From Caldimicrobium sp. (GTDB lineage Bacteria; Desulfobacterota; Thermodesulfobacteria; Thermodesulfobacteriales; Thermodesulfobacteriaceae): a stretch of DNA of 60,252 nucleotides. Location of the stretch: positions 1-60,252 of the forward strand of contig WYEG01000005.1 of assembly GCA_009903935.1 (NCBI GenBank), given 5' to 3'. The stretch's first letter is position 1; each line of letters opens with the position of its first letter. The notes under the pieces are model-generated. The model ran no database searches, was not told the origin of the DNA, and was given only the letters and a program-made list of their open reading frames with translations. Positions 1 to 60,252 of this stretch are shown in pieces. The position numbers and the translations under genes are program-made.

Positions 1-108
1 CTCTTGAAAGAGCTGAATGAGAGGTTAAACTCAAGGAAGTTAAGGGGGTTTAAGGAGATTGAATCGGGGAACTACCATGCTCTTCCTGGAGAATTTTTTA
101 CACAATAA
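1..108 (+). CDS. C-terminal tail of an unidentified protein, cut by window edge
   Basis: An open frame enters from the left edge and ends at a TAA at 106-108, giving 35 residues rich in Lys, Glu, Asn and Leu. I do not recognise the family. The tail lies directly upstream of a decayed transposase, so it may belong to another mobile element, but nothing in the residues proves that. A short inverted repeat (ACACAA at 100-105, TTGTGT at 122-127) straddles the stop codon and could be a weak terminator or an element edge. Confidence 0.35.
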   Translation, partial: LLKELNERLNSRKLRGFKEIESGNYHALPGEFFTQ

Positions 109-126
109 AAAGGACACTATGTTGTG

Positions 127-510
127 TTACTACCTTTTTATGCAGTGGGAGTAAGCACAAAAAAATTATTCAGTTTTTGGGAAGTATTTATGGCGCATAC
201 TATTCACTCCAAAGCGTTTCTCGGTTTATTTTGGATATTTGGGTTTGTAGGGAAAAATGCCAAGAATTGAGGGGACCTTTAAGAAAGTTAAACCGGCGTA
301 GAGTAAAGAGAGTTCAATTTTTTATTAAGGATAATTTATCTGGGATAGAAAATGCCATAAAGATGGTTTATCCAGTTTTGGAATGGCAACTTTGAGAATT
401 ACATACGGTAAGGAATTCTTTAAATAAGGTGCGGGCAAAAGATAGAGGTTGATTGGCAGAAGATTTAAAAAGGGTATATAGAGCAGAAACAGAAGAAAAA
501 AGCTAAGGAA
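127..510 (+). pseudogene. IS256-family (mutator-type) transposase remnant, copy 1
   Basis: Translated piecewise in several frames, this stretch reads like the order of an IS256-type transposase: a YAVGVSTKK-like start, IYGAYYS-QSVSR, then KRVQFFIKDNLSGIENAIK, VYPVLEWQL, and VRNSLNKVRAKDR, EDLKRVYRAETEE. The pieces are split by frameshifts and stops, and the C-terminal third and part of the catalytic core are missing, so it cannot make transposase. A second, about equally decayed copy lies at 4421-4790 in the same orientation. This accounts for most of the gap 109-620; the rest (511-620) holds only the acetyl-CoA synthetase promoter region. Family assignment is from motif memory, not a database search. 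Confidence 0.75.
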
Positions 511-564
511 GGGATAATAAAAGGGATACTATGTTGATTTAGATGGTGCGATTTTTGTTTTTCA

Positions 565-592
565 TTGACAAACGATTTGTATTATATTAAAA
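565..592 (+). promoter_or_regulatory. candidate promoter for the acetyl-CoA synthetase operon
   Basis: A perfect TTGACA (565-570) is followed after 16 nt by TTAAAA (587-592), a poor -10. The surrounding AT-rich DNA and a start codon at 621 fit a short leader. The -10 is uncertain; TATATT at 583-588 is the better hexamer but the spacing is too short. Confidence 0.4.
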
Positions 593-620
593 AACTAATT
601 CGAGAAAAAGAGACGGATAG

Positions 621-2714
621 ATGTTAGATTTTATATTTAAGCCTAAAAGCATTGCCATAGTTGGAGCATCTGCGGACGAAAAAAAGATTGGACATGCCAT
701 CCTAAAAAATCTCATCACCCAAGGATATACCGGTAAAGTCTTTCCCATAAATCCAAATTCAAAGGAGATCCTTGGGCTTAGATGTTATCCGTCGGTATCG
801 AAAGTAGGAGAAGATATAGACTTAGCGGTGATTGTGGTTCCTGCAAAAGTAGTCCCTTCAGTGGTAAAAGAATGCGGAGAAGTTGGAGTAAAAGGGGTGG
901 TAGTAATCAGTGCCGGCTTCAAAGAAACTGGAGAGGAAGGAGCAAGGCTTGAACAGGAAGTTGTGGAGCTGGTAAAGAAATATGGAATGAGGATGGTAGG
1001 ACCTAACTGTTTAGGAGTGATCAACACTGAAATAGGGATGAACGCAACTTTTGCCCCAGACATCCCCCCTAAAGGTAGGGTTTCTTTCTTTTCTCAGTCT
1101 GGCGCTTTAGGTGTCGCCTTAATAGATTGGGCGATCGGGAGCGGTTTTGGGTTAGGAAAGTTTGTTAGCTTTGGAAACAAGGCTGACCTTAATGAAACAG
1201 ACTTCTTGGAATATTTTGGACAGGATGCAGATACCGATATCATTCTTGGCTATATAGAAGATGTCAAAGAGGGAAGGCGTTTTATTGAGGTAGCTACCGA
1301 GGTAGCAAAGAAAAAGCCGGTTATCATCATTAAATCTGGAACAACTGAAGCTGGTGCCAGAGCAGCTTCCTCCCACACAGGAGCTTTAGCTGGCTCAGAT
1401 AGGGCTTTTACCGAAGCCTTTAGAAAGGCAAGTGTAATAAGGGTTGAAGGAATAAAAGAGCTCTTTGAAGTTGCTGAGATTTTCAAAAGTAGAAAATTTC
1501 CTACAGGCGAAAAACTTCTCATTGTTACCAACGCTGGCGGTCCCGGGATTATTGCTGCAGATACTGCAGAGAAAAACGGACTAAAGCTATATCCTTTGAC
1601 TAAAGAATCCATCGATTTCTTAGCTGAAAGGTTACCCCCTACAGCAGCTCTTTACAACCCTGTAGATGTAATAGGTGATGCCACTTCAGAGAGGTATCTC
1701 TTCGTTTTAGAAAAAGCTGTTTTTGACCCAAATGTAGATGGTATATGTGTTATCCTTACGCCTCAGGCTACGACAGATGTAGAAAATGTAGCAAAAGTAG
1801 TTGTTGAGAAAGCCAAAAAAACAGAAAAACCTTTTGTGTGTTGTTTTATCGGGGGTCCTAAGGTAAAACAAGGAACACTTCACTTAAAACAAAACGATAT
1901 AGCTTGCTACGACGACCCGGTTACAGCCATAAAAGCATACAGTAAATTGGTCTACTATGAGAAACACAAAAACCGAGGAGAAGATGAATTTGTAAGGTTC
2001 CCTATACCTGATGAAGTCAAAAAAGAAATAAGCCTGATACTTGAAACCCTTAGAGATGCAGGAGTAACTGTGATAGGTGAAGAAAATTCTATGAAAATAT
2101 TAAGCCTTTATGGAATTAAATTTCCAAAAAGGGGATTTGCTAAAACTTCTGATGAAGCTGTAAAGATAGCAGAAAAGATAGGGTATCCTGTGGTCATGAA
2201 AGTTAGTTCACCTAACATCGTTCATAAAACCGATGTTGGAGGAGTAAAAATAGGACTTAAGGATGAAAAAGAAGTAAGGGGAGCCTTTCTTGAGATAACT
2301 ATCAATGTGCAAAGGGCTATGCCCAGCGCATACATTAAAGGTGTAAATATCTACGAAATGGTGGCTGGTGGAAAAGAGGTTATATTGGGTGTAACCTATG
2401 ATTACACTTTTGGTCATATGGTAATGTTTGGTTTAGGCGGGGTGTATGTAGAGGTGTTGAAAGATGTAAGCTTTAAGATTGTGCCTGTAAGTAAAAGGGA
2501 AGTATATGAAATGTTAAACGAAATTAAAGGTATAAAACTTTTAGAAGGAGTAAGAGGGGAAAAACCTTCCGATAAAGAGGATTTAGTTGAAAAAATATTA
2601 AAACTATCCCAATTGGTTGAAGATTTTCCCATAATTAAGGAAATAGATATCAATCCATACTTAGTAAAAGAAAAAGGAGGAGTGGCTTTAGACGCAAGGA
2701 TCATCATAGGTTAA
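621..2714 (+). CDS. acetate--CoA ligase (ADP-forming), fused alpha-beta subunit
   Basis: Converts acetyl-CoA, ADP and Pi to acetate, CoA and ATP (or the reverse), a cytosolic energy-conserving step in acetate metabolism. The 697 residues match the fused two-subunit form: an N-terminal CoA-binding Rossmann domain (IAIVGAS near residue 12), a succinyl-CoA-ligase-like middle with the phospho-histidine motif SSHTGALAG (His252), and a C-terminal ATP-grasp domain from about residue 475 (GYPVVMKVSSPNIVHKTD, then GLGGVYVE). The gene is 31 bp upstream of the DRTGG/Pta-like gene, so the two are probably co-transcribed. Substrate may be another short acyl-CoA; the family is confident, the exact substrate is not. 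Confidence 0.9.
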   Translation: MLDFIFKPKSIAIVGASADEKKIGHAILKNLITQGYTGKVFPINPNSKEILGLRCYPSVSKVGEDIDLAVIVVPAKVVPSVVKECGEVGVKGVVVISAGFKETGEEGARLEQEVVELVKKYGMRMVGPNCLGVINTEIGMNATFAPDIPPKGRVSFFSQSGALGVALIDWAIGSGFGLGKFVSFGNKADLNETDFLEYFGQDADTDIILGYIEDVKEGRRFIEVATEVAKKKPVIIIKSGTTEAGARAASSHTGALAGSDRAFTEAFRKASVIRVEGIKELFEVAEIFKSRKFPTGEKLLIVTNAGGPGIIAADTAEKNGLKLYPLTKESIDFLAERLPPTAALYNPVDVIGDATSERYLFVLEKAVFDPNVDGICVILTPQATTDVENVAKVVVEKAKKTEKPFVCCFIGGPKVKQGTLHLKQNDIACYDDPVTAIKAYSKLVYYEKHKNRGEDEFVRFPIPDEVKKEISLILETLRDAGVTVIGEENSMKILSLYGIKFPKRGFAKTSDEAVKIAEKIGYPVVMKVSSPNIVHKTDVGGVKIGLKDEKEVRGAFLEITINVQRAMPSAYIKGVNIYEMVAGGKEVILGVTYDYTFGHMVMFGLGGVYVEVLKDVSFKIVPVSKREVYEMLNEIKGIKLLEGVRGEKPSDKEDLVEKILKLSQLVEDFPIIKEIDINPYLVKEKGGVALDARIIIG

Positions 2715-2745
2715 TCATCATACAATATCTTTAAGGAGGAAGAAA

Positions 2746-3807
2746 ATGAAAACTATATTTTTAATCTCTAACAGACCCTACAGTGGAAGAAACCTACTTG
2801 CTGTAGGGCTTAGTCTAAACTTGAAAGAAAGAGGCAAGAAAGTTGGATACATGAAGCTATTAGGTAAAACCCCGATAAAAGTTGGGGATAAAATTCTTGA
2901 TGAAGAATCTATGTTTATTCATAAGGTATTAGAAATTGAAGACCCAATTGAGTGGGTTTGTCCGTTTGTTTTAAGCTATGAAGCTAAATACAAGCTTTTT
3001 CATGAAGAAGAGATGAATATAGCTCAACAGATAAGAGAAGTGATAAATACACAAACAGAGCTTAAGGATTATCTTTTTGTAGTTGGAGGGGATAGCATCT
3101 TTGAAGGTTTAAGCTTAGGTATAGACTGTTTACGCCTAATAAAGGAGGTAGATGCTAAAGGGATTAACGTTCAGCTTTGGGAGGGTGAAACCTCGGTAGA
3201 TGATATCTTAGGAGTAAAGGAGTTTCTTGGGAAAAACTTTGTGGGTGCGGTGATCAATAAGGTGCCTCCGGAGGAACATGCCTACCTAAAAGAAACGGTA
3301 GTCCCCTATTTAAAGAAAAAGGGAGTTGAAGTATTAGGGGTGTTTAAGCGAGATAGGTTGCTTGAAGCTATTACAGTTAGGACTTTGTTAGAAGTTGTAA
3401 ACGGAGGGATTGCATGCTGTGAAGATAAGCTTGAAGAGTTCATAGAAAACATAGTGATCGGAGCCATGGACCCGGAAAACGCCATGAGGTATTTTTTAAA
3501 AATACCCAACAAGTTGGTAATTACCGGGGTATACCGGACAGACATTCAGATATTAGCCTTGGAAACTTCCACAAAATGCCTCCTTTTGACTGGTGGTTTA
3601 CACCCAAGCGAGATGGTAATAAGCATAGCAAAGAGCAAAGGTGTGCCTGTGGTGGTAACATCTCTTGATACATTTTCAGCGGTCAAAAGGATACAATCCT
3701 TGGTGGGTAGGGATATGCTGAAAGATAGGGGGAAAGCTTTAAGAGCTAAAGAAGTTGTAGCTAAGGAGTTCGATTTGGATAGGTTTTTAGCCATGTTGGA
3801 GGTTTAG
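2746..3807 (+). CDS. DRTGG-domain protein related to the N-terminal half of phosphotransacetylase
   Basis: 353 residues, starting at an ATG behind a strong AAGGAGGAAG. The N-terminal half resembles the dethiobiotin-synthetase-like (AAA_26) domain found before the catalytic part of long Pta proteins (opening MKTIFLISNRPYSGRN), and the C-terminal half resembles a DRTGG domain (ANKLVITGVYRTDIQILAL region, then GGLHPSEMV). No phosphotransacetylase catalytic domain is present. The Walker A position reads SGRN and lacks the usual Lys, so nucleotide hydrolysis is doubtful. Such proteins often neighbour ADP-forming acetyl-CoA synthetases, and a sensing or regulatory role in acetyl-CoA/acetate balance is inference. 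Confidence 0.75.
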   Translation: MKTIFLISNRPYSGRNLLAVGLSLNLKERGKKVGYMKLLGKTPIKVGDKILDEESMFIHKVLEIEDPIEWVCPFVLSYEAKYKLFHEEEMNIAQQIREVINTQTELKDYLFVVGGDSIFEGLSLGIDCLRLIKEVDAKGINVQLWEGETSVDDILGVKEFLGKNFVGAVINKVPPEEHAYLKETVVPYLKKKGVEVLGVFKRDRLLEAITVRTLLEVVNGGIACCEDKLEEFIENIVIGAMDPENAMRYFLKIPNKLVITGVYRTDIQILALETSTKCLLLTGGLHPSEMVISIAKSKGVPVVVTSLDTFSAVKRIQSLVGRDMLKDRGKALRAKEVVAKEFDLDRFLAMLEV

Positions 3808-3872
3808 TATTTTGGGGTTTTTTAAGATCTTCCCTTATTTAACTATCCTCGAGATATAAAAATTAAGTTAAA

Positions 3873-3905
3873 AGCCCCCTCCAGGTCAAAACCTCAGAGG
3901 GGGCT
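3873..3905 (-). terminator. intrinsic terminator below the porin fragment
   Basis: A 9-bp perfect stem (3873-3881 with 3897-3905) encloses a 15-nt loop. Read on the minus strand it is followed by a T-rich run, so it best serves the minus-strand porin gene ending at 3914. It may also slow plus-strand transcription leaving the acetyl-CoA synthetase operon. Confidence 0.7.
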
Positions 3906-3913
3906 AAGCCGAA

Positions 3914-4390
3914 TTAGAAATTGTAAAAAGCTGAGAAGGTGAACCTATCAGCGGTGTCGACCCAATTTTTACGCTCTGTTTCGATATGCACCACTTCTAC
4001 GCCCAAGTTAAAGTTCTCGGTTAATTTATACCAAAGGTTTGCGAAATATTGAGTATTTTTCGTAAACTGCCTGTCGTTTAAAGCTTGGGGTCCAATTTGT
4101 CCTTTTAAGATTTCCTTATCATTGGGATCATCAAAGCCTGCACCAATGGCAAAAGTCCAGCGAGGATTGATGTTCCACACAAGGTCTGCCCACATTCCGT
4201 ATGCTTCGATCGGCTTACCATAGGCATTAACTCCAAGGTCATACCTTAACCATTCTTTATCAAGACCCTTTCCAGTCCAGGCTTCTCCTTTAAACTGAAG
4301 TTTTTGACCAAAAAGATGGTAGTTAAACAACCACTCTCCTCCGCAGAAAAGCCAGCGGTCATCCTTATTCTTACAAAGTATGAGAAGGTT
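3914..4390 (-). pseudogene. C-terminal fragment of an outer-membrane beta-barrel (porin-like) protein
   Basis: About 155 residues of alternating hydrophobic/polar strands (for example YFANLWYKLTENFNLGVEV) ending in the aromatic signature FTFSAFYNF* typical of outer-membrane barrels. The clean open frame can start at a TTG at 4330, but the same frame continues upstream through DRWLFCGGEW to a stop near 4391, where a transposase relic begins. No signal peptide and only the last few strands remain, so I call it a 5'-truncated gene. A carbohydrate-selective or short-chain-amide type porin is possible; the fragment does not decide. Confidence 0.7.
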
Positions 4391-4420
4391 TTAAGATTTA
4401 AAAGTGCCTACTATACTTTT

Positions 4421-4790
4421 TGTGTTATTACCCTGTATGCAGTGGGAGTAAGCACAAAAAAATTTTTCAGTTTTTGGGAAGTATTTATGGTGCATACTAT
4501 TCACTTCAAAGCGTTTCTCGGTTAATTTTGGATATTTGGGTTTGAAGGGGAAAGTGCCAAGAATTGAGGGGGACCTTTAAGAAAGTTAAACCGGCGTAGA
4601 GTAAAGAGAGTTCAAGTTTTTATTACGAATGATATACCTGGGATAGAAAATTCTATAAAGATGGTTTATCCAAGTTCAGAATGGCAATTTTGGGTATGAC
4701 ATACGGTAAGGAATTCTTTAAATAAGGTGCGGGTAAAAGATAGAGGTTGATTGGCAGAAGATTTAAAAAGGATATAAAAGGGACACCGGG
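4421..4790 (+). pseudogene. IS256-family transposase remnant, copy 2
   Basis: Closely similar along its length to copy 1 at 127-510 and in the same direction, with the same frameshifts, for example the STKKFFSF then SIYGAYYS junction and the KRVQ-IEN-VYP block. The shared lesions suggest both derive from one already-defective ancestor or an internally deleted element. It abuts the 5'-truncated porin gene and ends before the tRNA-Ser promoter, filling the gap 4391-4807. Confidence 0.75.
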
Positions 4791-4807
4791 GAGAACCCTT
4801 GAGAAAG

Positions 4808-4835
4808 TTGAACATTTTTTGGGTTATATTATATT
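4808..4835 (+). promoter_or_regulatory. promoter of tRNA-Ser
   Basis: TTGAAC (4808-4813), 16-nt spacer, TATATT (4830-4835), ending 10 bp before the mature tRNA 5' end at 4846. Confidence 0.6.
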
Positions 4836-4845
4836 TTAAGATTGA

Positions 4846-4936
4846 GGAGGGGTGCCCGAGTGGACGAAGGGGGCGGCCTTGAAAGCCGTTGAGGGAGCTT
4901 GCTCTCCCTCCGGGGGTTCGAATCCCTCCCCCTCCG
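4846..4936 (+). tRNA. tRNA-Ser (anticodon TGA)
   Basis: Class II tRNA with a long variable arm. The acceptor stem GGAGGGG (4846-4852) pairs with CCCCTCC (4929-4935), discriminator G. The anticodon loop CTTGAAA gives TGA, and the T-arm GGGGGTTCGAATCCCTC is canonical. No CCA is encoded. ftsY follows 34 bp downstream and may be read through from the same promoter. Confidence 0.95.
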
Positions 4937-4970
4937 TAAACCTTTCCTCTATCTCGCTTAAGGATACCAG

Positions 4971-5969
4971 GTGTTCAACATCTTTAAACGAAAATCAAAG
5001 GAAGTTCAAAGCGACTTAGCAAAACCTCAAGAAAATGAACCTTTAGTTGAAGAGAAAAAGTCTCTTTTTTCTCGCTTCAAGGAAGGCTTAAGCAAAACCA
5101 AAGAAAAATTAGCTCAAACATTAACTGAGGTCTTTGAAGTTGATAGGCTCATCACCCAAGCTGACCTTGATGAGCTTGAGGAAAGGTTAATCCTTTCTGA
5201 CCTTGGAGTAGAGACAACGTTTGCTCTTCTTGAGCCCATTAAAAGGGATTTGAGCCTTGGAAAAAATATAACCTCAAAGGAGCTAAAGAACCGCCTCAGA
5301 GAGGGTTTGCTCAATCTTTTGGTTGACCCAACAAGACCTTTCCCCCCTCAAGGTAATCCTGCGACTCTGTTTTTCGTAGGGGTAAACGGTGTAGGTAAGA
5401 CCACAACCATCGCCAAGCTTGCTAAAAACTTTAAGGATGGAGGCTACAAGGTTCTCATGGTTGCTGGTGATACTTTTAGGGCTGGAGCCATAGAACAGTT
5501 GCAAAGGTGGGGGGAAAGGGTAGGGGTTCCTGTTTATGCTCAAAAGGAGGGGGCAGACCCAGCCTCCGTAATCTATCAGGGTGTAGACAAGGCTATTAAA
5601 GAAGGCTTTGAGCTTGTGCTCATAGATACTGCTGGCAGGCTTCATACCAAATACAACCTAATGGAGGAGCTTAAAAAAATGGCTAGAGTGATAGAGAAGT
5701 TTATTCCTCAGGAAGGATATGAAAATATTCTTGTCCTTGATGCCAATACTGGTCAGAACGCCATTTCTCAGGCGGAAAGCTTTTTTAAAGCTATACCCAT
5801 TCATAGCGTAATTCTTACCAAGATGGACGGAACAGCAAAGGGTGGCGTTGCCTTTGCTATATCCCATAAGTTTAAGCTTCCCATAAGGTTTATTGGTCTT
5901 GGAGAAAAGCCGGAGGACCTTTTGCCCTTTGATAAAGAATCCTTTGTTAAAGCAATACTACCTGAATAA
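4971..5969 (+). CDS. ftsY: signal recognition particle receptor FtsY
   Basis: SRP-receptor GTPase that docks SRP-ribosome complexes at the membrane. The 332 residues carry a short acidic/basic N-terminal A region, the four-helix N domain (about 50-125), and the G domain: GVNGVGKTT (near 137), DTFRAGAIEQL (about 165), DTAGR (about 219) and TKMDGTAKGG (about 283). The start is GTG at 4971; no strong ribosome-binding site is visible. Its partner, the SRP RNA, is at 10766 in this window. Confidence 0.95.
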   Translation: MFNIFKRKSKEVQSDLAKPQENEPLVEEKKSLFSRFKEGLSKTKEKLAQTLTEVFEVDRLITQADLDELEERLILSDLGVETTFALLEPIKRDLSLGKNITSKELKNRLREGLLNLLVDPTRPFPPQGNPATLFFVGVNGVGKTTTIAKLAKNFKDGGYKVLMVAGDTFRAGAIEQLQRWGERVGVPVYAQKEGADPASVIYQGVDKAIKEGFELVLIDTAGRLHTKYNLMEELKKMARVIEKFIPQEGYENILVLDANTGQNAISQAESFFKAIPIHSVILTKMDGTAKGGVAFAISHKFKLPIRFIGLGEKPEDLLPFDKESFVKAILPE

Positions 5970-5987
5970 GGAGCATAAGAATAAACG

Positions 5988-6608
5988 ATGAACTCAAAAA
6001 ACAAGATAAAATGTCTTCTTTTAGTTGGACCAACAGGAGCAGGTAAAACTCCGCTTGGGAGGGTTTTAGAAGAGAGGGGTTTTCAAGGTGCTCGGGTTCA
6101 TCATTTTGATTTCGGTGAGGAATTGCGAAAGATTGCATCAAATCAGACAAAGGTAAGCCAAGAGGTTGTTGACCTTGTCAGAACCATTTTAGCTGAAAGC
6201 AGGCTCTTAACTCCGGAGGAGTACTTCATCTTCTTAGAGACTTTAGATGAATTTATTAGAAGAAGAGGATACAAAGAGGACGAGTTTATTGTTTTAAACG
6301 GTTTTCCGAGGGATTTAAAGCAGGCAGAATTCATCGAGGGTCATTTGGACATAGTTTGTGTGATAAATCTTAGCGTTACCTTTGACGTTCTCTATTATAG
6401 ACTTAAACATGACCCGGCTGGTGATAGAAAAGGGAGGACGGATGATACCCCTCAGCTTGTGGCTAAAAAATTAGCCTGGTTTTTCGAGAGGAACATCCCG
6501 TTAGTCGAATACTATAAGCGGAAAGGGGCTAAGGTTTTAGAGGTCGTCGTGGATAAGGAAGACACAGGCGAAACCCTCTATCAAAAGCTTTTGAGTTTGT
6601 TAAAGTAG
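5988..6608 (+). CDS. adenylate-kinase-like nucleoside monophosphate kinase
   Basis: 206 residues with a P-loop GPTGAGKT at 14-21, an NMP-binding-like segment, LNGFPRD matching the adenylate kinase DGFPR motif, and RKGRTDDTP resembling the LID-end RxDD motif. The LID itself is short and has no zinc cysteines. It starts 18 bp after ftsY behind AAGGAG, so the two are an operon. The Pro after the P-loop Lys-Thr and the divergent NMP site suggest a specialised or second adenylate-kinase-like enzyme rather than the housekeeping Adk, which usually sits in the ribosomal-protein operon. Confidence 0.75.
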   Translation: MNSKNKIKCLLLVGPTGAGKTPLGRVLEERGFQGARVHHFDFGEELRKIASNQTKVSQEVVDLVRTILAESRLLTPEEYFIFLETLDEFIRRRGYKEDEFIVLNGFPRDLKQAEFIEGHLDIVCVINLSVTFDVLYYRLKHDPAGDRKGRTDDTPQLVAKKLAWFFERNIPLVEYYKRKGAKVLEVVVDKEDTGETLYQKLLSLLK

Positions 6609-6729
6609 ATATTCCAAAAACATTTAGGCAACCGGACGGACGTCACTGCGATTTTCAACGAGTAACCGCGATTTATTCTTACAGTTTTTCATTGGGCGCC
6701 TAGCCTGCCTCCCCTAAAATGAAAGGTCT

Positions 6730-7076
6730 TAAAAATGTTTTTTGAAACACCCTCAAATTGCCTCTGAGGCTGTTCAAAAAGTTCCCTACTCCGTCCTGCC
6801 GAGCGTCCTTTTTTGTCCTGCCGAGCGCAAGCCGTGCATCCCTCGCTTCGTTCGGGACGGCGTCCCGTGATGTCATCCCGAGGTGCGCAAGCGCCGAGGG
6901 ACCCCTCTCTTCCCTCGGGGCGACAAAAAAGGGGCTCGGGGCGACAAAAAAGGGGCTCGGGGCGACAAAAAAGGGGCTCTGGGCGACAAAAAATAAGGCT
7001 TGGGGCGACAAAAAATAAGGCTCGGGGCGACAGCAGAAGGGCTCGCATAAATTTTTGAAACAACCTCAAATTGTCT
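6730..7076 (+). repeat. dispersed GC-rich repeat element, copy A
   Basis: Opens with a TTAAAAATGTTTTTTG motif, contains GTCCTGCCGAGCG, a hairpin GGGACGGCGTCCC and CATCCCGAGGTGCGCAAGCG, and closes with another TTTTTGAAACAACCTCAAATTG echoing its own start (6740-6762). Related copies lie at 18048, 34492 and 46322. All six frames are open here only because of composition; none of the overlapping ORFs has a ribosome-binding site or protein-like sequence. It fills the 546-bp gap between the kinase gene and the Rrf2 gene; 6609-6729 shows nothing recognisable. Confidence 0.8.
6917..7044 (+). repeat. tandem array of six about 21-bp units
   Basis: Units of the form GGGGCGACAAAAAAGGGGCTC start at about 6917, 6938, 6959, 6980, 7001 and 7024. 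The first three are identical, the later ones vary by a few bases and one is 23 bp. The array sits inside repeat copy A and ends about 35 bp before the Rrf2 promoter. Confidence 0.9.
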
Positions 7077-7077
7077 C

Positions 7078-7105
7078 TTGACAAATTTGAACATTTAGAT
7101 ATTTT
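7078..7105 (+). promoter_or_regulatory. promoter of the rrf2-cydAB operon
   Basis: TTGACA (7078-7083), 16-nt spacer, TATTTT (7100-7105), predicting a transcript start near 7112. This placement rules out the longer open frame that would begin at 7071. Confidence 0.65.
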
Positions 7106-7112
7106 TATTAAA

Positions 7113-7124
7113 AGTAAGCTTACT
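7113..7124. promoter_or_regulatory. 12-bp palindrome, candidate operator
   Basis: AGTAAGCTTACT is a perfect inverted repeat lying on the predicted transcript start of the Rrf2 gene. This is where an autorepressing Rrf2 protein could bind. That use is inference. Confidence 0.45.
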
Positions 7125-7154
7125 AATAAAACTTTTGCTTCAAAGGAAAGTGAG

Positions 7155-7592
7155 ATGGAAATAGGTCTGATTGAGGATTATGCAGTTAGGATGGTTCTTT
7201 ACCTTTCTCAAAAGGAAGGGAAGGTTGTTAGTCGTAAGGAGTTAGCAGAAAAGGTAGACATCCCTCTTAGCTTGCTCTCAAGGATTGGGCAGATGCTTGA
7301 GATTGCCGATTTAGTTTATGTCCAAAAAGGAAGGGGAGGGGGGTATAAGCTTAAAAAGAAACCAGAGGAGATAACCCTTCTTGATGTCATAGAAGCCATC
7401 CATGGCAAGGTCTATCTCAATCGATGCGTAGAATCTCCAGGCTTTTGTAGCAGGTCTCCAGCTTGTCCAGTTCATGAAGTTTGGATTGAGATTAACGTGA
7501 GGTTTAGAGATATTCTTAAAAGCTATGATTTTAGGAAGTTATTAACCAAAAATGGAGGGCCTCAAGGAAAAAAGTCCAAAAAACAAAAATAA
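7155..7592 (+). CDS. Rrf2-family transcriptional regulator with cysteine cluster
   Basis: Small winged-helix regulator; I start it at ATG 7155 (MEIGLIEDYAVRM), behind AAGGAAAG and downstream of the promoter, giving 145 residues. The helix-turn-helix and wing (SRKELAEKVDIPLSLLSRI, then KGRGGGYKL) are typical. Three cysteines in RCVESPGFCSRSPACP fit the Fe-S cluster site of IscR/NsrR/RsrR-type proteins. It is 12 bp before cydA, so it probably senses O2, NO or Fe-S status and controls cydAB along with itself. Confidence 0.88.
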   Translation: MEIGLIEDYAVRMVLYLSQKEGKVVSRKELAEKVDIPLSLLSRIGQMLEIADLVYVQKGRGGGYKLKKKPEEITLLDVIEAIHGKVYLNRCVESPGFCSRSPACPVHEVWIEINVRFRDILKSYDFRKLLTKNGGPQGKKSKKQK

Positions 7593-7604
7593 GGAGGTGG
7601 GGCT

Positions 7605-8942
7605 ATGGATGTCCTATTAGCATCCCGTTTGCAGTTTGCAGCAGCTGCCATGTTTCATTTTCTTTTTGTTCCTTTAACCCTTGGGCTATCCTTTTTGACC
7701 GCCATCTTTCAAACCCTCTGGCTTAAGACAGGGGATGAAGATTACAAAAGAGCGGCAAGGTTTTGGGGAAAGCTCTTCCTCATCAACTTCGGTTTAGGAG
7801 TAGTAACTGGAATTACCCTTGAGTTTCAGTTTGGGACTAACTGGCGATTTTATTCTGAGTATGTAGGAGATGTCTTTGGTTCTCTTCTGGCCATTGAGGC
7901 AACGCTTGCCTTTTTCTTAGAGTCTACCTTTATCGCTGTCTGGTGGTTTGGTTGGGGGAGGATCAGTCCTAAGGTAAATACTCTTGCCATCTGGCTTACA
8001 GCCATCGGGTCAAACATCTCTGCTCTCTGGATCCTCCTTGCTAACGGATGGATGCAGCACCCAGTTGGCTATGTTATCAGAAACGGAAGGGCAGAGCTTG
8101 ATAGCTTTGCCGCAGTTTTAACCAACTCCTTTGCCTGGTGGGAGTTTCTTCACACTGTGCCTTCAGCCTATGTTTTGTCTGGTTTCTTTGTCCTTGGTGT
8201 TTCTGCTTGGCATATCCTTAGGAAGAATGAGCTTTCCTTTTTCAAAAAGAGCTTTAGGGTTGCTGCCATCTGGACGGTGATCTTTAGCCTTTATCTTATC
8301 GTAGAGGGGCACATTCACGGGGCTGAAGTTGCGGCAACTCAGCCTACAAAGCTTGCCGCCATGGAATCTCACTGGGAGACCGAGAAAGGTGCAGGCTGGG
8401 CTGTATTTGCTATACCAGATGAGGCAAACGAAAGAAATTCAGTTGAGTTCATAAAGGTTCCCAAGGTCCTCTCACTTTTAGCCTTCCATGACCCTGAGGC
8501 TGAGGTAAAAGGGCTTAAAGAGTGGCCAAAGGAAGAGCGTCCTCCCGTTGCTTTAACCTTCTGGTCCTTCAGGATAATGGTAATGCTTGGTTTGCTATTC
8601 GGACTTCTCTCTGTGCTTGCTTATCTAAAGAGAAATAATCCAGAATCCTCACCTAAGCTTTTAAAGGTGCTTGTTTGGAACATCCCTCTACCTTACATTG
8701 CCGCTCAAGCTGGCTGGATGGTTGCTGAGGTTGGAAGACAGCCCTGGATCGTCTACGGGCTTATGAAGACAAAGGATGCGGTGTCTCCTCTTTCTTCCCT
8801 TCAGGTTGGGCTTAGCCTTCCAGCCTTTATCATCGTCTACGGCATTTTGGGAGTTATCTGCTTCTGGCTTATTGCTTATCATGCAAGGAAAGGTCCTGAG
8901 CCAGTTGAGGCCACTCTTAAAGTTGAAACAAAATTAGCTTAA
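7605..8942 (+). CDS. cydA: cytochrome bd quinol oxidase subunit I
   Basis: Membrane subunit carrying hemes b558, b595 and d, reducing O2 with quinol electrons. Visible landmarks are His18 in AAMFHFLFVPLTLG, the acidic pair Glu98/Glu106, His183 (WWEFLHT), Met325 in FRIMV and the GRQPW signature at 377-381. The periplasmic Q-loop between about residues 240 and 315 is short, as in Gram-positive and many anaerobe CydA proteins (445 residues). It has a strong AAGGAGGTGG site. In a likely anaerobe its role would be oxygen or NO protection. Confidence 0.96.
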   Translation: MDVLLASRLQFAAAAMFHFLFVPLTLGLSFLTAIFQTLWLKTGDEDYKRAARFWGKLFLINFGLGVVTGITLEFQFGTNWRFYSEYVGDVFGSLLAIEATLAFFLESTFIAVWWFGWGRISPKVNTLAIWLTAIGSNISALWILLANGWMQHPVGYVIRNGRAELDSFAAVLTNSFAWWEFLHTVPSAYVLSGFFVLGVSAWHILRKNELSFFKKSFRVAAIWTVIFSLYLIVEGHIHGAEVAATQPTKLAAMESHWETEKGAGWAVFAIPDEANERNSVEFIKVPKVLSLLAFHDPEAEVKGLKEWPKEERPPVALTFWSFRIMVMLGLLFGLLSVLAYLKRNNPESSPKLLKVLVWNIPLPYIAAQAGWMVAEVGRQPWIVYGLMKTKDAVSPLSSLQVGLSLPAFIIVYGILGVICFWLIAYHARKGPEPVEATLKVETKLA

Positions 8943-8955
8943 AGGGGGTGAGACC

Positions 8956-9981
8956 ATGGAGATGAACATCTTCCAAGTAATTTGGTTTGTTCTCTGGGGA
9001 GTTCTTTGGGCTGTATACTTTACGCTTGACGGGTTTGACCTTGGGGCAGGAAGCCTCCTTTACATACTTGGTAAAGATGAGAAGGACCGTCGGGCTATCT
9101 ATCAGGCTACAGGTCCTTTCTGGGATGGGAACGAGGTGTGGCTAATCACTGCTGGTGGAGCAACCTTTGCCGCCTTTCCAAAAGCTTATGCGGTGATGTT
9201 TAGCGCCCTCTACTCTGCCCTCCTCCTTCTTCTCTTTAGCCTCATCATCAGAGGGGTAGCCATTGAATATCGGAATAAGCATGAAAGCCCAAGCTGGAGG
9301 TCAATCTGGGATTTTCTATTCTTCCTTGGTAGCCTTCTTCCTGCCCTCCTTCTTGGGGTTGCCTTTGCCAACATCTTCAAGGGAGTAGCCATCGACCAGA
9401 ACGGAATCTTTCAAGAGACTCTATTTCATCTTCTAAACCCCTACGGGCTTCTTGGAGGGCTTCTCTTCGTCTTCTGCTTTGCTACTCATGGTGCTATCTG
9501 GGTTGCTTTTAAGACAATGGACCCTCTTTCTGAAAGGGCAGGCAACTTAGCTAAAAAGCTCTGGGTTGTAACCTTAATTTTAGTAGTTCTCTTCTGGGCC
9601 TATTCCTTTGCGGCAACGAGGATTTGGGATAACTACCTCAAGGCACCTATTCTTTTCGTCTTTCCAGCCTTGGCGGTTGTTGCCTACTTAAGCGTCCCAG
9701 CCTTCTTGAACAAAAAAGCCTACTTTAAAGCCTGGGTTGGGTCAGCCTTAACCATCGTTGCCTTCACAGCTTGGGGTGTGGCAGGGCTATTCCCCAACAT
9801 TCTTCCATCTTCCATCGACCCAGCCTATAGTCTTACCATCATGAATAGCTCTTCAAGCGAGCTAACGCTGAAGATCATGACAGCGGTAGCAGTGATCTTT
9901 GTGCCTATAGTTCTTGCTTACACCATCTGGGCTTACAAAACCTTCTCCCATAAGATTTCGGAAAAAGACATAGCTTACTAA
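8956..9981 (+). CDS. cydB: cytochrome bd quinol oxidase subunit II
   Basis: 341-residue hydrophobic protein with eight or nine predicted helices and the CydB opening WFVLWGVLWAVYFTLDGFDLGAG, followed by GPFWDGNEVWLITAGGATFAAFP, which is characteristic. It starts 13 bp after cydA behind AAAGGGGGTGAG and is followed by a strong terminator, which closes the rrf2-cydA-cydB operon. No cydX-like small ORF or cydCD is visible nearby. Confidence 0.96.
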   Translation: MEMNIFQVIWFVLWGVLWAVYFTLDGFDLGAGSLLYILGKDEKDRRAIYQATGPFWDGNEVWLITAGGATFAAFPKAYAVMFSALYSALLLLLFSLIIRGVAIEYRNKHESPSWRSIWDFLFFLGSLLPALLLGVAFANIFKGVAIDQNGIFQETLFHLLNPYGLLGGLLFVFCFATHGAIWVAFKTMDPLSERAGNLAKKLWVVTLILVVLFWAYSFAATRIWDNYLKAPILFVFPALAVVAYLSVPAFLNKKAYFKAWVGSALTIVAFTAWGVAGLFPNILPSSIDPAYSLTIMNSSSSELTLKIMTAVAVIFVPIVLAYTIWAYKTFSHKISEKDIAY

Positions 9982-10013
9982 AGCCCCTCATAACCCCCCC
10001 CTCCAAACGCCAA

Positions 10014-10047
10014 AGCCTGCAAGGTTCTACCTTGCAGGCTTTTTTTA
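10014..10047 (+). terminator. strong intrinsic terminator after cydB
   Basis: A 12-bp perfect stem (10014-10025 with 10029-10040) and 3-nt loop, running straight into a T tract at 10040-10047. Confidence 0.92.
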
Positions 10048-10083
10048 TTTTAATTTTCCAAGTTTCGTTTAAAATATTTCCCC

Positions 10084-10713
10084 ATGCAAGCCTTTATACT
10101 TTTTAGACATGGAAAGATTTCCGAGGAATGGAGGGATAAATTTTACGGAAGGCTTGATGTTCCGCTATCTGAGGAGGGGATAAAAGAATCTATTGAGGTG
10201 GTTAGCACACTTTCTAATCTTGATGGATTAGTCAGGGTTTATGCAAGCCCCTTAGAGCGAGCATTGTTTCCGGCAAGTCTTTTAGCAGAAAGGAAAGGCA
10301 TTGAGCTTATCATAGACCCCCTTCTTGTTGAGATAGATTATGGAAGCTGGGCCGGAAGGCGTCGTGAAGAGATTATGGGTGATCCTTTATACTGGGAAAG
10401 ATTTAGGGATGAAAGCGTTAGAGCTCCAAACGGCGAATCCATAAGAGACATAAGGGAGAGGGCAAGGGCATTTTGGGAGAAGGTGAAGGGGCTTGAGCCA
10501 AAAGGGGTAACCATCGTCTTTACTCATGGTGGGTTTTTGCGGGCTCTATTTTGTGAACTTTTGAGCTTGCCAAGTAAGCACTTTTTTAGCATTGAGGTCC
10601 TTCATCTTCGGGCGATGCTTGTCCTTTTGTTCGAGGATGGGAACTTTTTGATCCGAGGGGTCAATGTGCCAGCATCTGAGGTAGGGAAGATTATCGCTCT
10701 TAGCTATTGGTAG
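10084..10713 (+). CDS. histidine phosphatase family protein
   Basis: Phosphoglycerate-mutase-like phosphohydrolase of 209 residues. The RHG motif places the phospho-accepting His at residue 9, Glu83 lies in LVEIDYGSWAG, and the second His is His148 in FTHGGF. The YGRLDVPLSEEG segment after RHG resembles alpha-ribazole phosphatase (CobC) and related small phosphatases, but no cobalamin genes are nearby, so the substrate is open. It stands alone between the cydB terminator and the SRP RNA. Confidence 0.85.
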   Translation: MQAFILFRHGKISEEWRDKFYGRLDVPLSEEGIKESIEVVSTLSNLDGLVRVYASPLERALFPASLLAERKGIELIIDPLLVEIDYGSWAGRRREEIMGDPLYWERFRDESVRAPNGESIRDIRERARAFWEKVKGLEPKGVTIVFTHGGFLRALFCELLSLPSKHFFSIEVLHLRAMLVLLFEDGNFLIRGVNVPASEVGKIIALSYW

Positions 10714-10750
10714 AAAAAGGGGAAAGGGTAGCAAATAGGCTTCTTTGATT

Positions 10751-10762
10751 TATAATTATAAT
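10751..10762 (+). promoter_or_regulatory. -10 region of the SRP RNA promoter
   Basis: Two abutting TATAAT hexamers at 10751-10756 and 10757-10762, just upstream of the RNA 5' end at about 10766. No good -35 is visible. Confidence 0.5.
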
Positions 10763-10765
10763 TAA

Positions 10766-10869
10766 GGCTACGTAGGGGCGGGTGCGACGGACCCTGGTGA
10801 ACCCCGCCAGGCCCGAAAGGGAGCAACGGTAGCCAGGCTCTCCGGGTGCTGCCCGTTCCCTGCGTAGCC
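10766..10869 (+). ncRNA. ffs: signal recognition particle RNA (small 4.5S type)
   Basis: About 104 nt folding as one long hairpin: GGCTACG at the 5' end pairs with CGTAGCC at the 3' end. The conserved core GGTGAACCCCGCCAGGCCCGAAAGGGAGCAACGGTAGC includes the GNRA-type tetraloop region and the asymmetric loop that bind Ffh. It is the RNA partner of FtsY-dependent targeting. Confidence 0.93.
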
Positions 10870-10899
10870 CCAATTTGATTTTTAAAGAGTTTTAAAAAA

Positions 10900-10992
10900 G
10901 GAGGCGTGAGGGGGCTGGTGCCCCTCCCGGGCTTCAAACCCGGTGCACCCCTAAAGGGGGTGGGTGGGTTCAATTCCCATACGCCTCCGCCA
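10900..10992 (+). tRNA. selC: tRNA-Sec (anticodon TCA), selenocysteine
   Basis: An 8-bp acceptor stem GGAGGCGT/ACGCCTCC, a long D stem, anticodon stem CCGGG with loop CTTCAAA (anticodon TCA, reads UGA), a long variable arm (GCACCCCTAAAGGGGGTG region), a T-arm with GGTTCAATTCC, discriminator G and an encoded CCA at 10990-10992. These are the marks of bacterial tRNA-Sec, so the organism should make selenoproteins and have selABD elsewhere. It lies about 30 nt after the SRP RNA, perhaps in one transcript, and only 8 bp before the next gene. Confidence 0.95.
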
Positions 10993-11000
10993 TAAAGCTT

Positions 11001-12437
11001 ATGAAAAAACTCTTACTTTTTTTACTTCTTTTTTGTCTTGTCTTTTCCCCAGTTCCCATTCAGGCTCTAATTTCTTTAGAAGAAGAGGAAAAGATAGGAA
11101 AGGAGGTCCTACAAGAAGTTTCTCGGCAAACTGAATTAATTCAGGATCAAGAGGTCTTATACTACATAAACTCTTTGGGTAACTTTCTTCAAAAAAGGGG
11201 TGTTGGGTTTAGTCCCTTTAACTTTCAATTTTTCTTGATCAAAGATCCGGTTTTCAACGCCTTTTCCGTGCCAGGGGGATACATCTTTTTAAACAGTGGA
11301 ATATTTGACCCCCTTGAGACAGAGGATGAGCTTGCAAGCATCCTGGGTCACGAGATGGCTCACAATTTAGCAAGGCATGTTGCGAAAAGGATCGAGACGG
11401 TAAAGAAGATGCAGATAGCAACCACGGCCGCAACCTTAGCGGCTATCCTTTTTGGCGGAGGAAAGGCTGGGGAGATAGCAGGCATAACCTCCACTGCTCT
11501 TGCCCAGACAAAGCTCCTTGCCTACAGCAGACAGGATGAAGAGGAAGCAGACCGGATAGGTTTTGAGGTGATCTCTAAAGCTGGGTTTAACCCTCAAGCT
11601 ATGGTCAGAGTCATGGAGAGAATGATAAAGCTTTCAGACTTTGCCATCGAACTAAACTACCGGTATCTCCTTACCCATCCCCTCTCCCAGGAAAGGTATG
11701 TTTACCTCAAGAACCTTGCGGAGAGGACTAAAAACCTTCCTATGAAAGACCAGTATGCCTTCTCCCATGATGAGTTTTACTTTAAAAGGATAAAAGCCCG
11801 GGTTAAAGCCTTAAGCGAAGACCCTGCCGACCTTTTAGTAAAGCTAAGAAGTGAGCTAAGAGAAGCGGAGATTAATGGAAGGGAAGACCCTTATCTTCGT
11901 TATACCTTTGCCTTGGTTCTTGCTCGAGCAAGATTTTTTAAATCTGCAGAGGAAGAAATGCTAAGAGCTTTAAAAGAGCTCCCACAAAAGCCTTATTACC
12001 TTTTAGACCTGGCGGAGGTTTACTACCTCTCAGGTAACTATGCTCAAGCTTTAACCGTTCTTCAGGGTCTTAAGATAGATGAAAGTTTGCCCATTGCTAA
12101 AATTTTAAACACCAAGGTAAAGTATCTAACAGCAAGGTGCCTTGCTGAGACGGGTTCTTTAGAAAAAGCCTATAAGCTTTTTCAGGAACTTTACGAGGAC
12201 AATCTTGTTAATCAAGACTACATCTTTTTTTACTACTTTGGGCTTCTCTGCTCAAGGCTTGATAAACAGGGAGAATCTCATTTTTATTTTGGAAGACACT
12301 ATGAGCTAAAGGGCGATTTTCGCACCGCTTTATACCACTACAAAAAAGCCCTTTCCTTTTTGCCTAAGGACACTAAAATGTATAAAGAAGCAGAAGAAAA
12401 GGTGAAAGTTTATGAGGGAAAAAGGGAAAAACCTTAA
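11001..12437 (+). CDS. M48-family metalloprotease with TPR domain (BepA-like)
   Basis: Probably a periplasmic zinc protease and chaperone for outer-membrane protein assembly. Signal peptide at 1-23; protease domain with HEMAH (His117, His121) and the glutamate/aspartate helix DEEEADRIGFE (near 180); then tetratricopeptide-type helices from about residue 290 (YLLDLAEVYYLSGNYAQAL and similar). 478 residues matches BepA/YfgC. It begins 8 bp after tRNA-Sec with no clear ribosome-binding site, so it may be read from the tRNA promoter. Confidence 0.9.
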   Translation: MKKLLLFLLLFCLVFSPVPIQALISLEEEEKIGKEVLQEVSRQTELIQDQEVLYYINSLGNFLQKRGVGFSPFNFQFFLIKDPVFNAFSVPGGYIFLNSGIFDPLETEDELASILGHEMAHNLARHVAKRIETVKKMQIATTAATLAAILFGGGKAGEIAGITSTALAQTKLLAYSRQDEEEADRIGFEVISKAGFNPQAMVRVMERMIKLSDFAIELNYRYLLTHPLSQERYVYLKNLAERTKNLPMKDQYAFSHDEFYFKRIKARVKALSEDPADLLVKLRSELREAEINGREDPYLRYTFALVLARARFFKSAEEEMLRALKELPQKPYYLLDLAEVYYLSGNYAQALTVLQGLKIDESLPIAKILNTKVKYLTARCLAETGSLEKAYKLFQELYEDNLVNQDYIFFYYFGLLCSRLDKQGESHFYFGRHYELKGDFRTALYHYKKALSFLPKDTKMYKEAEEKVKVYEGKREKP

Positions 12438-12984
12438 ATTTTTAGCTACACTCCTTTTACAATTTTTGATTATAGTAGTTATATTTATAATAGAGGTAAG
12501 TTACGGAGGGCAAAAGATGAGGCTTTATTCGCAAGCCTTCAAGGATGGGGACCGAATTCCTTTAAAGTATGTTATGCCTTTAGCAGGGGGACAAAATGTT
12601 TCTCCACCGTTAAACTGGGAAGGTGTGCCGAGCGAAGCCAAATCACTGGTTCTTCTTTGTTATGACCCTCATCCTGTAGCCAAAAACTGGGTCCATTGGA
12701 TAGTCATCAACATTCCCCCTGAGGTAAAGGGGCTGCCAGAGGGCGCTTCAACCAAAGCCATGCCTAAAGGGGCAGTAGAGCTTAAAAACTCCTTTGGTTT
12801 TGTGGGCTATGGTGGACCACAGCCTCCCCCTGGCACAGGAGACCACCCCTATGTTTTTGTCCTTTTTGCCCTTTCCCAGAAAACTGTAAAGCTTCCAGAT
12901 AAACCAAGTTATGACCAGATAATTTCCGTTATAAAACCTTATGTGATTGCTGAGGCAAAAATTACAGGTTACTTTGGTAGGTAG
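12412..12984 (+). CDS. YbhB/YbcL-type phosphatidylethanolamine-binding (PEBP) family protein
   Basis: The ligand-pocket motifs are present (LVLLCYDPHPVAKNWVHWIV and GYGGPQPPPGTGDHPYVF), as in Raf-kinase-inhibitor-like bacterial proteins of unknown ligand. Two starts are credible. The one at 12412 overlaps the protease gene by 26 bp and adds a hydrophobic signal-anchor (LATLLLQFLIIVVIFIIEV). An internal ATG at 12517 has a strong ACGGAGGG site and gives a 155-residue cytosolic form of the usual family length. I list the longer form because the added segment looks like a real export signal. Confidence 0.88.
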   Translation: MREKGKNLKFLATLLLQFLIIVVIFIIEVSYGGQKMRLYSQAFKDGDRIPLKYVMPLAGGQNVSPPLNWEGVPSEAKSLVLLCYDPHPVAKNWVHWIVINIPPEVKGLPEGASTKAMPKGAVELKNSFGFVGYGGPQPPPGTGDHPYVFVLFALSQKTVKLPDKPSYDQIISVIKPYVIAEAKITGYFGR

Positions 12985-12991
12985 GAGGGCG

Positions 12992-13261
12992 ATGGAGGAA
13001 AGAGCAAAAAACAGTGCTTATAGAATAAAAGTAAGGAAACCTTTTAAGGTTCCGGTCTTTGAAAAGGTCGTTTGTCCCTATTGCAAAAACCAAGATGAAT
13101 TCTATGAGGTTGTAGAAAACGTAGCCCTCTATGTTCATTACCTGCAGACTGAAGACGGAAGGCTTGAGCCTATCGAAGAGGAGCTTGAGCTTTATGGTCC
13201 TACTAAGTTTTACTGCGGAAAATGCCATGCGGACCTTACCTTCTTTAGAAAGAAATTTTAG
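12992..13261 (+). CDS. small zinc-ribbon protein of unknown function
   Basis: 89 residues from ATG 12992, chosen for the AGGAGGG just upstream; a longer frame from 12947 has no site. Two CxxC pairs (CPYC and CGKC), about 50 residues apart, should bind one zinc. The middle is acidic (EDGRLEPIEEELELYG). It begins 7 bp after the PEBP gene and its stop is directly followed by the ATP-grasp start, so it is co-translated with that enzyme. I do not recognise the family. Confidence 0.75.
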   Translation: MEERAKNSAYRIKVRKPFKVPVFEKVVCPYCKNQDEFYEVVENVALYVHYLQTEDGRLEPIEEELELYGPTKFYCGKCHADLTFFRKKF

Positions 13262-14047
13262 ATGCGCCCTTACTATGTTATAAAGTCCCTTTCAAGCTTC
13301 TGGCAGCATTATCATGAACTAAAGGCTGGTGATCTAATCCTTACTCGACTTCCCTTAAAGAAGGAAGATTACCCCCTATTTCTTGACCTAACAGAAAGAG
13401 GCATCCTTTCTTACCCGAGTTTTCTATCCCATCTTTTAAGCCAATCAAAGTGCTTGCAGGCCGAGGTCTTAAGGGAATTTATGCCGCCTCATACCAAAGT
13501 AATACGGGCAAAGATTGACCTCTTAAACTATATCCAAAAAACTCAGCTTGAGGGGAAAGTCATCGTCAAAAGGGATAGGGCAAACTGTGGGCTTGGTGTT
13601 CATCTTTTTCAAAGCCTTGAGGAGGTCTTCAACTTTGCCGGCACCCAAGTCCTTGAGTTTCCCTTTGTCATCCAGCCCTTTTTCTCAAATTGGGTAGACA
13701 TTCGAGTAATCATCCTTGGAGACTTTTATGTGGAAGCTTATGTTAGAGAAAATCTGGCAAACTTTCGTCAAAACCTTTTTTTTGGAGGAAAGAGCAAGAC
13801 TTATGAGCTAACGCCAAAGGAGCTTGATTTTTGCTTTAGAGTAATGGAAAGGGGTAAGTTCCCTCAAGCCCATCTTGACCTTGCCTACATAGACGGAGAA
13901 GGACCCTTCCTTTCAGAGATAAACCTAAAGGGTGGAATAAAGGGGGCAAGAATTAGTCCGACTGAATATGAAGCCTTGAGCTCAGAGCTGGAAAAAAGGT
14001 TTTTTTCCTCCTGGGCAAAGGACCATTCCCCTTACATTGTTCTTTAG
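13262..14047 (+). CDS. ATP-grasp (RimK-like) ligase-type protein
   Basis: 261 residues with the ATP-grasp order: KVIVKRDRANCGLGV (phosphate loop, near 101-115), FPFVIQPFFSNWVDIRVIILGDFYVEAYVR (about 137-165), and the metal site HLDLAYI...LSEINLKGG (about 205-225). The N-terminal 70 residues are unlike RimK. Substrate unknown. Zero spacing from the zinc-ribbon gene suggests a functional pair. The convergent glycosyltransferase gene ends 10 bp beyond. Confidence 0.75.
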   Translation: MRPYYVIKSLSSFWQHYHELKAGDLILTRLPLKKEDYPLFLDLTERGILSYPSFLSHLLSQSKCLQAEVLREFMPPHTKVIRAKIDLLNYIQKTQLEGKVIVKRDRANCGLGVHLFQSLEEVFNFAGTQVLEFPFVIQPFFSNWVDIRVIILGDFYVEAYVRENLANFRQNLFFGGKSKTYELTPKELDFCFRVMERGKFPQAHLDLAYIDGEGPFLSEINLKGGIKGARISPTEYEALSSELEKRFFSSWAKDHSPYIVL

Positions 14048-14057
14048 CTTCAAGTTT

Positions 14058-15794
14058 TTAAGGCAGAGCCTTTAGAAAATACCCTTTAACTACGCTATCC
14101 CAATCAAGCTTCCTCAAAACCGGTTCTATCCTTTGATAGTGAGATAGCTTTTCTTCCTTTGTTTTGGGTATCAGCTCAAAGACCCTTTTTGCTATTTTGG
14201 CTAAGATTGTATGCTCAAGCACTTCCCTTTGGTCATTCTTTAAGCTCAACAGGAACTCAGAGGGTAGGTCCCGGGCAAAGCCGATAAAATCTACGGCAAA
14301 GAAGGTCTGCTCTTCGGGGAAGAGCTTTTTAAGAAAGTAGTATACGCCGCAGGATGTTGAAAGGACAGGGAATCCCCCGCCAGGCAGGGTTTCGATATGG
14401 GCTATACCAAAGGGCTCATAGATGGACATACCAAACTCGGCATCGCTTGCAAGCCTAAGGTCAATGGTGTCGATATCCTCAGCAAACTCTTTTCCGCATT
14501 TCCTCTTAGAGATGCCAAATTGATTGATAAAAATTCCCTTTAGGGCTCGAGATTTTTCGTTAAACTTTGAGAGCCTTTCATAGATTTCAACTTCGTATCC
14601 TACAAGGTCAGGGTAGCCAACACGATGAACGAAGGGCCAACCGTATTCCTCAAACATCTTGGCTATGACTTCAGGCGGTCTACCTTGGGGAAGCTCTGTG
14701 GCAAGAAGTATATAAACCCCCTTTAGCCTGCTTTTTTCAAGAAGAGAATCAAGATAGGTAAGCAAGATAAAGTCCCGCCAAATGCCCTTGCTCTTAACGA
14801 GACGACAAACATGAGTAAAGAGGAGGTCAACCCTTTTGCAGACTTTATGGGAAAGGCATTGCAGGATCTTTTCCTTAGCCTTAAAAGTTTCTTCGGTTAA
14901 TCCATGGTTAACCGGGATGGCGTTGTAAACAACCTTAACTTTTTCCTCCTCTACCTCAGGACAAAGAAACTTGTATTCCTTGGCTACAAGGTCTCCAACA
15001 GCAAAGATGGTATCAAAGTGTTTGGCAAGCTTAACAAGAGCCGTTCTTCCCCAGTCCATCTGAGAGCCAAATATGTCTTCAAGGCTTTTTCCTTGAGAAA
15101 GAGCCTCTTCAAGGATGGGATAGAAGGTTAAGTCATGTCCGGGAAGTCTTTCAACAATCCTTCGGACTGGTGCTACCTCATGGGCGTAGAAGATAAGCTT
15201 ATGCCTTTCTTGAGAGTAAAGGGAAGAGATTTTAAGAAATAAAAGAGAGGGTATGCCCATGTATTCGTGGGCAAAGTGATAGAATGTTTTAGCCTGAGGA
15301 TAAAGGGCTTGGCTAAGCTCTGCATATGGTATTCCGACACGAAGATATTGCTCATAATCCCAGTCGTGGTCGTATCTATCAGAGGTTAGCCCATACTTTT
15401 CCCAGAGGAGATACTTGTGAAAGTTTACTAGGTCGACGGGCATATAAGTTATATCAACAAGGAGGACATCAACAGTTGTTGACCTTTGAGGTAGGAAGGG
15501 ATGGCTAATCTTTCGCTTCCCATAAACAAGATTGATCCCGTATTTTTCGCAGATAGAAGAAAAAAGCTTCCCAAAAGAGCCTGTATCATATTTGTGTCTA
15601 CTTTCATAGAGCACTATCCCGTCTTTCCCCAAGGCTGTTGAGGGATGAGCCGGTGGTTCAAAGAGGGGACCGTAGAACAGGGTCTTATCAAAGAATGATT
15701 GATAGGATGGGCTTGTCGTAAGCCCGTTTAAGACCTCTCCAATTCCCCCTATCTTAAAAAGTGCTTCATGAGTGACATGTATTGCTACCTTCAT
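14058..15794 (-). CDS. glycogen/starch-synthase-like glycosyltransferase (GT5-type)
   Basis: 578-residue two-domain glycosyltransferase. The N terminus (MKVAIHVTHEALFKIGGIGEVLNGL) matches the KxGGL-type donor loop of glycogen synthase. The C-terminal domain shows FGMSIYEPFGIAHIETLPGGGFPVL, an E-x7-E donor-binding motif. A long insert (about 120-180) is unlike classical GlgA, so it may make a different alpha-glucan or sugar polymer. Its start codon overlaps the helicase stop by 4 bp (ATGA type), so the two are translationally coupled. Confidence 0.8.
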   Translation of the reverse strand: MKVAIHVTHEALFKIGGIGEVLNGLTTSPSYQSFFDKTLFYGPLFEPPAHPSTALGKDGIVLYESRHKYDTGSFGKLFSSICEKYGINLVYGKRKISHPFLPQRSTTVDVLLVDITYMPVDLVNFHKYLLWEKYGLTSDRYDHDWDYEQYLRVGIPYAELSQALYPQAKTFYHFAHEYMGIPSLLFLKISSLYSQERHKLIFYAHEVAPVRRIVERLPGHDLTFYPILEEALSQGKSLEDIFGSQMDWGRTALVKLAKHFDTIFAVGDLVAKEYKFLCPEVEEEKVKVVYNAIPVNHGLTEETFKAKEKILQCLSHKVCKRVDLLFTHVCRLVKSKGIWRDFILLTYLDSLLEKSRLKGVYILLATELPQGRPPEVIAKMFEEYGWPFVHRVGYPDLVGYEVEIYERLSKFNEKSRALKGIFINQFGISKRKCGKEFAEDIDTIDLRLASDAEFGMSIYEPFGIAHIETLPGGGFPVLSTSCGVYYFLKKLFPEEQTFFAVDFIGFARDLPSEFLLSLKNDQREVLEHTILAKIAKRVFELIPKTKEEKLSHYQRIEPVLRKLDWDSVVKGYFLKALP

Positions 15795-17962
15795 GCCTCA
15801 ACCTCTACATACTTTCCCTTTTCCTTTACATAGTCAATAAGCTTTGCATACATATTATCGTAAGACAAGGTTTTTGCACAGCCGATGAGGATGAGTTTTC
15901 GCTTAGCTCTTGTTAGGGCAACGTTTAACCTTCTATAGTCCTTGAGAAATCCTATCTCACCCCTTGGGTTTGCCCGAACAAAGCTAAGGATTATCACCTC
16001 CTTTTCCCTCCCCTGAAAGCCGTCAACGGTGTTAGCCTCAACTTTAAGCTCCTTTTTTAGCAGAAGATGCTTGATGAGTCTTAACTGTCCGGCGTAAGGC
16101 GTAATGATCCCTATAGCCTTTCCGTCTAAGCCCATCTCTAAGAGCTCCTCGGCAAGGCTTACGGCAAGCTCAGCCTCCATTGGGTTTTCAAAGGAGGTTG
16201 TTCCGCTTGGCTGGTATTCTTTTGGGTCAGCCCTTGAGGTATCCACAAACACCAAGGGTATGCTTGGGTCTAAAATTTCAGCGTATCTCTGGGGTTGAGA
16301 AACCCCAAGGTCAGCGAGGGTGTGCCTCGCAACTGAGCTATCGGCGATGAGCTTCCCCTCATAAAAGTTAGCGTTAGAAAAGCCCATAATAACCTCATGC
16401 ATGCGATACTGAACAATGAGCATGGCAGAAAGGCTTGGGTAATCCCGGATCAATCTTTCAAAAAGGGTTTGCTCAAGCTCCTTTGCCTTCTCACTTTGGA
16501 TGACAGGGGGAAGTTGTTTGTGGTCCCCTGCTATGATAAACCTTTTTGCTCGAAGGATGGGTATGAGGGTTGAGGGTTCTATCTGTTGGCTACCCTCATC
16601 GATCACTGCAACGTCAAACTCAAATCCCTGTAAAAACTCCGAAGCAACCATAGAATTGGTAGAAAGAACAACCTCTGCCAAACCGATGAGATTTTTTATG
16701 ATCTCTGCTTCCTTTGCCTTGTAGGTAGATATAGCCCTTGATATTTCGCGGTTTAGCTCAATCCATCTTGCCATGGACTGAATTAATTCCCGAGAAAGCC
16801 CTCGCAGTCCTCTTTTTTCTTTAGCAAGCCTTATTATCTCCTCGTCAGTCAAGCCTCTTCTTAAGCTTGGAATAGGTTTTTCGAATTGATCTCTTTCTAC
16901 GATTTTTTTCTTAATCTTTTCCCAGAAGTTAGCTAAGCCGAGCCTTTCAACCTCCTTTTCAAGTTGGGCATAGATGGAGTAGCTTTCAAGGTCTTCGAGG
17001 ATCCTTGCTGGATGCCCAATCCTTACTACCCTTACCGGTCCATAGGGTAAGAGCTTTTGCAGGAGATTATCTACGGCAACGTTTGTGTCTGCAGTGGCTA
17101 AAACTTTATGACCTTCTCTCACGAGTTGAAAGATGACTTCTGCGATGGTGCTTGTTTTCCCTGTGCCTGGAGGTCCATGAACTAAGAAGAAATCTTGAGA
17201 GGCTAAAGAAAGTCTTACAGCTTGTCTTTGAGCCTCATTGAGCTTTTCGTTGAAGATCTTTACATTCTTTACCTTTCTTATTTTTCGTGGCTTCTCAAGG
17301 TAGAGAAGCACATTTCTTATTCTTCTTTTCTCTTGAGGAATGTGTCTTAGATACTCTAAATTTTCGGTCATTCGGCGGAAGGTTATATCGTTTACATAAA
17401 GGTCAAGGCGAACCTTTCTTTTGAAAAGCCAAGCAGGGGGCTTTTCTTCAAAGGCAACGGTGATAGACCTTTCGTCCACCCTTGCCACTGTTCCCACAAG
17501 GTTGCTCTGCAAAGGGTCTCCTTGGCTAACGAGCACAAGGTCTCCTGTTGAGATCTGCGTCTCAATGGGCTTTTCGCGAAAGAACCGAACTAAATGAAGA
17601 TGAAACTTCGTCCCTACCTTGACCGCCCGAAGATTGAGGATTGCCCGACCAAAGAGCTCTCTTTCCTCACCGGAGAGCCTTCGCATCTCCTCTTCTTGAG
17701 CTTGGATTTCCGCCTGTAGCTCATACTCAAGAAGGGTTTTAAAGCGTTCAACATATTCATGAACAGCTATGATTTCCTTTGCCTCCTTTTGAGAGGGTAT
17801 AAGCTCAGGATAGACCTCGCAGAGGCTTTCATCTTTGAGGAAAAGAAGCGTAGAATGGTTAGCCTGATATAGCCTATCTACCTCGCTAAACCTTATACCA
17901 AGGCTCCGTAGAGCTTTAGCAACCTGCTTTGCCGAGACAACGCTTCGTAAAAGTAGAGGCAT
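15791..17962 (-). CDS. SF1 (UPF1-like/IGHMBP2-type) DNA/RNA helicase
   Basis: 723-residue ATP-dependent helicase. Walker A is GPPGTGKTS at 263-271, Walker B is IDEGSQ (near 445), then GDHKQLPP, QYRMH, and the C-terminal motifs NTVDGFQGREKEVIILSFVR and RLNVALTRAKRKL. An N-terminal beta-barrel-like region (about 110-230) matches the 1B insertion of this family. Its cellular role in bacteria is not settled. It has no obvious link to the coupled glycosyltransferase. Confidence 0.9.
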   Translation of the reverse strand: MPLLLRSVVSAKQVAKALRSLGIRFSEVDRLYQANHSTLLFLKDESLCEVYPELIPSQKEAKEIIAVHEYVERFKTLLEYELQAEIQAQEEEMRRLSGEERELFGRAILNLRAVKVGTKFHLHLVRFFREKPIETQISTGDLVLVSQGDPLQSNLVGTVARVDERSITVAFEEKPPAWLFKRKVRLDLYVNDITFRRMTENLEYLRHIPQEKRRIRNVLLYLEKPRKIRKVKNVKIFNEKLNEAQRQAVRLSLASQDFFLVHGPPGTGKTSTIAEVIFQLVREGHKVLATADTNVAVDNLLQKLLPYGPVRVVRIGHPARILEDLESYSIYAQLEKEVERLGLANFWEKIKKKIVERDQFEKPIPSLRRGLTDEEIIRLAKEKRGLRGLSRELIQSMARWIELNREISRAISTYKAKEAEIIKNLIGLAEVVLSTNSMVASEFLQGFEFDVAVIDEGSQQIEPSTLIPILRAKRFIIAGDHKQLPPVIQSEKAKELEQTLFERLIRDYPSLSAMLIVQYRMHEVIMGFSNANFYEGKLIADSSVARHTLADLGVSQPQRYAEILDPSIPLVFVDTSRADPKEYQPSGTTSFENPMEAELAVSLAEELLEMGLDGKAIGIITPYAGQLRLIKHLLLKKELKVEANTVDGFQGREKEVIILSFVRANPRGEIGFLKDYRRLNVALTRAKRKLILIGCAKTLSYDNMYAKLIDYVKEKGKYVEVEA

Positions 17963-18047
17963 GGTTAAATTTTAGCACTAAAATAGAGTTTAATTAATTC
18001 TTAAACTAAAAAAACCTAATCTAAGAGCAAAGGGTGTGGAGCTGGTG

Positions 18048-18236
18048 ATTTTTAAAAATGTTTTGGAAGTCCCCAAGCTGTCACCGCGTGGCGTAAACCG
18101 GCGGGACTCTTTGGGGACGTCGTCCCGAACGAAGCGAGGGATGCCTAGCTTACGCTCGGGCAGGATAAAGTGGGGCGGATTTGCCTCGCTATCGCTTGGC
18201 ACGACGGAGTAGGGGGGATTATTTTGAAAGAGCTTA
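18048..18236 (+). repeat. dispersed GC-rich repeat element, copy B
   Basis: Starts with TTTTTAAAAATGTTTTGG, contains the hairpin GGGACGTCGTCCC, GAACGAAGCGAGGGATG, CTTACGCTCGGGCAGGA, CTCGCTATCGCTTGGC, and ends in GGAGTAGGGGGGATTATTTTG. Same internal order as copies C and D. It fills the 323-bp gap upstream of the flagellar operon up to the promoter at 18247. Confidence 0.8.
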
Positions 18237-18246
18237 AGTCAAAAGT

Positions 18247-18274
18247 TTGACATTTTCAAAATGGACCCTATAAT
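18247..18274 (+). promoter_or_regulatory. near-consensus promoter of the flagellar operon
   Basis: TTGACA (18247-18252), 16-nt spacer, TATAAT (18269-18274). The predicted start is about 18281, only some 5 nt before the first codon, so the mRNA would be practically leaderless. Confidence 0.82.
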
Positions 18275-18285
18275 AGGTTTTTATC

Positions 18286-19305
18286 ATGGAATATTTGATT
18301 GCTACTAACAATCCGAGGATGAAGGAGGTTTTTGATCTTGCTCGGAAGGTGGCTCAAACCTCAAGCACTGTTCTTATCCTCGGTGAGTCCGGAACAGGGA
18401 AAGAGGTGATAGCTAAATATATCCATCATCTTAGCCAAAGGCAAGGTCCCTTTGTGGCTATAAACTGTGCGGCTATTCCGGAGGAGCTTCTTGAAGCAGA
18501 GCTTTTTGGTTATGAGAAGGGCGCCTTTACGGGTGCTATAAAGGCAAAGCCCGGGAAGTTTGAGCAAGCAAAGGATGGAACCATCTTCCTTGATGAAATC
18601 GGAGACCTATCGCTTAAACTTCAGGCAAAGCTCTTGCGAGTCCTTCAGGAGCGGGTTGTTGAGCGCCTTGGCGGGGAAAGACCTATCAAGGTTAACGCAA
18701 GGATAATTGCTGCAACAAACCAAAATCTTGAAACCCTGGTTAAAGAAAGGCGTTTTAGAGAGGACCTTTACTATCGCTTAAATGTTATCCCCATCTTTAT
18801 CCCCCCTTTAAGGGAAAGAAAAGAGGACATCCCGATGTTAGCAGAATTTTTTTTGAAGAAAGTTTGCCAAAGGGAGGGAATTCCAATTAAAAAGCTTTCC
18901 CAGGATGTAATTGAGCGACTTTTAGAGTATAACTTCCCTGGGAACGTGAGGGAGCTTGAGAACATGGTCGAAAGGATGGTTATTTTGACCGATGACGAAG
19001 TAATAAGCCTCGATAAGCTCCCCTATCCTATGGTTGAAAAGCTAACAAAGGTTAAGGAAAGAAAAGAGGATGTAATAGATGAAAGGGTTTTTCTCTCACC
19101 AAACTATCAATCGCCAGACAAGCTCCTTACTTCTGATTTTAATTTAAACGAATACCTGAAGGAAATGGAGGTCTTTTATCTTAAAAAAGCCCTTGAACTT
19201 TCCAAAGGAGTAAAGAGCAAGGCCGCAAAGCTCCTTGGATTAAACCGCACAACCTTTATCGAAAAGTTGAAACGCTACGGGCTCCTTGATACAAAATCGG
19301 CATAA
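18286..19305 (+). CDS. sigma-54-dependent activator without receiver domain
   Basis: 339-residue enhancer-binding protein: the AAA+ domain begins at once (Walker A GESGTGKE near 33), GAFTGA sigma-54 contact loop at 79-84, FLDEIGDL Walker B, and a Fis-type helix-turn-helix at the C terminus (AKLLGLNRTTFIEKLKRYG). With no input domain it may be constitutive or controlled by a partner. It heads the flagellar gene cluster, so a flagellar-hierarchy role (FlrC/FlgR-like) is likely. No ribosome-binding site precedes the ATG. Confidence 0.88.
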   Translation: MEYLIATNNPRMKEVFDLARKVAQTSSTVLILGESGTGKEVIAKYIHHLSQRQGPFVAINCAAIPEELLEAELFGYEKGAFTGAIKAKPGKFEQAKDGTIFLDEIGDLSLKLQAKLLRVLQERVVERLGGERPIKVNARIIAATNQNLETLVKERRFREDLYYRLNVIPIFIPPLRERKEDIPMLAEFFLKKVCQREGIPIKKLSQDVIERLLEYNFPGNVRELENMVERMVILTDDEVISLDKLPYPMVEKLTKVKERKEDVIDERVFLSPNYQSPDKLLTSDFNLNEYLKEMEVFYLKKALELSKGVKSKAAKLLGLNRTTFIEKLKRYGLLDTKSA

Positions 19306-19328
19306 ATTTTGCAAATTATCTTCTGCCT

Positions 19329-21170
19329 ATGTTTAGAGCAAAAATTCTCGCCATCCTTGTTTTCATTTTGACCATTAGTTGGGTAAACTCTTTAGCTCAA
19401 AGGGAAGACATAAGAAAACTTCTTAAGGAAAAGCTACGAGGAATTGAAGAAACGAGACCAACAGTCCCCCAAGAAACACTCATTCAGGAAATTATCGATG
19501 CTTACAAAGGAAAGGATTATGATAGGATTGTCATTCTTGAAAAAAAATTGTCGAAACTTGCGGAGCTAAAGCCTGAGGAGATGCTGATCCTTGCTGAGGG
19601 CTTGTGGCTTGCTGGAGAGGCTCATCGGGCGGTAGACTGGGCAAAAAGGGTGGCAAGCCTTAGAAGAGAAACGGTAGATGCCTGCAGGGCAAACTTCATC
19701 GTCCTTTCTTCACTTTATCTACTTGAAAGAACTAAGGAAGCAAAAAATCTTAGGGAAGAATTAGAGAGAGGATTTTGTGGTGAGGTCTTAGCTACAGAAA
19801 TACCTCTTCTTGAATTTCTGTATGAAGGAAAAGTGTTTGAAGGTGAGATTGAAAAGGTCAAGAAATTAATATCTCAGGTGCTTTATGCTCAGTTTAACTA
19901 TCTACTTAAGAAGGGAAAGCTTGATCAGGCGGAAAAAACTGCCTATAGGTATTTTGCCTTAACAGGAGACAATGCTCAAGGCGGAGAATTCTTCTTTAAG
20001 CTTGCGGAAGCTTACTTGGCAAAAGGAGATAGGGCTCTTGCCAAGAGCTACTATCAACTTGTTATAAGTGAATGGGATTTAAGCAGGGCTTCCTTTTTAT
20101 CTAAGTTTCGTCTCTATCAGCTTGCCTATGAAAGAGCAAGGGGAAGGGAACCTTTGCCTCAGAGGACCTATGAGGACCTCCTTGGCTACATAACCCAGAT
20201 AAAATCAAAGTATGGAAGCTTGCCCATTGCCGAAGAGGCTTCAGCCCTTGAGTTTGAAATCTACTATGACCTAAAAAATTGGGAGAGAGCAAGAAGCTCG
20301 ATAAAAGAATTCCTCTCTAAGTATCCTGAAAGCAACAGGGTTCAAAGGGCAAAGGAGCTCTTTTGCAAAGTCATGGTTAACCTAAGCAAAGACCTTTTAG
20401 AGAAGAAAAGATTGGGTGCGGCTCAAGCCGTGCTTACTGAGGATGAAGAGCTTTTAAAGGATACACGATGCGGTGATCCTTTTTATTTAATGGGTGAGGT
20501 TTACTTTCAAAATTTAGCCTATCTTGGAAGCCTTGGACCTTTTGCCAAAGCCTTTATTTTTGGCGTAAATAAAGATAATAAAGGGGAGCTCCTTTTAAAG
20601 CTTTCTTTTATAGCTTTTCAAAAAGGGGAAACAGCCCTCTTCCAAGAGCTTTTTTCTCAGCTTGAAAGAAGCTATAAACGTGAAGTTTCAGACAATCCCT
20701 ACTATCTTTATCTTAAAGCTTATCAAATTTCAGCTTCAGACCTTAAAGGAGCTTTGAGCCTCTTTGAAAAGGTTCGTTTTTTAGCCCTTCCCTCTTACCT
20801 AAAGGTTGACCTAATCAACCATTTCTACAGGCAGGCTATAGCAAGAGGAAACCTTGGGTTAGCCTACGATGTTTTGAAGCATCCTGCTTTCAACGCCAAA
20901 GAAAGCGATTATGTGCTCCTTCTATCCTTATCCTTTAACAGGGACCCAAAGCTTTTTGAAGCAGTCTTTGCGGAAGCTCTAAAGAAGTACCCTGATAGCC
21001 CGGGGATACTTTTAATCTCTGCCTTATATTATGAGAAAAAAGGGAATTTAAAGGAAAGCGCTAAAGCTTGGCAAAGGCTTTCTCAGCAAAACTCTGAGCT
21101 TGCAAGCCTTGGGCAGAGGCAGAAGAAGATTGAAGAACTATTCGATAAGGCACGGGGGCTTGTTTACTGA
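19329..21170 (+). CDS. exported TPR-repeat protein
   Basis: 613 residues: signal peptide (ILAILVFILTISWVNSLA, cleavage near 23), then helical tetratricopeptide-like repeats throughout (for example FFKLAEAYLAKGDRALAKSYYQLVI and ILLISALYYEKKGNLKESAKAWQRL). It starts 23 bp after the sigma-54 activator and stops one base before the FleQ-like gene. A periplasmic scaffold or motor-associated role is inferred only from its place in the flagellar operon; I do not recognise a named family. Confidence 0.75.
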   Translation: MFRAKILAILVFILTISWVNSLAQREDIRKLLKEKLRGIEETRPTVPQETLIQEIIDAYKGKDYDRIVILEKKLSKLAELKPEEMLILAEGLWLAGEAHRAVDWAKRVASLRRETVDACRANFIVLSSLYLLERTKEAKNLREELERGFCGEVLATEIPLLEFLYEGKVFEGEIEKVKKLISQVLYAQFNYLLKKGKLDQAEKTAYRYFALTGDNAQGGEFFFKLAEAYLAKGDRALAKSYYQLVISEWDLSRASFLSKFRLYQLAYERARGREPLPQRTYEDLLGYITQIKSKYGSLPIAEEASALEFEIYYDLKNWERARSSIKEFLSKYPESNRVQRAKELFCKVMVNLSKDLLEKKRLGAAQAVLTEDEELLKDTRCGDPFYLMGEVYFQNLAYLGSLGPFAKAFIFGVNKDNKGELLLKLSFIAFQKGETALFQELFSQLERSYKREVSDNPYYLYLKAYQISASDLKGALSLFEKVRFLALPSYLKVDLINHFYRQAIARGNLGLAYDVLKHPAFNAKESDYVLLLSLSFNRDPKLFEAVFAEALKKYPDSPGILLISALYYEKKGNLKESAKAWQRLSQQNSELASLGQRQKKIEELFDKARGLVY

Positions 21171-22691
21171 ATGAAAGGACGGGTCTACTTCTGCGGAGAA
21201 TCTTTAGAGCTTAAGCTTCTACGGGATAGCTTAGAAGAGCGAGGGTTAGAGGTTGAGATTAAAACCCTATCTGAGCTTGAAGGCTTGGTAAAGGAAAATG
21301 AACCGGATGTAGTTGTAATTGAGATAACCGATAATGTGAGTTCGAGTTTTTCAAAGTTAATTAATCTTCTTAAAAGTTTAACTTCAAACGTAGTTTTCCT
21401 TGCAAACAAGATCTCGGTAGAGAAGGCAGTTGAGTTGATAAAGGCAGGTGCATACGACTTAAAGCTTCTTTCTTCACCCTTTGAAGTGATCGAGCGCACA
21501 ATCCTTCTTGCCCTTGAGGACAAAAGGCTAATCCTTGAAGAGGAGGGTTTTTTAACACAGGACCCAAGGCTTGTTGCTATCATCAAAAGGCTCGAAGAGG
21601 TTGCAAAGACTGATGTTCCAATTCTTCTTGTAGGGGAATCTGGCACGGGTAAGGAACTTTTGGCAAGGTTTGTTCATGCAAAAAGCGAAAGGAGGTTTGG
21701 TCCCTTTGTAGCGATAAACTGCGCTGCCTTGCCTGAGACTCTTCTTGAGTCTGAGCTTTTTGGTTATGAAAAGGGAGCCTTTTCAGGGGCAACCTTTCGC
21801 AAAAAGGGAAAGATTGAGCTAGCCCATGGGGGGACCCTACTTCTTGATGAGATAACGGAAACAACGCCTCAATTCCAGAGTAAGCTTCTGAGAGTTATTC
21901 AGGAAAAGGAGGTTGACCGGCTTGGAGGCTACTATCCGATAAAAGTTGACTTTCGCCTTATCTCAACGACAAACAGAGATATTGAGAAGGCGGTAGCCGA
22001 GGGAAAGTTCCGACAGGACCTATACTTTCGCATCAATGTTATTACGGTGAAGATCCCGCCCCTCAGGGAGAGAAGAGGTGATGTCAAGCTTTTGACAGAG
22101 CATTTTATGGAAAAGTTTTCCCGTATGTATAGGAAGGATGTTAAAGGTTTGACAGATAGAGCCTGGAAGTTTCTTATGACCTATTCTTTTCCTGGCAATG
22201 TAAGGGAGCTAAAGAACATGATCGAGAGGGGAGTTTTAACCTGCGAGGGGGAGCTCATCGACCTTCCACACCTTGTTGACCCCTTTTCTTTTGATTATTC
22301 CTTTGAGCCAATTTCTATGCCTCATTTCGAGCCCGCAAAGGGGCAACCCGAGCCTTCTAAAAGTCATCCCCATCCCTTTAATAGTCCTTCCCATCCTTTT
22401 ATTAGTCATCCCCATTCTTTTAATAGTCATCTCGAGCGAAGCGATGAATCCCCCCAAGCAGAAGGACCTTCTAAAGATACTGGCATGATTTTTGAAAATA
22501 AAGATTGGGAGGTCAAGCCTCTTGATGAGCTTGAGAGGGAGGCAATTTTGAGGGCTCTTAAATTAACGGGAGGGAATAAGGCTAAGGCAGCAGAGCTTCT
22601 TGGGATAACGGTTCGGACGATAAGGAATAAGCTTAAGCAATACGAAGAGCTTGGTTTAATAAAGAGGGGGGAGTTTGGCGATGTGGGGTAG
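21171..22691 (+). CDS. FleQ-like sigma-54 activator with degenerate receiver
   Basis: 506 residues. Residues 1-120 fold like a receiver but the phosphoacceptor position reads VVVIEI, a Glu (51) in place of Asp, and the acidic pocket and conserved Lys are lost. The AAA+ domain has GESGTGKE (155-162) and GAFSGA (202-207), a Thr-to-Ser change in the sigma-54 loop. The C-terminal Fis helix-turn-helix (AAELLGITVRTIRNKLKQY) is intact. Residues about 390-430 (HPHPFNSPSHPF...) are coded by dispersed-repeat DNA. Its start abuts the TPR stop and its end overlaps flgB. Confidence 0.88.
   Translation: MKGRVYFCGESLELKLLRDSLEERGLEVEIKTLSELEGLVKENEPDVVVIEITDNVSSSFSKLINLLKSLTSNVVFLANKISVEKAVELIKAGAYDLKLLSSPFEVIERTILLALEDKRLILEEEGFLTQDPRLVAIIKRLEEVAKTDVPILLVGESGTGKELLARFVHAKSERRFGPFVAINCAALPETLLESELFGYEKGAFSGATFRKKGKIELAHGGTLLLDEITETTPQFQSKLLRVIQEKEVDRLGGYYPIKVDFRLISTTNRDIEKAVAEGKFRQDLYFRINVITVKIPPLRERRGDVKLLTEHFMEKFSRMYRKDVKGLTDRAWKFLMTYSFPGNVRELKNMIERGVLTCEGELIDLPHLVDPFSFDYSFEPISMPHFEPAKGQPEPSKSHPHPFNSPSHPFISHPHSFNSHLERSDESPQAEGPSKDTGMIFENKDWEVKPLDELEREAILRALKLTGGNKAKAAELLGITVRTIRNKLKQYEELGLIKRGEFGDVG
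22340..22460 (+). repeat. repeat-derived segment inside the FleQ-like coding region
   Basis: Three or four imperfect tandem units of the type AGTCATCCCCATCCTTTTA end in CTCGAGCGAAGCGATGAATC, the same TCATCCCGAGCGAAGCG signature as the intergenic repeats. The frame stays open and encodes a low-complexity His/Pro/Phe/Ser linker between the AAA+ and DNA-binding domains. Confidence 0.75.
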
Positions 22692-23076
22692 CTTGCAGAA
22701 GGTTTTTAACCTTGGGCAGATAGCCTTAAAGTTAAGGAGTCTAAAACACAATCTGATTGCCAGCAACATCGCAAACGTTGACACTCCAGGCTATCGCAGA
22801 CAAGACATTCCTTTTGAAAAGGTGATGCAATCCTACCTTACCCAGGAGAAGATGCTTACTACCACCCATCCCAAACATCGACCTTTTAGAACAAGGGACC
22901 TTAGGGAACTACTTTCAACCTATCAGCCGAAGGACCTTGGCACGCCAAACAATGTGTCTGTTGAAGAGGAGATGACCGCTATGGTTGAAAACCAACTCCT
23001 CTATGAGGCTACGGTGCAGGCTTTAGTGAAAGAGCTTGAAAGACTAAAGGAGATAATCTCCGAGGGAGGTAAGTAA
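22681..23076 (+). CDS. flgB: flagellar basal-body rod protein FlgB
   Basis: Proximal rod subunit, 131 residues from ATG 22681, chosen because AGGGGGGAG lies 8 nt upstream; the TTG at 22675 is less likely. The rod signature LKHNLIASNIANVDTPGYRRQDIPF and the C-terminal helix are present. The gene overlaps the end of the FleQ-like gene, showing that the activator and the structural genes share a transcript. Confidence 0.95.
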   Translation: MWGSLQKVFNLGQIALKLRSLKHNLIASNIANVDTPGYRRQDIPFEKVMQSYLTQEKMLTTTHPKHRPFRTRDLRELLSTYQPKDLGTPNNVSVEEEMTAMVENQLLYEATVQALVKELERLKEIISEGGK

Positions 23077-23078
23077 GG

Positions 23079-23486
23079 ATGGACATCTTAGCAGCAGGGA
23101 GAATAGCAAGGACAGGGCTTATAGCTCAGAGGACAAGGCTTAATGTTTCAGCGGCAAACATAGCGAACGCCCATGTGACAAGGACCTTAGAAGGAGGTCC
23201 CTACCGAGCAAAGAATGTAGTGCTTCGTGCCGTTCCTTTGGCTCCAGGAAGCCCCCTTCGCAAGGTAGAGGTCTACGCCATAAAGGATGACCCTTCGCCT
23301 TTCAGGGAAGTTTACGACCCAGGGCATCCTGATGCCGACGCAAGGGGCATTGTTAAATATCCGAATGTGGATGTCATAACCGAGATGGTGGAGCTTCTTT
23401 CAGCAGGAAGGGCTTATGAAGCAAACCTGAATGTGCTTACAACCTCAAAAAGCATGTTCTTGAAGACCCTTGACCTACTAAAATAA
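23079..23486 (+). CDS. flgC: flagellar basal-body rod protein FlgC
   Basis: 135-residue proximal rod subunit with the N-terminal helix and NVSAANIANAHVTRT motif, and the C-terminal AYEANLNVLTTSKSMFLKTLDLL. It starts 2 bp after the flgB stop behind GAGGGAGG, and the usual flgB-flgC-fliE order follows. Confidence 0.95.
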   Translation: MDILAAGRIARTGLIAQRTRLNVSAANIANAHVTRTLEGGPYRAKNVVLRAVPLAPGSPLRKVEVYAIKDDPSPFREVYDPGHPDADARGIVKYPNVDVITEMVELLSAGRAYEANLNVLTTSKSMFLKTLDLLK

Positions 23487-23502
23487 GCTGGAGGGTTAAG
23501 CC

Positions 23503-23784
23503 ATGAAGGTTAATCCTTTGGGATTGTCTACTTATCAAGCCCTTGAGGGAAACAAGGCAAAGCCTAAGGGTTTTTTTGAAGTGCTTTTAGACAAGGTGAA
23601 GGAGGTTGATGCTAAGGAAAAGGAAGCGGAAAGGGCTATCCTTGACCTCCTTTCAGGAAAGGAAGTTGACCCAGTTGAACTTTCCATGAAGGTTTCTCAG
23701 GCTGATGTTAGCATGAAGCTCCTTCTAAGGCTTAGGAATAAAGCTCTTGAAGCCTATCAAGAGATAATGAGAATGCAGATTTAA
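23503..23784 (+). CDS. fliE: flagellar hook-basal body complex protein FliE
   Basis: 93 residues; adaptor between the MS ring and the rod. The C-terminal block DVSMKLLLRLRNKALEAYQEIMRMQI is the typical FliE signature. It has a strong GGAGGG site and sits between flgC and fliF as in many bacteria. Confidence 0.93.
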   Translation: MKVNPLGLSTYQALEGNKAKPKGFFEVLLDKVKEVDAKEKEAERAILDLLSGKEVDPVELSMKVSQADVSMKLLLRLRNKALEAYQEIMRMQI

Positions 23785-23800
23785 GTGAGGTAAGGTGACC

Positions 23801-25357
23801 ATGCCGCCCTTAAATCCACGGGAGATCCTTAGCCAAATAAAAGCATCTTGGGAGAAACTGTCAAGAAAACAGAAGGTTTTGCTCGTTGGTTCTGCCCTTG
23901 GTTTGACCCTTTTTATCATCCTTGGGGTTTGGCTTTTTACCAAGCCTTCTTGGGGGCTTTTGTATAGAGGTCTTGATGAGCCGACAACTGGGCAGGTCCT
24001 TCAGTATCTCAAGGAAAAGAAGGTCCCCTACAAGGTAACACCCGATGGGGCTATATATGTGCCGGAAGAGAAGGTTCCGGAGCTTAGGATGGAGGTAGCA
24101 AGCAAGGGGCTTCTTGGTGCAACTTCCCCTGGGTTTGAGCTCTTTGACCGGGATAAGATGGCGATGACGGAATTTCAGGAAAAGGTCACCTATCAGAGGG
24201 CACTTGAGGGTGAGCTTGCGCGAACCATCATGGGCATAAAGGGGGTAAAAAGCGTTAGGGTTCATCTTGCTATGCCTAAGGAGAGCCTGTTCGTTGAGGA
24301 AGAAAAGCCTGCCAAGGCAAGCGTCCTCATCGAACTAAAGCCAGGACAAACCCTTACAAAGGAACAGATAAAGGGCATTATTAATTTGGTTAGTGGGGCG
24401 GTTCCTGGGCTTGATCCACAGAACATAACATTAGTTGATGCAAGCTCTGGAAAACATTTTACTCTTCCTGAGGATGAGCAACAGATGAGCCTCTCCCAAC
24501 TTGCCTACAAGAGAAAACTTGAGGCTGACCTAAAAAACAAGGTGGAAGAGCTTTTGAACTCAGCGCTTGGATATGGCAAGGCTCAAGCACAAGTTTCTGT
24601 TGATATATCCTTTGACAAAGAAAGCATTCAAGAAGAAACCTACGACCCAGAGGGTAGCGCTGTCCGTTCTGAGGATGCTGAGGAAGAAACTAAGCAGACG
24701 AGGACCCAGGCAGAAGGTGGTGTCCCTGGTGTAAAAGGGGCGCTAACAGAAAAGTTTGAGGCAACCGAAACAGCTCCTCAGGCTGGAGAAACTTATACTA
24801 GAAAAAGAGTTGTTCGGAACTATGAAATAAGCAAAAAGGTGAGGACGCTTGAAATTACCCCAGGTATGATTAAAAAAATAAGTGTAGCGGTAGTAGTTGA
24901 TAAGTCAGCACTAAAGGATAATGCTACCGCTAAGCTTGAATGGGTCGAAAACTTAGTAAAAGGAGCAATAGGTTATAATGCCGACAGGGGAGATGAGGTC
25001 AAGGTTGAGGCTAAAGAATTTCCAAAGCCCGAAGTGGTAAAGCCAGGACTTGTGGATTACTTAGCAAAGTTTGCTCTGCCTATTGGTATTCTTGTGGGAA
25101 TTGTGCTTATTTACTTCTTGGTTTTGCGACCAATCCTTAAAGGTCTAAAACCAGCGCCAGTCCCTGCAGAGGGTCCAGCTATTGCCGAGGTGCCAGCTGA
25201 AGAGGTCTTACCACCCGAGGAAGAGGAACTAATGCCTAAAGAGATTGCTCTTGGTATAATAAGAAGCCAGCCTGAGAGGGCAGCAGCTCTTGTCAAAAAG
25301 TGGCTCCTTGAAGAGTCCTTAGAAGAGAGAAAGAAAGCTTTGGCTGAGGCAAAATAA
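23801..25357 (+). CDS. fliF: flagellar MS-ring protein FliF
   Basis: Inner-membrane ring protein. ATG 23801 gives 518 residues (a GTG two codons upstream is the alternative). It has a TM helix at about 27-46 (LLVGSALGLTLFIILGVWLF), periplasmic ring-building domains including VRVHLAMPKESLF, an acidic unstructured loop at 285-330, a second TM helix near 425-448, and the cytoplasmic C-terminal tail that binds FliG. Confidence 0.96.
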   Translation: MPPLNPREILSQIKASWEKLSRKQKVLLVGSALGLTLFIILGVWLFTKPSWGLLYRGLDEPTTGQVLQYLKEKKVPYKVTPDGAIYVPEEKVPELRMEVASKGLLGATSPGFELFDRDKMAMTEFQEKVTYQRALEGELARTIMGIKGVKSVRVHLAMPKESLFVEEEKPAKASVLIELKPGQTLTKEQIKGIINLVSGAVPGLDPQNITLVDASSGKHFTLPEDEQQMSLSQLAYKRKLEADLKNKVEELLNSALGYGKAQAQVSVDISFDKESIQEETYDPEGSAVRSEDAEEETKQTRTQAEGGVPGVKGALTEKFEATETAPQAGETYTRKRVVRNYEISKKVRTLEITPGMIKKISVAVVVDKSALKDNATAKLEWVENLVKGAIGYNADRGDEVKVEAKEFPKPEVVKPGLVDYLAKFALPIGILVGIVLIYFLVLRPILKGLKPAPVPAEGPAIAEVPAEEVLPPEEEELMPKEIALGIIRSQPERAAALVKKWLLEESLEERKKALAEAK

Positions 25358-25360
25358 GCC

Positions 25361-26371
25361 ATGGCAAAGCTTGACCCAGAAAAGTTAACAGGTCCTCAAA
25401 AGGCAGCCATTTTCCTTATGCTTATGGGTGATGACTTTGCTTCTGAAGTTTATAAGTATTTGGATGAGGAGGATATAAAAAGGATCGGTGTCGAGATGGC
25501 AAAGATAGACTTTATACCCGCTGAGGTGGCAAAGAGGGTTCTTGAAGAGGCAAACATTGAAGCTAAAGACCTTCTTTCTAACATTAATCTTTCTCCCGAT
25601 GAATTTTTGAAAAAATCTCTTATAGAGGCTTATGGAGAGAAGGGGAAGCAACTTTATGAAGAGATTAAAAAGGAGGTTGGTCCGGATACCTTTAAAAAGC
25701 TTAAAAAGCTTGACCCAAAGACCATAGCTAATTTCCTGGCAAGCGAACACCCGCAAACCATCGCCATAATACTTGTCCATTTGGAACCCGAGTTAAGCGG
25801 GCAGGTTTTACAGCTATTGCCTGAAAAGATAAGGTCTGAGGTTTTACTTAGGATTGCCCTTCTTGACAAGGTAGACCCTGAAATTGTTAAAGAGATAAGC
25901 GATGCCTTAGAAGAGGAGCTAAAATCAGTAGGTGGTGCCCTTGGTAAAAAGATGGGTGGTCCAGAGAAGGCAGCTGAGATCCTTTCCCATGCAGGGCGTG
26001 AGCTTGAGGATGAACTCCTTACCGAGATCGAGGATGAAAATGCCGCCCTTGCTGAGGAAATTAGAAAATATCTCTTCACCTTTGAAGACTTTCTCAAGGT
26101 GGACGACTTTGCTATCCAGACTATCTTGCGTGAGATTTCTACAGACGACCTAAAGCTTGCTTTGAAAGGTGCTCCTCCTGAACTTAGGGAGAAATTTTTC
26201 AGGAATATGAGCAAACGCGCAGCAGACCTAATTAAGGAAGAGCTTGAGATGATGGGACCTGTAAGGATAGCTGAAGTTGAAAAGGCTCAGATGAATATCA
26301 TCCGTGTGGCAAAGAAGCTTGAACAGGAAGGAAAAATAGTCCTAACCCGTGGAGAGGAAGAGTTTGTCTAA
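25361..26371 (+). CDS. fliG: flagellar motor switch protein FliG
   Basis: 336 residues in three armadillo-like domains. The EHPQT motif (ASEHPQTIAIILVHL, near 128) and C-terminal torque helix residues (PPELREKFFRNMSKRAADLIKEELE, with charged positions contacting MotA) are clear. It begins 3 bp after fliF and overlaps the fliH start. Confidence 0.96.
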   Translation: MAKLDPEKLTGPQKAAIFLMLMGDDFASEVYKYLDEEDIKRIGVEMAKIDFIPAEVAKRVLEEANIEAKDLLSNINLSPDEFLKKSLIEAYGEKGKQLYEEIKKEVGPDTFKKLKKLDPKTIANFLASEHPQTIAIILVHLEPELSGQVLQLLPEKIRSEVLLRIALLDKVDPEIVKEISDALEEELKSVGGALGKKMGGPEKAAEILSHAGRELEDELLTEIEDENAALAEEIRKYLFTFEDFLKVDDFAIQTILREISTDDLKLALKGAPPELREKFFRNMSKRAADLIKEELEMMGPVRIAEVEKAQMNIIRVAKKLEQEGKIVLTRGEEEFV

Positions 26372-27119
26372 GAAGATTCTTAAAAAAGTGCAAGCCCAAT
26401 ACCTTTCCTACAATCTTGAAGAGCTAAACATTCAAACTCAGAAAAGTATAGGTATAGCGCTAAATGAGCCTCAACAGGAAGCCGAAGAAAAAAAAGATGA
26501 GTTAATTTTTACTCAAGAGGAGGTCGAAAGGATAAAGAGGAGCGCTTATCAAGAGGGATTTTCCAAGGGGTATGAAGAGGGGAAAAAGCTTGGTTTTGAA
26601 GAAGGCTTTCGAGAGGGCTTTTCCGAAGGTAAAGAGAAAGGCTATGAGGAGGGAAAAGCTAAGGCTCAGTCTGAGCTTGAAGAAGAGAGAGCTCGTCTTA
26701 AAAATCTATTAGAGGCTGAGGGTGCAAGGCTAAAAAACCTGATAGATAAGCTTGACAAAGAGGCTCAAGCCCTGGTTTTAAATCTTGATAAAGAAATCTT
26801 GAAATTGGCTTGCTTGATAGCAGAAAGGGTTCTTTTTACTAAGCCAAAGGTTGATGAGGAGGCGCTTCTTAATCTAATCAGAGAGTGCCTTAAGTTTGTT
26901 GCTGAGGGGTTGAAGGTAAAGGTAAGAATAAACCCTGTGGACCTTAATTTGATCAAGGAACATCTTGATGAACTGCCACCAACCTATCATCTTGAGTTTG
27001 AGGAAGACCCAAGCTTAAGCCCTGGAGGAATTATTCTCAGCTCAGCAACGGGCATAATCGATGCTACTCTTGAAACAAGAATTAGGCAGGTTATAGCCAA
27101 GCTTAAAGATGAAAATTAA
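26349..27119 (+). CDS. fliH: flagellar export regulator FliH
   Basis: 256-residue stator-like partner of the FliI ATPase. The central coiled region has the FliH glycine-repeat pattern (YQEGFSKGYEEGKKLGFEEG, then FSEGKEKGYEEGKAKA), and the C-terminal domain (ILKLACLIAERVL...) matches FliH/V-ATPase E subunits. GTG at 26349 overlaps fliG by 23 bp; a TTG at 26364 is an alternative start. The end overlaps fliI by 11 bp. Confidence 0.92.
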   Translation: MERKSLSKKILKKVQAQYLSYNLEELNIQTQKSIGIALNEPQQEAEEKKDELIFTQEEVERIKRSAYQEGFSKGYEEGKKLGFEEGFREGFSEGKEKGYEEGKAKAQSELEEERARLKNLLEAEGARLKNLIDKLDKEAQALVLNLDKEILKLACLIAERVLFTKPKVDEEALLNLIRECLKFVAEGLKVKVRINPVDLNLIKEHLDELPPTYHLEFEEDPSLSPGGIILSSATGIIDATLETRIRQVIAKLKDEN

Positions 27120-28425
27120 AGAATTAGCTCCTATCTATAATAAAGTGCAAAAGCTCATCCCTTTTGAGGTCTACGGCTTCATTACCAAGGTCCTTGGGTT
27201 AACGATGGAATCAACTGGCCCTTACTTAAAGATAGGAGACCTCTGCGAGGTTCGCGTAAGGGATGCCAAGGTCTTAGCAGAGGTAGTAGGGTTTAAGGAT
27301 GAAAGACTAATTCTAACTCCTCTTGGGGAGTTGAGAGGTATTTCTGCCGGGGCAAGGGTATACCCCTTAGGACAAAGCGGGGTTCCGGTTGGGGAGGAAT
27401 TTTTAGGTAGGGTAGTTTCAGCCCTTGGACAACCCCTTGACGATAAACCAGCTCCCTTACCAAACTTATACTATCCCTTACATGGTGAACCCCTTCGCCC
27501 GCTTGAACGGGCAAGGATCGAGAAAGTTCTTGATGTAGGAATTAAAGCTATAAACGCCTTATTAACCATTGGTAAGGGGCAAAGGGTAGCCATCATGGCT
27601 GGCTCAGGAGTTGGGAAAAGCACTCTCCTTGGAATGATCGCTCGCTACACGAAAGCAGATGTTAACATTATAGCCTTGATTGGGGAAAGGGGTAGAGAAG
27701 TAAGGGAGTTTTTGGAGCGCGACCTTGGGGAAGAGGGTTTGAAGAGGTCGGTTGTAGTCGTTGCTACCTCAGATGAGCCCCCATCCCTTCGCGTAAGAGC
27801 AGCCTTCTACGCAGCCTCATTTGCAGAGTATTTCCGGGACAAGGGTTTAGATGTCCTTCTGCTCATGGATTCCCTAACGCGATTTTGTATGGCTCAGCGG
27901 GAGATAGGGCTTGCAAGCGGGGAGCCACCCACGGCAAGAGGTTATACTCCTTCGGTGTTTGCTTTGCTACCTAAGCTCCTTGAGAGGGCTGGACCAAAGC
28001 TAAACTCAGGAAGTATTACTGGTATCTATACCGTCCTTGTAGAAGGGGACGACATGAACGACCCCATTGCTGATGCGGTAAGAAGCATTGTTGACGGCCA
28101 CATCGTTCTCTCAAGGGATTTAGCCCATCAGGGGCATTATCCAGCCATCGATGTCCTGGCAAGTGTATCCCGAGTAATGAAGGACATTGTGCCAAGGGAT
28201 CATCTTGATTTATACTTTAAAGCTCTTCATATTTTAGCCACCTACCGTCGGGCTGAAGACCTCATAAACATCGGAGCCTATGTGAAAGGGTCAAACCCTG
28301 ATATAGACTTAGCTTTAGCCTTGATTAAGGACCTACAAGCCTTTTTAAGACAGAGAATAGATGAGGCGTATGACTTACAAACCTCTATGGAACTTCTAAG
28401 AAGGATTTTTACCAATGCAAATTAG
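27109..28425 (+). CDS. fliI: flagellum-specific export ATPase FliI
   Basis: 438-residue hexameric ATPase related to the F1 beta subunit, energising export of rod, hook and filament proteins. Walker A is GSGVGKST at 165-172, followed by LIGERGREVREF, the Walker B strand VLLLMDSLTRF, and GEPPTARGYTPSVFALLPKLLERAG. It overlaps fliH at its start and fliJ at its end. Confidence 0.96.
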   Translation: MKIKELAPIYNKVQKLIPFEVYGFITKVLGLTMESTGPYLKIGDLCEVRVRDAKVLAEVVGFKDERLILTPLGELRGISAGARVYPLGQSGVPVGEEFLGRVVSALGQPLDDKPAPLPNLYYPLHGEPLRPLERARIEKVLDVGIKAINALLTIGKGQRVAIMAGSGVGKSTLLGMIARYTKADVNIIALIGERGREVREFLERDLGEEGLKRSVVVVATSDEPPSLRVRAAFYAASFAEYFRDKGLDVLLLMDSLTRFCMAQREIGLASGEPPTARGYTPSVFALLPKLLERAGPKLNSGSITGIYTVLVEGDDMNDPIADAVRSIVDGHIVLSRDLAHQGHYPAIDVLASVSRVMKDIVPRDHLDLYFKALHILATYRRAEDLINIGAYVKGSNPDIDLALALIKDLQAFLRQRIDEAYDLQTSMELLRRIFTNAN

Positions 28426-28852
28426 ACTTTTAGACCTTCTTAGTCGGATAAAAAGACTTCAAGAAGAAAGGGAGATCCTGCGAAGAAACCAAGCCTTGGA
28501 GCTTTTAAAAACCTTAAAAAAAGAGTACGAAGAACTTGTAGAGGAAAGAAAGAAGGTATCTCAGGTTTTTACCAAGAGCCGTTTTTTTAAAGCGGTTGAG
28601 CTTCAGGATTTAATCAGGCTTAGGGACAGTCTTTTAGAATGGGAAAAAATTGCCGAAAAAAAATTAAAAGATGGATACGAGGAATTAGCAAAAATCGAGG
28701 AAGAGCTTTTAGAAAGGCATAAAGAGCGGAGACTTTTTGAGAGGTTGAAAGAAAAGGAAATGTGGAAACAGTCTGAGGAGGAATTAAAAAGATTGTATCG
28801 GGAGCTTGATGAATTGGCACTATTAATACAGGGGCAAGAGAACAAAAGATGA
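28415..28852 (+). CDS. fliJ: flagellar export chaperone FliJ
   Basis: 145 residues, almost wholly alpha-helical coiled coil rich in Glu, Lys, Arg and Leu, as expected for the central stalk protein that sits in the FliI ring. The call rests on size, coiled-coil pattern and position directly after fliI (11-bp overlap). Confidence 0.85.
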   Translation: MQIRLLDLLSRIKRLQEEREILRRNQALELLKTLKKEYEELVEERKKVSQVFTKSRFFKAVELQDLIRLRDSLLEWEKIAEKKLKDGYEELAKIEEELLERHKERRLFERLKEKEMWKQSEEELKRLYRELDELALLIQGQENKR

Positions 28853-29379
28853 AGAGAATAGAAAAGATTTTTCTACTTATACTTGGTCTTTTTTTCCTTA
28901 AAGCCCTCTTGTTAGCCTTTTATGCTGGGGCAGAGATGTCTGGAAGTTCTATCCCCCAGAATGCAACTACGACTGACTCAAACTGTCTTGAGGAGCTTAG
29001 GACTTCTTTTTTGCAAGAAAAGGAAGCTCTTGAAGCTGAAAAAAGAGACCTTTTAGCCAAAAAAGAGGAGCTTTTGCTTTTGGAAAAAAGAGTTCAGGAA
29101 CAGATGGCAGCCCTTAAAGAGCTAATCAATAACGCTGAGGCTAAGCTTCAGGAACTAAAAGGCATCCAGGATGAGCGTTTTAAGCTTTTAGTCAAAAGCT
29201 ATTCAGAGATGAGACCATCTAAGGCGGCTCAAATGTTAATAAACATGGACCGAGAAACGGCAGTCAAGATCTTGAGCCAGCTAAAAAGCTCCCAGGTGGC
29301 TAACATTTTAGCCGCCATGCCTCCAGATAAGGCAGCCGCTCTTGTTGAAGCCATGACCGGCTCCCCGGCTAAAGAATAG
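28849..29379 (+). CDS. MotE-like flagellar protein (MgtE_N-type domain)
   Basis: 176 residues: an N-terminal TM helix (IFLLILGLFFLKALLLAFYAG), a long coiled coil (about 45-105), and a C-terminal helical-repeat domain (MRPSKAAQMLINMDRETAVKILSQL, then VANILAAMPPDKAAALVEAM) of the MgtE N-terminal type. This architecture fits MotE-type periplasmic proteins that chaperone MotC or contact the motor in alpha- and deltaproteobacteria. It overlaps fliJ by 4 bp and ends the operon. Confidence 0.8.
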   Translation: MKRIEKIFLLILGLFFLKALLLAFYAGAEMSGSSIPQNATTTDSNCLEELRTSFLQEKEALEAEKRDLLAKKEELLLLEKRVQEQMAALKELINNAEAKLQELKGIQDERFKLLVKSYSEMRPSKAAQMLINMDRETAVKILSQLKSSQVANILAAMPPDKAAALVEAMTGSPAKE

Positions 29380-29396
29380 GTCCATTTTTATCAATT

Positions 29397-30122
29397 TCAT
29401 GCAAGCCTTTTAGATAAGAAAAGCCCAGCTTCAAAAAGAAGATAAAGCGGTATAGCTAAGAGGCTCATGTTTATGGCATCTGGAGTAGGAGTGATCACCG
29501 CGGAAAAAACGACTATAAAAAAGAAGATTTCTTTTCGATATTTACTCAATTTTTGAGGGTTTAAGACCTTTATCATAGTTAGAAAGATCATCATCAAAGG
29601 TAGCTCAAAGATTGCGCCAAAGAGAAGAAGAAAAAAGCCAAAGAAATTGGCAAAATGTTCAAGGCTAATCGCAGGCTTTATTTCTTCCGTTTGAAAGGAG
29701 AGCAAAAACTGAACCCCATAGGGTAGAATGACAAAATAAGCAAAAAGAACGCCTATGTAAAAAAGGATTACTCCAAAGATAAAAAAAAGCAAAAAAAGCC
29801 TCTTTGGTAGAGAAAGGAGTGCATCTAAGGTAGAGATTACACCGAGCCAAACTAAGGGAAAAAAAAGGATGACCAAACAAACAACGCTAAACTTTAGCAT
29901 AGCAAGAAAGGGTTCAGAAAGGGAGAAAAAGACAAACCTTTGGTTGAATTTGTGCTGAAGATAGTTTAAAGCCTGTGGAGAAAACCAAAAGATCAAGCCA
30001 AAGGAGAGAAGAATTAGCGTAAGTAAGGTTAGCCCAATAGGGGACCTAAGGAGGGCTAAAAGGGTCTTTATTCTTTGAGCTAAGATTTTATAGGAGGTTG
30101 CTTCTTGACCAGTCGACTGCAT
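29397..30122 (-). CDS. tatC: twin-arginine translocase subunit TatC
   Basis: 241 residues with six predicted TM helices. The diagnostic blocks are present: SLSEPFLAMLKFSVVCLVILFFPLVW, GVLFAYFVILPYGVQFLLSF, GAIFELPLMMIFL, and ITPTPDAINMSLLAIPLYLLFEAGL. The N terminus is longer and less conserved than in E. coli. It begins inside the end of purQ (35-bp overlap). No tatA/B is visible in the window. Confidence 0.93.
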   Translation of the reverse strand: MQSTGQEATSYKILAQRIKTLLALLRSPIGLTLLTLILLSFGLIFWFSPQALNYLQHKFNQRFVFFSLSEPFLAMLKFSVVCLVILFFPLVWLGVISTLDALLSLPKRLFLLFFIFGVILFYIGVLFAYFVILPYGVQFLLSFQTEEIKPAISLEHFANFFGFFLLLFGAIFELPLMMIFLTMIKVLNPQKLSKYRKEIFFFIVVFSAVITPTPDAINMSLLAIPLYLLFEAGLFLSKRLA

Positions 30123-30900
30123 TCTGAAAGATTAAGAGCCCTTGAGCTATCTTTGTCTTAAGGGCTGTCCATCTTGGATGGTTTGTAAAGTGATTGAAGG
30201 CTTCAGGATGGGGCATAAGTCCAAAGACCCTCCCAGTCTCGTCGCAAAGGCCGGCAACCCCAAGAGGCGACCCATTAGGGTTGTAGGGATACTCAAGGGT
30301 TGGCTCCTTGGTTTCAGGGTGAATGTATCTTAAGGCTAATTGTCCTCTTTCTTCAAGCTTTTTCAAAATTTCATCATTTTCGGTTAAAAATTTGCCCTCT
30401 CCGTGTCTTACAGGTAAGTAGAGCTCGTCAAGTCCTTTCAAAAAAATGCAAGGAGTATTTTTTTCTACCTTAAGATGGACCCATCTATCCTCAAACCTTC
30501 CAGAATCGTTGTAGGTTAAGGTAGCAACCCGTTTTCCGAGGTATTCTCCACCTGGTAGGAGCCCCATCTTAACAAGAAGTTGAAAGCCGTTGCAAATTCC
30601 GATGATAAGCCCCCCTTGGTCTAAAAACTTCATTAGGTCGTCCCACAAAGGATATTCACCCTTGACCCTTAGCGTTTTAAAGCGGTGAGCGCAGGCTTGA
30701 GCAGCACCGAGGTGGTCTCCATCAAGAAAACCCCCAGGAAAGGCAAGAATATGGTAATCTGTGATCTTTACCTCGCCCGAGAATACTTCAGATAGATGGA
30801 CTATTTCTGGGGTTGCTCCGCAGAGTTTAAAGGCATAAGCTGTCTCAACTTCACAGTTTATACCGTAGCCCCAAAACACTAAAACTCGCACCTTTCCCAT
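30088..30900 (-). CDS. purQ: phosphoribosylformylglycinamidine synthase, glutaminase subunit
   Basis: Class I glutamine amidotransferase supplying ammonia to PurL in purine synthesis. The nucleophile is in GICNGFQL (Cys103 from this start), with the His/Glu pair in MPHPEAF. 270 residues is on the long side for bacterial PurQ and closer to the glutaminase half of large PurL proteins or archaeal-type variants. I use ATG 30900; a GTG three codons upstream is possible. Repeat DNA sits directly upstream. Confidence 0.92.
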   Translation of the reverse strand: MGKVRVLVFWGYGINCEVETAYAFKLCGATPEIVHLSEVFSGEVKITDYHILAFPGGFLDGDHLGAAQACAHRFKTLRVKGEYPLWDDLMKFLDQGGLIIGICNGFQLLVKMGLLPGGEYLGKRVATLTYNDSGRFEDRWVHLKVEKNTPCIFLKGLDELYLPVRHGEGKFLTENDEILKKLEERGQLALRYIHPETKEPTLEYPYNPNGSPLGVAGLCDETGRVFGLMPHPEAFNHFTNHPRWTALKTKIAQGLLIFQNAVDWSRSNLL

Positions 30901-30911
30901 AGCTCCCACCC

Positions 30912-30980
30912 TGTCATGCCGAGCCCCATTTTGTCATGCCGGTCCTCCATTTTGTCATGCCGTCTCCCCCTGTCATGCCG
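30912..30980 (+). repeat. four spaced TGTCATGCCG units
   Basis: TGTCATGCCG occurs at 30912, 30932, 30953 and 30971, about 18-21 bp apart, ending with GAGCGTAAGCGAAGCATCTC. It is the short form of the same dispersed repeat and lies between the divergent purQ and ChaN-PDZ genes. Spacers are unrelated in no CRISPR sense: units are too short and the spacing too small. Confidence 0.8.
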
Positions 30981-31014
30981 AGCGTAAGCGAAGCATCTCT
31001 CCCTTTCCCATATC

Positions 31015-31042
31015 TTGTCAACTTGCCAATTGAGGGTTAAAT
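31015..31042 (+). promoter_or_regulatory. candidate promoter of the ChaN-PDZ gene
   Basis: TTGTCA (31015-31020), 16-nt spacer, TTAAAT (31037-31042). The predicted start falls at about the GTG codon at 31050, again leaving almost no leader. Confidence 0.4.
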
Positions 31043-31049
31043 TTTCTTA

Positions 31050-34000
31050 GTGCATTATAAAAGCTTTTTGCCAATTTTCAAAACCCTTTTATTCGTAATT
31101 TTTATTATACTATTTAATTTCGTAGACCTCTCGCTTCCGCTCGGCTTTTTTTGGTCATGTCGAGGCGCGCAAGCGCCAAGGGAGCTCATGGGAGACCCCT
31201 CGCTTACGCTCGGGGTGGCTAAGGTATATGCAGCTCAGCCTCCTCAAATATTCTACGAAGTTAGCTTAGACTTAGATAAGCGAGTTATCGTTGGGAAGGC
31301 AACCTTCAAGTTTTTTGAGAAAAAGCTTTACATTATTAATCTTTCGAAGGCAAGGATTACAGGTATCTCTGCAAAAAATGCCCTGCATCAAATGGAAGAA
31401 GGGGCAAAGGAGTATCTTTTAACTTTTTTCCCCTCTTCAGCTGAGAGTTCCCTTGAGCTTAGCTTTGAAAGGGCGTTTACCCTTCGAGCCTTGCTCGAAG
31501 GAGAATACATACCATCTCCTTTCCCTTATCTGACTAACTCTCCTTTTATTTTTGAATTGAAGATGTCAATTCCTTCCTACGAAGAGTCCTTGCGAAGCTC
31601 GGGGCGACTGATTAAATCCTCACAGAGAAGGGTGTCAGAAATTAAAGCCTTCATCTCCTCTGATTATTTCATGGAAAGCATAGAGGATGGTTTTATCCTT
31701 TTAAAGTTTATCAACAAAACTCCCGTTAATATTCTTCCACCCCTTATCATAGGTCCCTTCGATAGAGAGCAAATTAGCGCAGGAAGCTTAAACCTTAATA
31801 TTTTAACAACCGAAAAGCATAGAAAGTCCCTCATCAACTTAAAGAATGAGCTAAACAAGCTTTTTGATAGAATAGCTTATATGAGCTTTAGCTTCCCGAA
31901 CATATACCTAACCTACGGGCTTGAAGAGCAAATCCTACCAGGGCTTATTCTGTTAACTGTAAACAGAGAATACAGCCCCCAAGAGATAGTAACCTTGGTG
32001 TTAGAACATGAGCTATCTTATGGGCGCCAACTTTCTTCTCAAACCCTAATCAAGGGATTAGCCATCTATCTTGGTGAGCATGAATTGACCTCGAATCCCA
32101 TTGAGTTTAGGAGAAGGCTTTTACTTTCTCAGGATGAACGAGCCTATTCTTTCTACAGGGTTTTTGAGTTTGCCCAAAGGGTTGGTGAGTCAGGTTTTAA
32201 GGCTTCAGCCATGGAGTTTTTGAGCCAAAAGATCTCGACAGGAGATTTTGTTAAAAACTATCGCTTAGAAGAAAACTTTCCCCAAGGTGAAATCAAGGTT
32301 TTACCCCCTAAGGAAATTAAAGCTCAAATAAGCATCTATAAAAATTTTTCTCAGCTTAGTCAAACTGAGCTCCAACCCGGTCATCCCGAGACCCCACCCT
32401 CTCGAACCTCTGGTCAACAGATGGAGCTTTACCTCATTACAAACAACTTCAGCTCCCCTTATGAGCTTGAGGTTAAAGCTTCTTCCTCTCAAGGCGTGTT
32501 GAGCCGTGTAAAGGTTTTAAGCAAAGAGGAAAGACTTACCCTTGACCTACCAAGGGATGCTGCAACCCTCTACCTTGACCCTAATTATAAGCTCTATCGA
32601 ATGCTTTCCCTTGAAGAGGTCCCAAGGAACATGGAAACTTTAATCCTAAAGCCGCTAACCGTAGTTCTTCCAGACAGACGGCTTCTTCCCCTTTATCAGC
32701 CACTGCTTAACTTTTTGAGGGATAGAAACCCAAACGTGAAATTACTTTATGGCGAAGACAAATTAGACCTATTTTCAACCAAGGAAAGCTTGCTCTTCCT
32801 TCATCAAGCACCACCTAATTATTTTATTGACCTTCCTCAAAAGGGCTTCTATATAAAGTTCCTTCCCCATCCAAACTATCCATTACATACGATAGCCTTT
32901 GCGAAGACTGAAACAGTTTCTGAGCTAACCAAGGCTTTAGAGTTCTATTCGAACTGGAAGACAGCTGAGGAAGTTCATATCACTAAAGGGAAAATAGGTA
33001 GTCTTAAAAAGTCAGTTCCTACGACAGGTATAACTTTAAAGAGCGATACAGCTTATGGACTAAAACCTCAGTTTCTAATGTCTCTTGATGAAGCAATTCC
33101 CCATCTGTTCTCTTCACGGATTATACTTATTGGGGAGGAGCATGAGGACCCTGCTCACCATAAATTTCAATTAGATTTGATAAAAAGGCTTTATCAACAG
33201 TTTCCGAAGCTTGTCATCGGGGTAGAAATGGTGCAGAGACCATTCCAGCGGGAGCTTGATGATTTTATAAACGAGAAAATTTCTGAGGAGTCATTTTTAA
33301 AGTCAATAGAATACTTTGAACGCTGGGGTTACGATTGGAGGCTTTATAGAGCTATATTTCTTTGGGCAAGGGAAAACAAAGTCAAGATGCTTGCCCTCGA
33401 CCTACCAAGGGAACTTGTAAGCAAAGTCCATAAGCTTGGGCTTCAATCCTTAACTGAAAAGGAAACAAAGGAGCTTCCAGAAACAGATTTCCAGCTTTCT
33501 CTTGGTTATAGAAGGTATCTTGAAGCGGTTTATTCTCAGCATAAGTTTTCGGGAAACGAAAGCACTTTCGAGCGCTTCTATCAGGCACAGGTCCTAAGGG
33601 ATGAAGCCATGGCCGAAACCTTAGCTGAATTCCTTTCTAAAAATCCAGATTACAAGGCTATCGTCCTCGTTGGCAAAGGACATATCCTAAACCGCTGGGG
33701 GCTATACTTTGCCTTGAAAAAGAGAGTTAAGCAACCCATTCTTAGTATAATCTTAGGGGATGTGCCTTTCTTTTCACCTGAGATTGCAGATTATGTTTTT
33801 CAGCCGCCTGAGGTGAAAATTAAAAGGACACCGCAGCTAGGTGTGGTATTGGAAGAAGTGAAAGAGGGTCTTCTGATAAAGGAGGTAAAGCCTGGTTCTT
33901 TGGCTGAAAAAATAGGGCTAAAGCGTGAGGATGTTATTCTGGAGATTAACAACAAAAGAGTTCAAAAGGTAAGCGACCTTAAATTGAACCTGACTTTTCT

Positions 34001-34076
34001 TGAAGATGATGAAATTTTAACCGTAAAGATTAAAAGGGGGGATAGAGAAGAAAGCTTAAGATATAAGCCTTTGTAA
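31050..34076 (+). CDS. exported multidomain protein: peptidase-M1-like region, ChaN-like domain, PDZ
   Basis: 1008 residues from a GTG. An N-terminal signal-like helix (about 5-33) precedes VYAAQPP. Residues about 65-400 resemble the beta-rich and helical parts of M1 aminopeptidases, but the zinc motif is not intact (LEHELSYG lacks the second His). Residues about 677-915 are a ChaN/heme-binding-uptake domain (IILIGEEHEDPAHHKFQLDL, GVEMVQRPFQ, VGKGHILNRWG). The last 80 residues are a PDZ domain. Residues 35-57 and about 441-457 are coded by dispersed-repeat DNA. Function is unknown; heme or metal handling at the envelope is a guess from ChaN. Confidence 0.75.
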   Translation: MHYKSFLPIFKTLLFVIFIILFNFVDLSLPLGFFWSCRGAQAPRELMGDPSLTLGVAKVYAAQPPQIFYEVSLDLDKRVIVGKATFKFFEKKLYIINLSKARITGISAKNALHQMEEGAKEYLLTFFPSSAESSLELSFERAFTLRALLEGEYIPSPFPYLTNSPFIFELKMSIPSYEESLRSSGRLIKSSQRRVSEIKAFISSDYFMESIEDGFILLKFINKTPVNILPPLIIGPFDREQISAGSLNLNILTTEKHRKSLINLKNELNKLFDRIAYMSFSFPNIYLTYGLEEQILPGLILLTVNREYSPQEIVTLVLEHELSYGRQLSSQTLIKGLAIYLGEHELTSNPIEFRRRLLLSQDERAYSFYRVFEFAQRVGESGFKASAMEFLSQKISTGDFVKNYRLEENFPQGEIKVLPPKEIKAQISIYKNFSQLSQTELQPGHPETPPSRTSGQQMELYLITNNFSSPYELEVKASSSQGVLSRVKVLSKEERLTLDLPRDAATLYLDPNYKLYRMLSLEEVPRNMETLILKPLTVVLPDRRLLPLYQPLLNFLRDRNPNVKLLYGEDKLDLFSTKESLLFLHQAPPNYFIDLPQKGFYIKFLPHPNYPLHTIAFAKTETVSELTKALEFYSNWKTAEEVHITKGKIGSLKKSVPTTGITLKSDTAYGLKPQFLMSLDEAIPHLFSSRIILIGEEHEDPAHHKFQLDLIKRLYQQFPKLVIGVEMVQRPFQRELDDFINEKISEESFLKSIEYFERWGYDWRLYRAIFLWARENKVKMLALDLPRELVSKVHKLGLQSLTEKETKELPETDFQLSLGYRRYLEAVYSQHKFSGNESTFERFYQAQVLRDEAMAETLAEFLSKNPDYKAIVLVGKGHILNRWGLYFALKKRVKQPILSIILGDVPFFSPEIADYVFQPPEVKIKRTPQLGVVLEEVKEGLLIKEVKPGSLAEKIGLKREDVILEINNKRVQKVSDLKLNLTFLEDDEILTVKIKRGDREESLRYKPL
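31146..31214 (+). repeat. repeat-derived insert in the signal peptide region of the ChaN-PDZ gene
   Basis: GGTCATGTCGAGGCGCGCAA followed by GCGCCAAGGGAGC and CCCCTCGCTTACGCTCGGGG is a full-length match to the intergenic repeat core. It keeps the reading frame and adds about 23 residues between the hydrophobic helix and the probable cleavage site. Confidence 0.8.
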
Positions 34077-34088
34077 ATAAGATTAACG

Positions 34089-34106
34089 GGGCGCAAGCCC
34101 GCGCCC
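34089..34106. terminator. hairpin between convergent ChaN-PDZ and HU genes
   Basis: A 6-bp GC stem GGGCGC/GCGCCC (34089-34094 with 34101-34106) with a 6-nt loop. The following T tracts are weak on both strands, so it is only a candidate bidirectional terminator. Confidence 0.4.
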
Positions 34107-34129
34107 AGTTGTCTTATCTCCTACCTAAA

Positions 34130-34411
34130 CTATTTTGCTTTAGCTGCTGCTTCTTCTAGCTTCTTCCCGGGAACGAATTTAGGAACCTTTTTTGCGGGTA
34201 TCTTTAAAGGTTGACCTGTCTTGGGGTTCCTACCCTCTCTCTCAGCTCTTGTCACCACCTGGAAGCTTCCGAAGCCCACAAGGACAACCTTGTCTCCCTT
34301 GGCTAAGGCTTCCTCTACAGCCTGCATGAAGGCATCAAGAAGCTTCTCAGCGTTTACCTTGGTGGTTCCAGCGATCTCAGCCATCCGCTTCACTAACTCC
34401 GCCTTGTTCAT
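34130..34411 (-). CDS. HU-family DNA-binding protein
   Basis: 93-residue histone-like protein that bends and compacts DNA. It has MNKAELVKRMAEIAGTTK, the arm region with GRNPKTGQPLKIPAKKVPKFVPGKKL, and GFGSF. ATG 34411 is used because a perfect GGAGG lies 5 nt upstream; the ORF could extend two codons more. It is a single gene with its own promoter. Confidence 0.95.
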   Translation of the reverse strand: MNKAELVKRMAEIAGTTKVNAEKLLDAFMQAVEEALAKGDKVVLVGFGSFQVVTRAEREGRNPKTGQPLKIPAKKVPKFVPGKKLEEAAAKAK

Positions 34412-34446
34412 AGGCACCTCCTTTCAAAACTTTTATTTTTCTACTC

Positions 34447-34475
34447 TTAATAATAACCCTTTTGTCTTTTGTCAA
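34447..34475 (-). promoter_or_regulatory. promoter of the HU gene
   Basis: On the minus strand TTGACA (34475-34470), 17-nt spacer, TATTAA (34452-34447), about 36 bp before the start codon. Confidence 0.7.
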
Positions 34476-34491
34476 GAGGGAATTTTGGGGC

Positions 34492-34680
34492 TGTATTAAA
34501 AATGTTTTTGTATAAGTCCCCGGCGTCTCCCCAAGGCGCAAGCCGAGGGGTCTCCAATTGTCAAAGAGGAAATTTCCCACTACGATCGAAATGATAAGAT
34601 GAGTAAGGGATGCCTCGCTATCGCTCGGCAGGACAAAGTAGGGGGACATTTTTTTTTGACTAGCCTCAGAGAGAATTTTT
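34492..34680 (+). repeat. dispersed GC-rich repeat element, copy C
   Basis: Starts ATTAAAAATGTTTTTG, contains CGCAAGCCGAGGGGTCTCC, then GGGATGCCTCGCTATCGCTC followed by GGCAGGACAAAGTAGGGGG, and ends with a T run and CTAGCCTCAGAGAG. It accounts for the gap between the HU promoter and the DUF gene end; 34681-34729 is plain AT-rich DNA. Confidence 0.8.
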
Positions 34681-34729
34681 GTAGTTTATAAAAAATTTTT
34701 GGTTTTGCCAAAGTTTCGGTTAAGAATAC

Positions 34730-34759
34730 CCCCTTGAGCTTAGACCTTAGCCCAAGGGG
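34730..34759 (-). terminator. candidate terminator of the first TauE operon
   Basis: CCCCTTG/CAAGGGG stem (34730-34736 with 34753-34759) about 20 bp beyond the minus-strand stop at 34780. The T tract is better on the plus strand, so strength is uncertain. Confidence 0.4.
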
Positions 34760-34779
34760 TTGTTTTATAATTCTCGAGT

Positions 34780-35190
34780 TTAATGTCCGACTTTAAGGAA
34801 TCCGGAAGCTGCTAAAAGGAGGATTAAAGCCTGAAGAAGGGAGAGGAAGGCATATACCTTATCCCCTTTTTTAAGGAAAATGGGAATTATTCTAAGAAAG
34901 CAAAAGATGGTTACAAAGGCTAAGAAACATATGGGTAAAAAGGTTAAAAAGTCACCATACCTTAGCATGGTAATCCAAAACCAACCCTGTTGTATACCGG
35001 TTTTTTCAAGATAATCATGAAGGTTTAATTTTAAGTAAGAAAGAAGCTCGTTTGGTGGAATGTAAGAAGGAAGAAGTTGAAAAAGGTAGATAATAAAAGT
35101 TATAACTAAGCCGATAAAACCGATTTTTCTCCCAAGGTCTAATAAAGAAGCATAGGCTAATTGTTCTTCAGTAGGTTTTAATCCAGCCAT
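34780..35190 (-). CDS. small integral membrane protein linked to TauE
   Basis: 136 residues from ATG 35190, chosen for AAGGAGG 8 nt upstream. It has three hydrophobic helices (IGFIGLVITFIIYLFQLL, FLPICFLAFVTIFCFL and AFLSLLQALILLLAASGFL). Size, topology and position after a TauE exporter suggest a DUF1634-like accessory protein, but I cannot confirm the family. It is 22 bp downstream of the exporter gene and certainly co-transcribed with it. Confidence 0.7.
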   Translation of the reverse strand: MAGLKPTEEQLAYASLLDLGRKIGFIGLVITFIIYLFQLLPSYIPPNELLSYLKLNLHDYLEKTGIQQGWFWITMLRYGDFLTFLPICFLAFVTIFCFLRIIPIFLKKGDKVYAFLSLLQALILLLAASGFLKVGH

Positions 35191-35212
35191 GGCTATAACC
35201 TCCTTATGATTT

Positions 35213-36157
35213 TTAATTCCAAATGCCAAGCCCTTTCAACAGGGCACGAAGTCCCGATAGAAATAGTAATCCTAAGACCATAATTCTAATGACCTTTGGT
35301 CTTGCAACTTCAAGGATCTTTACGCCAACTACTGCGCCAAGCATTATCCCTATGATGGAAGGGATAACGATCATAGGACTTATAGCTCCACTGTTTAAAT
35401 AGATAAAAGCTGCTGAGGTAGTAATAGATAGAAGAAAAACGCTTGTAGAAACAGCAACTTTTAAAGGTACTCCCATTAAAAGGTTTAAAACCGGGACATT
35501 TGCCCATCCGGCACCCAAACCAAACATTCCTCCCAAAATACCGATTATGGCAAACAAAACAAGGGCTATAGGAGTGCGATGAACTGTCCAGTGTATTTCC
35601 TTCCCTAAGCTTGGTTCAACATAAATCCCACCTATACCTAAAGCTTTAGCTATAGGGTCTGGTCCTTTAACCTCAGGGAACTCACTTTTTTTAGCACGAA
35701 GCATGATGATCATGATACCAAGAATGGTTACACCGAGCAAAGTGTTAACTAAATTTTTGGGCAGGGCTAACCCGATCATCGCCCCTACGATAGCACCTAC
35801 TGAAGTTACGACTGATAGCGGGATAGCAAGCCTTAGGTCAGCAAGACCTCGTCTTAGAAGACCAGGACCAGCTGAGAGAGCACCAGTTAATGCCGTAAAC
35901 AAGCCAGCACCTCTGACAAAATCCAGATTAAATGGAAAAAAACCTCCAACGATAGGTACATACAATACTCCACCACCTACTCCCCCAAGAACAGCCACGA
36001 TCCCTAAGACAAAAGTAAATCCAAACAAAATCAACGGCCAAGCCCACCAGGGCAAGGATGAATTGGTTGGGATCTGAGCCTCCCCACCAAAGGCAAGACT
36101 GATGATGCATAAAATCAACCCCATCGCAAACATGGCTAAAATTTGGCGCCTACCCAT
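35213..36157 (-). CDS. TauE/SafE-family anion exporter (1)
   Basis: 314 residues, eight or so TM helices with an N-terminal signal-like helix. It has the family glycine-rich blocks (GVGGGVLYVPIVGGFFPFNLDFVRGAGLF and GMFGLGAGWANVPVLNLLMGVPLKVAVSTS, two inverted halves). Such proteins export sulfite, sulfoacetate or related sulfur anions; in a sulfur-cycling organism sulfite is the natural candidate (inference). It has a strong AGGAGGGGGG site and its own promoter with a palindromic operator candidate. Confidence 0.9.
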   Translation of the reverse strand: MGRRQILAMFAMGLILCIISLAFGGEAQIPTNSSLPWWAWPLILFGFTFVLGIVAVLGGVGGGVLYVPIVGGFFPFNLDFVRGAGLFTALTGALSAGPGLLRRGLADLRLAIPLSVVTSVGAIVGAMIGLALPKNLVNTLLGVTILGIMIIMLRAKKSEFPEVKGPDPIAKALGIGGIYVEPSLGKEIHWTVHRTPIALVLFAIIGILGGMFGLGAGWANVPVLNLLMGVPLKVAVSTSVFLLSITTSAAFIYLNSGAISPMIVIPSIIGIMLGAVVGVKILEVARPKVIRIMVLGLLFLSGLRALLKGLGIWN

Positions 36158-36184
36158 ACCCCCCCTCCTTAGCTAAGAAATTGT

Positions 36185-36198
36185 TGCAATTTATTGCA
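36185..36198. promoter_or_regulatory. TGCAAT-TT-ATTGCA palindrome, candidate operator
   Basis: A 14-bp perfect inverted repeat at the predicted transcript start of the minus-strand TauE gene. Another TTGCAA forms the -35 of the promoter at 36198-36225. Related TGCAA elements occur upstream of the second TauE operon. Confidence 0.5.
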
Positions 36199-36225
36199 TT
36201 ATATTTAAAAGTGAAAACTTTGCAA
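36198..36225 (-). promoter_or_regulatory. promoter of TauE exporter 1
   Basis: On the minus strand TTGCAA (36225-36220), 16-nt spacer, perfect TATAAT (36203-36198), about 40 bp before the start codon. Confidence 0.65.
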
Positions 36226-36304
36226 TAGATTTAAAGCCTGACCTGTCCTTTTAAAGTCCTTTATTTCATGTTATATATAGCAAAAATTCAGTTGGGGGAC
36301 AAAC

Positions 36305-36820
36305 ATGGTTTTAATCTTAATGGGAAGTGATTCTGACCTTCCGATAATGAAAAAGGCTGCTGAAGTCTTAGAAAAGTTTGGCGTCCCATATTACATGACC
36401 GTAGCCTCTGCTCATAGGACTCCTGATAGGGTCGAAAGATTGGTCAAAGAGGCTGAAGCAAAAGGAACAAAGGTTATCATTGCCGGTGCTGGCGGAGCCG
36501 CTCATTTGCCAGGTGTCGTTGCCGCCCTTACCACTCTTCCTGTAATCGGTGTTCCTATAAAAACCTCCTCTCTTAACGGGCTTGACTCCTTACTTTCCAT
36601 CGTGCAGATGCCTGCTGGTATCCCCGTTGCTACCGTTGCCATAAACGGAGCTGAAAATGCTGCCCTCCTTGCTATCGCTATCTTAGCCACATCAGATGAA
36701 ATCTTAGCAAGAAAGCTGAAAGAATACAGAGAAGAGATGATGAAAAAGGTTGAAGAAAAGGCTGAAAAGCTTGACAATTTAGGATATAAAGCCTACATCG
36801 AGAATTTTTTAAACAAATAA
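36305..36820 (+). CDS. purE: N5-carboxyaminoimidazole ribonucleotide mutase
   Basis: Class I PurE, 171 residues, rearranging N5-CAIR to CAIR in purine synthesis. The active-site blocks are clear: [20 protein letters not shown] and [14 protein letters not shown], then GVPI. It stands alone between two minus-strand operons. A GGGGG site lies just upstream; a TATATA at about 36272 may be its -10. Confidence 0.96.
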
Positions 36821-36824
36821 TTTT

Positions 36825-37676
36825 CTATTTCACTACAAGGACAGGACAAATACCCTCTGATAATACTCTCTCCGTAGTGCTTCCCATAAGGAGCCTCTTT
36901 ATCCCCTTTCTTCCGTAGGTACCCATCACGATGAGCTGAGAAGAGGTTTCTTCAGCAGTCTCAAGGATCTTATCCTCTGCCGTCCCCTCTTTAAGGAATT
37001 TTTTTGCCTTGACCCCTTCTTTCTTGCATCTTTCCTCAAGCTTTGAGAGGTATTCACTCCTTTTTAAAAGTTCCTTTTCTATTACCTGGGGAGCTTCGGC
37101 AAAGTATTCGGGGGGATAATCTACTACTGATAAAAGGATTAGTTCGCTTTCATTCTCCTTAGCTAAGGTTAAAGCCTTTTCAAAGGCTCTTTCAGAGTAA
37201 GATGAGCCATCGACGGCAACTAAGATTTTCTCCCAGCCAAGCTCTTTTCCTAAGGGTATTACCAAAACATCAACCGGGCTGTAACCAATAACCCTTGCGG
37301 TGGTGCTACCTAAGAAGATCCTTTTAAGCTTGCTTCCACCCTTCCCCATCACTATGAGGTCGCAGTTATCAGAGTAAGCAATATCTACGATCCTTTCAAA
37401 AGGCTCATCACCTTCCTCTAAGACGGTTTTGGCTAACAACCCTTTTTCCTCTACAATTTTTTTGGCTTTGTTTAGTAATTCTTTATAGTGAGCGATAACC
37501 TTTTCTTTTGGGTGAGTGACGCCTGCGAATAAAACCTCTGCGGGATAAACAGGGGCAACGGTGGCGATAATTATCCAGGTGCCTTTGTCAGCAGCAAGTT
37601 TAAGCCCCTCAATCAAGGCCTGCCAGGACTCCTCCGAGTGATCTATAGGGATAAGAATTTTCTTGTAGAGGCTCAT
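36825..37676 (-). CDS. tandem universal stress protein (two Usp domains)
   Basis: 283 residues with two UspA folds. Each ends in the ATP-binding motif: GKGGSKLKRIFLGSTTARV in the first and GTYGRKGIKRLLMGSTTERV in the second. These cytosolic proteins respond to stress and bind ATP. It is the last gene of the exporter operon, 63 bp after TauE exporter 2, with a GGGGGTAAACC site. The only interruption before purE is 4 bp. Confidence 0.92.
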   Translation of the reverse strand: MSLYKKILIPIDHSEESWQALIEGLKLAADKGTWIIIATVAPVYPAEVLFAGVTHPKEKVIAHYKELLNKAKKIVEEKGLLAKTVLEEGDEPFERIVDIAYSDNCDLIVMGKGGSKLKRIFLGSTTARVIGYSPVDVLVIPLGKELGWEKILVAVDGSSYSERAFEKALTLAKENESELILLSVVDYPPEYFAEAPQVIEKELLKRSEYLSKLEERCKKEGVKAKKFLKEGTAEDKILETAEETSSQLIVMGTYGRKGIKRLLMGSTTERVLSEGICPVLVVK

Positions 37677-37739
37677 GGTTTACCCCCAAGTTTTTATCTT
37701 TATGAAATTAAGAAAGGGGGCATAAGCTCCCTAAGCTTA

Positions 37740-38855
37740 TTAACCTTTGATCTTTCCTTCTTTATAAGCAAGTTCGTGAGCTCTGTAGCGTTTCTCTTGG
37801 TATATTCCTTTAATAAGGTTTTTGAAGATGATGAAGGCTGCGACAAAGAGACCTAAAAGGTTTATTCCGAAGCTTACATTCTTAAGAAGGCTTACCATCT
37901 GGGGTGAAAGCGCGGATATCCAGCCAAGCTGAGCAAGATAAACGGGCACAACCGTTGCCCTGCTAACAAGGATGATGAGCATGATAACTCCCATGACGAA
38001 TTTTATCATGTATCCTTTAACATAGGTAGTCCCGATTGCTCCAAGCTGAACGCCAAAGAGGGAACCAAGAAGGATGAGCATGGCTAACCTTATGTCTACG
38101 AACCCGTGCCAGGCATATTTGAAGGTTCCGATCGTTCCCATAAGGAAGGCAATAACAAGCTCTGTTCCTGAGGAAATAAGGCTTGGCACGCCTAAAAGAT
38201 AGATCATCGATGGCACTCCGATAAATCCGCCCACCGCGATGGTTGCCGCTAAGAAACCAGTGGCAAAACCAAGCGGAACGGTTATAAGGAAGGATATTCT
38301 GTCGTTTATGCTCTTAAAATAGATCATAGTTCCAGGGATGTGAATCTTTCTTAAGGCAAGGGCTATCCTGGTTGGTTTTTCTTCTTCTGCTTCCTTAGCC
38401 TTTCCCATCCTGTCAAGCTTCATGGATTTGAAGGCATCAAGCAATACATAGGTTCCAACGGTTGCTAAGACTATGATAAGGGCTGTGCTCACATAAAGGC
38501 TTGAGCCAGTATCCCCAAGAGTTTGCTTAACATACTGCTGAACGCTTGCCCCTACAAAAACACCCGCCTCAGCCGATAAACCCATGATGATGCCAAGCTT
38601 TACATCCACATGCCCAAACTTTGCCCTCTTTATTGCCCCGACGAGGGCTTTGGGGAACTTGTGGCGCATGTTTGAAGCAACGGCTATGATACCCGGAACC
38701 CCCATGCTCATCATGGATGGGGTAAGCACGAAGGCTCCTCCACTACCTATAAACCCGCTAACCAAGCCACCCACAAACCCTACAAAAACAAGGTAAATTA
38801 CATGCCAAAGCTGAAGGTCTACAAACTGGCTAACCTGAGCGGCAACATCCTGCAT
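37740..38855 (-). CDS. TauE/SafE-family anion exporter (2), long form
   Basis: 371 residues, longer than exporter 1, with an extra cytoplasmic loop at about 150-190 (LDRMGKAKEAEEEKPTRIALALRKIHI). Family glycine blocks are visible: GFVGGLVSGFIGSGGAFVLTPSMMSMGVPGIIAVASN and FATGFLAATIAVGGFIGVPSMIYLLGVPSLISSGTEL. Probably exports a sulfur oxyanion; this longer type is common in sulfate reducers (recalled, not checked). It follows the small membrane protein by 3 bp. Confidence 0.9.
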   Translation of the reverse strand: MQDVAAQVSQFVDLQLWHVIYLVFVGFVGGLVSGFIGSGGAFVLTPSMMSMGVPGIIAVASNMRHKFPKALVGAIKRAKFGHVDVKLGIIMGLSAEAGVFVGASVQQYVKQTLGDTGSSLYVSTALIIVLATVGTYVLLDAFKSMKLDRMGKAKEAEEEKPTRIALALRKIHIPGTMIYFKSINDRISFLITVPLGFATGFLAATIAVGGFIGVPSMIYLLGVPSLISSGTELVIAFLMGTIGTFKYAWHGFVDIRLAMLILLGSLFGVQLGAIGTTYVKGYMIKFVMGVIMLIILVSRATVVPVYLAQLGWISALSPQMVSLLKNVSFGINLLGLFVAAFIIFKNLIKGIYQEKRYRAHELAYKEGKIKG

Positions 38856-38858
38856 GGC

Positions 38859-39104
38859 TTACCTCCCCTCCCTTTTCTTTTTTGGTTCAATGCCTAAAAC
38901 CTTCCAGAAGTAATCGGTAAAATTGCCATGAACATAGGAAAAAATAAAAGCAGTCCCGATGATGAGTAGAGAGTAAATTTCCCCCTTTGAAAAATAGGGC
39001 ATGTAAAGGTCCTGCTTTGTAATAAGTAGATAGTAAAGAATGGTTGACAACAAACCAAAGATCACTGCTTTACCGACCGGTTTTTTCTTCACAGCGTCTG
39101 CCAT
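38859..39104 (-). CDS. small two-helix membrane protein
   Basis: 81 residues with two TM helices (AVIFGLLSTILYYLLI and IYSLLIIGTAFIFSYVHG) and a basic C terminus (KKKREGR). ATG 39104 is used; a GTG just before it is possible. It sits 3 bp before TauE exporter 2 and is likely an accessory subunit of it. No family recognised. Confidence 0.75.
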   Translation of the reverse strand: MADAVKKKPVGKAVIFGLLSTILYYLLITKQDLYMPYFSKGEIYSLLIIGTAFIFSYVHGNFTDYFWKVLGIEPKKKREGR

Positions 39105-39128
39105 CACTAACCCCCCCTCTTATTATTT

Positions 39129-39707
39129 TTAGGCAAATTCTTTTTGCTTAATCAAAATAAAAGGAATTCCCATTTTTTGCCAAAGTGTTTTTAAAATTCT
39201 CTCTTCATGAGGTTGTGCAACTTCTTTGGAGGGCTTAATAACATAAAAATCTACATCAGGATGCCTTTTTATGTATTCGACCACTGCCTCATCGCAAACT
39301 TCTTTATCTTTAACTTGAATTACCCCATAAAATAGTCCCTCTTCCCGTAGAGGTTTTACAAATTCTTTAAGCTTATCTGGTATGTATTCACCAATGTAGA
39401 AAACCTCAACCGCGGTATTCATAGGCTTGATTAAGCCTTGAATATAATGAAACAGTTCTTGTGTTAGTGGGATGTCCTCTTCAAGCAACAATAGTACTCG
39501 TGAGCCCGACCGGAGGAAGTGTTTAGCTGTTTCAAACTCTCCTTCTTCAGCAAAGCTGATAGCAGTAAAGACACTATCCCAACTAAACTTTTTCTTACGA
39601 GCTCTCTTAGTTTTAAGAAATTCCCTTGCTGTCTCAAATTCGTTTACTTCAGCAAAAGCGATAGCAGCAAACACATCATCCAACCAATTTCTTGTGCTGG
39701 CTATCAT
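39129..39707 (-). CDS. protein with duplicated N-terminal motif, Usp-operon associated
   Basis: 192 residues. Two tandem copies of one motif open the protein: WLDDVFAAIAFAEVNEFETA (from residue 8) and SWDSVFTAISFAEEGEFETA (from residue 42), both followed by a basic stretch. The C-terminal 120 residues have a Rossmann-like alternation (RVLLLLEEDIPLTQ, VDFYVIKPS, IPFILIKQ) that may be a degenerate Usp fold. It is first in the operon driven by the sigma-54-like promoter, with a strong AGGAGG site. Function unknown. Confidence 0.7.
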   Translation of the reverse strand: MIASTRNWLDDVFAAIAFAEVNEFETAREFLKTKRARKKKFSWDSVFTAISFAEEGEFETAKHFLRSGSRVLLLLEEDIPLTQELFHYIQGLIKPMNTAVEVFYIGEYIPDKLKEFVKPLREEGLFYGVIQVKDKEVCDEAVVEYIKRHPDVDFYVIKPSKEVAQPHEERILKTLWQKMGIPFILIKQKEFA

Positions 39708-39741
39708 TTTCTCACCTCCTTTTTTTTCTACTTTTAATTTA

Positions 39742-39759
39742 TCAAAAGTTATGCCTAAC
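39742..39759 (-). promoter_or_regulatory. candidate sigma-54 promoter of exporter operon 2
   Basis: On the minus strand TTAGGCATAACTTTTGAT: GG at -24, exactly ten bases, then GA in place of the consensus GC at -12. It lies 35 bp before the first gene, whose divergent neighbour encodes a sigma-54 activator. The -12 mismatch keeps this tentative. Confidence 0.45.
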
Positions 39760-39811
39760 TTAAAATTGTAGGAATTTTTATTAATTCTCTGAAATTATGT
39801 TAAAATTTTAA

Positions 39812-39843
39812 TGCAAAATAATCTAAAACTGTTGAATTTTGCA
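39812..39843. promoter_or_regulatory. dyad TGCAAAAT-N16-ATTTTGCA, candidate activator site
   Basis: Two perfect 8-bp inverted arms (39812-39819 and 39836-39843). They lie about 55-100 bp upstream of the sigma-54-like promoter, the usual place for an enhancer-binding protein such as the one coded at 41377. Confidence 0.5.
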
Positions 39844-39955
39844 ATAAAATTTTTTGAGAGGCGACCTCAGTTTTTTATCCATTGATGAATCAACCGGAGA
39901 AACAGGGATTAAAAACTATTGAAAATTTCAACAAAATGTTTAAAATGCTACATAG

Positions 39956-41374
39956 ATGTTGAAATACATAAAACCTCAGAGTATCAGAGGTCAATTTTTT
40001 TTAATTTCTTTGGTCTCTTTTTCTTCTACCATTATAGCTATAATTTTATTTTATTCAATTTTTACTTTTTTGCGTAGTTCTATAGAGTTTATATTATTTT
40101 CAAACTCTATTTCAACTTTAGTGGATAATATTTTAGAAATGAGAAGACATGAGAAAAATTATCTTTTATATAATAATAATAAGGAATTGGAAAATATTGT
40201 TAATTTGATTTCTATATCTCAAGATGAACTTACAAAAAATGAAAAGGAATATAAAACTTTTTTAGGAAATAATATGTATAATCTAATTCAAAATGATCTT
40301 TTAGAATATAATCAAATTGTAAATAAAATAATAAATGGGAAATGTGAAAACAAACAATGCTTACAGGATTTAAGAAATAAAGGTAGTATATTAACTCAAC
40401 ATGCAGAAAATATTCGTGATTTAAAAGATAATAAATTAAGAGGAAGTGTAAGAATAGTTGTTTATGGCTTTATAATGATTATTTTTTTGTCTTTTATAAT
40501 AAATATTTTTATCACATATTATTTATCTTTACATATTGTTAAGCCTTTTAAGAAGATTGAAGAATATCTTATAATGTTAAAAAAAGGAGAAATTTCACAA
40601 ATACCTAATCAATTTAATGACAGGGAATTTGTTATTTTGGTAAATTCTATGAATGATATGATTTCAGAAATAGAAAAGCGTAATCAATATTTAATTCAAA
40701 CAGAAAAATTAGCTACTTTAGGCACTTTTTTGTTTGCTTTGGCACATGAGCTTAATAATCCGTTAAATAATATTTATACATCGTGTCAGATTCTTAAAGA
40801 GGAACTAAAAGAAAATAATGTTTCTTGTAATTTATTTGAGGAAATGTTGAATGAAATGGAAAATGAGATAGAAAGAATTAAAAGGATAATCAAAAGTATT
40901 TTAGATTATTCAAAACCTGGCACAAAAGAAGAAGTTTATCTTTACGATTTGATCGAAGAATTTATGTTATGTTTTCATAAACTTATACCACCTCAAATTA
41001 AAGTTTCTGTGGAAGTGCCTGAGAATATAGTTATATTTGTTGATCCACAACAGATAAAGCAGGCACTTCTCAATATAATAACAAACGCGGTCGATGCCAT
41101 TGAAGGGGAGGGCGAGATAAAAATAAAAGCAGAAGAAACCGAAAATCAAGCCATCCTCTATGTATCAGACACAGGGAAAGGAATTCCTGCAAACATTCTA
41201 CCTAAAATTTTCGAGCCCTTCTTTACCACGAAGGAAAGCGGTAAGGGCTATGGTTTGGGCTTATTCATTGTTTATCATCTAATCAAAAGTAACGGCGGTA
41301 CGATCGAGGTTGAGAGCGAGGTTGGCAAAGGAACCACCTTTATCATAAAACTTCCGAAAAAGGGTGGTGATTAG
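39956..41374 (+). CDS. membrane sensor histidine kinase
   Basis: 472 residues: TM1 (about 14-36), a periplasmic helical sensor (about 40-160) with two cysteines in KCENKQC, TM2 (about 165-190), HAMP, dimerisation helix with phospho-His264 (LAHELNNPLNN), and a HATPase domain with N box NIITNAVDAIEG, DTGKGIP and GYGLGLFIV. It pairs with the NtrC-type regulator 2 bp downstream. The coding DNA is extremely AT-rich up to about 41085 and normal after it, suggesting a hybrid gene. No ribosome-binding site is obvious. Confidence 0.92.
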   Translation: MLKYIKPQSIRGQFFLISLVSFSSTIIAIILFYSIFTFLRSSIEFILFSNSISTLVDNILEMRRHEKNYLLYNNNKELENIVNLISISQDELTKNEKEYKTFLGNNMYNLIQNDLLEYNQIVNKIINGKCENKQCLQDLRNKGSILTQHAENIRDLKDNKLRGSVRIVVYGFIMIIFLSFIINIFITYYLSLHIVKPFKKIEEYLIMLKKGEISQIPNQFNDREFVILVNSMNDMISEIEKRNQYLIQTEKLATLGTFLFALAHELNNPLNNIYTSCQILKEELKENNVSCNLFEEMLNEMENEIERIKRIIKSILDYSKPGTKEEVYLYDLIEEFMLCFHKLIPPQIKVSVEVPENIVIFVDPQQIKQALLNIITNAVDAIEGEGEIKIKAEETENQAILYVSDTGKGIPANILPKIFEPFFTTKESGKGYGLGLFIVYHLIKSNGGTIEVESEVGKGTTFIIKLPKKGGD

Positions 41375-41376
41375 CC

Positions 41377-42743
41377 ATGGAGGGGAGACCTAAAATTTTA
41401 GTCGTTGACGATGAGAAGTTAACCTTAAAAAACCTAAAGCATGTTTTAACAAAAGAGGGGTATGAGGTTAAAGCGGTTGATAGCGGAGCCTCAGCCTTAC
41501 AGCTCATAAATGACGAGGAGTTTGACCTTGTGATAACAGACCTAAAAATGGAATCCCTGTCAGGATTAGACATCCTCGAAAAGTGCAAAGAACTTCATCC
41601 CGATATAGAGGTAATCGTCATCACCGCTTATGGAAGCATTGACACAGCCATTCAAGCCATGAAGCTCGGCGCCTACCATTACATCACAAAGCCGTTCAGG
41701 CTCGATGAGCTTCGTTTAGTTGTCAAGGAAGCTTTAGAAAAGGTAAGAATTAAAAAAGAAAACCGAAGGCTTAAGGAAGAGTTAGAAAGGATAAAGGGTG
41801 ATAAGGTTCAAATCATCACCCAGAACCCTACGATGAAGAAGATTTTAGAGCTTGCAAGACAGATTGCACCTACCGATTGTCCAGTATTGATCCTTGGAGA
41901 GACCGGGACCGGAAAGGAGCTTTTGGCAAGGTACATCCATCAACATAGCAACCGCAGAGACAAAATCTTCCTTGCCGTAAACTGCGGTGCCTTCACTGAA
42001 GAGCTTTTGGCAAACGAGCTCTTCGGTCATGAAAAGGGAGCCTACACCGGTGCCACCTCAACCAAGAGGGGTCTTTTAGAAGTTGCAGACGGAGGGACGC
42101 TTTTTTTCGATGAAATAACAGAGATGAGCCAAGCTATGCAAGTTAAGTTTCTAAGGTTTTTGCAGGAAAAAGAATTTTTCAGACTTGGTGGGACAGAGCC
42201 AATCCGGGTTGATGTCCGGATAATTGCCGCAACAAACAGAGACATAAAAAAAGAAATAGAACGGGGTCGCTTTAGAGAAGACCTCTACTACCGCTTAAAT
42301 GTAATGACCTTTACTTTACCGCCCCTTGCAGAAAGGAAAGAAGATATCCCCCTTCTATGCTACCATTTTCTAAATAGATATGCAAAAGAGATGAACAAGG
42401 ATGTGAAAGAGATTTCTGAGGATGCGATGGAACTCCTTATGAACTATGATTATCCAGGAAATGTAAGGGAGCTTGAAAACATCATAGCCCGGGCAGTGGC
42501 CTTGACCAATACATCAAGGATAGAGCTTTCTCATCTGCCTGAAGATTTCAAACGGTTCAAAATCATTACCTTTCGCAAAAAAACAGTCCCTTTCTCACCT
42601 TGGAGGAGCTGGAACGGGAATACATAAAGCTTGTGCTAAAAGAAACGGGCGGAAATAAAACCTTGGCTGCTCAAATCTTGGGTATAGACCGAGCTACCCT
42701 TTGGAGAAAGCTAAAGAAGTATGCGTTAGAGGATGAAGAGTAA
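41377..42743 (+). CDS. NtrC-family sigma-54 response regulator, frameshifted before its HTH
   Basis: Receiver domain with acidic pocket VVDDEKL and phospho-Asp55 (VITDLKM) and Lys in ITKPFRL; AAA+ domain with GETGTGKE and the sigma-54 loop as GAYTGA (221-226). The open frame ends at 42627 without a DNA-binding domain. A -1 shift at the seven-A run 42577-42583 restores it: [20 protein letters not shown], then [19 protein letters not shown], ending at 42743, about 455 residues, full length for the family. The shift may be a sequencing error, slippage or a real mutation. It probably controls the divergent exporter operon. Confidence 0.88.
42577..42583 (+). other. A7 run, -1 frameshift position
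   Basis: CGC AAA AAA ACA in the zero frame; re-pairing one base back gives CGC AAA AAA AAC and joins the AAA+ domain to its helix-turn-helix frame. Confidence 0.8.
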
Positions 42744-42818
42744 GCTTAGGGTGGCAGGTTGTTAATGATAATCAAGACCTTCTTAGCTACCCCTTCCGAT
42801 GGGTTTATTATAGACACT

Positions 42819-43694
42819 TCATTGATGTTCCACGTGGAACGCTTTAGACTTTATTAAAAAGCTCCCGTCGCACTTTCCTTTTTCGGCAAGGTCTAAGCCC
42901 TCACGGCAAAGCCCAAAGCTCTTCCTTGCCCCTTTAACCATTTCAATAAGGGGTAAAAGGAGCTTAATTCTTAGCTCGTATGGAAGATACCAGCTACCGT
43001 TTATGCATTCTCCCTTCTCAAAATATAGCTTCTTATAGTCCTTTTCTATTTTGGGGATAGCGGAGACAAGTCTTCTAAAGATTTGTTTTTTAAGCTTTAG
43101 GGTTGAAAAGACGAAGTGGTCAACTACATCTATTAGCTCTTTAACAAGCTCCTTTGCTTCATCCTCGGTTAGGATGGGAAAAACTGGGTCAATGCGGGCA
43201 ATAACCGGTATCCCCGCCTGTTTTAAGTCTTTAAGAGCGTTAATTCGTTCTTCTGCTCTATAGGCGCCGGGTTCAAGAACCTTATCAAGGCTCTTAGTTG
43301 TTATGGTTAGGCTTACCGCACATTCTAAATCCTTTAAAATGTCTACATCCCTCAATACTAAAGGTGATTTAGTGATGATAAGGAGCCTAACGCTTTTCCC
43401 GCTCAGCATCTCAAGAAAGGACCGCGTAAGCCTTAGTTTTCCCTCGAGGGGCTGGTAGGGGTCTGAAGAGTTTGAAAGGCTAATAAGCGAGCCTGAAGGA
43501 AGTTGAGCCAAATCCCTTTCAACCACTTTAGCAAAATCCTTTTTGGGACGAGGATTATAAAAATCTTTAATGTAGACTTGGGCGTAGCAATAAAGGCAGG
43601 AGTGCCCACACCCAGTGTAGGGCTGAAGACTATACTTTGGAGGGCAAAGGCAAAGCCTTGAGCCCCAAGGGTCAAAGGGTCTTAGATAGGTCAT
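42819..43694 (-). CDS. radical SAM protein (SPL-like/Rv2578c-type)
   Basis: 291 residues with the Cx3Cx2C 4Fe-4S motif CGHSCLYC (Cys29, Cys33, Cys36) inside QPYTGCGHSCLYCYAQ, an arrangement seen in spore-photoproduct-lyase-related radical SAM proteins of unknown substrate. SLSNSSDPYQPLE and ARIDPVFP also fit that group. The last codons (FHVEH) are formed by a parS-like palindrome. It lies 6 bp after the Crp/Fnr gene. Confidence 0.85.
   Translation of the reverse strand: MTYLRPFDPWGSRLCLCPPKYSLQPYTGCGHSCLYCYAQVYIKDFYNPRPKKDFAKVVERDLAQLPSGSLISLSNSSDPYQPLEGKLRLTRSFLEMLSGKSVRLLIITKSPLVLRDVDILKDLECAVSLTITTKSLDKVLEPGAYRAEERINALKDLKQAGIPVIARIDPVFPILTEDEAKELVKELIDVVDHFVFSTLKLKKQIFRRLVSAIPKIEKDYKKLYFEKGECINGSWYLPYELRIKLLLPLIEMVKGARKSFGLCREGLDLAEKGKCDGSFLIKSKAFHVEHQ
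42826..42841. promoter_or_regulatory. parS-like ParB-binding site 1
   Basis: TGTTCCACGTGGAACG matches the parS 16-mer core (GTTnCACGTGnAAC) perfectly, with one end base off. It overlaps the 3' end of the radical SAM gene. Confidence 0.8.
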
Positions 43695-43700
43695 CCCTTC

Positions 43701-44378
43701 TCAAAAAAGAAGGCTCCTTAGCTTTGTCATATCCTTAATTCTTACTCTCTTTCCTTCTACACCTATGATGTCTTCTTCCTTTAGTCTTTGGAAGATCCGG
43801 GATAGGGTTTCTGGGGTTATCCCAAGGAGAAGGGCAAGCTGAGACTTAGGAATTGATAGGGTAAACTCTTCCTTTTTTCCCTCTTCGGTTAGTTCCCAAA
43901 GGTAAGCTATGAGCCTTTCTCCAGCCTCTTTTAGCGTTAAATTTTCAATGGTCTTAAGGAGGCTTTTCAATCGCATACAAAGGAGACCGATAAGGTTTAG
44001 CCCAAAATCAGGGTTTCTTTTTAATAGGTTTAAAAGGTTTGCCTTGGGGAAAAAGGCAAGCGTGGCATCAGTTAAAGCTTGGGCGTTAACAGGGTAGGCT
44101 TCGCTTCCTGCAAGAACTACCTCGGCAAAGATCTCTCCTGGACCAAAGATATGAATAACGCCCTCCTTGCCTTTTGGGGAAAGCTTATAAAGCTTCATCA
44201 TCCCGTCAACGATGAGGTAGAAGCCAAGGTCCTTTTCCCCTTCAAAGAAGAGGTGCTCCTCTTTGCTAAGCCTTTTTAGGACTGAGATTTGGACAAGGGC
44301 TGAAAGTAGCTCTGGAGAGAGCCCCTGAAAATAGGGGCTCTCTTTTAAAGCCTTCTCTAAATGGATTTGAGATGACAT
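43701..44378 (-). CDS. Crp/Fnr-family transcriptional regulator
   Basis: 225 residues: cyclic-nucleotide-type beta-roll (about 20-115, with FYLIVDGMMKLYK and FGPGEIFAEV), a dimer helix, and a C-terminal helix-turn-helix (SQLALLLGITPETLSRIFQRL). Only one cysteine is present, so no Fnr-type Fe-S cluster. The effector is unknown; DNR/HcpR-type NO or heme sensing is possible. Genes on both sides are 6 bp away. Confidence 0.88.
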   Translation of the reverse strand: MSSQIHLEKALKESPYFQGLSPELLSALVQISVLKRLSKEEHLFFEGEKDLGFYLIVDGMMKLYKLSPKGKEGVIHIFGPGEIFAEVVLAGSEAYPVNAQALTDATLAFFPKANLLNLLKRNPDFGLNLIGLLCMRLKSLLKTIENLTLKEAGERLIAYLWELTEEGKKEEFTLSIPKSQLALLLGITPETLSRIFQRLKEEDIIGVEGKRVRIKDMTKLRSLLF

Positions 44379-44384
44379 CTAATA

Positions 44385-45284
44385 TTAAGCGAGCTTATAA
44401 TGCTCCCTTAGAACCTTCTTAAGCTGATTAAAGGAGTTTTCGGAAAGTGGGGCAAGGGGTAGCCTTACTTCAGGTGAGCTAATCATACCCATAAGGTAGA
44501 GGGCTTCTTTTGCTGGCACAGGGTTTGTCTCTATGAAAAGGATTTTAAAGAGGGGATAGAGATAAAGATGAAGTTCCTTTGCTTTCTCCATATCGCCTAA
44601 GAGGCAAGCGTTCATGAGGTCCGCCATCTCCTTTGGCATGATGTTTGCGGCAACAGAGATAACCCCTCTTCCTCCGACCATCACAGTAAATGAGGCGGTA
44701 AAATCATCGCCTGAAAGCACAACAAATTCCTTTGGGCATTTCAAGATTAGCTCAGTTACCTGCTTCATGTCTCCGCAGGCTTCTTTTATGGCGACGATGT
44801 TTTCAAAGTCTTGAGCAAGCCTTGCTGTGGTTTCAGGAAGAAGGTTTACGCCAGTTCTTCCTGGGACGTTGTAGAGGATGATGGGGATGCGGCAGTTTTT
44901 GGCGATGTGCTTGTAATGCTCGTAAAGACCGTTTTGGGTTGGCTTGTTGTAGTAGGGGGTGACTATTAGAGCGGCATCAGCTCCCATCTCCTCTGCCATC
45001 TTGGTTAGTTCCAAAGCCTTTGCGGTGTCGTTTGTCCCTGTGCCAGCGATAACTGGAACCTTGCCTTTGGCTTCCTCTAAAGCTATCTCAAGAAGCCTCT
45101 TTTTTTCCTCCTTGGTTAGGGTTGCAGACTCTCCCGTTGTTCCTGAGACTAAGATACCATGCGTTCCAGAGTTGAGATGCCATTTGACTAAGTTCCGGAA
45201 GGATTCTTCATCTATTTTGCCATCCTTAAAAGGGGTGACCAAAGCTACGATCGAGCCTTTTAGGTATTCCGCTCGATAACTCAT
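44385..45284 (-). CDS. dapA: 4-hydroxy-tetrahydrodipicolinate synthase
   Basis: 299-residue TIM barrel that condenses pyruvate and aspartate semialdehyde in lysine and peptidoglycan synthesis. Schiff-base Lys167 is in VAIKEACGD, Tyr138 in ILYNVPGR, and the TT pair in VSGTTGES. It sits downstream of dapF with a parS-like site between them; a TAGAGCATG-type context and weak GGAGG precede the start. Confidence 0.97.
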   Translation of the reverse strand: MSYRAEYLKGSIVALVTPFKDGKIDEESFRNLVKWHLNSGTHGILVSGTTGESATLTKEEKKRLLEIALEEAKGKVPVIAGTGTNDTAKALELTKMAEEMGADAALIVTPYYNKPTQNGLYEHYKHIAKNCRIPIILYNVPGRTGVNLLPETTARLAQDFENIVAIKEACGDMKQVTELILKCPKEFVVLSGDDFTASFTVMVGGRGVISVAANIMPKEMADLMNACLLGDMEKAKELHLYLYPLFKILFIETNPVPAKEALYLMGMISSPEVRLPLAPLSENSFNQLKKVLREHYKLA

Positions 45285-45380
45285 GCTCTACCTCCAACAG
45301 AGTTTTTTTAAGCTATTTTTCTATATTGCCTTTAAAAACGATTTTTTCAAGACTAAGCTGGAAATAGGCTGTCTATTAAA

Positions 45381-45396
45381 TGTTCCACGTGGAACA
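45381..45396. promoter_or_regulatory. parS-like ParB-binding site 2
   Basis: TGTTCCACGTGGAACA is a perfect 16-bp palindrome of the parS type, in the intergenic DNA between dapF and dapA, 2.5 kb from site 1. Confidence 0.87.
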
Positions 45397-45408
45397 ATGT
45401 TAGACTTG

Positions 45409-46269
45409 TTAGTAAAGGGCATCTTCAAAGATTTGAAAGCTAAAAAGATACTTTGTGTCTCCTTCGAGGAAGAGGTCTTCACCTTCTAAAGCGATGGTGA
45501 GCCACTCTCCCCCTTTGGTTAAGACTGGAACTTCTCCTTCGATTAAGCCAAGCTTTAGGGCAACATAGGCTGAGGCAGAGGCTCCGGTTCCGCAGGCTAA
45601 GGTCTCAGCCTCAACGCCTCGCTCATAGGTCCTAACCTTAAGATAACGTTTTCCATCTTCTTCGCAGAGCTCAACGAAGTTCACATTCGTTCCAGCTGGG
45701 GCAAACATCTCGTGATAGCGTAAAGTTCTTCCAAGCTTTTCTACCGGAGCTTGGGAGACATCTTCCCAGAAGAGCACAAGATGAGGGACGCCGGTGTTAA
45801 CAAAATGAGCTAAGTAAATGTCGTGCTCGGTTTTTACAGCAAGGTTAAGCTTTAGGTCCTTGGGAGTTGTGAGCTTAACCCTTACTCGTTTGCCCTTGAC
45901 CTCAGCTTTTATGACCCCAGCTTTGGTTTCAAAGCTTAAGGTTTTATCGCAGAGACCAAGCTCAAATAGGAGCCTTGCAAAGCATCTTGCACCGTTTCCA
46001 CACATCTCAGCTTCGCTCCCATCAGAATTAAAGAAGCGCCATGAAAATTGAGCCTCAGGCGATGAGGCTTTTTCAACAAGGATAAAACCATCAGCAGAGA
46101 CCGAAAACTTTGGACGGCAGAGGGCTTTAGCCAAGGTTGAACCTTCAGCGTCTGCATCTATCTCCTTATCAAGGTTTAGAAGGAAGATAAAGTCGTTCCC
46201 AGATGCTGAGAGCTTATAAAAGGTCTTATCCTTAAGCTTTGAATAAAGATTTTTTAGGTCTATACTCAT
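45409..46269 (-). CDS. dapF: diaminopimelate epimerase
   Basis: 286 residues; interconverts LL- and meso-diaminopimelate. Both catalytic cysteines are present: Cys90 in EMCGNGARC and Cys226 in LACGTGA. The duplicated fold is evident (SASGNDF and SDGSEAEM in the first half, PAGTNVNF in the second). It shares direction with dapA, 124 bp downstream. Confidence 0.97.
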   Translation of the reverse strand: MSIDLKNLYSKLKDKTFYKLSASGNDFIFLLNLDKEIDADAEGSTLAKALCRPKFSVSADGFILVEKASSPEAQFSWRFFNSDGSEAEMCGNGARCFARLLFELGLCDKTLSFETKAGVIKAEVKGKRVRVKLTTPKDLKLNLAVKTEHDIYLAHFVNTGVPHLVLFWEDVSQAPVEKLGRTLRYHEMFAPAGTNVNFVELCEEDGKRYLKVRTYERGVEAETLACGTGASASAYVALKLGLIEGEVPVLTKGGEWLTIALEGEDLFLEGDTKYLFSFQIFEDALY

Positions 46270-46321
46270 TTAATGTCAAATTTTATATAAATTAGAATAA
46301 ATGTCAAGTTTTTTTCTCAAC

Positions 46322-46605
46322 TCAAGCCTCCTTTTCTTGAAACCCCGAACGCAAGCCGAGGGGTCCCTCGGCGCATACGCGCCTTGGGATGACACTGTGG
46401 GGAATGTCGCCCCGAGCCATCAGGCGAGGGGTCTCTATGTAAGACACTATCCCGAACGAAGTGAAGGATGCCTTTCTATCGCTCGGTAGGACGGAGTGGG
46501 GCGTGGATGCCTCTCTATTGCTTGGCAAGCCGAAATAGGGGGCTTTTATTGAAACTACCCCAGTTCTTTTGGGGGCTATTTCAATAAGATTTTCTTTGTT
46601 CCCCC
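46322..46605 (+). repeat. dispersed GC-rich repeat element, copy D
   Basis: Contains CGCAAGCCGAGGGGTCCCTC, GGCGCATACGCGCC, GTCGCCCCGAG, CCGAACGAAGTGAAGGATGC, two GATGCCT...ATCGCTYGG units, then GGGGGCTTTTATTGAAACTA and a matching inverted tail (GGGGGCTATTTCAATA) that forms a hairpin at 46548-46590. It is a longer or compound copy and fills most of the gap upstream of tRNA-Leu. Confidence 0.8.
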
Positions 46606-46649
46606 TAATTGGTCTTAAAAAAATGTCTATTGAGATCCCTTCCCGATGC

Positions 46650-46678
46650 TTGACCCCTTTTAAAACAAACAGTATTAT
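46650..46678 (+). promoter_or_regulatory. promoter of tRNA-Leu
   Basis: TTGACC (46650-46655), 17-nt spacer, TATTAT (46673-46678), ending 10 bp before the tRNA. Confidence 0.75.
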
Positions 46679-46688
46679 ATGATATACA

Positions 46689-46772
46689 GCCGAGGTGGCG
46701 GAACTGGCAGACGCGCTGGATTCAGGATCCAGTGGGCGTTAGCCCGTGCGGGTTCGACTCCCGCCCTCGGCA
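46689..46772 (+). tRNA. tRNA-Leu (anticodon CAG)
   Basis: Class II tRNA. Acceptor GCCGAGG pairs with CCTCGGC, discriminator A. The anticodon loop TTCAGGA gives CAG. The variable arm GGGCGTTAGCCC and T-arm GCGGGTTCGACTCCCGC are regular; CCA is not encoded. Confidence 0.95.
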
Positions 46773-46799
46773 CTTAAACCTATAAAGGGGGCTGAAGCT

Positions 46800-47273
46800 A
46801 TGGGGCTTCAAAAACTTATAACTACTTACATCCCACAAGGTGTATTTATCATTACCTCAAACGCCGAGGGAAAGATAAACGGAATGACTGCGGCTTGGGT
46901 TTCTCAAGTGTCTTTTAAGCCACGACTCCTTGGAGTAGCAATTGCTCCCCAGCGCTACACCTTTGAGCTTATCCAGGCAAGCAAAACCTTCGGTATTAAC
47001 GTCCTTGCTGAAAGTCAAGTTGACCTTGCCAAACACTTTGGCTTTAAAAGCGGAAGAAAGATAAACAAGTTTGAAAACATTCCTTATAAGCTTAGCAGGC
47101 GTGGTAATCCGATTTTGCTCGATGCCATTGCCTACTTCGATTGCGAGGTTGTGAGCTCCTTTGAAACAGGAGACCATTATGTTGTTGTAGGAGAGGTGGT
47201 AGACTATGAAATTCTAAAGGAAGGGGAAAAGCCCCTGATTTTCCGCTGGGAAGATTACTTTGGAGGGGATTAA
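46800..47273 (+). CDS. flavin reductase-like (FMN-binding) protein
   Basis: 157 residues from ATG 46800 behind AAAGGGGG; a longer frame from 46746 starts inside tRNA-Leu and is rejected. The flavin reductase/DIM6-NTAB split barrel is visible: VFIITSNAEGKINGMTAAWVSQVSFKPRLLGVAI, FGINVLAE and GDHYVVVGEVVD. It probably binds FMN and passes electrons to an unknown partner. It heads an operon with the next four genes. Confidence 0.88.
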   Translation: MGLQKLITTYIPQGVFIITSNAEGKINGMTAAWVSQVSFKPRLLGVAIAPQRYTFELIQASKTFGINVLAESQVDLAKHFGFKSGRKINKFENIPYKLSRRGNPILLDAIAYFDCEVVSSFETGDHYVVVGEVVDYEILKEGEKPLIFRWEDYFGGD

Positions 47274-47278
47274 GACCA

Positions 47279-47893
47279 ATGATGGAAGAGGATAAGCTTC
47301 TTCGTTTTCACGAAAGGCTTAAAGACTTTGTAAGCAAACATCTAAACCTTTTTTTAAACATCGTGGGCATTCTTGCCCTTCTTATTCTCCTTGGGTTTGG
47401 TTATAACTATTACAGTAAAAAAAAGGAAGAGAAAGCCTTTGCTGAGCTTTTTTCTCTTCTTAAACAAGGGGGGACGGAGGCTTCTCTTCTTAGCTTTGCT
47501 GAGAAAAACTCTAATACCGAAGCTGGGAGGCTTGCCCTCATCTACCTTTGGAATTCAGCCTTAAATCGCGGGGATGCAAACTCAATCTTAAAGCTTGCTG
47601 AAAAGCTTGAAAAGAGCTTGAGCTCCCAAGGAAAAGTCTTTGTTAACTATGCCAAGGCTAAGACCTTTGAGGAGAAGGGAGATTTGGACACAGCTCTTAA
47701 GATTTACGAGTCCATAAGCAAGGAAGCCGGCCATATAAAGGAGCTTCTCTACCTTGATTTGATAAGGCTAAAGGAGGCAAAGAAAGATAAAAAATCAGCG
47801 GCAAACCTTGCTCAAGAATTTCTAAAAAATTATGGGAACTCAACTTTGGCTGGCTATGTTTTGGCAAAGCTAAAGGAGCTTTCTGGCTCCTAA
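47279..47893 (+). CDS. membrane-anchored TPR protein (YfgM-like)
   Basis: 204 residues: an N-terminal cytosolic stub, one TM helix (LFLNIVGILALLILLGFGYNYY) and a helical tetratricopeptide-like domain outside the membrane (YAKAKTFEEKGDLDTALKIYESI). This matches the YfgM/TPR_21 layout of SecYEG-associated periplasmic chaperones. It begins 5 bp after the flavin reductase gene. Confidence 0.75.
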   Translation: MMEEDKLLRFHERLKDFVSKHLNLFLNIVGILALLILLGFGYNYYSKKKEEKAFAELFSLLKQGGTEASLLSFAEKNSNTEAGRLALIYLWNSALNRGDANSILKLAEKLEKSLSSQGKVFVNYAKAKTFEEKGDLDTALKIYESISKEAGHIKELLYLDLIRLKEAKKDKKSAANLAQEFLKNYGNSTLAGYVLAKLKELSGS

Positions 47894-47915
47894 GTAGGCT
47901 TAAAGGAGAAGGCTT

Positions 47916-48413
47916 ATGCCCTTTTCAATCCTAAAGCAGATCGCTGAAGAAAGGATTAAAGAAGCCATGGAAAGGGGGGAATTTGAGTGCGAGGAGTATA
48001 AAGGAAAGCCCCTTGACCTTCGGGAAGACCCTTTTGTTCCCGAGGACTTGCGGGTTGTGTATCGCATTCTTAAGAATGCAGGCTTTCTTCCTAAGGAAGT
48101 TGAGCTAAGAAAAGAGATCTATCAAACGATAGAGGAGCTTCTTGACGAGGAGCATCAAGAAACCTATCAAAAGGTGAGAAAGCTTTCCGCCCTTCTTTTT
48201 CATCTAAACCAAATTCGGGAAAGACCACTCAACATTCAGGACGAGGAATACTACGCTAAGGTGGTAGAAAAGATAAAAGTAGCTAAAAAGATAAAGCTTG
48301 AAGAAGGCTCATCGTCTTCCAAAGGTAAGCCCATAGATTTTTCAAGGCTCCAAACTCTGCTTTCCATAAAAAGCTTTTATCGCAGGGGCGGTGGCAGCTC
48401 ATCTAAACGGTAA
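47916..48413 (+). CDS. DUF1992 (DnaJ-homologue C28-type) protein
   Basis: 165 residues with the family opening ILKQIAEERIKEAMERGEF and EEYKGKPLDL, followed by VPEDLRVVYRILKNAGFLPKEVELRKEI. Function unknown although the domain is widespread. The C terminus is Ser/Gly/Arg-rich and probably disordered. It lies 22 bp after the TPR gene. Confidence 0.88.
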   Translation: MPFSILKQIAEERIKEAMERGEFECEEYKGKPLDLREDPFVPEDLRVVYRILKNAGFLPKEVELRKEIYQTIEELLDEEHQETYQKVRKLSALLFHLNQIRERPLNIQDEEYYAKVVEKIKVAKKIKLEEGSSSSKGKPIDFSRLQTLLSIKSFYRRGGGSSSKR

Positions 48414-48439
48414 GCTCAAGGTTTAATAGGACTTCAAAG

Positions 48440-49600
48440 GTGGGTCTTAAGCCTGACGAATATTATATGAAGATTGCTATAAGGGTTGCTTCACTTGGGC
48501 TTGGGTATACTTCGCCCAATCCTGCAGTAGGAGCGGTGCTTGTTGACCCAAAAACAGGAGTGGTCGTAGCTAAGGGTTATCACAAGGCTTATGGCTTGCC
48601 TCATGCTGAAGTAGAAGCCATAGAGAAGGCAAAGGAGAAGGCAAGAGGGTGTTATCTTTATGTAACGCTTGAGCCTTGCTGTCATCATGGAAAGACTCCA
48701 CCTTGCACTGAGGCTATTCTTAGGGCTGGGATAAAGAGGGTTGTTTGCGCAATCAAAGACCCAAACCCTATTGCCTGCGGAGGCTTATCTTTCCTTCAAA
48801 GCCACGGTATTGAAGTAAAAAGCGGTGTTTGTGGAGAAGAAGCTGCCTATCTTACCCGCTTTCATCTAAGCCGGGTCATTCGGAAAAAACCTTGGGTGAT
48901 GATGAAGGTTGCGGCAACGCTTGACGGAAGGATCGCAACCTCAACCGGTGACTCAAAATGGATAACGGATGAGCCTGCAAGAAAGTTTGCCCATAAGCTA
49001 AGATCCATAGCCGATGCCATCCTCGTAGGAAAAAACACAGTGCTGAAAGACGACCCGGAGCTAACAGTCCGAATGGTAAAAGGGAAAAATCCTATAAGAC
49101 TTATCCTTGATACTCATCTTAGCTTAACCCCGGATTACAAGGTTTTTGAGGTTGACGAGACAAAACAAACCATCATCTTTTGCGGAGAAAACGCTCCTAA
49201 GGAAAAGGAGAAGCTTTTTGTTCAAAGAGGGGTAGAGGTAGTCCGGCTTCCCTGCGGAGAGAATGGGGAGGTTGACTTAAAGGCTTTGCTATCCTATTGC
49301 CAGGACCGGAGAATAACTTCCATCCTTGTTGAGGGCGGGGGCAAAGTTCATGGTAGCTTTCTCAAAGAGGGGCTTTACGATGAGGTCTTTTTTATGTATG
49401 GTCCTATGATTATGGGAGACCCTCTTGGAGTTTCGGCAGTCAGCGCTAAACCTTTAACAAACCTTAGCGAGGCAACAAGGCTTTTTCAGATTAAGATTAA
49501 ACGGTTTGGAAATTCTATCCTTATACACGGCTTAACTGAAAGCGGATTAGACTTAATACAAAGGGCTGTAAAGAATTCTATAGATACCTCATCATCTTAG
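48440..49600 (+). CDS. ribD: bifunctional riboflavin deaminase/reductase RibD
   Basis: 386 residues. The N-terminal deaminase has the zinc site HAEVEAI (His55, Glu57) and PCCHHGKTPPC (Cys80, Cys89), converting the pyrimidine amine; the C-terminal reductase has KVAATLDGRIATSTGDSKWIT and ILVEGGGKVHGSFL. It starts at a GTG behind AAAGG. No riboflavin riboswitch or other rib genes are visible beside it. Confidence 0.96.
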   Translation: MGLKPDEYYMKIAIRVASLGLGYTSPNPAVGAVLVDPKTGVVVAKGYHKAYGLPHAEVEAIEKAKEKARGCYLYVTLEPCCHHGKTPPCTEAILRAGIKRVVCAIKDPNPIACGGLSFLQSHGIEVKSGVCGEEAAYLTRFHLSRVIRKKPWVMMKVAATLDGRIATSTGDSKWITDEPARKFAHKLRSIADAILVGKNTVLKDDPELTVRMVKGKNPIRLILDTHLSLTPDYKVFEVDETKQTIIFCGENAPKEKEKLFVQRGVEVVRLPCGENGEVDLKALLSYCQDRRITSILVEGGGKVHGSFLKEGLYDEVFFMYGPMIMGDPLGVSAVSAKPLTNLSEATRLFQIKIKRFGNSILIHGLTESGLDLIQRAVKNSIDTSSS

Positions 49601-50710
49601 ATGGTATACTTTATTATCTCCTTTTTTCTTTTTTATGCCCTTTTACATCTTTATGTCTATCGAAGGCTAAGGTTGTCCAGAAGATTTATTCCAATTTTTA
49701 TATTCTTCTACATTTCTCCGCTATTTTGGTCCTATTTTGATAATCATGTGAGCGACCCTTTTTCTTACTATTTCATCTTTTCATCCTTATTATGGATGGG
49801 CTTTATGGTTTATGCAGGATTTTTTACTTTATCTACGGACCTTTATTCTGGTATTTCTTTCATTTTAGACAAGTTTTTAAGCATTAAATTGCCAAGACCT
49901 AAACTTAAAATGAAAAGGTTTTTAGTTTTAATCCTTAGTTTAATTTTTTCTCTTTACAGCTACATTGAAACCTTGAGCCTAAGAGTTGAAAGGTATGAGA
50001 TAGGAACGAATAAACCTTTATTCAACAAGGAAAGAATAAAAATTTTACATATTTCAGATGTTCATTTTGGGCGGATTATGAGGGAGGATAGGCTCAAATT
50101 GATACAGGAGGTTTGGCTTAAAGAGAAGCCGGATATAGTTTTTTCAACGGGAGATTTGGTTGATGGCAACATAAAGAAAATAGAGCACATTGCTCAAGCG
50201 TTGAGGGAGCTATCTACTCCCCTTGGTAAGTATGCTGTTTTAGGGAACCATGAATTCTACAGAGGAGTTAAGAATTCGGTAGAGTTTACGGAAAAGGCAG
50301 GGTTTACGGTGCTTCGAGGAAGATGGGTAGACCTTGGGTCTATTGCCATTGCCGGAGTTGACGATGAGGCCTGCAGATATTTCAAAGCCTGCGTTGAGCC
50401 TATAGAGGAAGAAAAGGCTTTAAAGGACATTCCGCAAGATAGGTTTATCATCCTTTTAAAGCATAGACCAAAGGTTAAAAAGGAGGTGGTCGGAAGGTTT
50501 GACCTTATGCTTTCTGGACATCTTCACGGAGGGCTATACTTTCCTATAGGAGAGCTGATTCTTAAAAGATTTTACATAGCACATCAGGGGCTAACGAAAA
50601 TTGACGGGTCCTTCGTTCATGTGAGCAAGGGCGTAGGGACGGGCGGCCCTCCCATGAGATTTTTTACTCCACCAGATGTTGCCATAATTGAGATAAAGAA
50701 AGAAGAATGA
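49601..50710 (+). CDS. membrane-anchored metallophosphoesterase
   Basis: 369 residues: four N-terminal hydrophobic helices (1-125), then a calcineurin-like domain with ISDVHFG, STGDLVDG, LGNHEFYRG, HRPK and SGHLHGG supplying the two-metal site. Related to YkuE/YaeI-type phosphodiesterases, some of which cleave UDP-diacylglucosamine or lipids; substrate here is unknown. Its ATG directly follows the ribD stop. Confidence 0.88.
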   Translation: MVYFIISFFLFYALLHLYVYRRLRLSRRFIPIFIFFYISPLFWSYFDNHVSDPFSYYFIFSSLLWMGFMVYAGFFTLSTDLYSGISFILDKFLSIKLPRPKLKMKRFLVLILSLIFSLYSYIETLSLRVERYEIGTNKPLFNKERIKILHISDVHFGRIMREDRLKLIQEVWLKEKPDIVFSTGDLVDGNIKKIEHIAQALRELSTPLGKYAVLGNHEFYRGVKNSVEFTEKAGFTVLRGRWVDLGSIAIAGVDDEACRYFKACVEPIEEEKALKDIPQDRFIILLKHRPKVKKEVVGRFDLMLSGHLHGGLYFPIGELILKRFYIAHQGLTKIDGSFVHVSKGVGTGGPPMRFFTPPDVAIIEIKKEE

Positions 50711-50738
50711 CCGTAGATAAGTAAGGTAGTTTAGATAT

Positions 50739-51314
50739 TTAAAGGTAAGAAAGAGCCCTTTCGACTTCTTCTTTTAGCTTTGAGATAGGAACCTCGGAGC
50801 TAAAAACCCGGTGAGCTCTTTTTACCTTCTCTTCAAGGGGAAGCTGTTTATTAAGAAGGGGCAAAAGATGAGTTCTTCCCCCTTCTACTAATCTTTTTAC
50901 TTGCGTCTCCTTTTTGCAAGCTATTACCCAGACCTCATCAAACCTCTTTTCCCAGCCTGCTTCAAAAAGAAGGGGAACCTCAACAAAAACAGCTCTCACT
51001 CCCTCCCTTTCAAGCTCAGCATACCTTCTCTCTAAGAACTCCCAAACCTTGTTGTGTATGAACTCTTCAAGCCTTTTTTTAAGCGTTTCGTCGCAAGCAA
51101 TCTTTTCTAAGATGGCTTTTTTATTGACTCTTCCATCTCGGTCCAAAACCTCATTCCCTAAAAGTTTGACAAGCTCTTCTTTTATCGGCTCTTCTTCATA
51201 GAGGAGATGCACGATTTCATCGCAGGACAGAACTGTTTGTCCAAGCTCGGCTAAAATCTTAAGAAGGGTTGATTTTCCCGTTGCTAGGCCTCCGGTGATA
51301 GCGACCTTTTTCAT
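50739..51314 (-). CDS. coaE: dephospho-CoA kinase
   Basis: Last step of CoA synthesis. 191 residues from ATG 51314 (MKKVAITGGLATGKST), the usual N terminus, with P-loop GGLATGKST, CDEIVHLLY and PLLFEAGWEKRFDEVWVI. A longer frame to 51341 overlaps rluD and is less likely. It closes a four-gene minus-strand operon. Confidence 0.95.
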   Translation of the reverse strand: MKKVAITGGLATGKSTLLKILAELGQTVLSCDEIVHLLYEEEPIKEELVKLLGNEVLDRDGRVNKKAILEKIACDETLKKRLEEFIHNKVWEFLERRYAELEREGVRAVFVEVPLLFEAGWEKRFDEVWVIACKKETQVKRLVEGGRTHLLPLLNKQLPLEEKVKRAHRVFSSEVPISKLKEEVERALSYL

Positions 51315-51321
51315 GAGCCTC

Positions 51322-52281
51322 TTAAGAATGCTCGGTTTCAAGGAGTTTTAGATACTGTTCAAAATCCTCCGGCGGGTCTTTACTAAAGGCGAGATGTGCG
51401 CCTGTTCGGGGGTGCTCAAAGCTTATTCGGTAGGCATGAAGCATGAGCCTTTCAGGTCTTGGGACATCAGGCTTTAGCCCGCCGTAGATAGGGTCGCCAA
51501 GGATGGGATGCCCAATGTGGCTAAAATGCACCCTTAGCTGATGGGTGCGACCAGTTAGGGGCTTTGCCAAAACTAAGGTTGCCTTTTTGAAAAGCTTTAA
51601 CACCTTATATTTTGTTATAGCTTGTCTTCCCTCTTTTACCACAGCCATCTTTTTCCTCTGCACAGGATGCCTTCCTATGGGAAAATCAAGCATTCCATCC
51701 TTTTGGGTTAGCTTTCCATACACTATGGCTAAGTATTCCTTCTCGACCCTTCTTTCTTTGAAATCTTGGGTCAACTTTTTGTGGGCAAAGTCGTTTTTGG
51801 CAACAAGCATGACCCCTGAAGTATCTTTGTCAAGCCTGTGAACGATGCCAGGGCGAAGCTCTCCCCCTACACCAGAAAGGGAGCGAAGCTTAAGCAAAAG
51901 CCCATGCACTAAAGTATCGTCAAGATGCCCAGGTGCTGGATGAACAACAATACCAGCAGGCTTATAGATCACCGCAAGGTCCTCATCCTCATAAAGGATT
52001 TCAAAGGGAACTTCCTTTGGCTGAAGAGAATACTCCTTTTCAACGGGTATTCTCACTAAAACCTGCTCGCCACCTTTAAGCTTGTAAGAGGGTTTAACAG
52101 ATTTCCCCTCGACGAGGATATAGCCCTCTTCTATAAGGGTTTTGACCCGCTCTCGGCTAAGGTCAGGAAGCTTAGCCCTTAGATAAACATCAAGTCTCTC
52201 GCCCTTTGCCTCGTCTTCTACAACAAAGCTATGCTCTTTCTTTATAGGGTCTTTTATGGAGCTTTTTTCTACCTCTGACAT
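51322..52281 (-). CDS. rluD: RluA/RluD-family 23S rRNA pseudouridine synthase
   Basis: S4 RNA-binding domain (GERLDVYLRAKLPDLSRERVKTLIEEG) and catalytic domain with HRLDKDTSG (Asp151 from this start), VEKEYLAIVYG and GRTHQLRVHFSHIGHPILGD. I start at ATG 52281, which overlaps the mutM stop by 13 bp; the open frame reaches 52341 without a better site. RluD (1911/1915/1917) is the closest named member but the exact site is not proven. Confidence 0.92.
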   Translation of the reverse strand: MSEVEKSSIKDPIKKEHSFVVEDEAKGERLDVYLRAKLPDLSRERVKTLIEEGYILVEGKSVKPSYKLKGGEQVLVRIPVEKEYSLQPKEVPFEILYEDEDLAVIYKPAGIVVHPAPGHLDDTLVHGLLLKLRSLSGVGGELRPGIVHRLDKDTSGVMLVAKNDFAHKKLTQDFKERRVEKEYLAIVYGKLTQKDGMLDFPIGRHPVQRKKMAVVKEGRQAITKYKVLKLFKKATLVLAKPLTGRTHQLRVHFSHIGHPILGDPIYGGLKPDVPRPERLMLHAYRISFEHPRTGAHLAFSKDPPEDFEQYLKLLETEHS

Positions 52282-53084
52282 TGGGGGCAGTAGCTTGTTG
52301 TCCTTCCTGCCACTTTGATTTTTTCGATAGGTTCCCCACATCTTGGGCAGGGCTTTCCATACTTTTGATAGACTAAATGCTTGGTTTGGAACATTCCAGC
52401 CCTCCCAAGCCCGTCCACATAGTCCTTTATCGTTGAGCCCCGAAGTTGAATGGCTAAATGAAGGACCTCCTTCATGGTTTGATAGAGCTTCTGAAGCTCC
52501 TCTTCTGAAAGAGAGCCTGCCGATCTTAAAGGATTTATGCCTGCCCGGAAAAGAATTTCATCAGCGTAAATGTTGCCGACCCCAGAGATAACCTTTTGGT
52601 CAAGGAGAGCTGATTTTATGGGCTTGCGTATGCTCCTTAATGCCTCTTTAAACTGCGGAAGTCCAATCTCAAGGGCATCGGGGCCAATATCAATTAAGAA
52701 GTTTTGAAAGTTTTTTTCTTCGTCAAAAAGGAAAAGTCTCCCAAATTTTCTCATGTCAGAAAAGACAAGGCACATCTCAAGAAAGTTTAAGCTTAAGACC
52801 TTGTGTTTGAATTTATCAAAAGGGTTTTCCCCGGCAAGCAAAATTAACGAACCTGTAAGCCCAAGATGAAAACCAAGGATAGGCTTTGAAAAATGTAAAA
52901 ACAAGTATTTTCCTTTTCTTGAGAGCTGAAGAAGCCTTTGTCCTTCAAGTTTTTTTAGCTCCTTCGGCATTATTTCGTTTTTTTCTAAATAAGCTTCGTC
53001 GTAAACTGTTATGCTTTTAAAAGGTCTTCCTATTAATATGCTTAAGTCCCTTTTTATAGTTTCAACCTCTGGGAGCTCAGGCAT
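52269..53084 (-). CDS. mutM: formamidopyrimidine-DNA glycosylase
   Basis: Base-excision repair enzyme removing 8-oxoguanine. The mature Pro2-Glu3 active site is in MPELPEVETIKRDL, the helix-two-turn-helix has ISGVGNIYADEILFRAGINP, and the zinc finger has Cys246, Cys249, Cys266 and Cys269. 271 residues is family length. It begins 5 bp after the AI-2E-type transporter. Confidence 0.96.
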   Translation of the reverse strand: MPELPEVETIKRDLSILIGRPFKSITVYDEAYLEKNEIMPKELKKLEGQRLLQLSRKGKYLFLHFSKPILGFHLGLTGSLILLAGENPFDKFKHKVLSLNFLEMCLVFSDMRKFGRLFLFDEEKNFQNFLIDIGPDALEIGLPQFKEALRSIRKPIKSALLDQKVISGVGNIYADEILFRAGINPLRSAGSLSEEELQKLYQTMKEVLHLAIQLRGSTIKDYVDGLGRAGMFQTKHLVYQKYGKPCPRCGEPIEKIKVAGRTTSYCPQCQR

Positions 53085-53089
53085 AGTGG

Positions 53090-54154
53090 TTATTCAGTCT
53101 TATCTTGAACATGAAGAAAGGATTGATAAATTTCAATGACCGAAAGGAAAAGCCCTAAGATTAGAGGTCCTAAGAATAGCCCGAGAAAATCAAAGGCTAT
53201 TATTCCACCGAGGACGGAAAAGAATACGAGAAGATTGTGAAGCTTAGCCTTTCCGCCTATGAAAAAGGGTTTAAGGATGTTATCAACTTGGGCAACCGTT
53301 AAGGCACAGGCTACAAGGAGAATGATTCCTTTTAGTAAGCTTTCAAAAAGCAAAAGGTATACTCCCAAGGGGACCCAGATTAGGGCTGTTCCAGGGAAGG
53401 GGATAAAGCTGGCAACGGCTGTCAACACACCCCAAAGTAGGTAGCCTGGGACACCAAGAATAAGATAGATGATGGTGGCAATAACTCCTTGAACCAAAGC
53501 CGTAAGAAGCGTCCCATAAAAAACAGCCTTCAAGATGAGGCTTATCCTTGCAAGGATCTCTTCTTTTTTCTCTTCAGAGCCGGGGATAAGCTTTTGCACA
53601 AGGACTACAATCCTTTCTCCGTCCACGAGAAAGTAGTAAAAGGTAAAAAGGGTTAAGACCATTTTGAAGACGATGCCAAAGGTTGCTTGAAGAAAATTCT
53701 TAAAAAGGTTGAAGGTGCTCTGGAGGATGTTTGATAACTGTTCGCTTAGCTTTGCTTGAAGGTTTTCAAGATAGGGGGACATCTCTTGATAGAGCTTACC
53801 CCAAAAGGGATGAGACTTTAAGGCAGATGCTTGGGCTTGAAGCTTTTGAAAAAAAGCTTGGTCAAAGCTTGCTAAGAAATCTTCAACCTGATAGATGAGC
53901 TGAAGGCTTATAAAAAATAGAGGGACAAAAACAAAGAGGATCATCAAAATTATCAGGGTCAAAGCGGAAAGCTCTGCCTTTCCTTTTAAGACTGATTTTA
54001 TTCTTCTATAGAGAGGATAAAAGAAAAAGGCTAAGATCCCCGCCCAGGCAATAACCGTCCAGAGGGGTTTAAGTAAATAAAGAAAAAGCCCGATTACTAA
54101 AAGGGATAAAACAGTGATTATCGCAAAGGCAAATTTTGAGTCTTGAACCTGCAT
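53090..54154 (-). CDS. AI-2E-family (PerM-like) transporter
   Basis: 354 residues, about eight TM helices, with the family block FIPFPGTALIWVPLGVYLL and the C-terminal GGIIAFDFLGLFLGPLILGL. The family exports autoinducer-2 or Na+/other ions in different members; the substrate here is unknown. It is the first gene of the operon with mutM, rluD and coaE. Confidence 0.9.
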   Translation of the reverse strand: MQVQDSKFAFAIITVLSLLVIGLFLYLLKPLWTVIAWAGILAFFFYPLYRRIKSVLKGKAELSALTLIILMILFVFVPLFFISLQLIYQVEDFLASFDQAFFQKLQAQASALKSHPFWGKLYQEMSPYLENLQAKLSEQLSNILQSTFNLFKNFLQATFGIVFKMVLTLFTFYYFLVDGERIVVLVQKLIPGSEEKKEEILARISLILKAVFYGTLLTALVQGVIATIIYLILGVPGYLLWGVLTAVASFIPFPGTALIWVPLGVYLLLFESLLKGIILLVACALTVAQVDNILKPFFIGGKAKLHNLLVFFSVLGGIIAFDFLGLFLGPLILGLFLSVIEIYQSFLHVQDKTE

Positions 54155-54191
54155 GTTAGGGATAAGTATAAGTCAAAAGAAGAAAGTAGGA

Positions 54192-54213
54192 AGGGGCAAC
54201 CTTGGTTGCCCCT
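54192..54213 (-). terminator. intrinsic terminator of the heme-c/bd-like operon
   Basis: A 10-bp stem AGGGGCAACC/GGTTGCCCCT with a 2-nt centre, followed on the minus strand by a pyrimidine- and T-rich run. It lies 13 bp past the stop of the 401-residue subunit gene. Confidence 0.65.
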
Positions 54214-54225
54214 AAAATTTACACC

Positions 54226-55431
54226 TTAAAACAGGGCGCCGTTTTTCACGGCTATGACTACGCCTATAACGACCATCACAACAATCCAAGCCCACATAAG
54301 GTAGACAGAAAGCTTACCCAATCCTTCGTAGCCAACTTCTTTTATACCTTTGCCAGACCTATAAGCAACTATGGCGGTGTAAAGAAGGACTATCGCTCCC
54401 ATGACAAAGGTTGCTAAGAAAAGTAAAAGGGAGCCATAGGATGGGTTTACGGGGTAGTTAGCCATGCTGTAGCCAGCTTTGGCAAAATAAGCCATACGAA
54501 GGGCTTCCCGAGCTGCGCTCATAAGAAGAACAGTTAAAATAAGGAGCCCTGCTATGGGTTTGGCATACTGAGAGGGTGAGGCTTGAGCCTTAAAAAGGAG
54601 GGCTAAAAAGATTAAAGCTGAGATGAGGGCAAGGATGAAGAAAGGATTGGTGTAAAACTTGAATTCTGAAGGAATGGTAATAAGCCAAATAAAACCTACA
54701 ACAGCTTGAATAAGAGAAAAGTAAAGGGCTAATTTAGCTCCAAACTGCTTAACCCAGTTCAAATATTCTTCTGAATACTTTCCCGACCCTTTGAAATAGT
54801 CTCCATAAAAGATAAGCCAAACACCGACTACAGCTAAGGCTGGCACCATGAAGTGGAGAAATCTAAAAAGCTCAAAGGCATGAAGAGATGAACCGGAGGA
54901 CAAATATTTTCCCCCCTTTACTACGAAGCTTGGCCATTTTTCAGGAACAAGCTGAGCAACCGCTAAAGAGTGCATCACAATTCCAGCAAGGAAAAGAAAG
55001 GCTAAGCTAAGGATTATCCAGAGAGGAGTGCTCTTTCCTTCATATCCACCGCCAAGGTAAAACCCATAAGCTAAAATAAAAGCAAGGGCAATGAAGGCTA
55101 AGAAGCCGAGAGCCCACCAGGCAGACATGGTGTTTGCTGTATACCAGAAGGGGTCGTAGATAACCTGCACGAAGAGCAGGGGGGCTACCCCAAGAACAAT
55201 AGCCCAAGATAGAGAATTTATGAATAGGCGGGTAAGGGATTGAGAAAGGAGCTTTGCGTTTGGGTTTGAGCTAAACCTTCCATAGAGGATTAGTAAGGCA
55301 GAGCCTATAACCAAATTGACAAGCAAGATATGAAGGGCAAAGGTAAGCACCAAAAAGAAATCAAATATGATGGCAGGGCTTGGCAAGCCTGCAGGGTCTC
55401 TCATGGCGTTAAGATATGTCCCTATGTTCAT
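54226..55431 (-). CDS. membrane partner subunit of a cytochrome bd-like complex
   Basis: 401 residues with about nine hydrophobic helices. The opening FDFFLVLTFALHILLVNLVIGSALLILYG has the His-containing first-helix pattern of the CydA superfamily, and further histidines lie in VMHSLAVAQ, SSLHAFELFRFLHFM. It has no GRQPW motif and no heme c motif. It lies 11 bp downstream of the heme-c-fused subunit with a strong AAGGGGGTG site, so the two form one complex. Assignment to the wider bd superfamily is inference. Confidence 0.6.
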   Translation of the reverse strand: MNIGTYLNAMRDPAGLPSPAIIFDFFLVLTFALHILLVNLVIGSALLILYGRFSSNPNAKLLSQSLTRLFINSLSWAIVLGVAPLLFVQVIYDPFWYTANTMSAWWALGFLAFIALAFILAYGFYLGGGYEGKSTPLWIILSLAFLFLAGIVMHSLAVAQLVPEKWPSFVVKGGKYLSSGSSLHAFELFRFLHFMVPALAVVGVWLIFYGDYFKGSGKYSEEYLNWVKQFGAKLALYFSLIQAVVGFIWLITIPSEFKFYTNPFFILALISALIFLALLFKAQASPSQYAKPIAGLLILTVLLMSAAREALRMAYFAKAGYSMANYPVNPSYGSLLLFLATFVMGAIVLLYTAIVAYRSGKGIKEVGYEGLGKLSVYLMWAWIVVMVVIGVVIAVKNGALF

Positions 55432-55442
55432 GGCACACCCCC

Positions 55443-56765
55443 TTATTTCTTTTTGTTAACTAAAGTAAACAAGTATTCAGCAGCCGCCTTTCTTTCTTCT
55501 TCGTTTCCTATGAAGGGCGGCATGTAGGGGAAGGCAGATAAAGCAGAAAGGAAGGCGTCTATGTCTTCAGGAGACTGAGGAGAAAGCTTTTGGAAAAGGG
55601 CTGGCAGAGGTCTTAGTCCGCTATCGGTGAAGGCATGGCAGTTTGCACAGTTATGGAGGGCGATGACCCTTCCCACCTCAAGCCGGTTCTCAGGGGTTAT
55701 CTTTCTTAAGTTTTCAGGCAGATACCCCAGTCTTGAGAGTAGCCCCTCTTTTTCAAAGGTTTCGACCTCACTTTTAATTTTTTTAGCAGGAAGGTCCTTG
55801 GCTACAGCCTGGTTTCCATACATAAACCCAAAGATGATGTAAGGTCTACGCACACCCTCTCTAATTCCTTCTGCGGAAAGGATCCCGATAAAGGTTGCGA
55901 TGATAAGAATAAGAGAGAGGACAAAATTGTTTAGCCTTGGGATAATAAAGGCTGTGAGTAAGAAGTAGAGGGTTAGAATGGCGTAGACTATTAATGTCAC
56001 CTTAGCGAGAGCCTGCATGTAAGGTAGGGAGCTCAAGAGCTGTTGGGCAGGGCCAGGAAGCTTCTTGTAATACCAGTAGCCAAAGATTAATCCAAGGATC
56101 ATGCCAGCTAAAGCAAAGCGGGAGATGATCTTTGTGATTTCAAGCCTTGTTTCTCCCTTTAGGGTTGAAGCAATGAGCAACCCATAGATTCCAGCAACAC
56201 CAAACATAACAGAAGTTCTGGTAAGAAGTTGAGGGAAGTAGGTGGGGTTGAAGAAGCCGTCGAAGAAATCACCAGTCTCAAGCCATTTGCCAGGTGTTAA
56301 CTGAAAGGCAAGGATACCGGTGATGATGATCATGCTTATCCAGGCCGCAAGGGCATAAAGATAACCTATTCTTAAGTGGGTTTTCGGGTCAACTTTCCCT
56401 AAGGTGTAGTAGTAGGCATAGATGGTTGCGATCTCAATCAAGAAAAAGACCCATTCCGTTGCCCAACCCCAAACATAGTTATGGATTAGGGCTGAGATGC
56501 CTCTTGGTGAAGAGACGGTAGCTGAATACCAGATGCCAATTCCTGAAAGGGACCCGAAGATAAAGGCAAAGATCAGTAAGAGCAGGGTAAAACGTTTGAT
56601 GAAGGCAAAGTACTCAGGGCGGTTCTTTTCTAAACCAATCTTTTCAATGAAGACGGTGACCCAGAGGGCACCCACGGCAAGGTGGGATGGTAAAACATGA
56701 AAAGAAGCAATAAGACCTATCACTAAGGCACTGCTTAAATAGGGGACCTCCCATATCGGATACAT
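55443..56765 (-). CDS. cytochrome bd-like subunit I fused to a cytochrome c domain
   Basis: 440 residues. Helix 1 is SFHVLPSHLAVGALWV, as in CydA; acidic residues in ATEWVFFLIEIATIYAYY match the CydA Glu pair; VRRPYIIFGFMYGNQ lines up with GRQPW. The C-terminal 75 residues form a small cytochrome c: CANCH (Cys373, Cys376, His377) and Met415 in YMPPFIG. This fits the heme-c branch of the bd superfamily, thought to use cytochrome c or quinol; the substrate (O2, NO or none) is unproven. A strong AGGAGGGGG site precedes it. Confidence 0.72.
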   Translation of the reverse strand: MYPIWEVPYLSSALVIGLIASFHVLPSHLAVGALWVTVFIEKIGLEKNRPEYFAFIKRFTLLLLIFAFIFGSLSGIGIWYSATVSSPRGISALIHNYVWGWATEWVFFLIEIATIYAYYYTLGKVDPKTHLRIGYLYALAAWISMIIITGILAFQLTPGKWLETGDFFDGFFNPTYFPQLLTRTSVMFGVAGIYGLLIASTLKGETRLEITKIISRFALAGMILGLIFGYWYYKKLPGPAQQLLSSLPYMQALAKVTLIVYAILTLYFLLTAFIIPRLNNFVLSLILIIATFIGILSAEGIREGVRRPYIIFGFMYGNQAVAKDLPAKKIKSEVETFEKEGLLSRLGYLPENLRKITPENRLEVGRVIALHNCANCHAFTDSGLRPLPALFQKLSPQSPEDIDAFLSALSAFPYMPPFIGNEEERKAAAEYLFTLVNKKK

Positions 56766-56796
56766 AGCACCCCCTCCTATAAGGAGTTTTATTAAA

Positions 56797-56822
56797 AAAA
56801 AATAATAATGATATTATTTTTT
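56797..56822. promoter_or_regulatory. AT-rich inverted repeat upstream of the bd-like operon
   Basis: AAAATAATA (56799-56807) and TATTATTTT (56812-56820) form a dyad around a 4-nt centre, extendable by two bases each side. It lies 34-57 bp before the start codon and resembles Fur/PerR-type boxes in size and composition. Confidence 0.4.
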
Positions 56823-56918
56823 GAGGTCAAGAGATAATTTTTCGATTTTTCTTAGATTTTTAAGAGCGTTGAACCAAATTTCTTTAGCGTGTTTTCAATA
56901 GGATGGCATTGACTTCCT

Positions 56919-57695
56919 TTACTTACTTATCCACACAATTTTTACTTTCGGGATACCGAGCCTTTCATAGGCTGACCCTTCCCTTACCGCTATCTCAAGA
57001 AAGCCTTCGCTTCCAAAGAGGGCAATAAGCTTTCCCTTCTCAGCATAGCCGTAGGATGGGACAAAGGGAACTTCCTTATCGTTTACTAAAACCTTAAACT
57101 TTCTTTTGCAGGTGCTTTGATGAAGGGCGGTAATCAAATTGCCAAAGCGGTCAACATCAATCACCGGAACAAGCAACCCATCCTCCGTCTCTACAACCTC
57201 AGGCAAAGGAAAAACAACAAGCTCATCTTTTGAGAGCTCCTTGGTAAAGCTTCTTAGGTCTTCCCCTTTTATTAGCCTTGCTACAGCCGGCGCAAAAAGG
57301 TCCCTTGCATGAAAGGTTGAGCTATAGGGTGGTTCAAGAACCTTTTCCTTGTCTATCTCAAAGCAGGCTTTTATAGGCTCGTTTTTGATAATGAAGCTAA
57401 ATAAGCCGTTATCCGGACCGACAAAGGTATGCTCCTCAGTTTGAAGGATTATCGCTTTTCTTTCTGTGCCAACCCCTGGGTCAACAACGCAAAGGAAAAT
57501 CGTCCCCTTTGGAAAGTATTTATAAGCAAAGAAAAGGGCTAAAGCTCCTTTTAGGACATCCTGCGGAGGTATCTCATGGGTTATGTCCACAAAAACTGGA
57601 TATTGGGAGGGGTCTAAACCGCAAAGAATCTTTCCTTTTACAACGCCGATATAATGGTCCTTAGTTCCAAAATCGGTAAGCAAGGCTACAACCAT
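56919..57695 (-). CDS. SAM hydrolase / SAM hydroxide adenosyltransferase (DUF62 family)
   Basis: 258 residues with the family blocks LLTDFGTKDHYIGVVKGKIL, DITHEIPPQDV, VVDPGVGTERKAI, VGPDNGLFSF and FHARDLFAPAVARL, then VIDVDRFGNLITAL. Members split SAM to adenosine and methionine using water, or halogenate it; the hydrolase type is most common. It ends the recN operon, 6 bp after the PP-loop gene. The 153-bp gap to the next operon holds the AT dyad. Confidence 0.92.
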   Translation of the reverse strand: MVVALLTDFGTKDHYIGVVKGKILCGLDPSQYPVFVDITHEIPPQDVLKGALALFFAYKYFPKGTIFLCVVDPGVGTERKAIILQTEEHTFVGPDNGLFSFIIKNEPIKACFEIDKEKVLEPPYSSTFHARDLFAPAVARLIKGEDLRSFTKELSKDELVVFPLPEVVETEDGLLVPVIDVDRFGNLITALHQSTCKRKFKVLVNDKEVPFVPSYGYAEKGKLIALFGSEGFLEIAVREGSAYERLGIPKVKIVWISK

Positions 57696-57701
57696 TGTTG
57701 T

Positions 57702-58631
57702 TTAAACCTTCAATGGGCTTACTTCCTTTCCTTCGGATAGGGCAAGCCGTGCCTTTTTTGAACGAGAAACTAAGACTTCAAAAAGCTTTGCTTCTTCTAC
57801 GTCTCCCTGGATTAGAGCAAGGATCGGTGCTGGCTCGCTCAAGGTAAACAACGGAAACTTACCGTTAGCTATGGCTACTATTTTTTTATTCTCCTCCTCG
57901 TTCCTTCCAAGGACAAGCCAGGAGTTTTCCTCAATGTAGTGTCTCCCAAGGACAAGAAGCTTTACGGTGTCTGGGGTAAGCGGAAAGCCTCTTTTCAAGA
58001 TTTCAAGGGTTCTCTGACCGATGACAGGGTCTGTCAAGAGGCATCCTCCGGCAGGGGTTGGAATTTCTTTTATCCCGTATTCTTTGGCAATCCTAAGCTG
58101 TTCTGTCCTTTTTCTACCTTTTATGCCTAAGAGCCTACTTCTATCAACAAGCCCCCTTTTTTCCACTTCCGTTTCAGGAAGAAGCTTTGCGGATAGGGGT
58201 CTAAGAAGGATCCCTTTTGTGGAAGATTCCTTCTCAATTAGTTCCAAAGCTTGCCTGTTTTGGCTCATAGGTCTTTCTCCAAGAACCTCGCCTGTTGCGA
58301 TAAAATCAGCGGAAACCTGAGCAAGCATTTCTTTAGCAAGCTTAAGCATAAGGATTTTGCAATCAATGCAAGGGTTAGCAAGGCAACCGTAGCCGTGCTT
58401 TGGGTTTTTCAAGATTTCTAAAAATTCCTCGGTTATATCTTTTATTAATCCTTTCGAAAAGCCAAGCTCTTTTATCTTGTTTTCAAAGGGTGCGGGGTTT
58501 TCTTTTAAGTGCCAGCCAAAGAAAGGGGTTATAAATCTTACAGCGATGACCTCGACCCCTTGGTCGCGAAGCAAAAGCCCGGCAAGCATGCTATCAAGTC
58601 CTTCAGAAAAAAGAAGGAGAGCCCTTGGCAT
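57702..58631 (-). CDS. PP-loop tRNA-thiolation-like protein (MnmA/ThiI-related) with NFACT-R-like tail
   Basis: 309 residues. The N-terminal PP-loop reads FSEGLDSMLAGLLL, a variant of SGGxDS. NPCIDCKIL supplies a Cys pair and EIPTPAGGCLLTDP a third cysteine, like MnmA-type sulfur-transfer enzymes. The last 90 residues (HYIEENSWLVLGRNEEENKKI) resemble the NFACT RNA-binding fold. Probably an adenylating tRNA modification enzyme; exact nucleotide unknown. It starts 4 bp after recN. Confidence 0.75.
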   Translation of the reverse strand: MPRALLLFSEGLDSMLAGLLLRDQGVEVIAVRFITPFFGWHLKENPAPFENKIKELGFSKGLIKDITEEFLEILKNPKHGYGCLANPCIDCKILMLKLAKEMLAQVSADFIATGEVLGERPMSQNRQALELIEKESSTKGILLRPLSAKLLPETEVEKRGLVDRSRLLGIKGRKRTEQLRIAKEYGIKEIPTPAGGCLLTDPVIGQRTLEILKRGFPLTPDTVKLLVLGRHYIEENSWLVLGRNEEENKKIVAIANGKFPLFTLSEPAPILALIQGDVEEAKLFEVLVSRSKKARLALSEGKEVSPLKV

Positions 58632-58635
58632 CCTG

Positions 58636-60252
58636 TTAGACCTTTAACAATCTTTCCGCAAAGGAGAGCTCTTCTGGCTCTCCAAGCATCCTTGCAAGCT
58701 CCTTTACTCGCTCTTCTTGACTTAACCTTTTGATCACCGTTTGAGTTTGAGCTTCATCCTGCACCTTCTCTACCAAGAAATGATGATGGGCAAGCTTTGC
58801 TATCTGGGGAAGATGGGTTATGCAGATTACTTGATGCTTTTCTGAAAGAGCCCTTAGCTTTTCTCCTACCTTTTGGGCTATTAGGCCACCAACCCCTGCG
58901 TCAACCTCATCAAATATCAAGGTGGAAGGCTGGGCAAAAGGCATAAGGGATTTTAAGATCAAGAAGATTCTCGAGAGTTCGCCTCCTGAGGCAATCTTCT
59001 CTAATGGTTTGAAGGGAAGCCCTGGATTTGGCTGAAAGAGGATTTCAAGCTCATCAAGCCCAAAGCTTGTTAAGTTCTCAGGAAGCTTCCCTTTTGTTTT
59101 TAGGTTAAACACTAAGCGGGCACCCTTCATCCCAAGCTGGGATAGCTCAGCTTCAAGCCTTTCTTCAAGGACTCCTTTTTTCTCTCTTCTTTTTGAGCTT
59201 AGTTTTTCCGCAAGGGAAAAGAGCTCATCAAGCAATTTGTCCCTTTCCTCTTTAAGCTTTGTTAGCTCATCCTCCCCTGTCTCAAGGGTTGAAAGCTCTT
59301 TCTTTATTTCCTCTTTAAACTTAATCAACCCTTCGGTGTCCAACTGATATTTTCTTTTCAATCGTTCATACTTGGCAAGTCTTGCCTCAACCTCATCAAG
59401 GCTTTGAGCATCCTCGGGAAGGTCAGCCAAAAACCTTGAAACTTCCCGCTCAAGGTCTTTTAGCTCGTAGTAAAGGGGTTCAAGAGCTGACTTTCGCTCG
59501 GTAAAGCCTGCCTCATATCCAGCCAATTTATCAAGAAGGTTTAAAGCCTGCTTTAAAGGGGTATAAACGCTCTCTAAGGTGGATTGTAGGGCTGAGGCTA
59601 AATCTCTTAGGGCTGATAAGTTCCTTAGCTTGTTCTGTAGGGAAAGTAAGTGTTCTTCCTCCTCAGGGTTTGGGTTTAGCTCCTCTATCTCTTTAAGCTG
59701 GAACTCAAGATAGTCCTTTCTTAAAGCAGATTGTCTTAGCCTTTCTTCAAAGGAAGCGATCTCCCTGTTTAGGGCTTTATACTTCTCAAATAGCCTTTGA
59801 TAATCTTCAACGAGGGAGGACAAGCCAAGAAGCGAATCGTAAAGCGTGAGCTGGTTTTTTCTATCAAAGAGGGAGTAGAACTCGTGCTGACTTGTAAGCT
59901 CGATAAGCCCAGAGGTTAGAAAAGAAAGCTCAGCCAAGGAAACTGGAGAGCCGTTTACATAGATCCTTTGCCGGCTTGGGGTAATAATCCTTCGCACATG
60001 GATTTCTTCTTCAGGCTTAAGCCCTATCTCAGATAAACGCTCCTTCAAGAGCTCTCCGCCAAAGATGACAGCCTCAACCTCTGCTGAGGGGGCGTTTGGT
60101 GAAAGGTAGTTAGCCCCTCCTCTTTCGCCAAGGATAAGCATTATAGCCTTAAGAAGGACGGACTTCCCAGCCCCGGTCTCTCCAGTAAAAACGGTAAACC
60201 CTTCTTCAAAGGTGAGATGAGCAGACTTAATGGTTATAAAGTTTTCCACCTT
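58636..60252 (-). CDS. recN: DNA repair protein RecN, 5' end beyond the window
   Basis: SMC-like ATPase for double-strand-break repair. At least 538 residues are visible: Walker A GETGAGKS near the start, a long coiled coil, then the ABC signature IASGGELSRIFLIL, Walker B IFDEVDAGVGG and ICITHLPQIA. The frame runs off the right edge (AAG GTG GAA AAC...), so a few N-terminal residues are probably missing; the GTG at 60249 is unlikely to be the real start. First gene of the recN, PP-loop, SAM hydrolase operon. Confidence 0.95.
   Translation of the reverse strand, partial: KVENFITIKSAHLTFEEGFTVFTGETGAGKSVLLKAIMLILGERGGANYLSPNAPSAEVEAVIFGGELLKERLSEIGLKPEEEIHVRRIITPSRQRIYVNGSPVSLAELSFLTSGLIELTSQHEFYSLFDRKNQLTLYDSLLGLSSLVEDYQRLFEKYKALNREIASFEERLRQSALRKDYLEFQLKEIEELNPNPEEEEHLLSLQNKLRNLSALRDLASALQSTLESVYTPLKQALNLLDKLAGYEAGFTERKSALEPLYYELKDLEREVSRFLADLPEDAQSLDEVEARLAKYERLKRKYQLDTEGLIKFKEEIKKELSTLETGEDELTKLKEERDKLLDELFSLAEKLSSKRREKKGVLEERLEAELSQLGMKGARLVFNLKTKGKLPENLTSFGLDELEILFQPNPGLPFKPLEKIASGGELSRIFLILKSLMPFAQPSTLIFDEVDAGVGGLIAQKVGEKLRALSEKHQVICITHLPQIAKLAHHHFLVEKVQDEAQTQTVIKRLSQEERVKELARMLGEPEELSFAERLLKV

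Follow-up and report, generated by a model that had tools for sequence, protein, structure and literature searches.

Two genes lie in tandem on the reverse strand of the window, the 60,252-nucleotide stretch of Caldimicrobium sp. DNA analysed here, which is contig C46 of a 1.56 Mb genome that is 97% complete. The upstream gene (positions 55,443–56,765, − strand) encodes a 440-residue CydA-like catalytic subunit, here called A, with eight transmembrane helices followed by a C-terminal, predicted periplasmic monoheme cytochrome c domain. After a gap of 11 nucleotides comes the gene for its partner B (54,226–55,431, − strand), a divergent CydA paralogue of 401 residues with about ten helices. The boundaries are those given in a preliminary description of the locus, and both genes begin with an ATG preceded by a ribosome site of the GGAGG/GGGGG type. 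Upstream of A there is a weak sigma70-like promoter, TTGACC-17-TATTAT (56,830–56,802, − strand), and a 26-bp AT-rich perfect inverted repeat (56,797–56,822) spans the −10 region of this putative A-B promoter, although it too is a weak feature and the promoter scan returned fewer sites than shuffles would give. A conserved operator was rejected, as the repeat is missing in the close relatives L074, L028, L092 and L030. The closest relatives of the window are Thermodesulfobacteriaceae, including a genome recorded as Caldimicrobium thiodismutans (79% identity). No oxygen genes flank the pair in the window, and a fixed operon partner was likewise discarded, since only A and B are conserved across loci and the other neighbours vary.

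Subunit A gave a Pfam match to PF01654 above the curated cut-off (E 3.2e-10), and its C-terminal part matched CBB3-type cytochrome c (1.2e-5). Single-sequence searches of the PDB found no homologue; it took an alignment profile of A, built from 85 homologues, to recover the bd subunit I of Geobacillus, whose structure has been solved (5doq_A, E 4.8e-11). Comparison of this kind with the canonical CydA profile gave an E value of 1.5e-11 in hhalign. In Foldseek searches with the AlphaFold (AF2) model of A (pLDDT 93.7), all matches at E <= 1e-3 were bd oxidase subunits, with CydA chains at the top (9r2g_A, 5doq_A, 6rx4_A). The homology to CydA extends over the heme-binding helices and takes in five active-site counterparts, which qualifies A as a bd subunit I. 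Structure and profile searches together exclude an unrelated membrane family for A, the outcome named in advance as the one that would overturn the original reading, and the structure models of A and B both match bd subunits. We conclude that A is a true relative of cytochrome bd subunit I.

The heme ligands of E. coli CydA are H19 and E445, with H186 and M393 serving heme b558. Residues H23, E104, E111, E303 and R306 of A are the counterparts of E. coli H19, E99, E107, E445 and R448, and each is present in all 98 homologues aligned, as are H28, R183, E299, R302, C373, C376 and H377; M415 is kept in 97 of the 98. This invariance argues that the motifs did not arise by chance. The CydA-like histidines reported for helix 1 are thus H23 and an additional H28, and the reported glutamate pair is E104/E111, present and invariant but spaced i,i+7 rather than i,i+8. 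The version of GRQPW described as VRRPY was located at residues 302–309 (REGVRRPY). The wider motif E299-R302-E303-R306-P308 (55,842–55,871, − strand), identified from profile alignments, corresponds to CydA W441/E445/GRQPW at the periplasmic end of TM8. The cytochrome c with a Met ligand was also borne out: a covalent heme c site, C373-A-N-C376-H377 (CANCH; 55,635–55,649, − strand), is followed further downstream in the gene by the distal ligand M415. This domain comes after TM8 and the RRPY motif, in place of CydA TM9. With eight helices and an N-out start, as in the topology of CydA, it would lie on the periplasmic side; the loop charges gave no clear support for either topology.

Several departures from CydA go beyond the preliminary description. 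The position of E. coli W441 is occupied by the invariant E299, and the b558 ligand positions H186 and M393 are T182 and T257 in A and vary across the A family. The Q-loop (K252/E257) is gone, with 12 residues (236–247) between TM6 and TM7 in the AF2 model. A is without the features that make bd a quinol oxidase, namely the Q-loop and, judged from alignment, both heme b558 ligands.

Pfam gave no meaningful match for B; an assignment to DUF3290 was set aside because the match fell below the curated cut-off and was present in only 2 of 73 homologues. In hhalign comparisons, the B profile aligned with that of A (E 2.6e-14) and with that of CydA (E 2.1e-6), placing H34 on H19 and H193 on H186, compared to an E value of 0.05 and a probability of 1% for CydB. 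The AF2 model of B (pLDDT 92.8) is closest to CydA (9r2g_A and 5doq_A, TM 0.59–0.61) and then to CydB (TM 0.42–0.50). Fold ranking and profile comparison together rule out a divergent CydB, and the earlier observation that B begins with a CydA-like rather than a CydB-like helix holds. B is a divergent CydA paralogue, and like A it is short in the Q-loop region.

Within B, residues H193, M304, R308 and Q89 are invariant in 93 sequences, and H34 is present in 92. An independent set of 30 Acidobacteriota proteins retrieved with the B profile kept all eight positions checked, with R190 being Lys in two. The plasmid-borne B proteins of Thermus and Methylosinus have neither H193 nor M304 but retain H34, R308 and R312. 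This joint loss, in one or two events, suggests that H193 and M304 would ligate one and the same heme; H34 may instead pair with M304 or with H193. The new Met304 lies on helix 8, not helix 7. The low-spin heme site seems to have been transferred from catalytic A to its paralogous partner B. We tentatively propose, as an idea with somewhat less than even chances, a re-partitioned version of the three-heme bd enzyme in which A swapped b558 and the quinol loop for a covalent heme c, and in which B replaced CydB and would hold a low-spin heme b at H193/M304. If so, the redox centres of this bd-type oxygen reductase would be spread over two CydA paralogues, and the loss of H193/M304 in Thermus and Methylosinus would make the heme of B optional for turnover. 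This division of redox sites between two paralogues is what may be new here.

Phylogenetic analysis of 111 sequences gave four separate clades, one each for A, B, canonical CydA and the OR-N-like proteins. The bd-superfamily tree suggested earlier as a check on both subunits thus places each in a clade of its own, apart from canonical CydA and OR-N-like proteins; it came from a quick search with SH-aLRT support only, and the branching between the groups is unsure. Heme c in a CydA-like subunit that lacks a quinol site is the mark of the OR-C family, to which the A-B pair would belong by these two traits. The likeness includes a CydA-related subunit I, the active-site residues, the absence of a Q-loop and a presumed non-quinol donor; to our knowledge, no activity has been reported for OR-C or for A-B. 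The pair probably belongs to this published family. Two sources divide the bd superfamily into the three families qOR, OR-C and OR-N, ascribe the quinol site to qOR, and show that this classification (Murali, Gennis and Hemp 2021) already covers bd relatives without a quinol site (PMC10839748, PMC13189123). The description of this branch as largely unstudied is therefore fair for its biochemistry, as no measured electron donor or acceptor for its enzymes was found in the literature surveyed, but the branch already had a name.

Canonical bd (qOR1, CydAB) shares with A the fold of subunit I and the counterparts of H19, E99, E107, E445 and R448. A differs in carrying a cytochrome c and in lacking H186, M393, the Q-loop and TM9, and its partner is a CydA paralogue; with no Q-loop, no H186/M393 and a subunit II that is not CydB, the pair falls outside qOR. 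The OR-N proteins of Nitrospira and Nitrospina resemble A in their N-terminal bd core, the absence of a quinol site and the c-type cytochromes alongside, but they differ in having 14 helices, the extra ones occupying the Q-loop position, and in having their cytochromes encoded by separate genes (PMC3578206); A has eight helices. Length, helix number and the separate clade in the tree rule out OR-N membership for A. An OR-N-like bd family of about 620 residues, followed by diheme and monoheme cytochrome c genes, does occur in the same phylum (L137–L146), with versions of 718 and 764 residues in L138 and L139, the latter adjoining a cytochrome with 16 CxxCH motifs. Archaeal CydAA' is a complex of two CydA paralogues that is quinol-fed and has no heme c. 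It resembles A-B in its two paralogues and differs in the other two respects, on a comparison made by description only.

A lies beside B in about 120 loci. These come from Thermodesulfobacteriota, Nitrospirota, Elusimicrobiota and Acidobacteriota or are carried by plasmids of Thermus and alphaproteobacteria, and the invariant residues are shared throughout. Each of the 30 Acidobacteriota loci retrieved by B-profile search has A adjoining B. Pairwise distances for A and B correlate strongly (r = 0.93 for 58 pairs, with none of 1000 permutations as high), and the correlation inside a close group is 0.78. The two subunits are an obligate unit. Their order can invert, with B before A in L017–L023, and their electron-input modules differ yet are always c-type: there are variants in which A carries seven additional fused CxxCH motifs or B carries two, and in Methylosinus a small cytochrome c gene comes after B. 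Genomes of the same family as the window carry another A subclade with seven extra CxxCH motifs on A and with B in front (L022, 97–2,769; L023, 1,495–4,149), so related organisms have differing versions of the pair.

The classic cydAB reported from the same genome is present in the window itself, about 45 kb away, as cydA (7,605–8,942, + strand; PF01654, E 7.6e-177) and cydB (8,956–9,981, + strand; PF02322, E 4.8e-104). This CydA retains every classical residue (H18, E98, E106, H183, K249, E254, M325, W371, E375 and R378). Just upstream is a gene for an Rrf2-family regulator (7,071–7,592, + strand; PF02082, E 1.8e-31, Pfam-scanned from 7,146). Rrf2 genes also adjoin A-B in several Nitrospirota loci, and both bd types may be under common Rrf2 control. 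Immediately before the Rrf2-cydAB cluster, a 21-bp tandem array (6,914–7,032; 5.6 copies, 92% matches) is covered by called ORFs for repeated FCRPEPL-type peptides, which are probably spurious. Canonical bd passes electrons in the order b558, b595, d, with Glu107 as proton donor (PMC13189123). Searches of the window's own genome found no COX1 or heme-copper oxidase and no match to NapC/NrfH. The genome does encode a cytochrome c assembly protein, a small monoheme cytochrome c (contig C51) and a Rieske/cytochrome b pair (contig C1), which together make a route from quinol via cytochrome c to A-B plausible.

Within a sample of the phylum, A was present in 25 of 148 genomes. Among the 17 A-bearing genomes that were also covered by the PF01654 listing, canonical CydA was found in 11 and not in the other six, so that cydAB alongside A-B is common without being universal. 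Within this group of six, three genomes that are all 97% complete or better (G046, G062 and G086) gave neither a canonical CydA nor a COX1 match. With A-B as the sole bd or heme-copper type oxidase detected in some genomes, current counts of oxygen handling among anaerobes, Acidobacteriota and Nitrospirota are probably too low.

Gene context in relatives suggests, but does not prove, a link with oxygen. Canonical cydA, cydB, A and B form a single same-strand cluster in two Nitrospirota loci (L057, 3,392–8,575; L062, 1,409–6,468), with cydAB directly upstream of A-B. COX1 and a UbiA-type prenyltransferase, probably a heme O synthase, are found beside A-B in L069, with the same gene clusters in L073; a P-type ATPase and a DsbD-like protein adjoin the pair in L060, with these clusters also in L067 and L068. 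Islands near A-B (L076, L083, L099 and others) contain genes for a Fur/PerR-type regulator, rubrerythrin, desulfoferrodoxin, ferritin, flavodoxin, peroxiredoxin and a flavodiiron-type (ODP) protein, and peroxiredoxin is the next gene upstream in the close relatives L004, L028 and L074. Of 44 genes immediately adjoining the pair on the same strand, roughly a dozen have oxygen or redox functions and the others are housekeeping genes, as raw counts.

Taken with the sequence and structure comparisons, we consider it probable that A-B is a two-subunit cytochrome c:O2 oxidoreductase of the bd superfamily. A and B would form one complex, for which we infer the following heme content, topology and electron path. 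A periplasmic cytochrome c would donate to the heme c domain of A, the plausible donor here being the small monoheme protein of contig C51, reduced in turn by the Rieske/cytochrome b of contig C1. From heme c, electrons would pass to a di-heme site in A with putative ligand positions H23 and E303, where O2 would be reduced using cytoplasmic protons, with E104 and E111 as candidate proton and heme-pocket residues. B would take the place of CydB structurally and may contain the low-spin heme b on H193/M304. In this anaerobe, the physiological role would be to remove O2 with electrons from the pool of periplasmic cytochrome c, alongside cydAB, which is fed by quinol.

The acceptor is the point on which the strongest alternative differs, namely that A-B is mainly a cytochrome c-fed nitric oxide reductase, or a detoxifier of NO or peroxide, with O2 reduction secondary. 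Canonical bd both binds and removes NO, NorCB-type NO reductases are likewise fed by cytochrome c, the cytochrome c domain profile of A has a weak match to NorC chains, and reduction of NO or peroxide would leave the same sequence signature. Against this, the recognisable functional neighbours of A-B are O2 reductase and oxidative-stress genes, no denitrification gene was found in the annotated A-B neighbourhoods, and the plasmid neighbourhoods have no annotated nitrogen-oxide gene. We infer O2 rather than NO as the acceptor and regard the NO reading as unlikely. Less likely still is a quinone/cytochrome c electron-transfer complex similar to alternative complex III (ACIII), possibly running in reverse, that is not a terminal reductase. 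A comparable function had at one time been suggested for bd-like oxidases of the OR-N type in nitrite oxidisers (PMC3578206), and weak fold matches to ACIII membrane subunits were seen, mostly for B, but both subunits match bd oxidase better and the loss of the Q-loop speaks against this reading. Moreover, the CydA di-heme active-site residues are invariant in A, in contrast to NrfD-like subunits, which are described as without redox cofactors (PMC8076601). We know of no B-like partner of PuuD, and an identity of A as a PuuD-type membrane urate oxidase is very improbable. PuuD has a similar gross architecture (N-out/C-out, eight helices and a C-terminal cytochrome c; PMC4562309) but other chemistry, and A is disfavoured as such by a Pfam scan that matched PF01654 and cytochrome c families but not DUF989, the PuuD family, by fold matches to bd oxidase, and by the fact that no purine genes were noticed beside it.

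With a cytochrome c:O2 oxidoreductase as the preferred reading, the thermophilic A-B is well suited to tests of cytochrome c-driven bd-type chemistry, coming as it does from a genome in which no heme-copper oxidase was detected. The pair is widespread and its gene labels are poor: on the plasmids, NCBI annotation names A ‘cytochrome c’ and B ‘hypothetical protein’. On Thermus thermophilus plasmids (L178, 6,235–8,801; L179, 8,001–10,567), A-B adjoins a gene for a metal ABC transporter binding protein. In the plasmids of Methylosinus and Agrobacterium (L180, 7,983–12,925; L181, 7,995–12,539), genes for a membrane histidine kinase and for a response regulator of the Fis type come after A-B, and the Methylosinus plasmid also has the small cytochrome c after the pair, with methanobactin genes adjoining.
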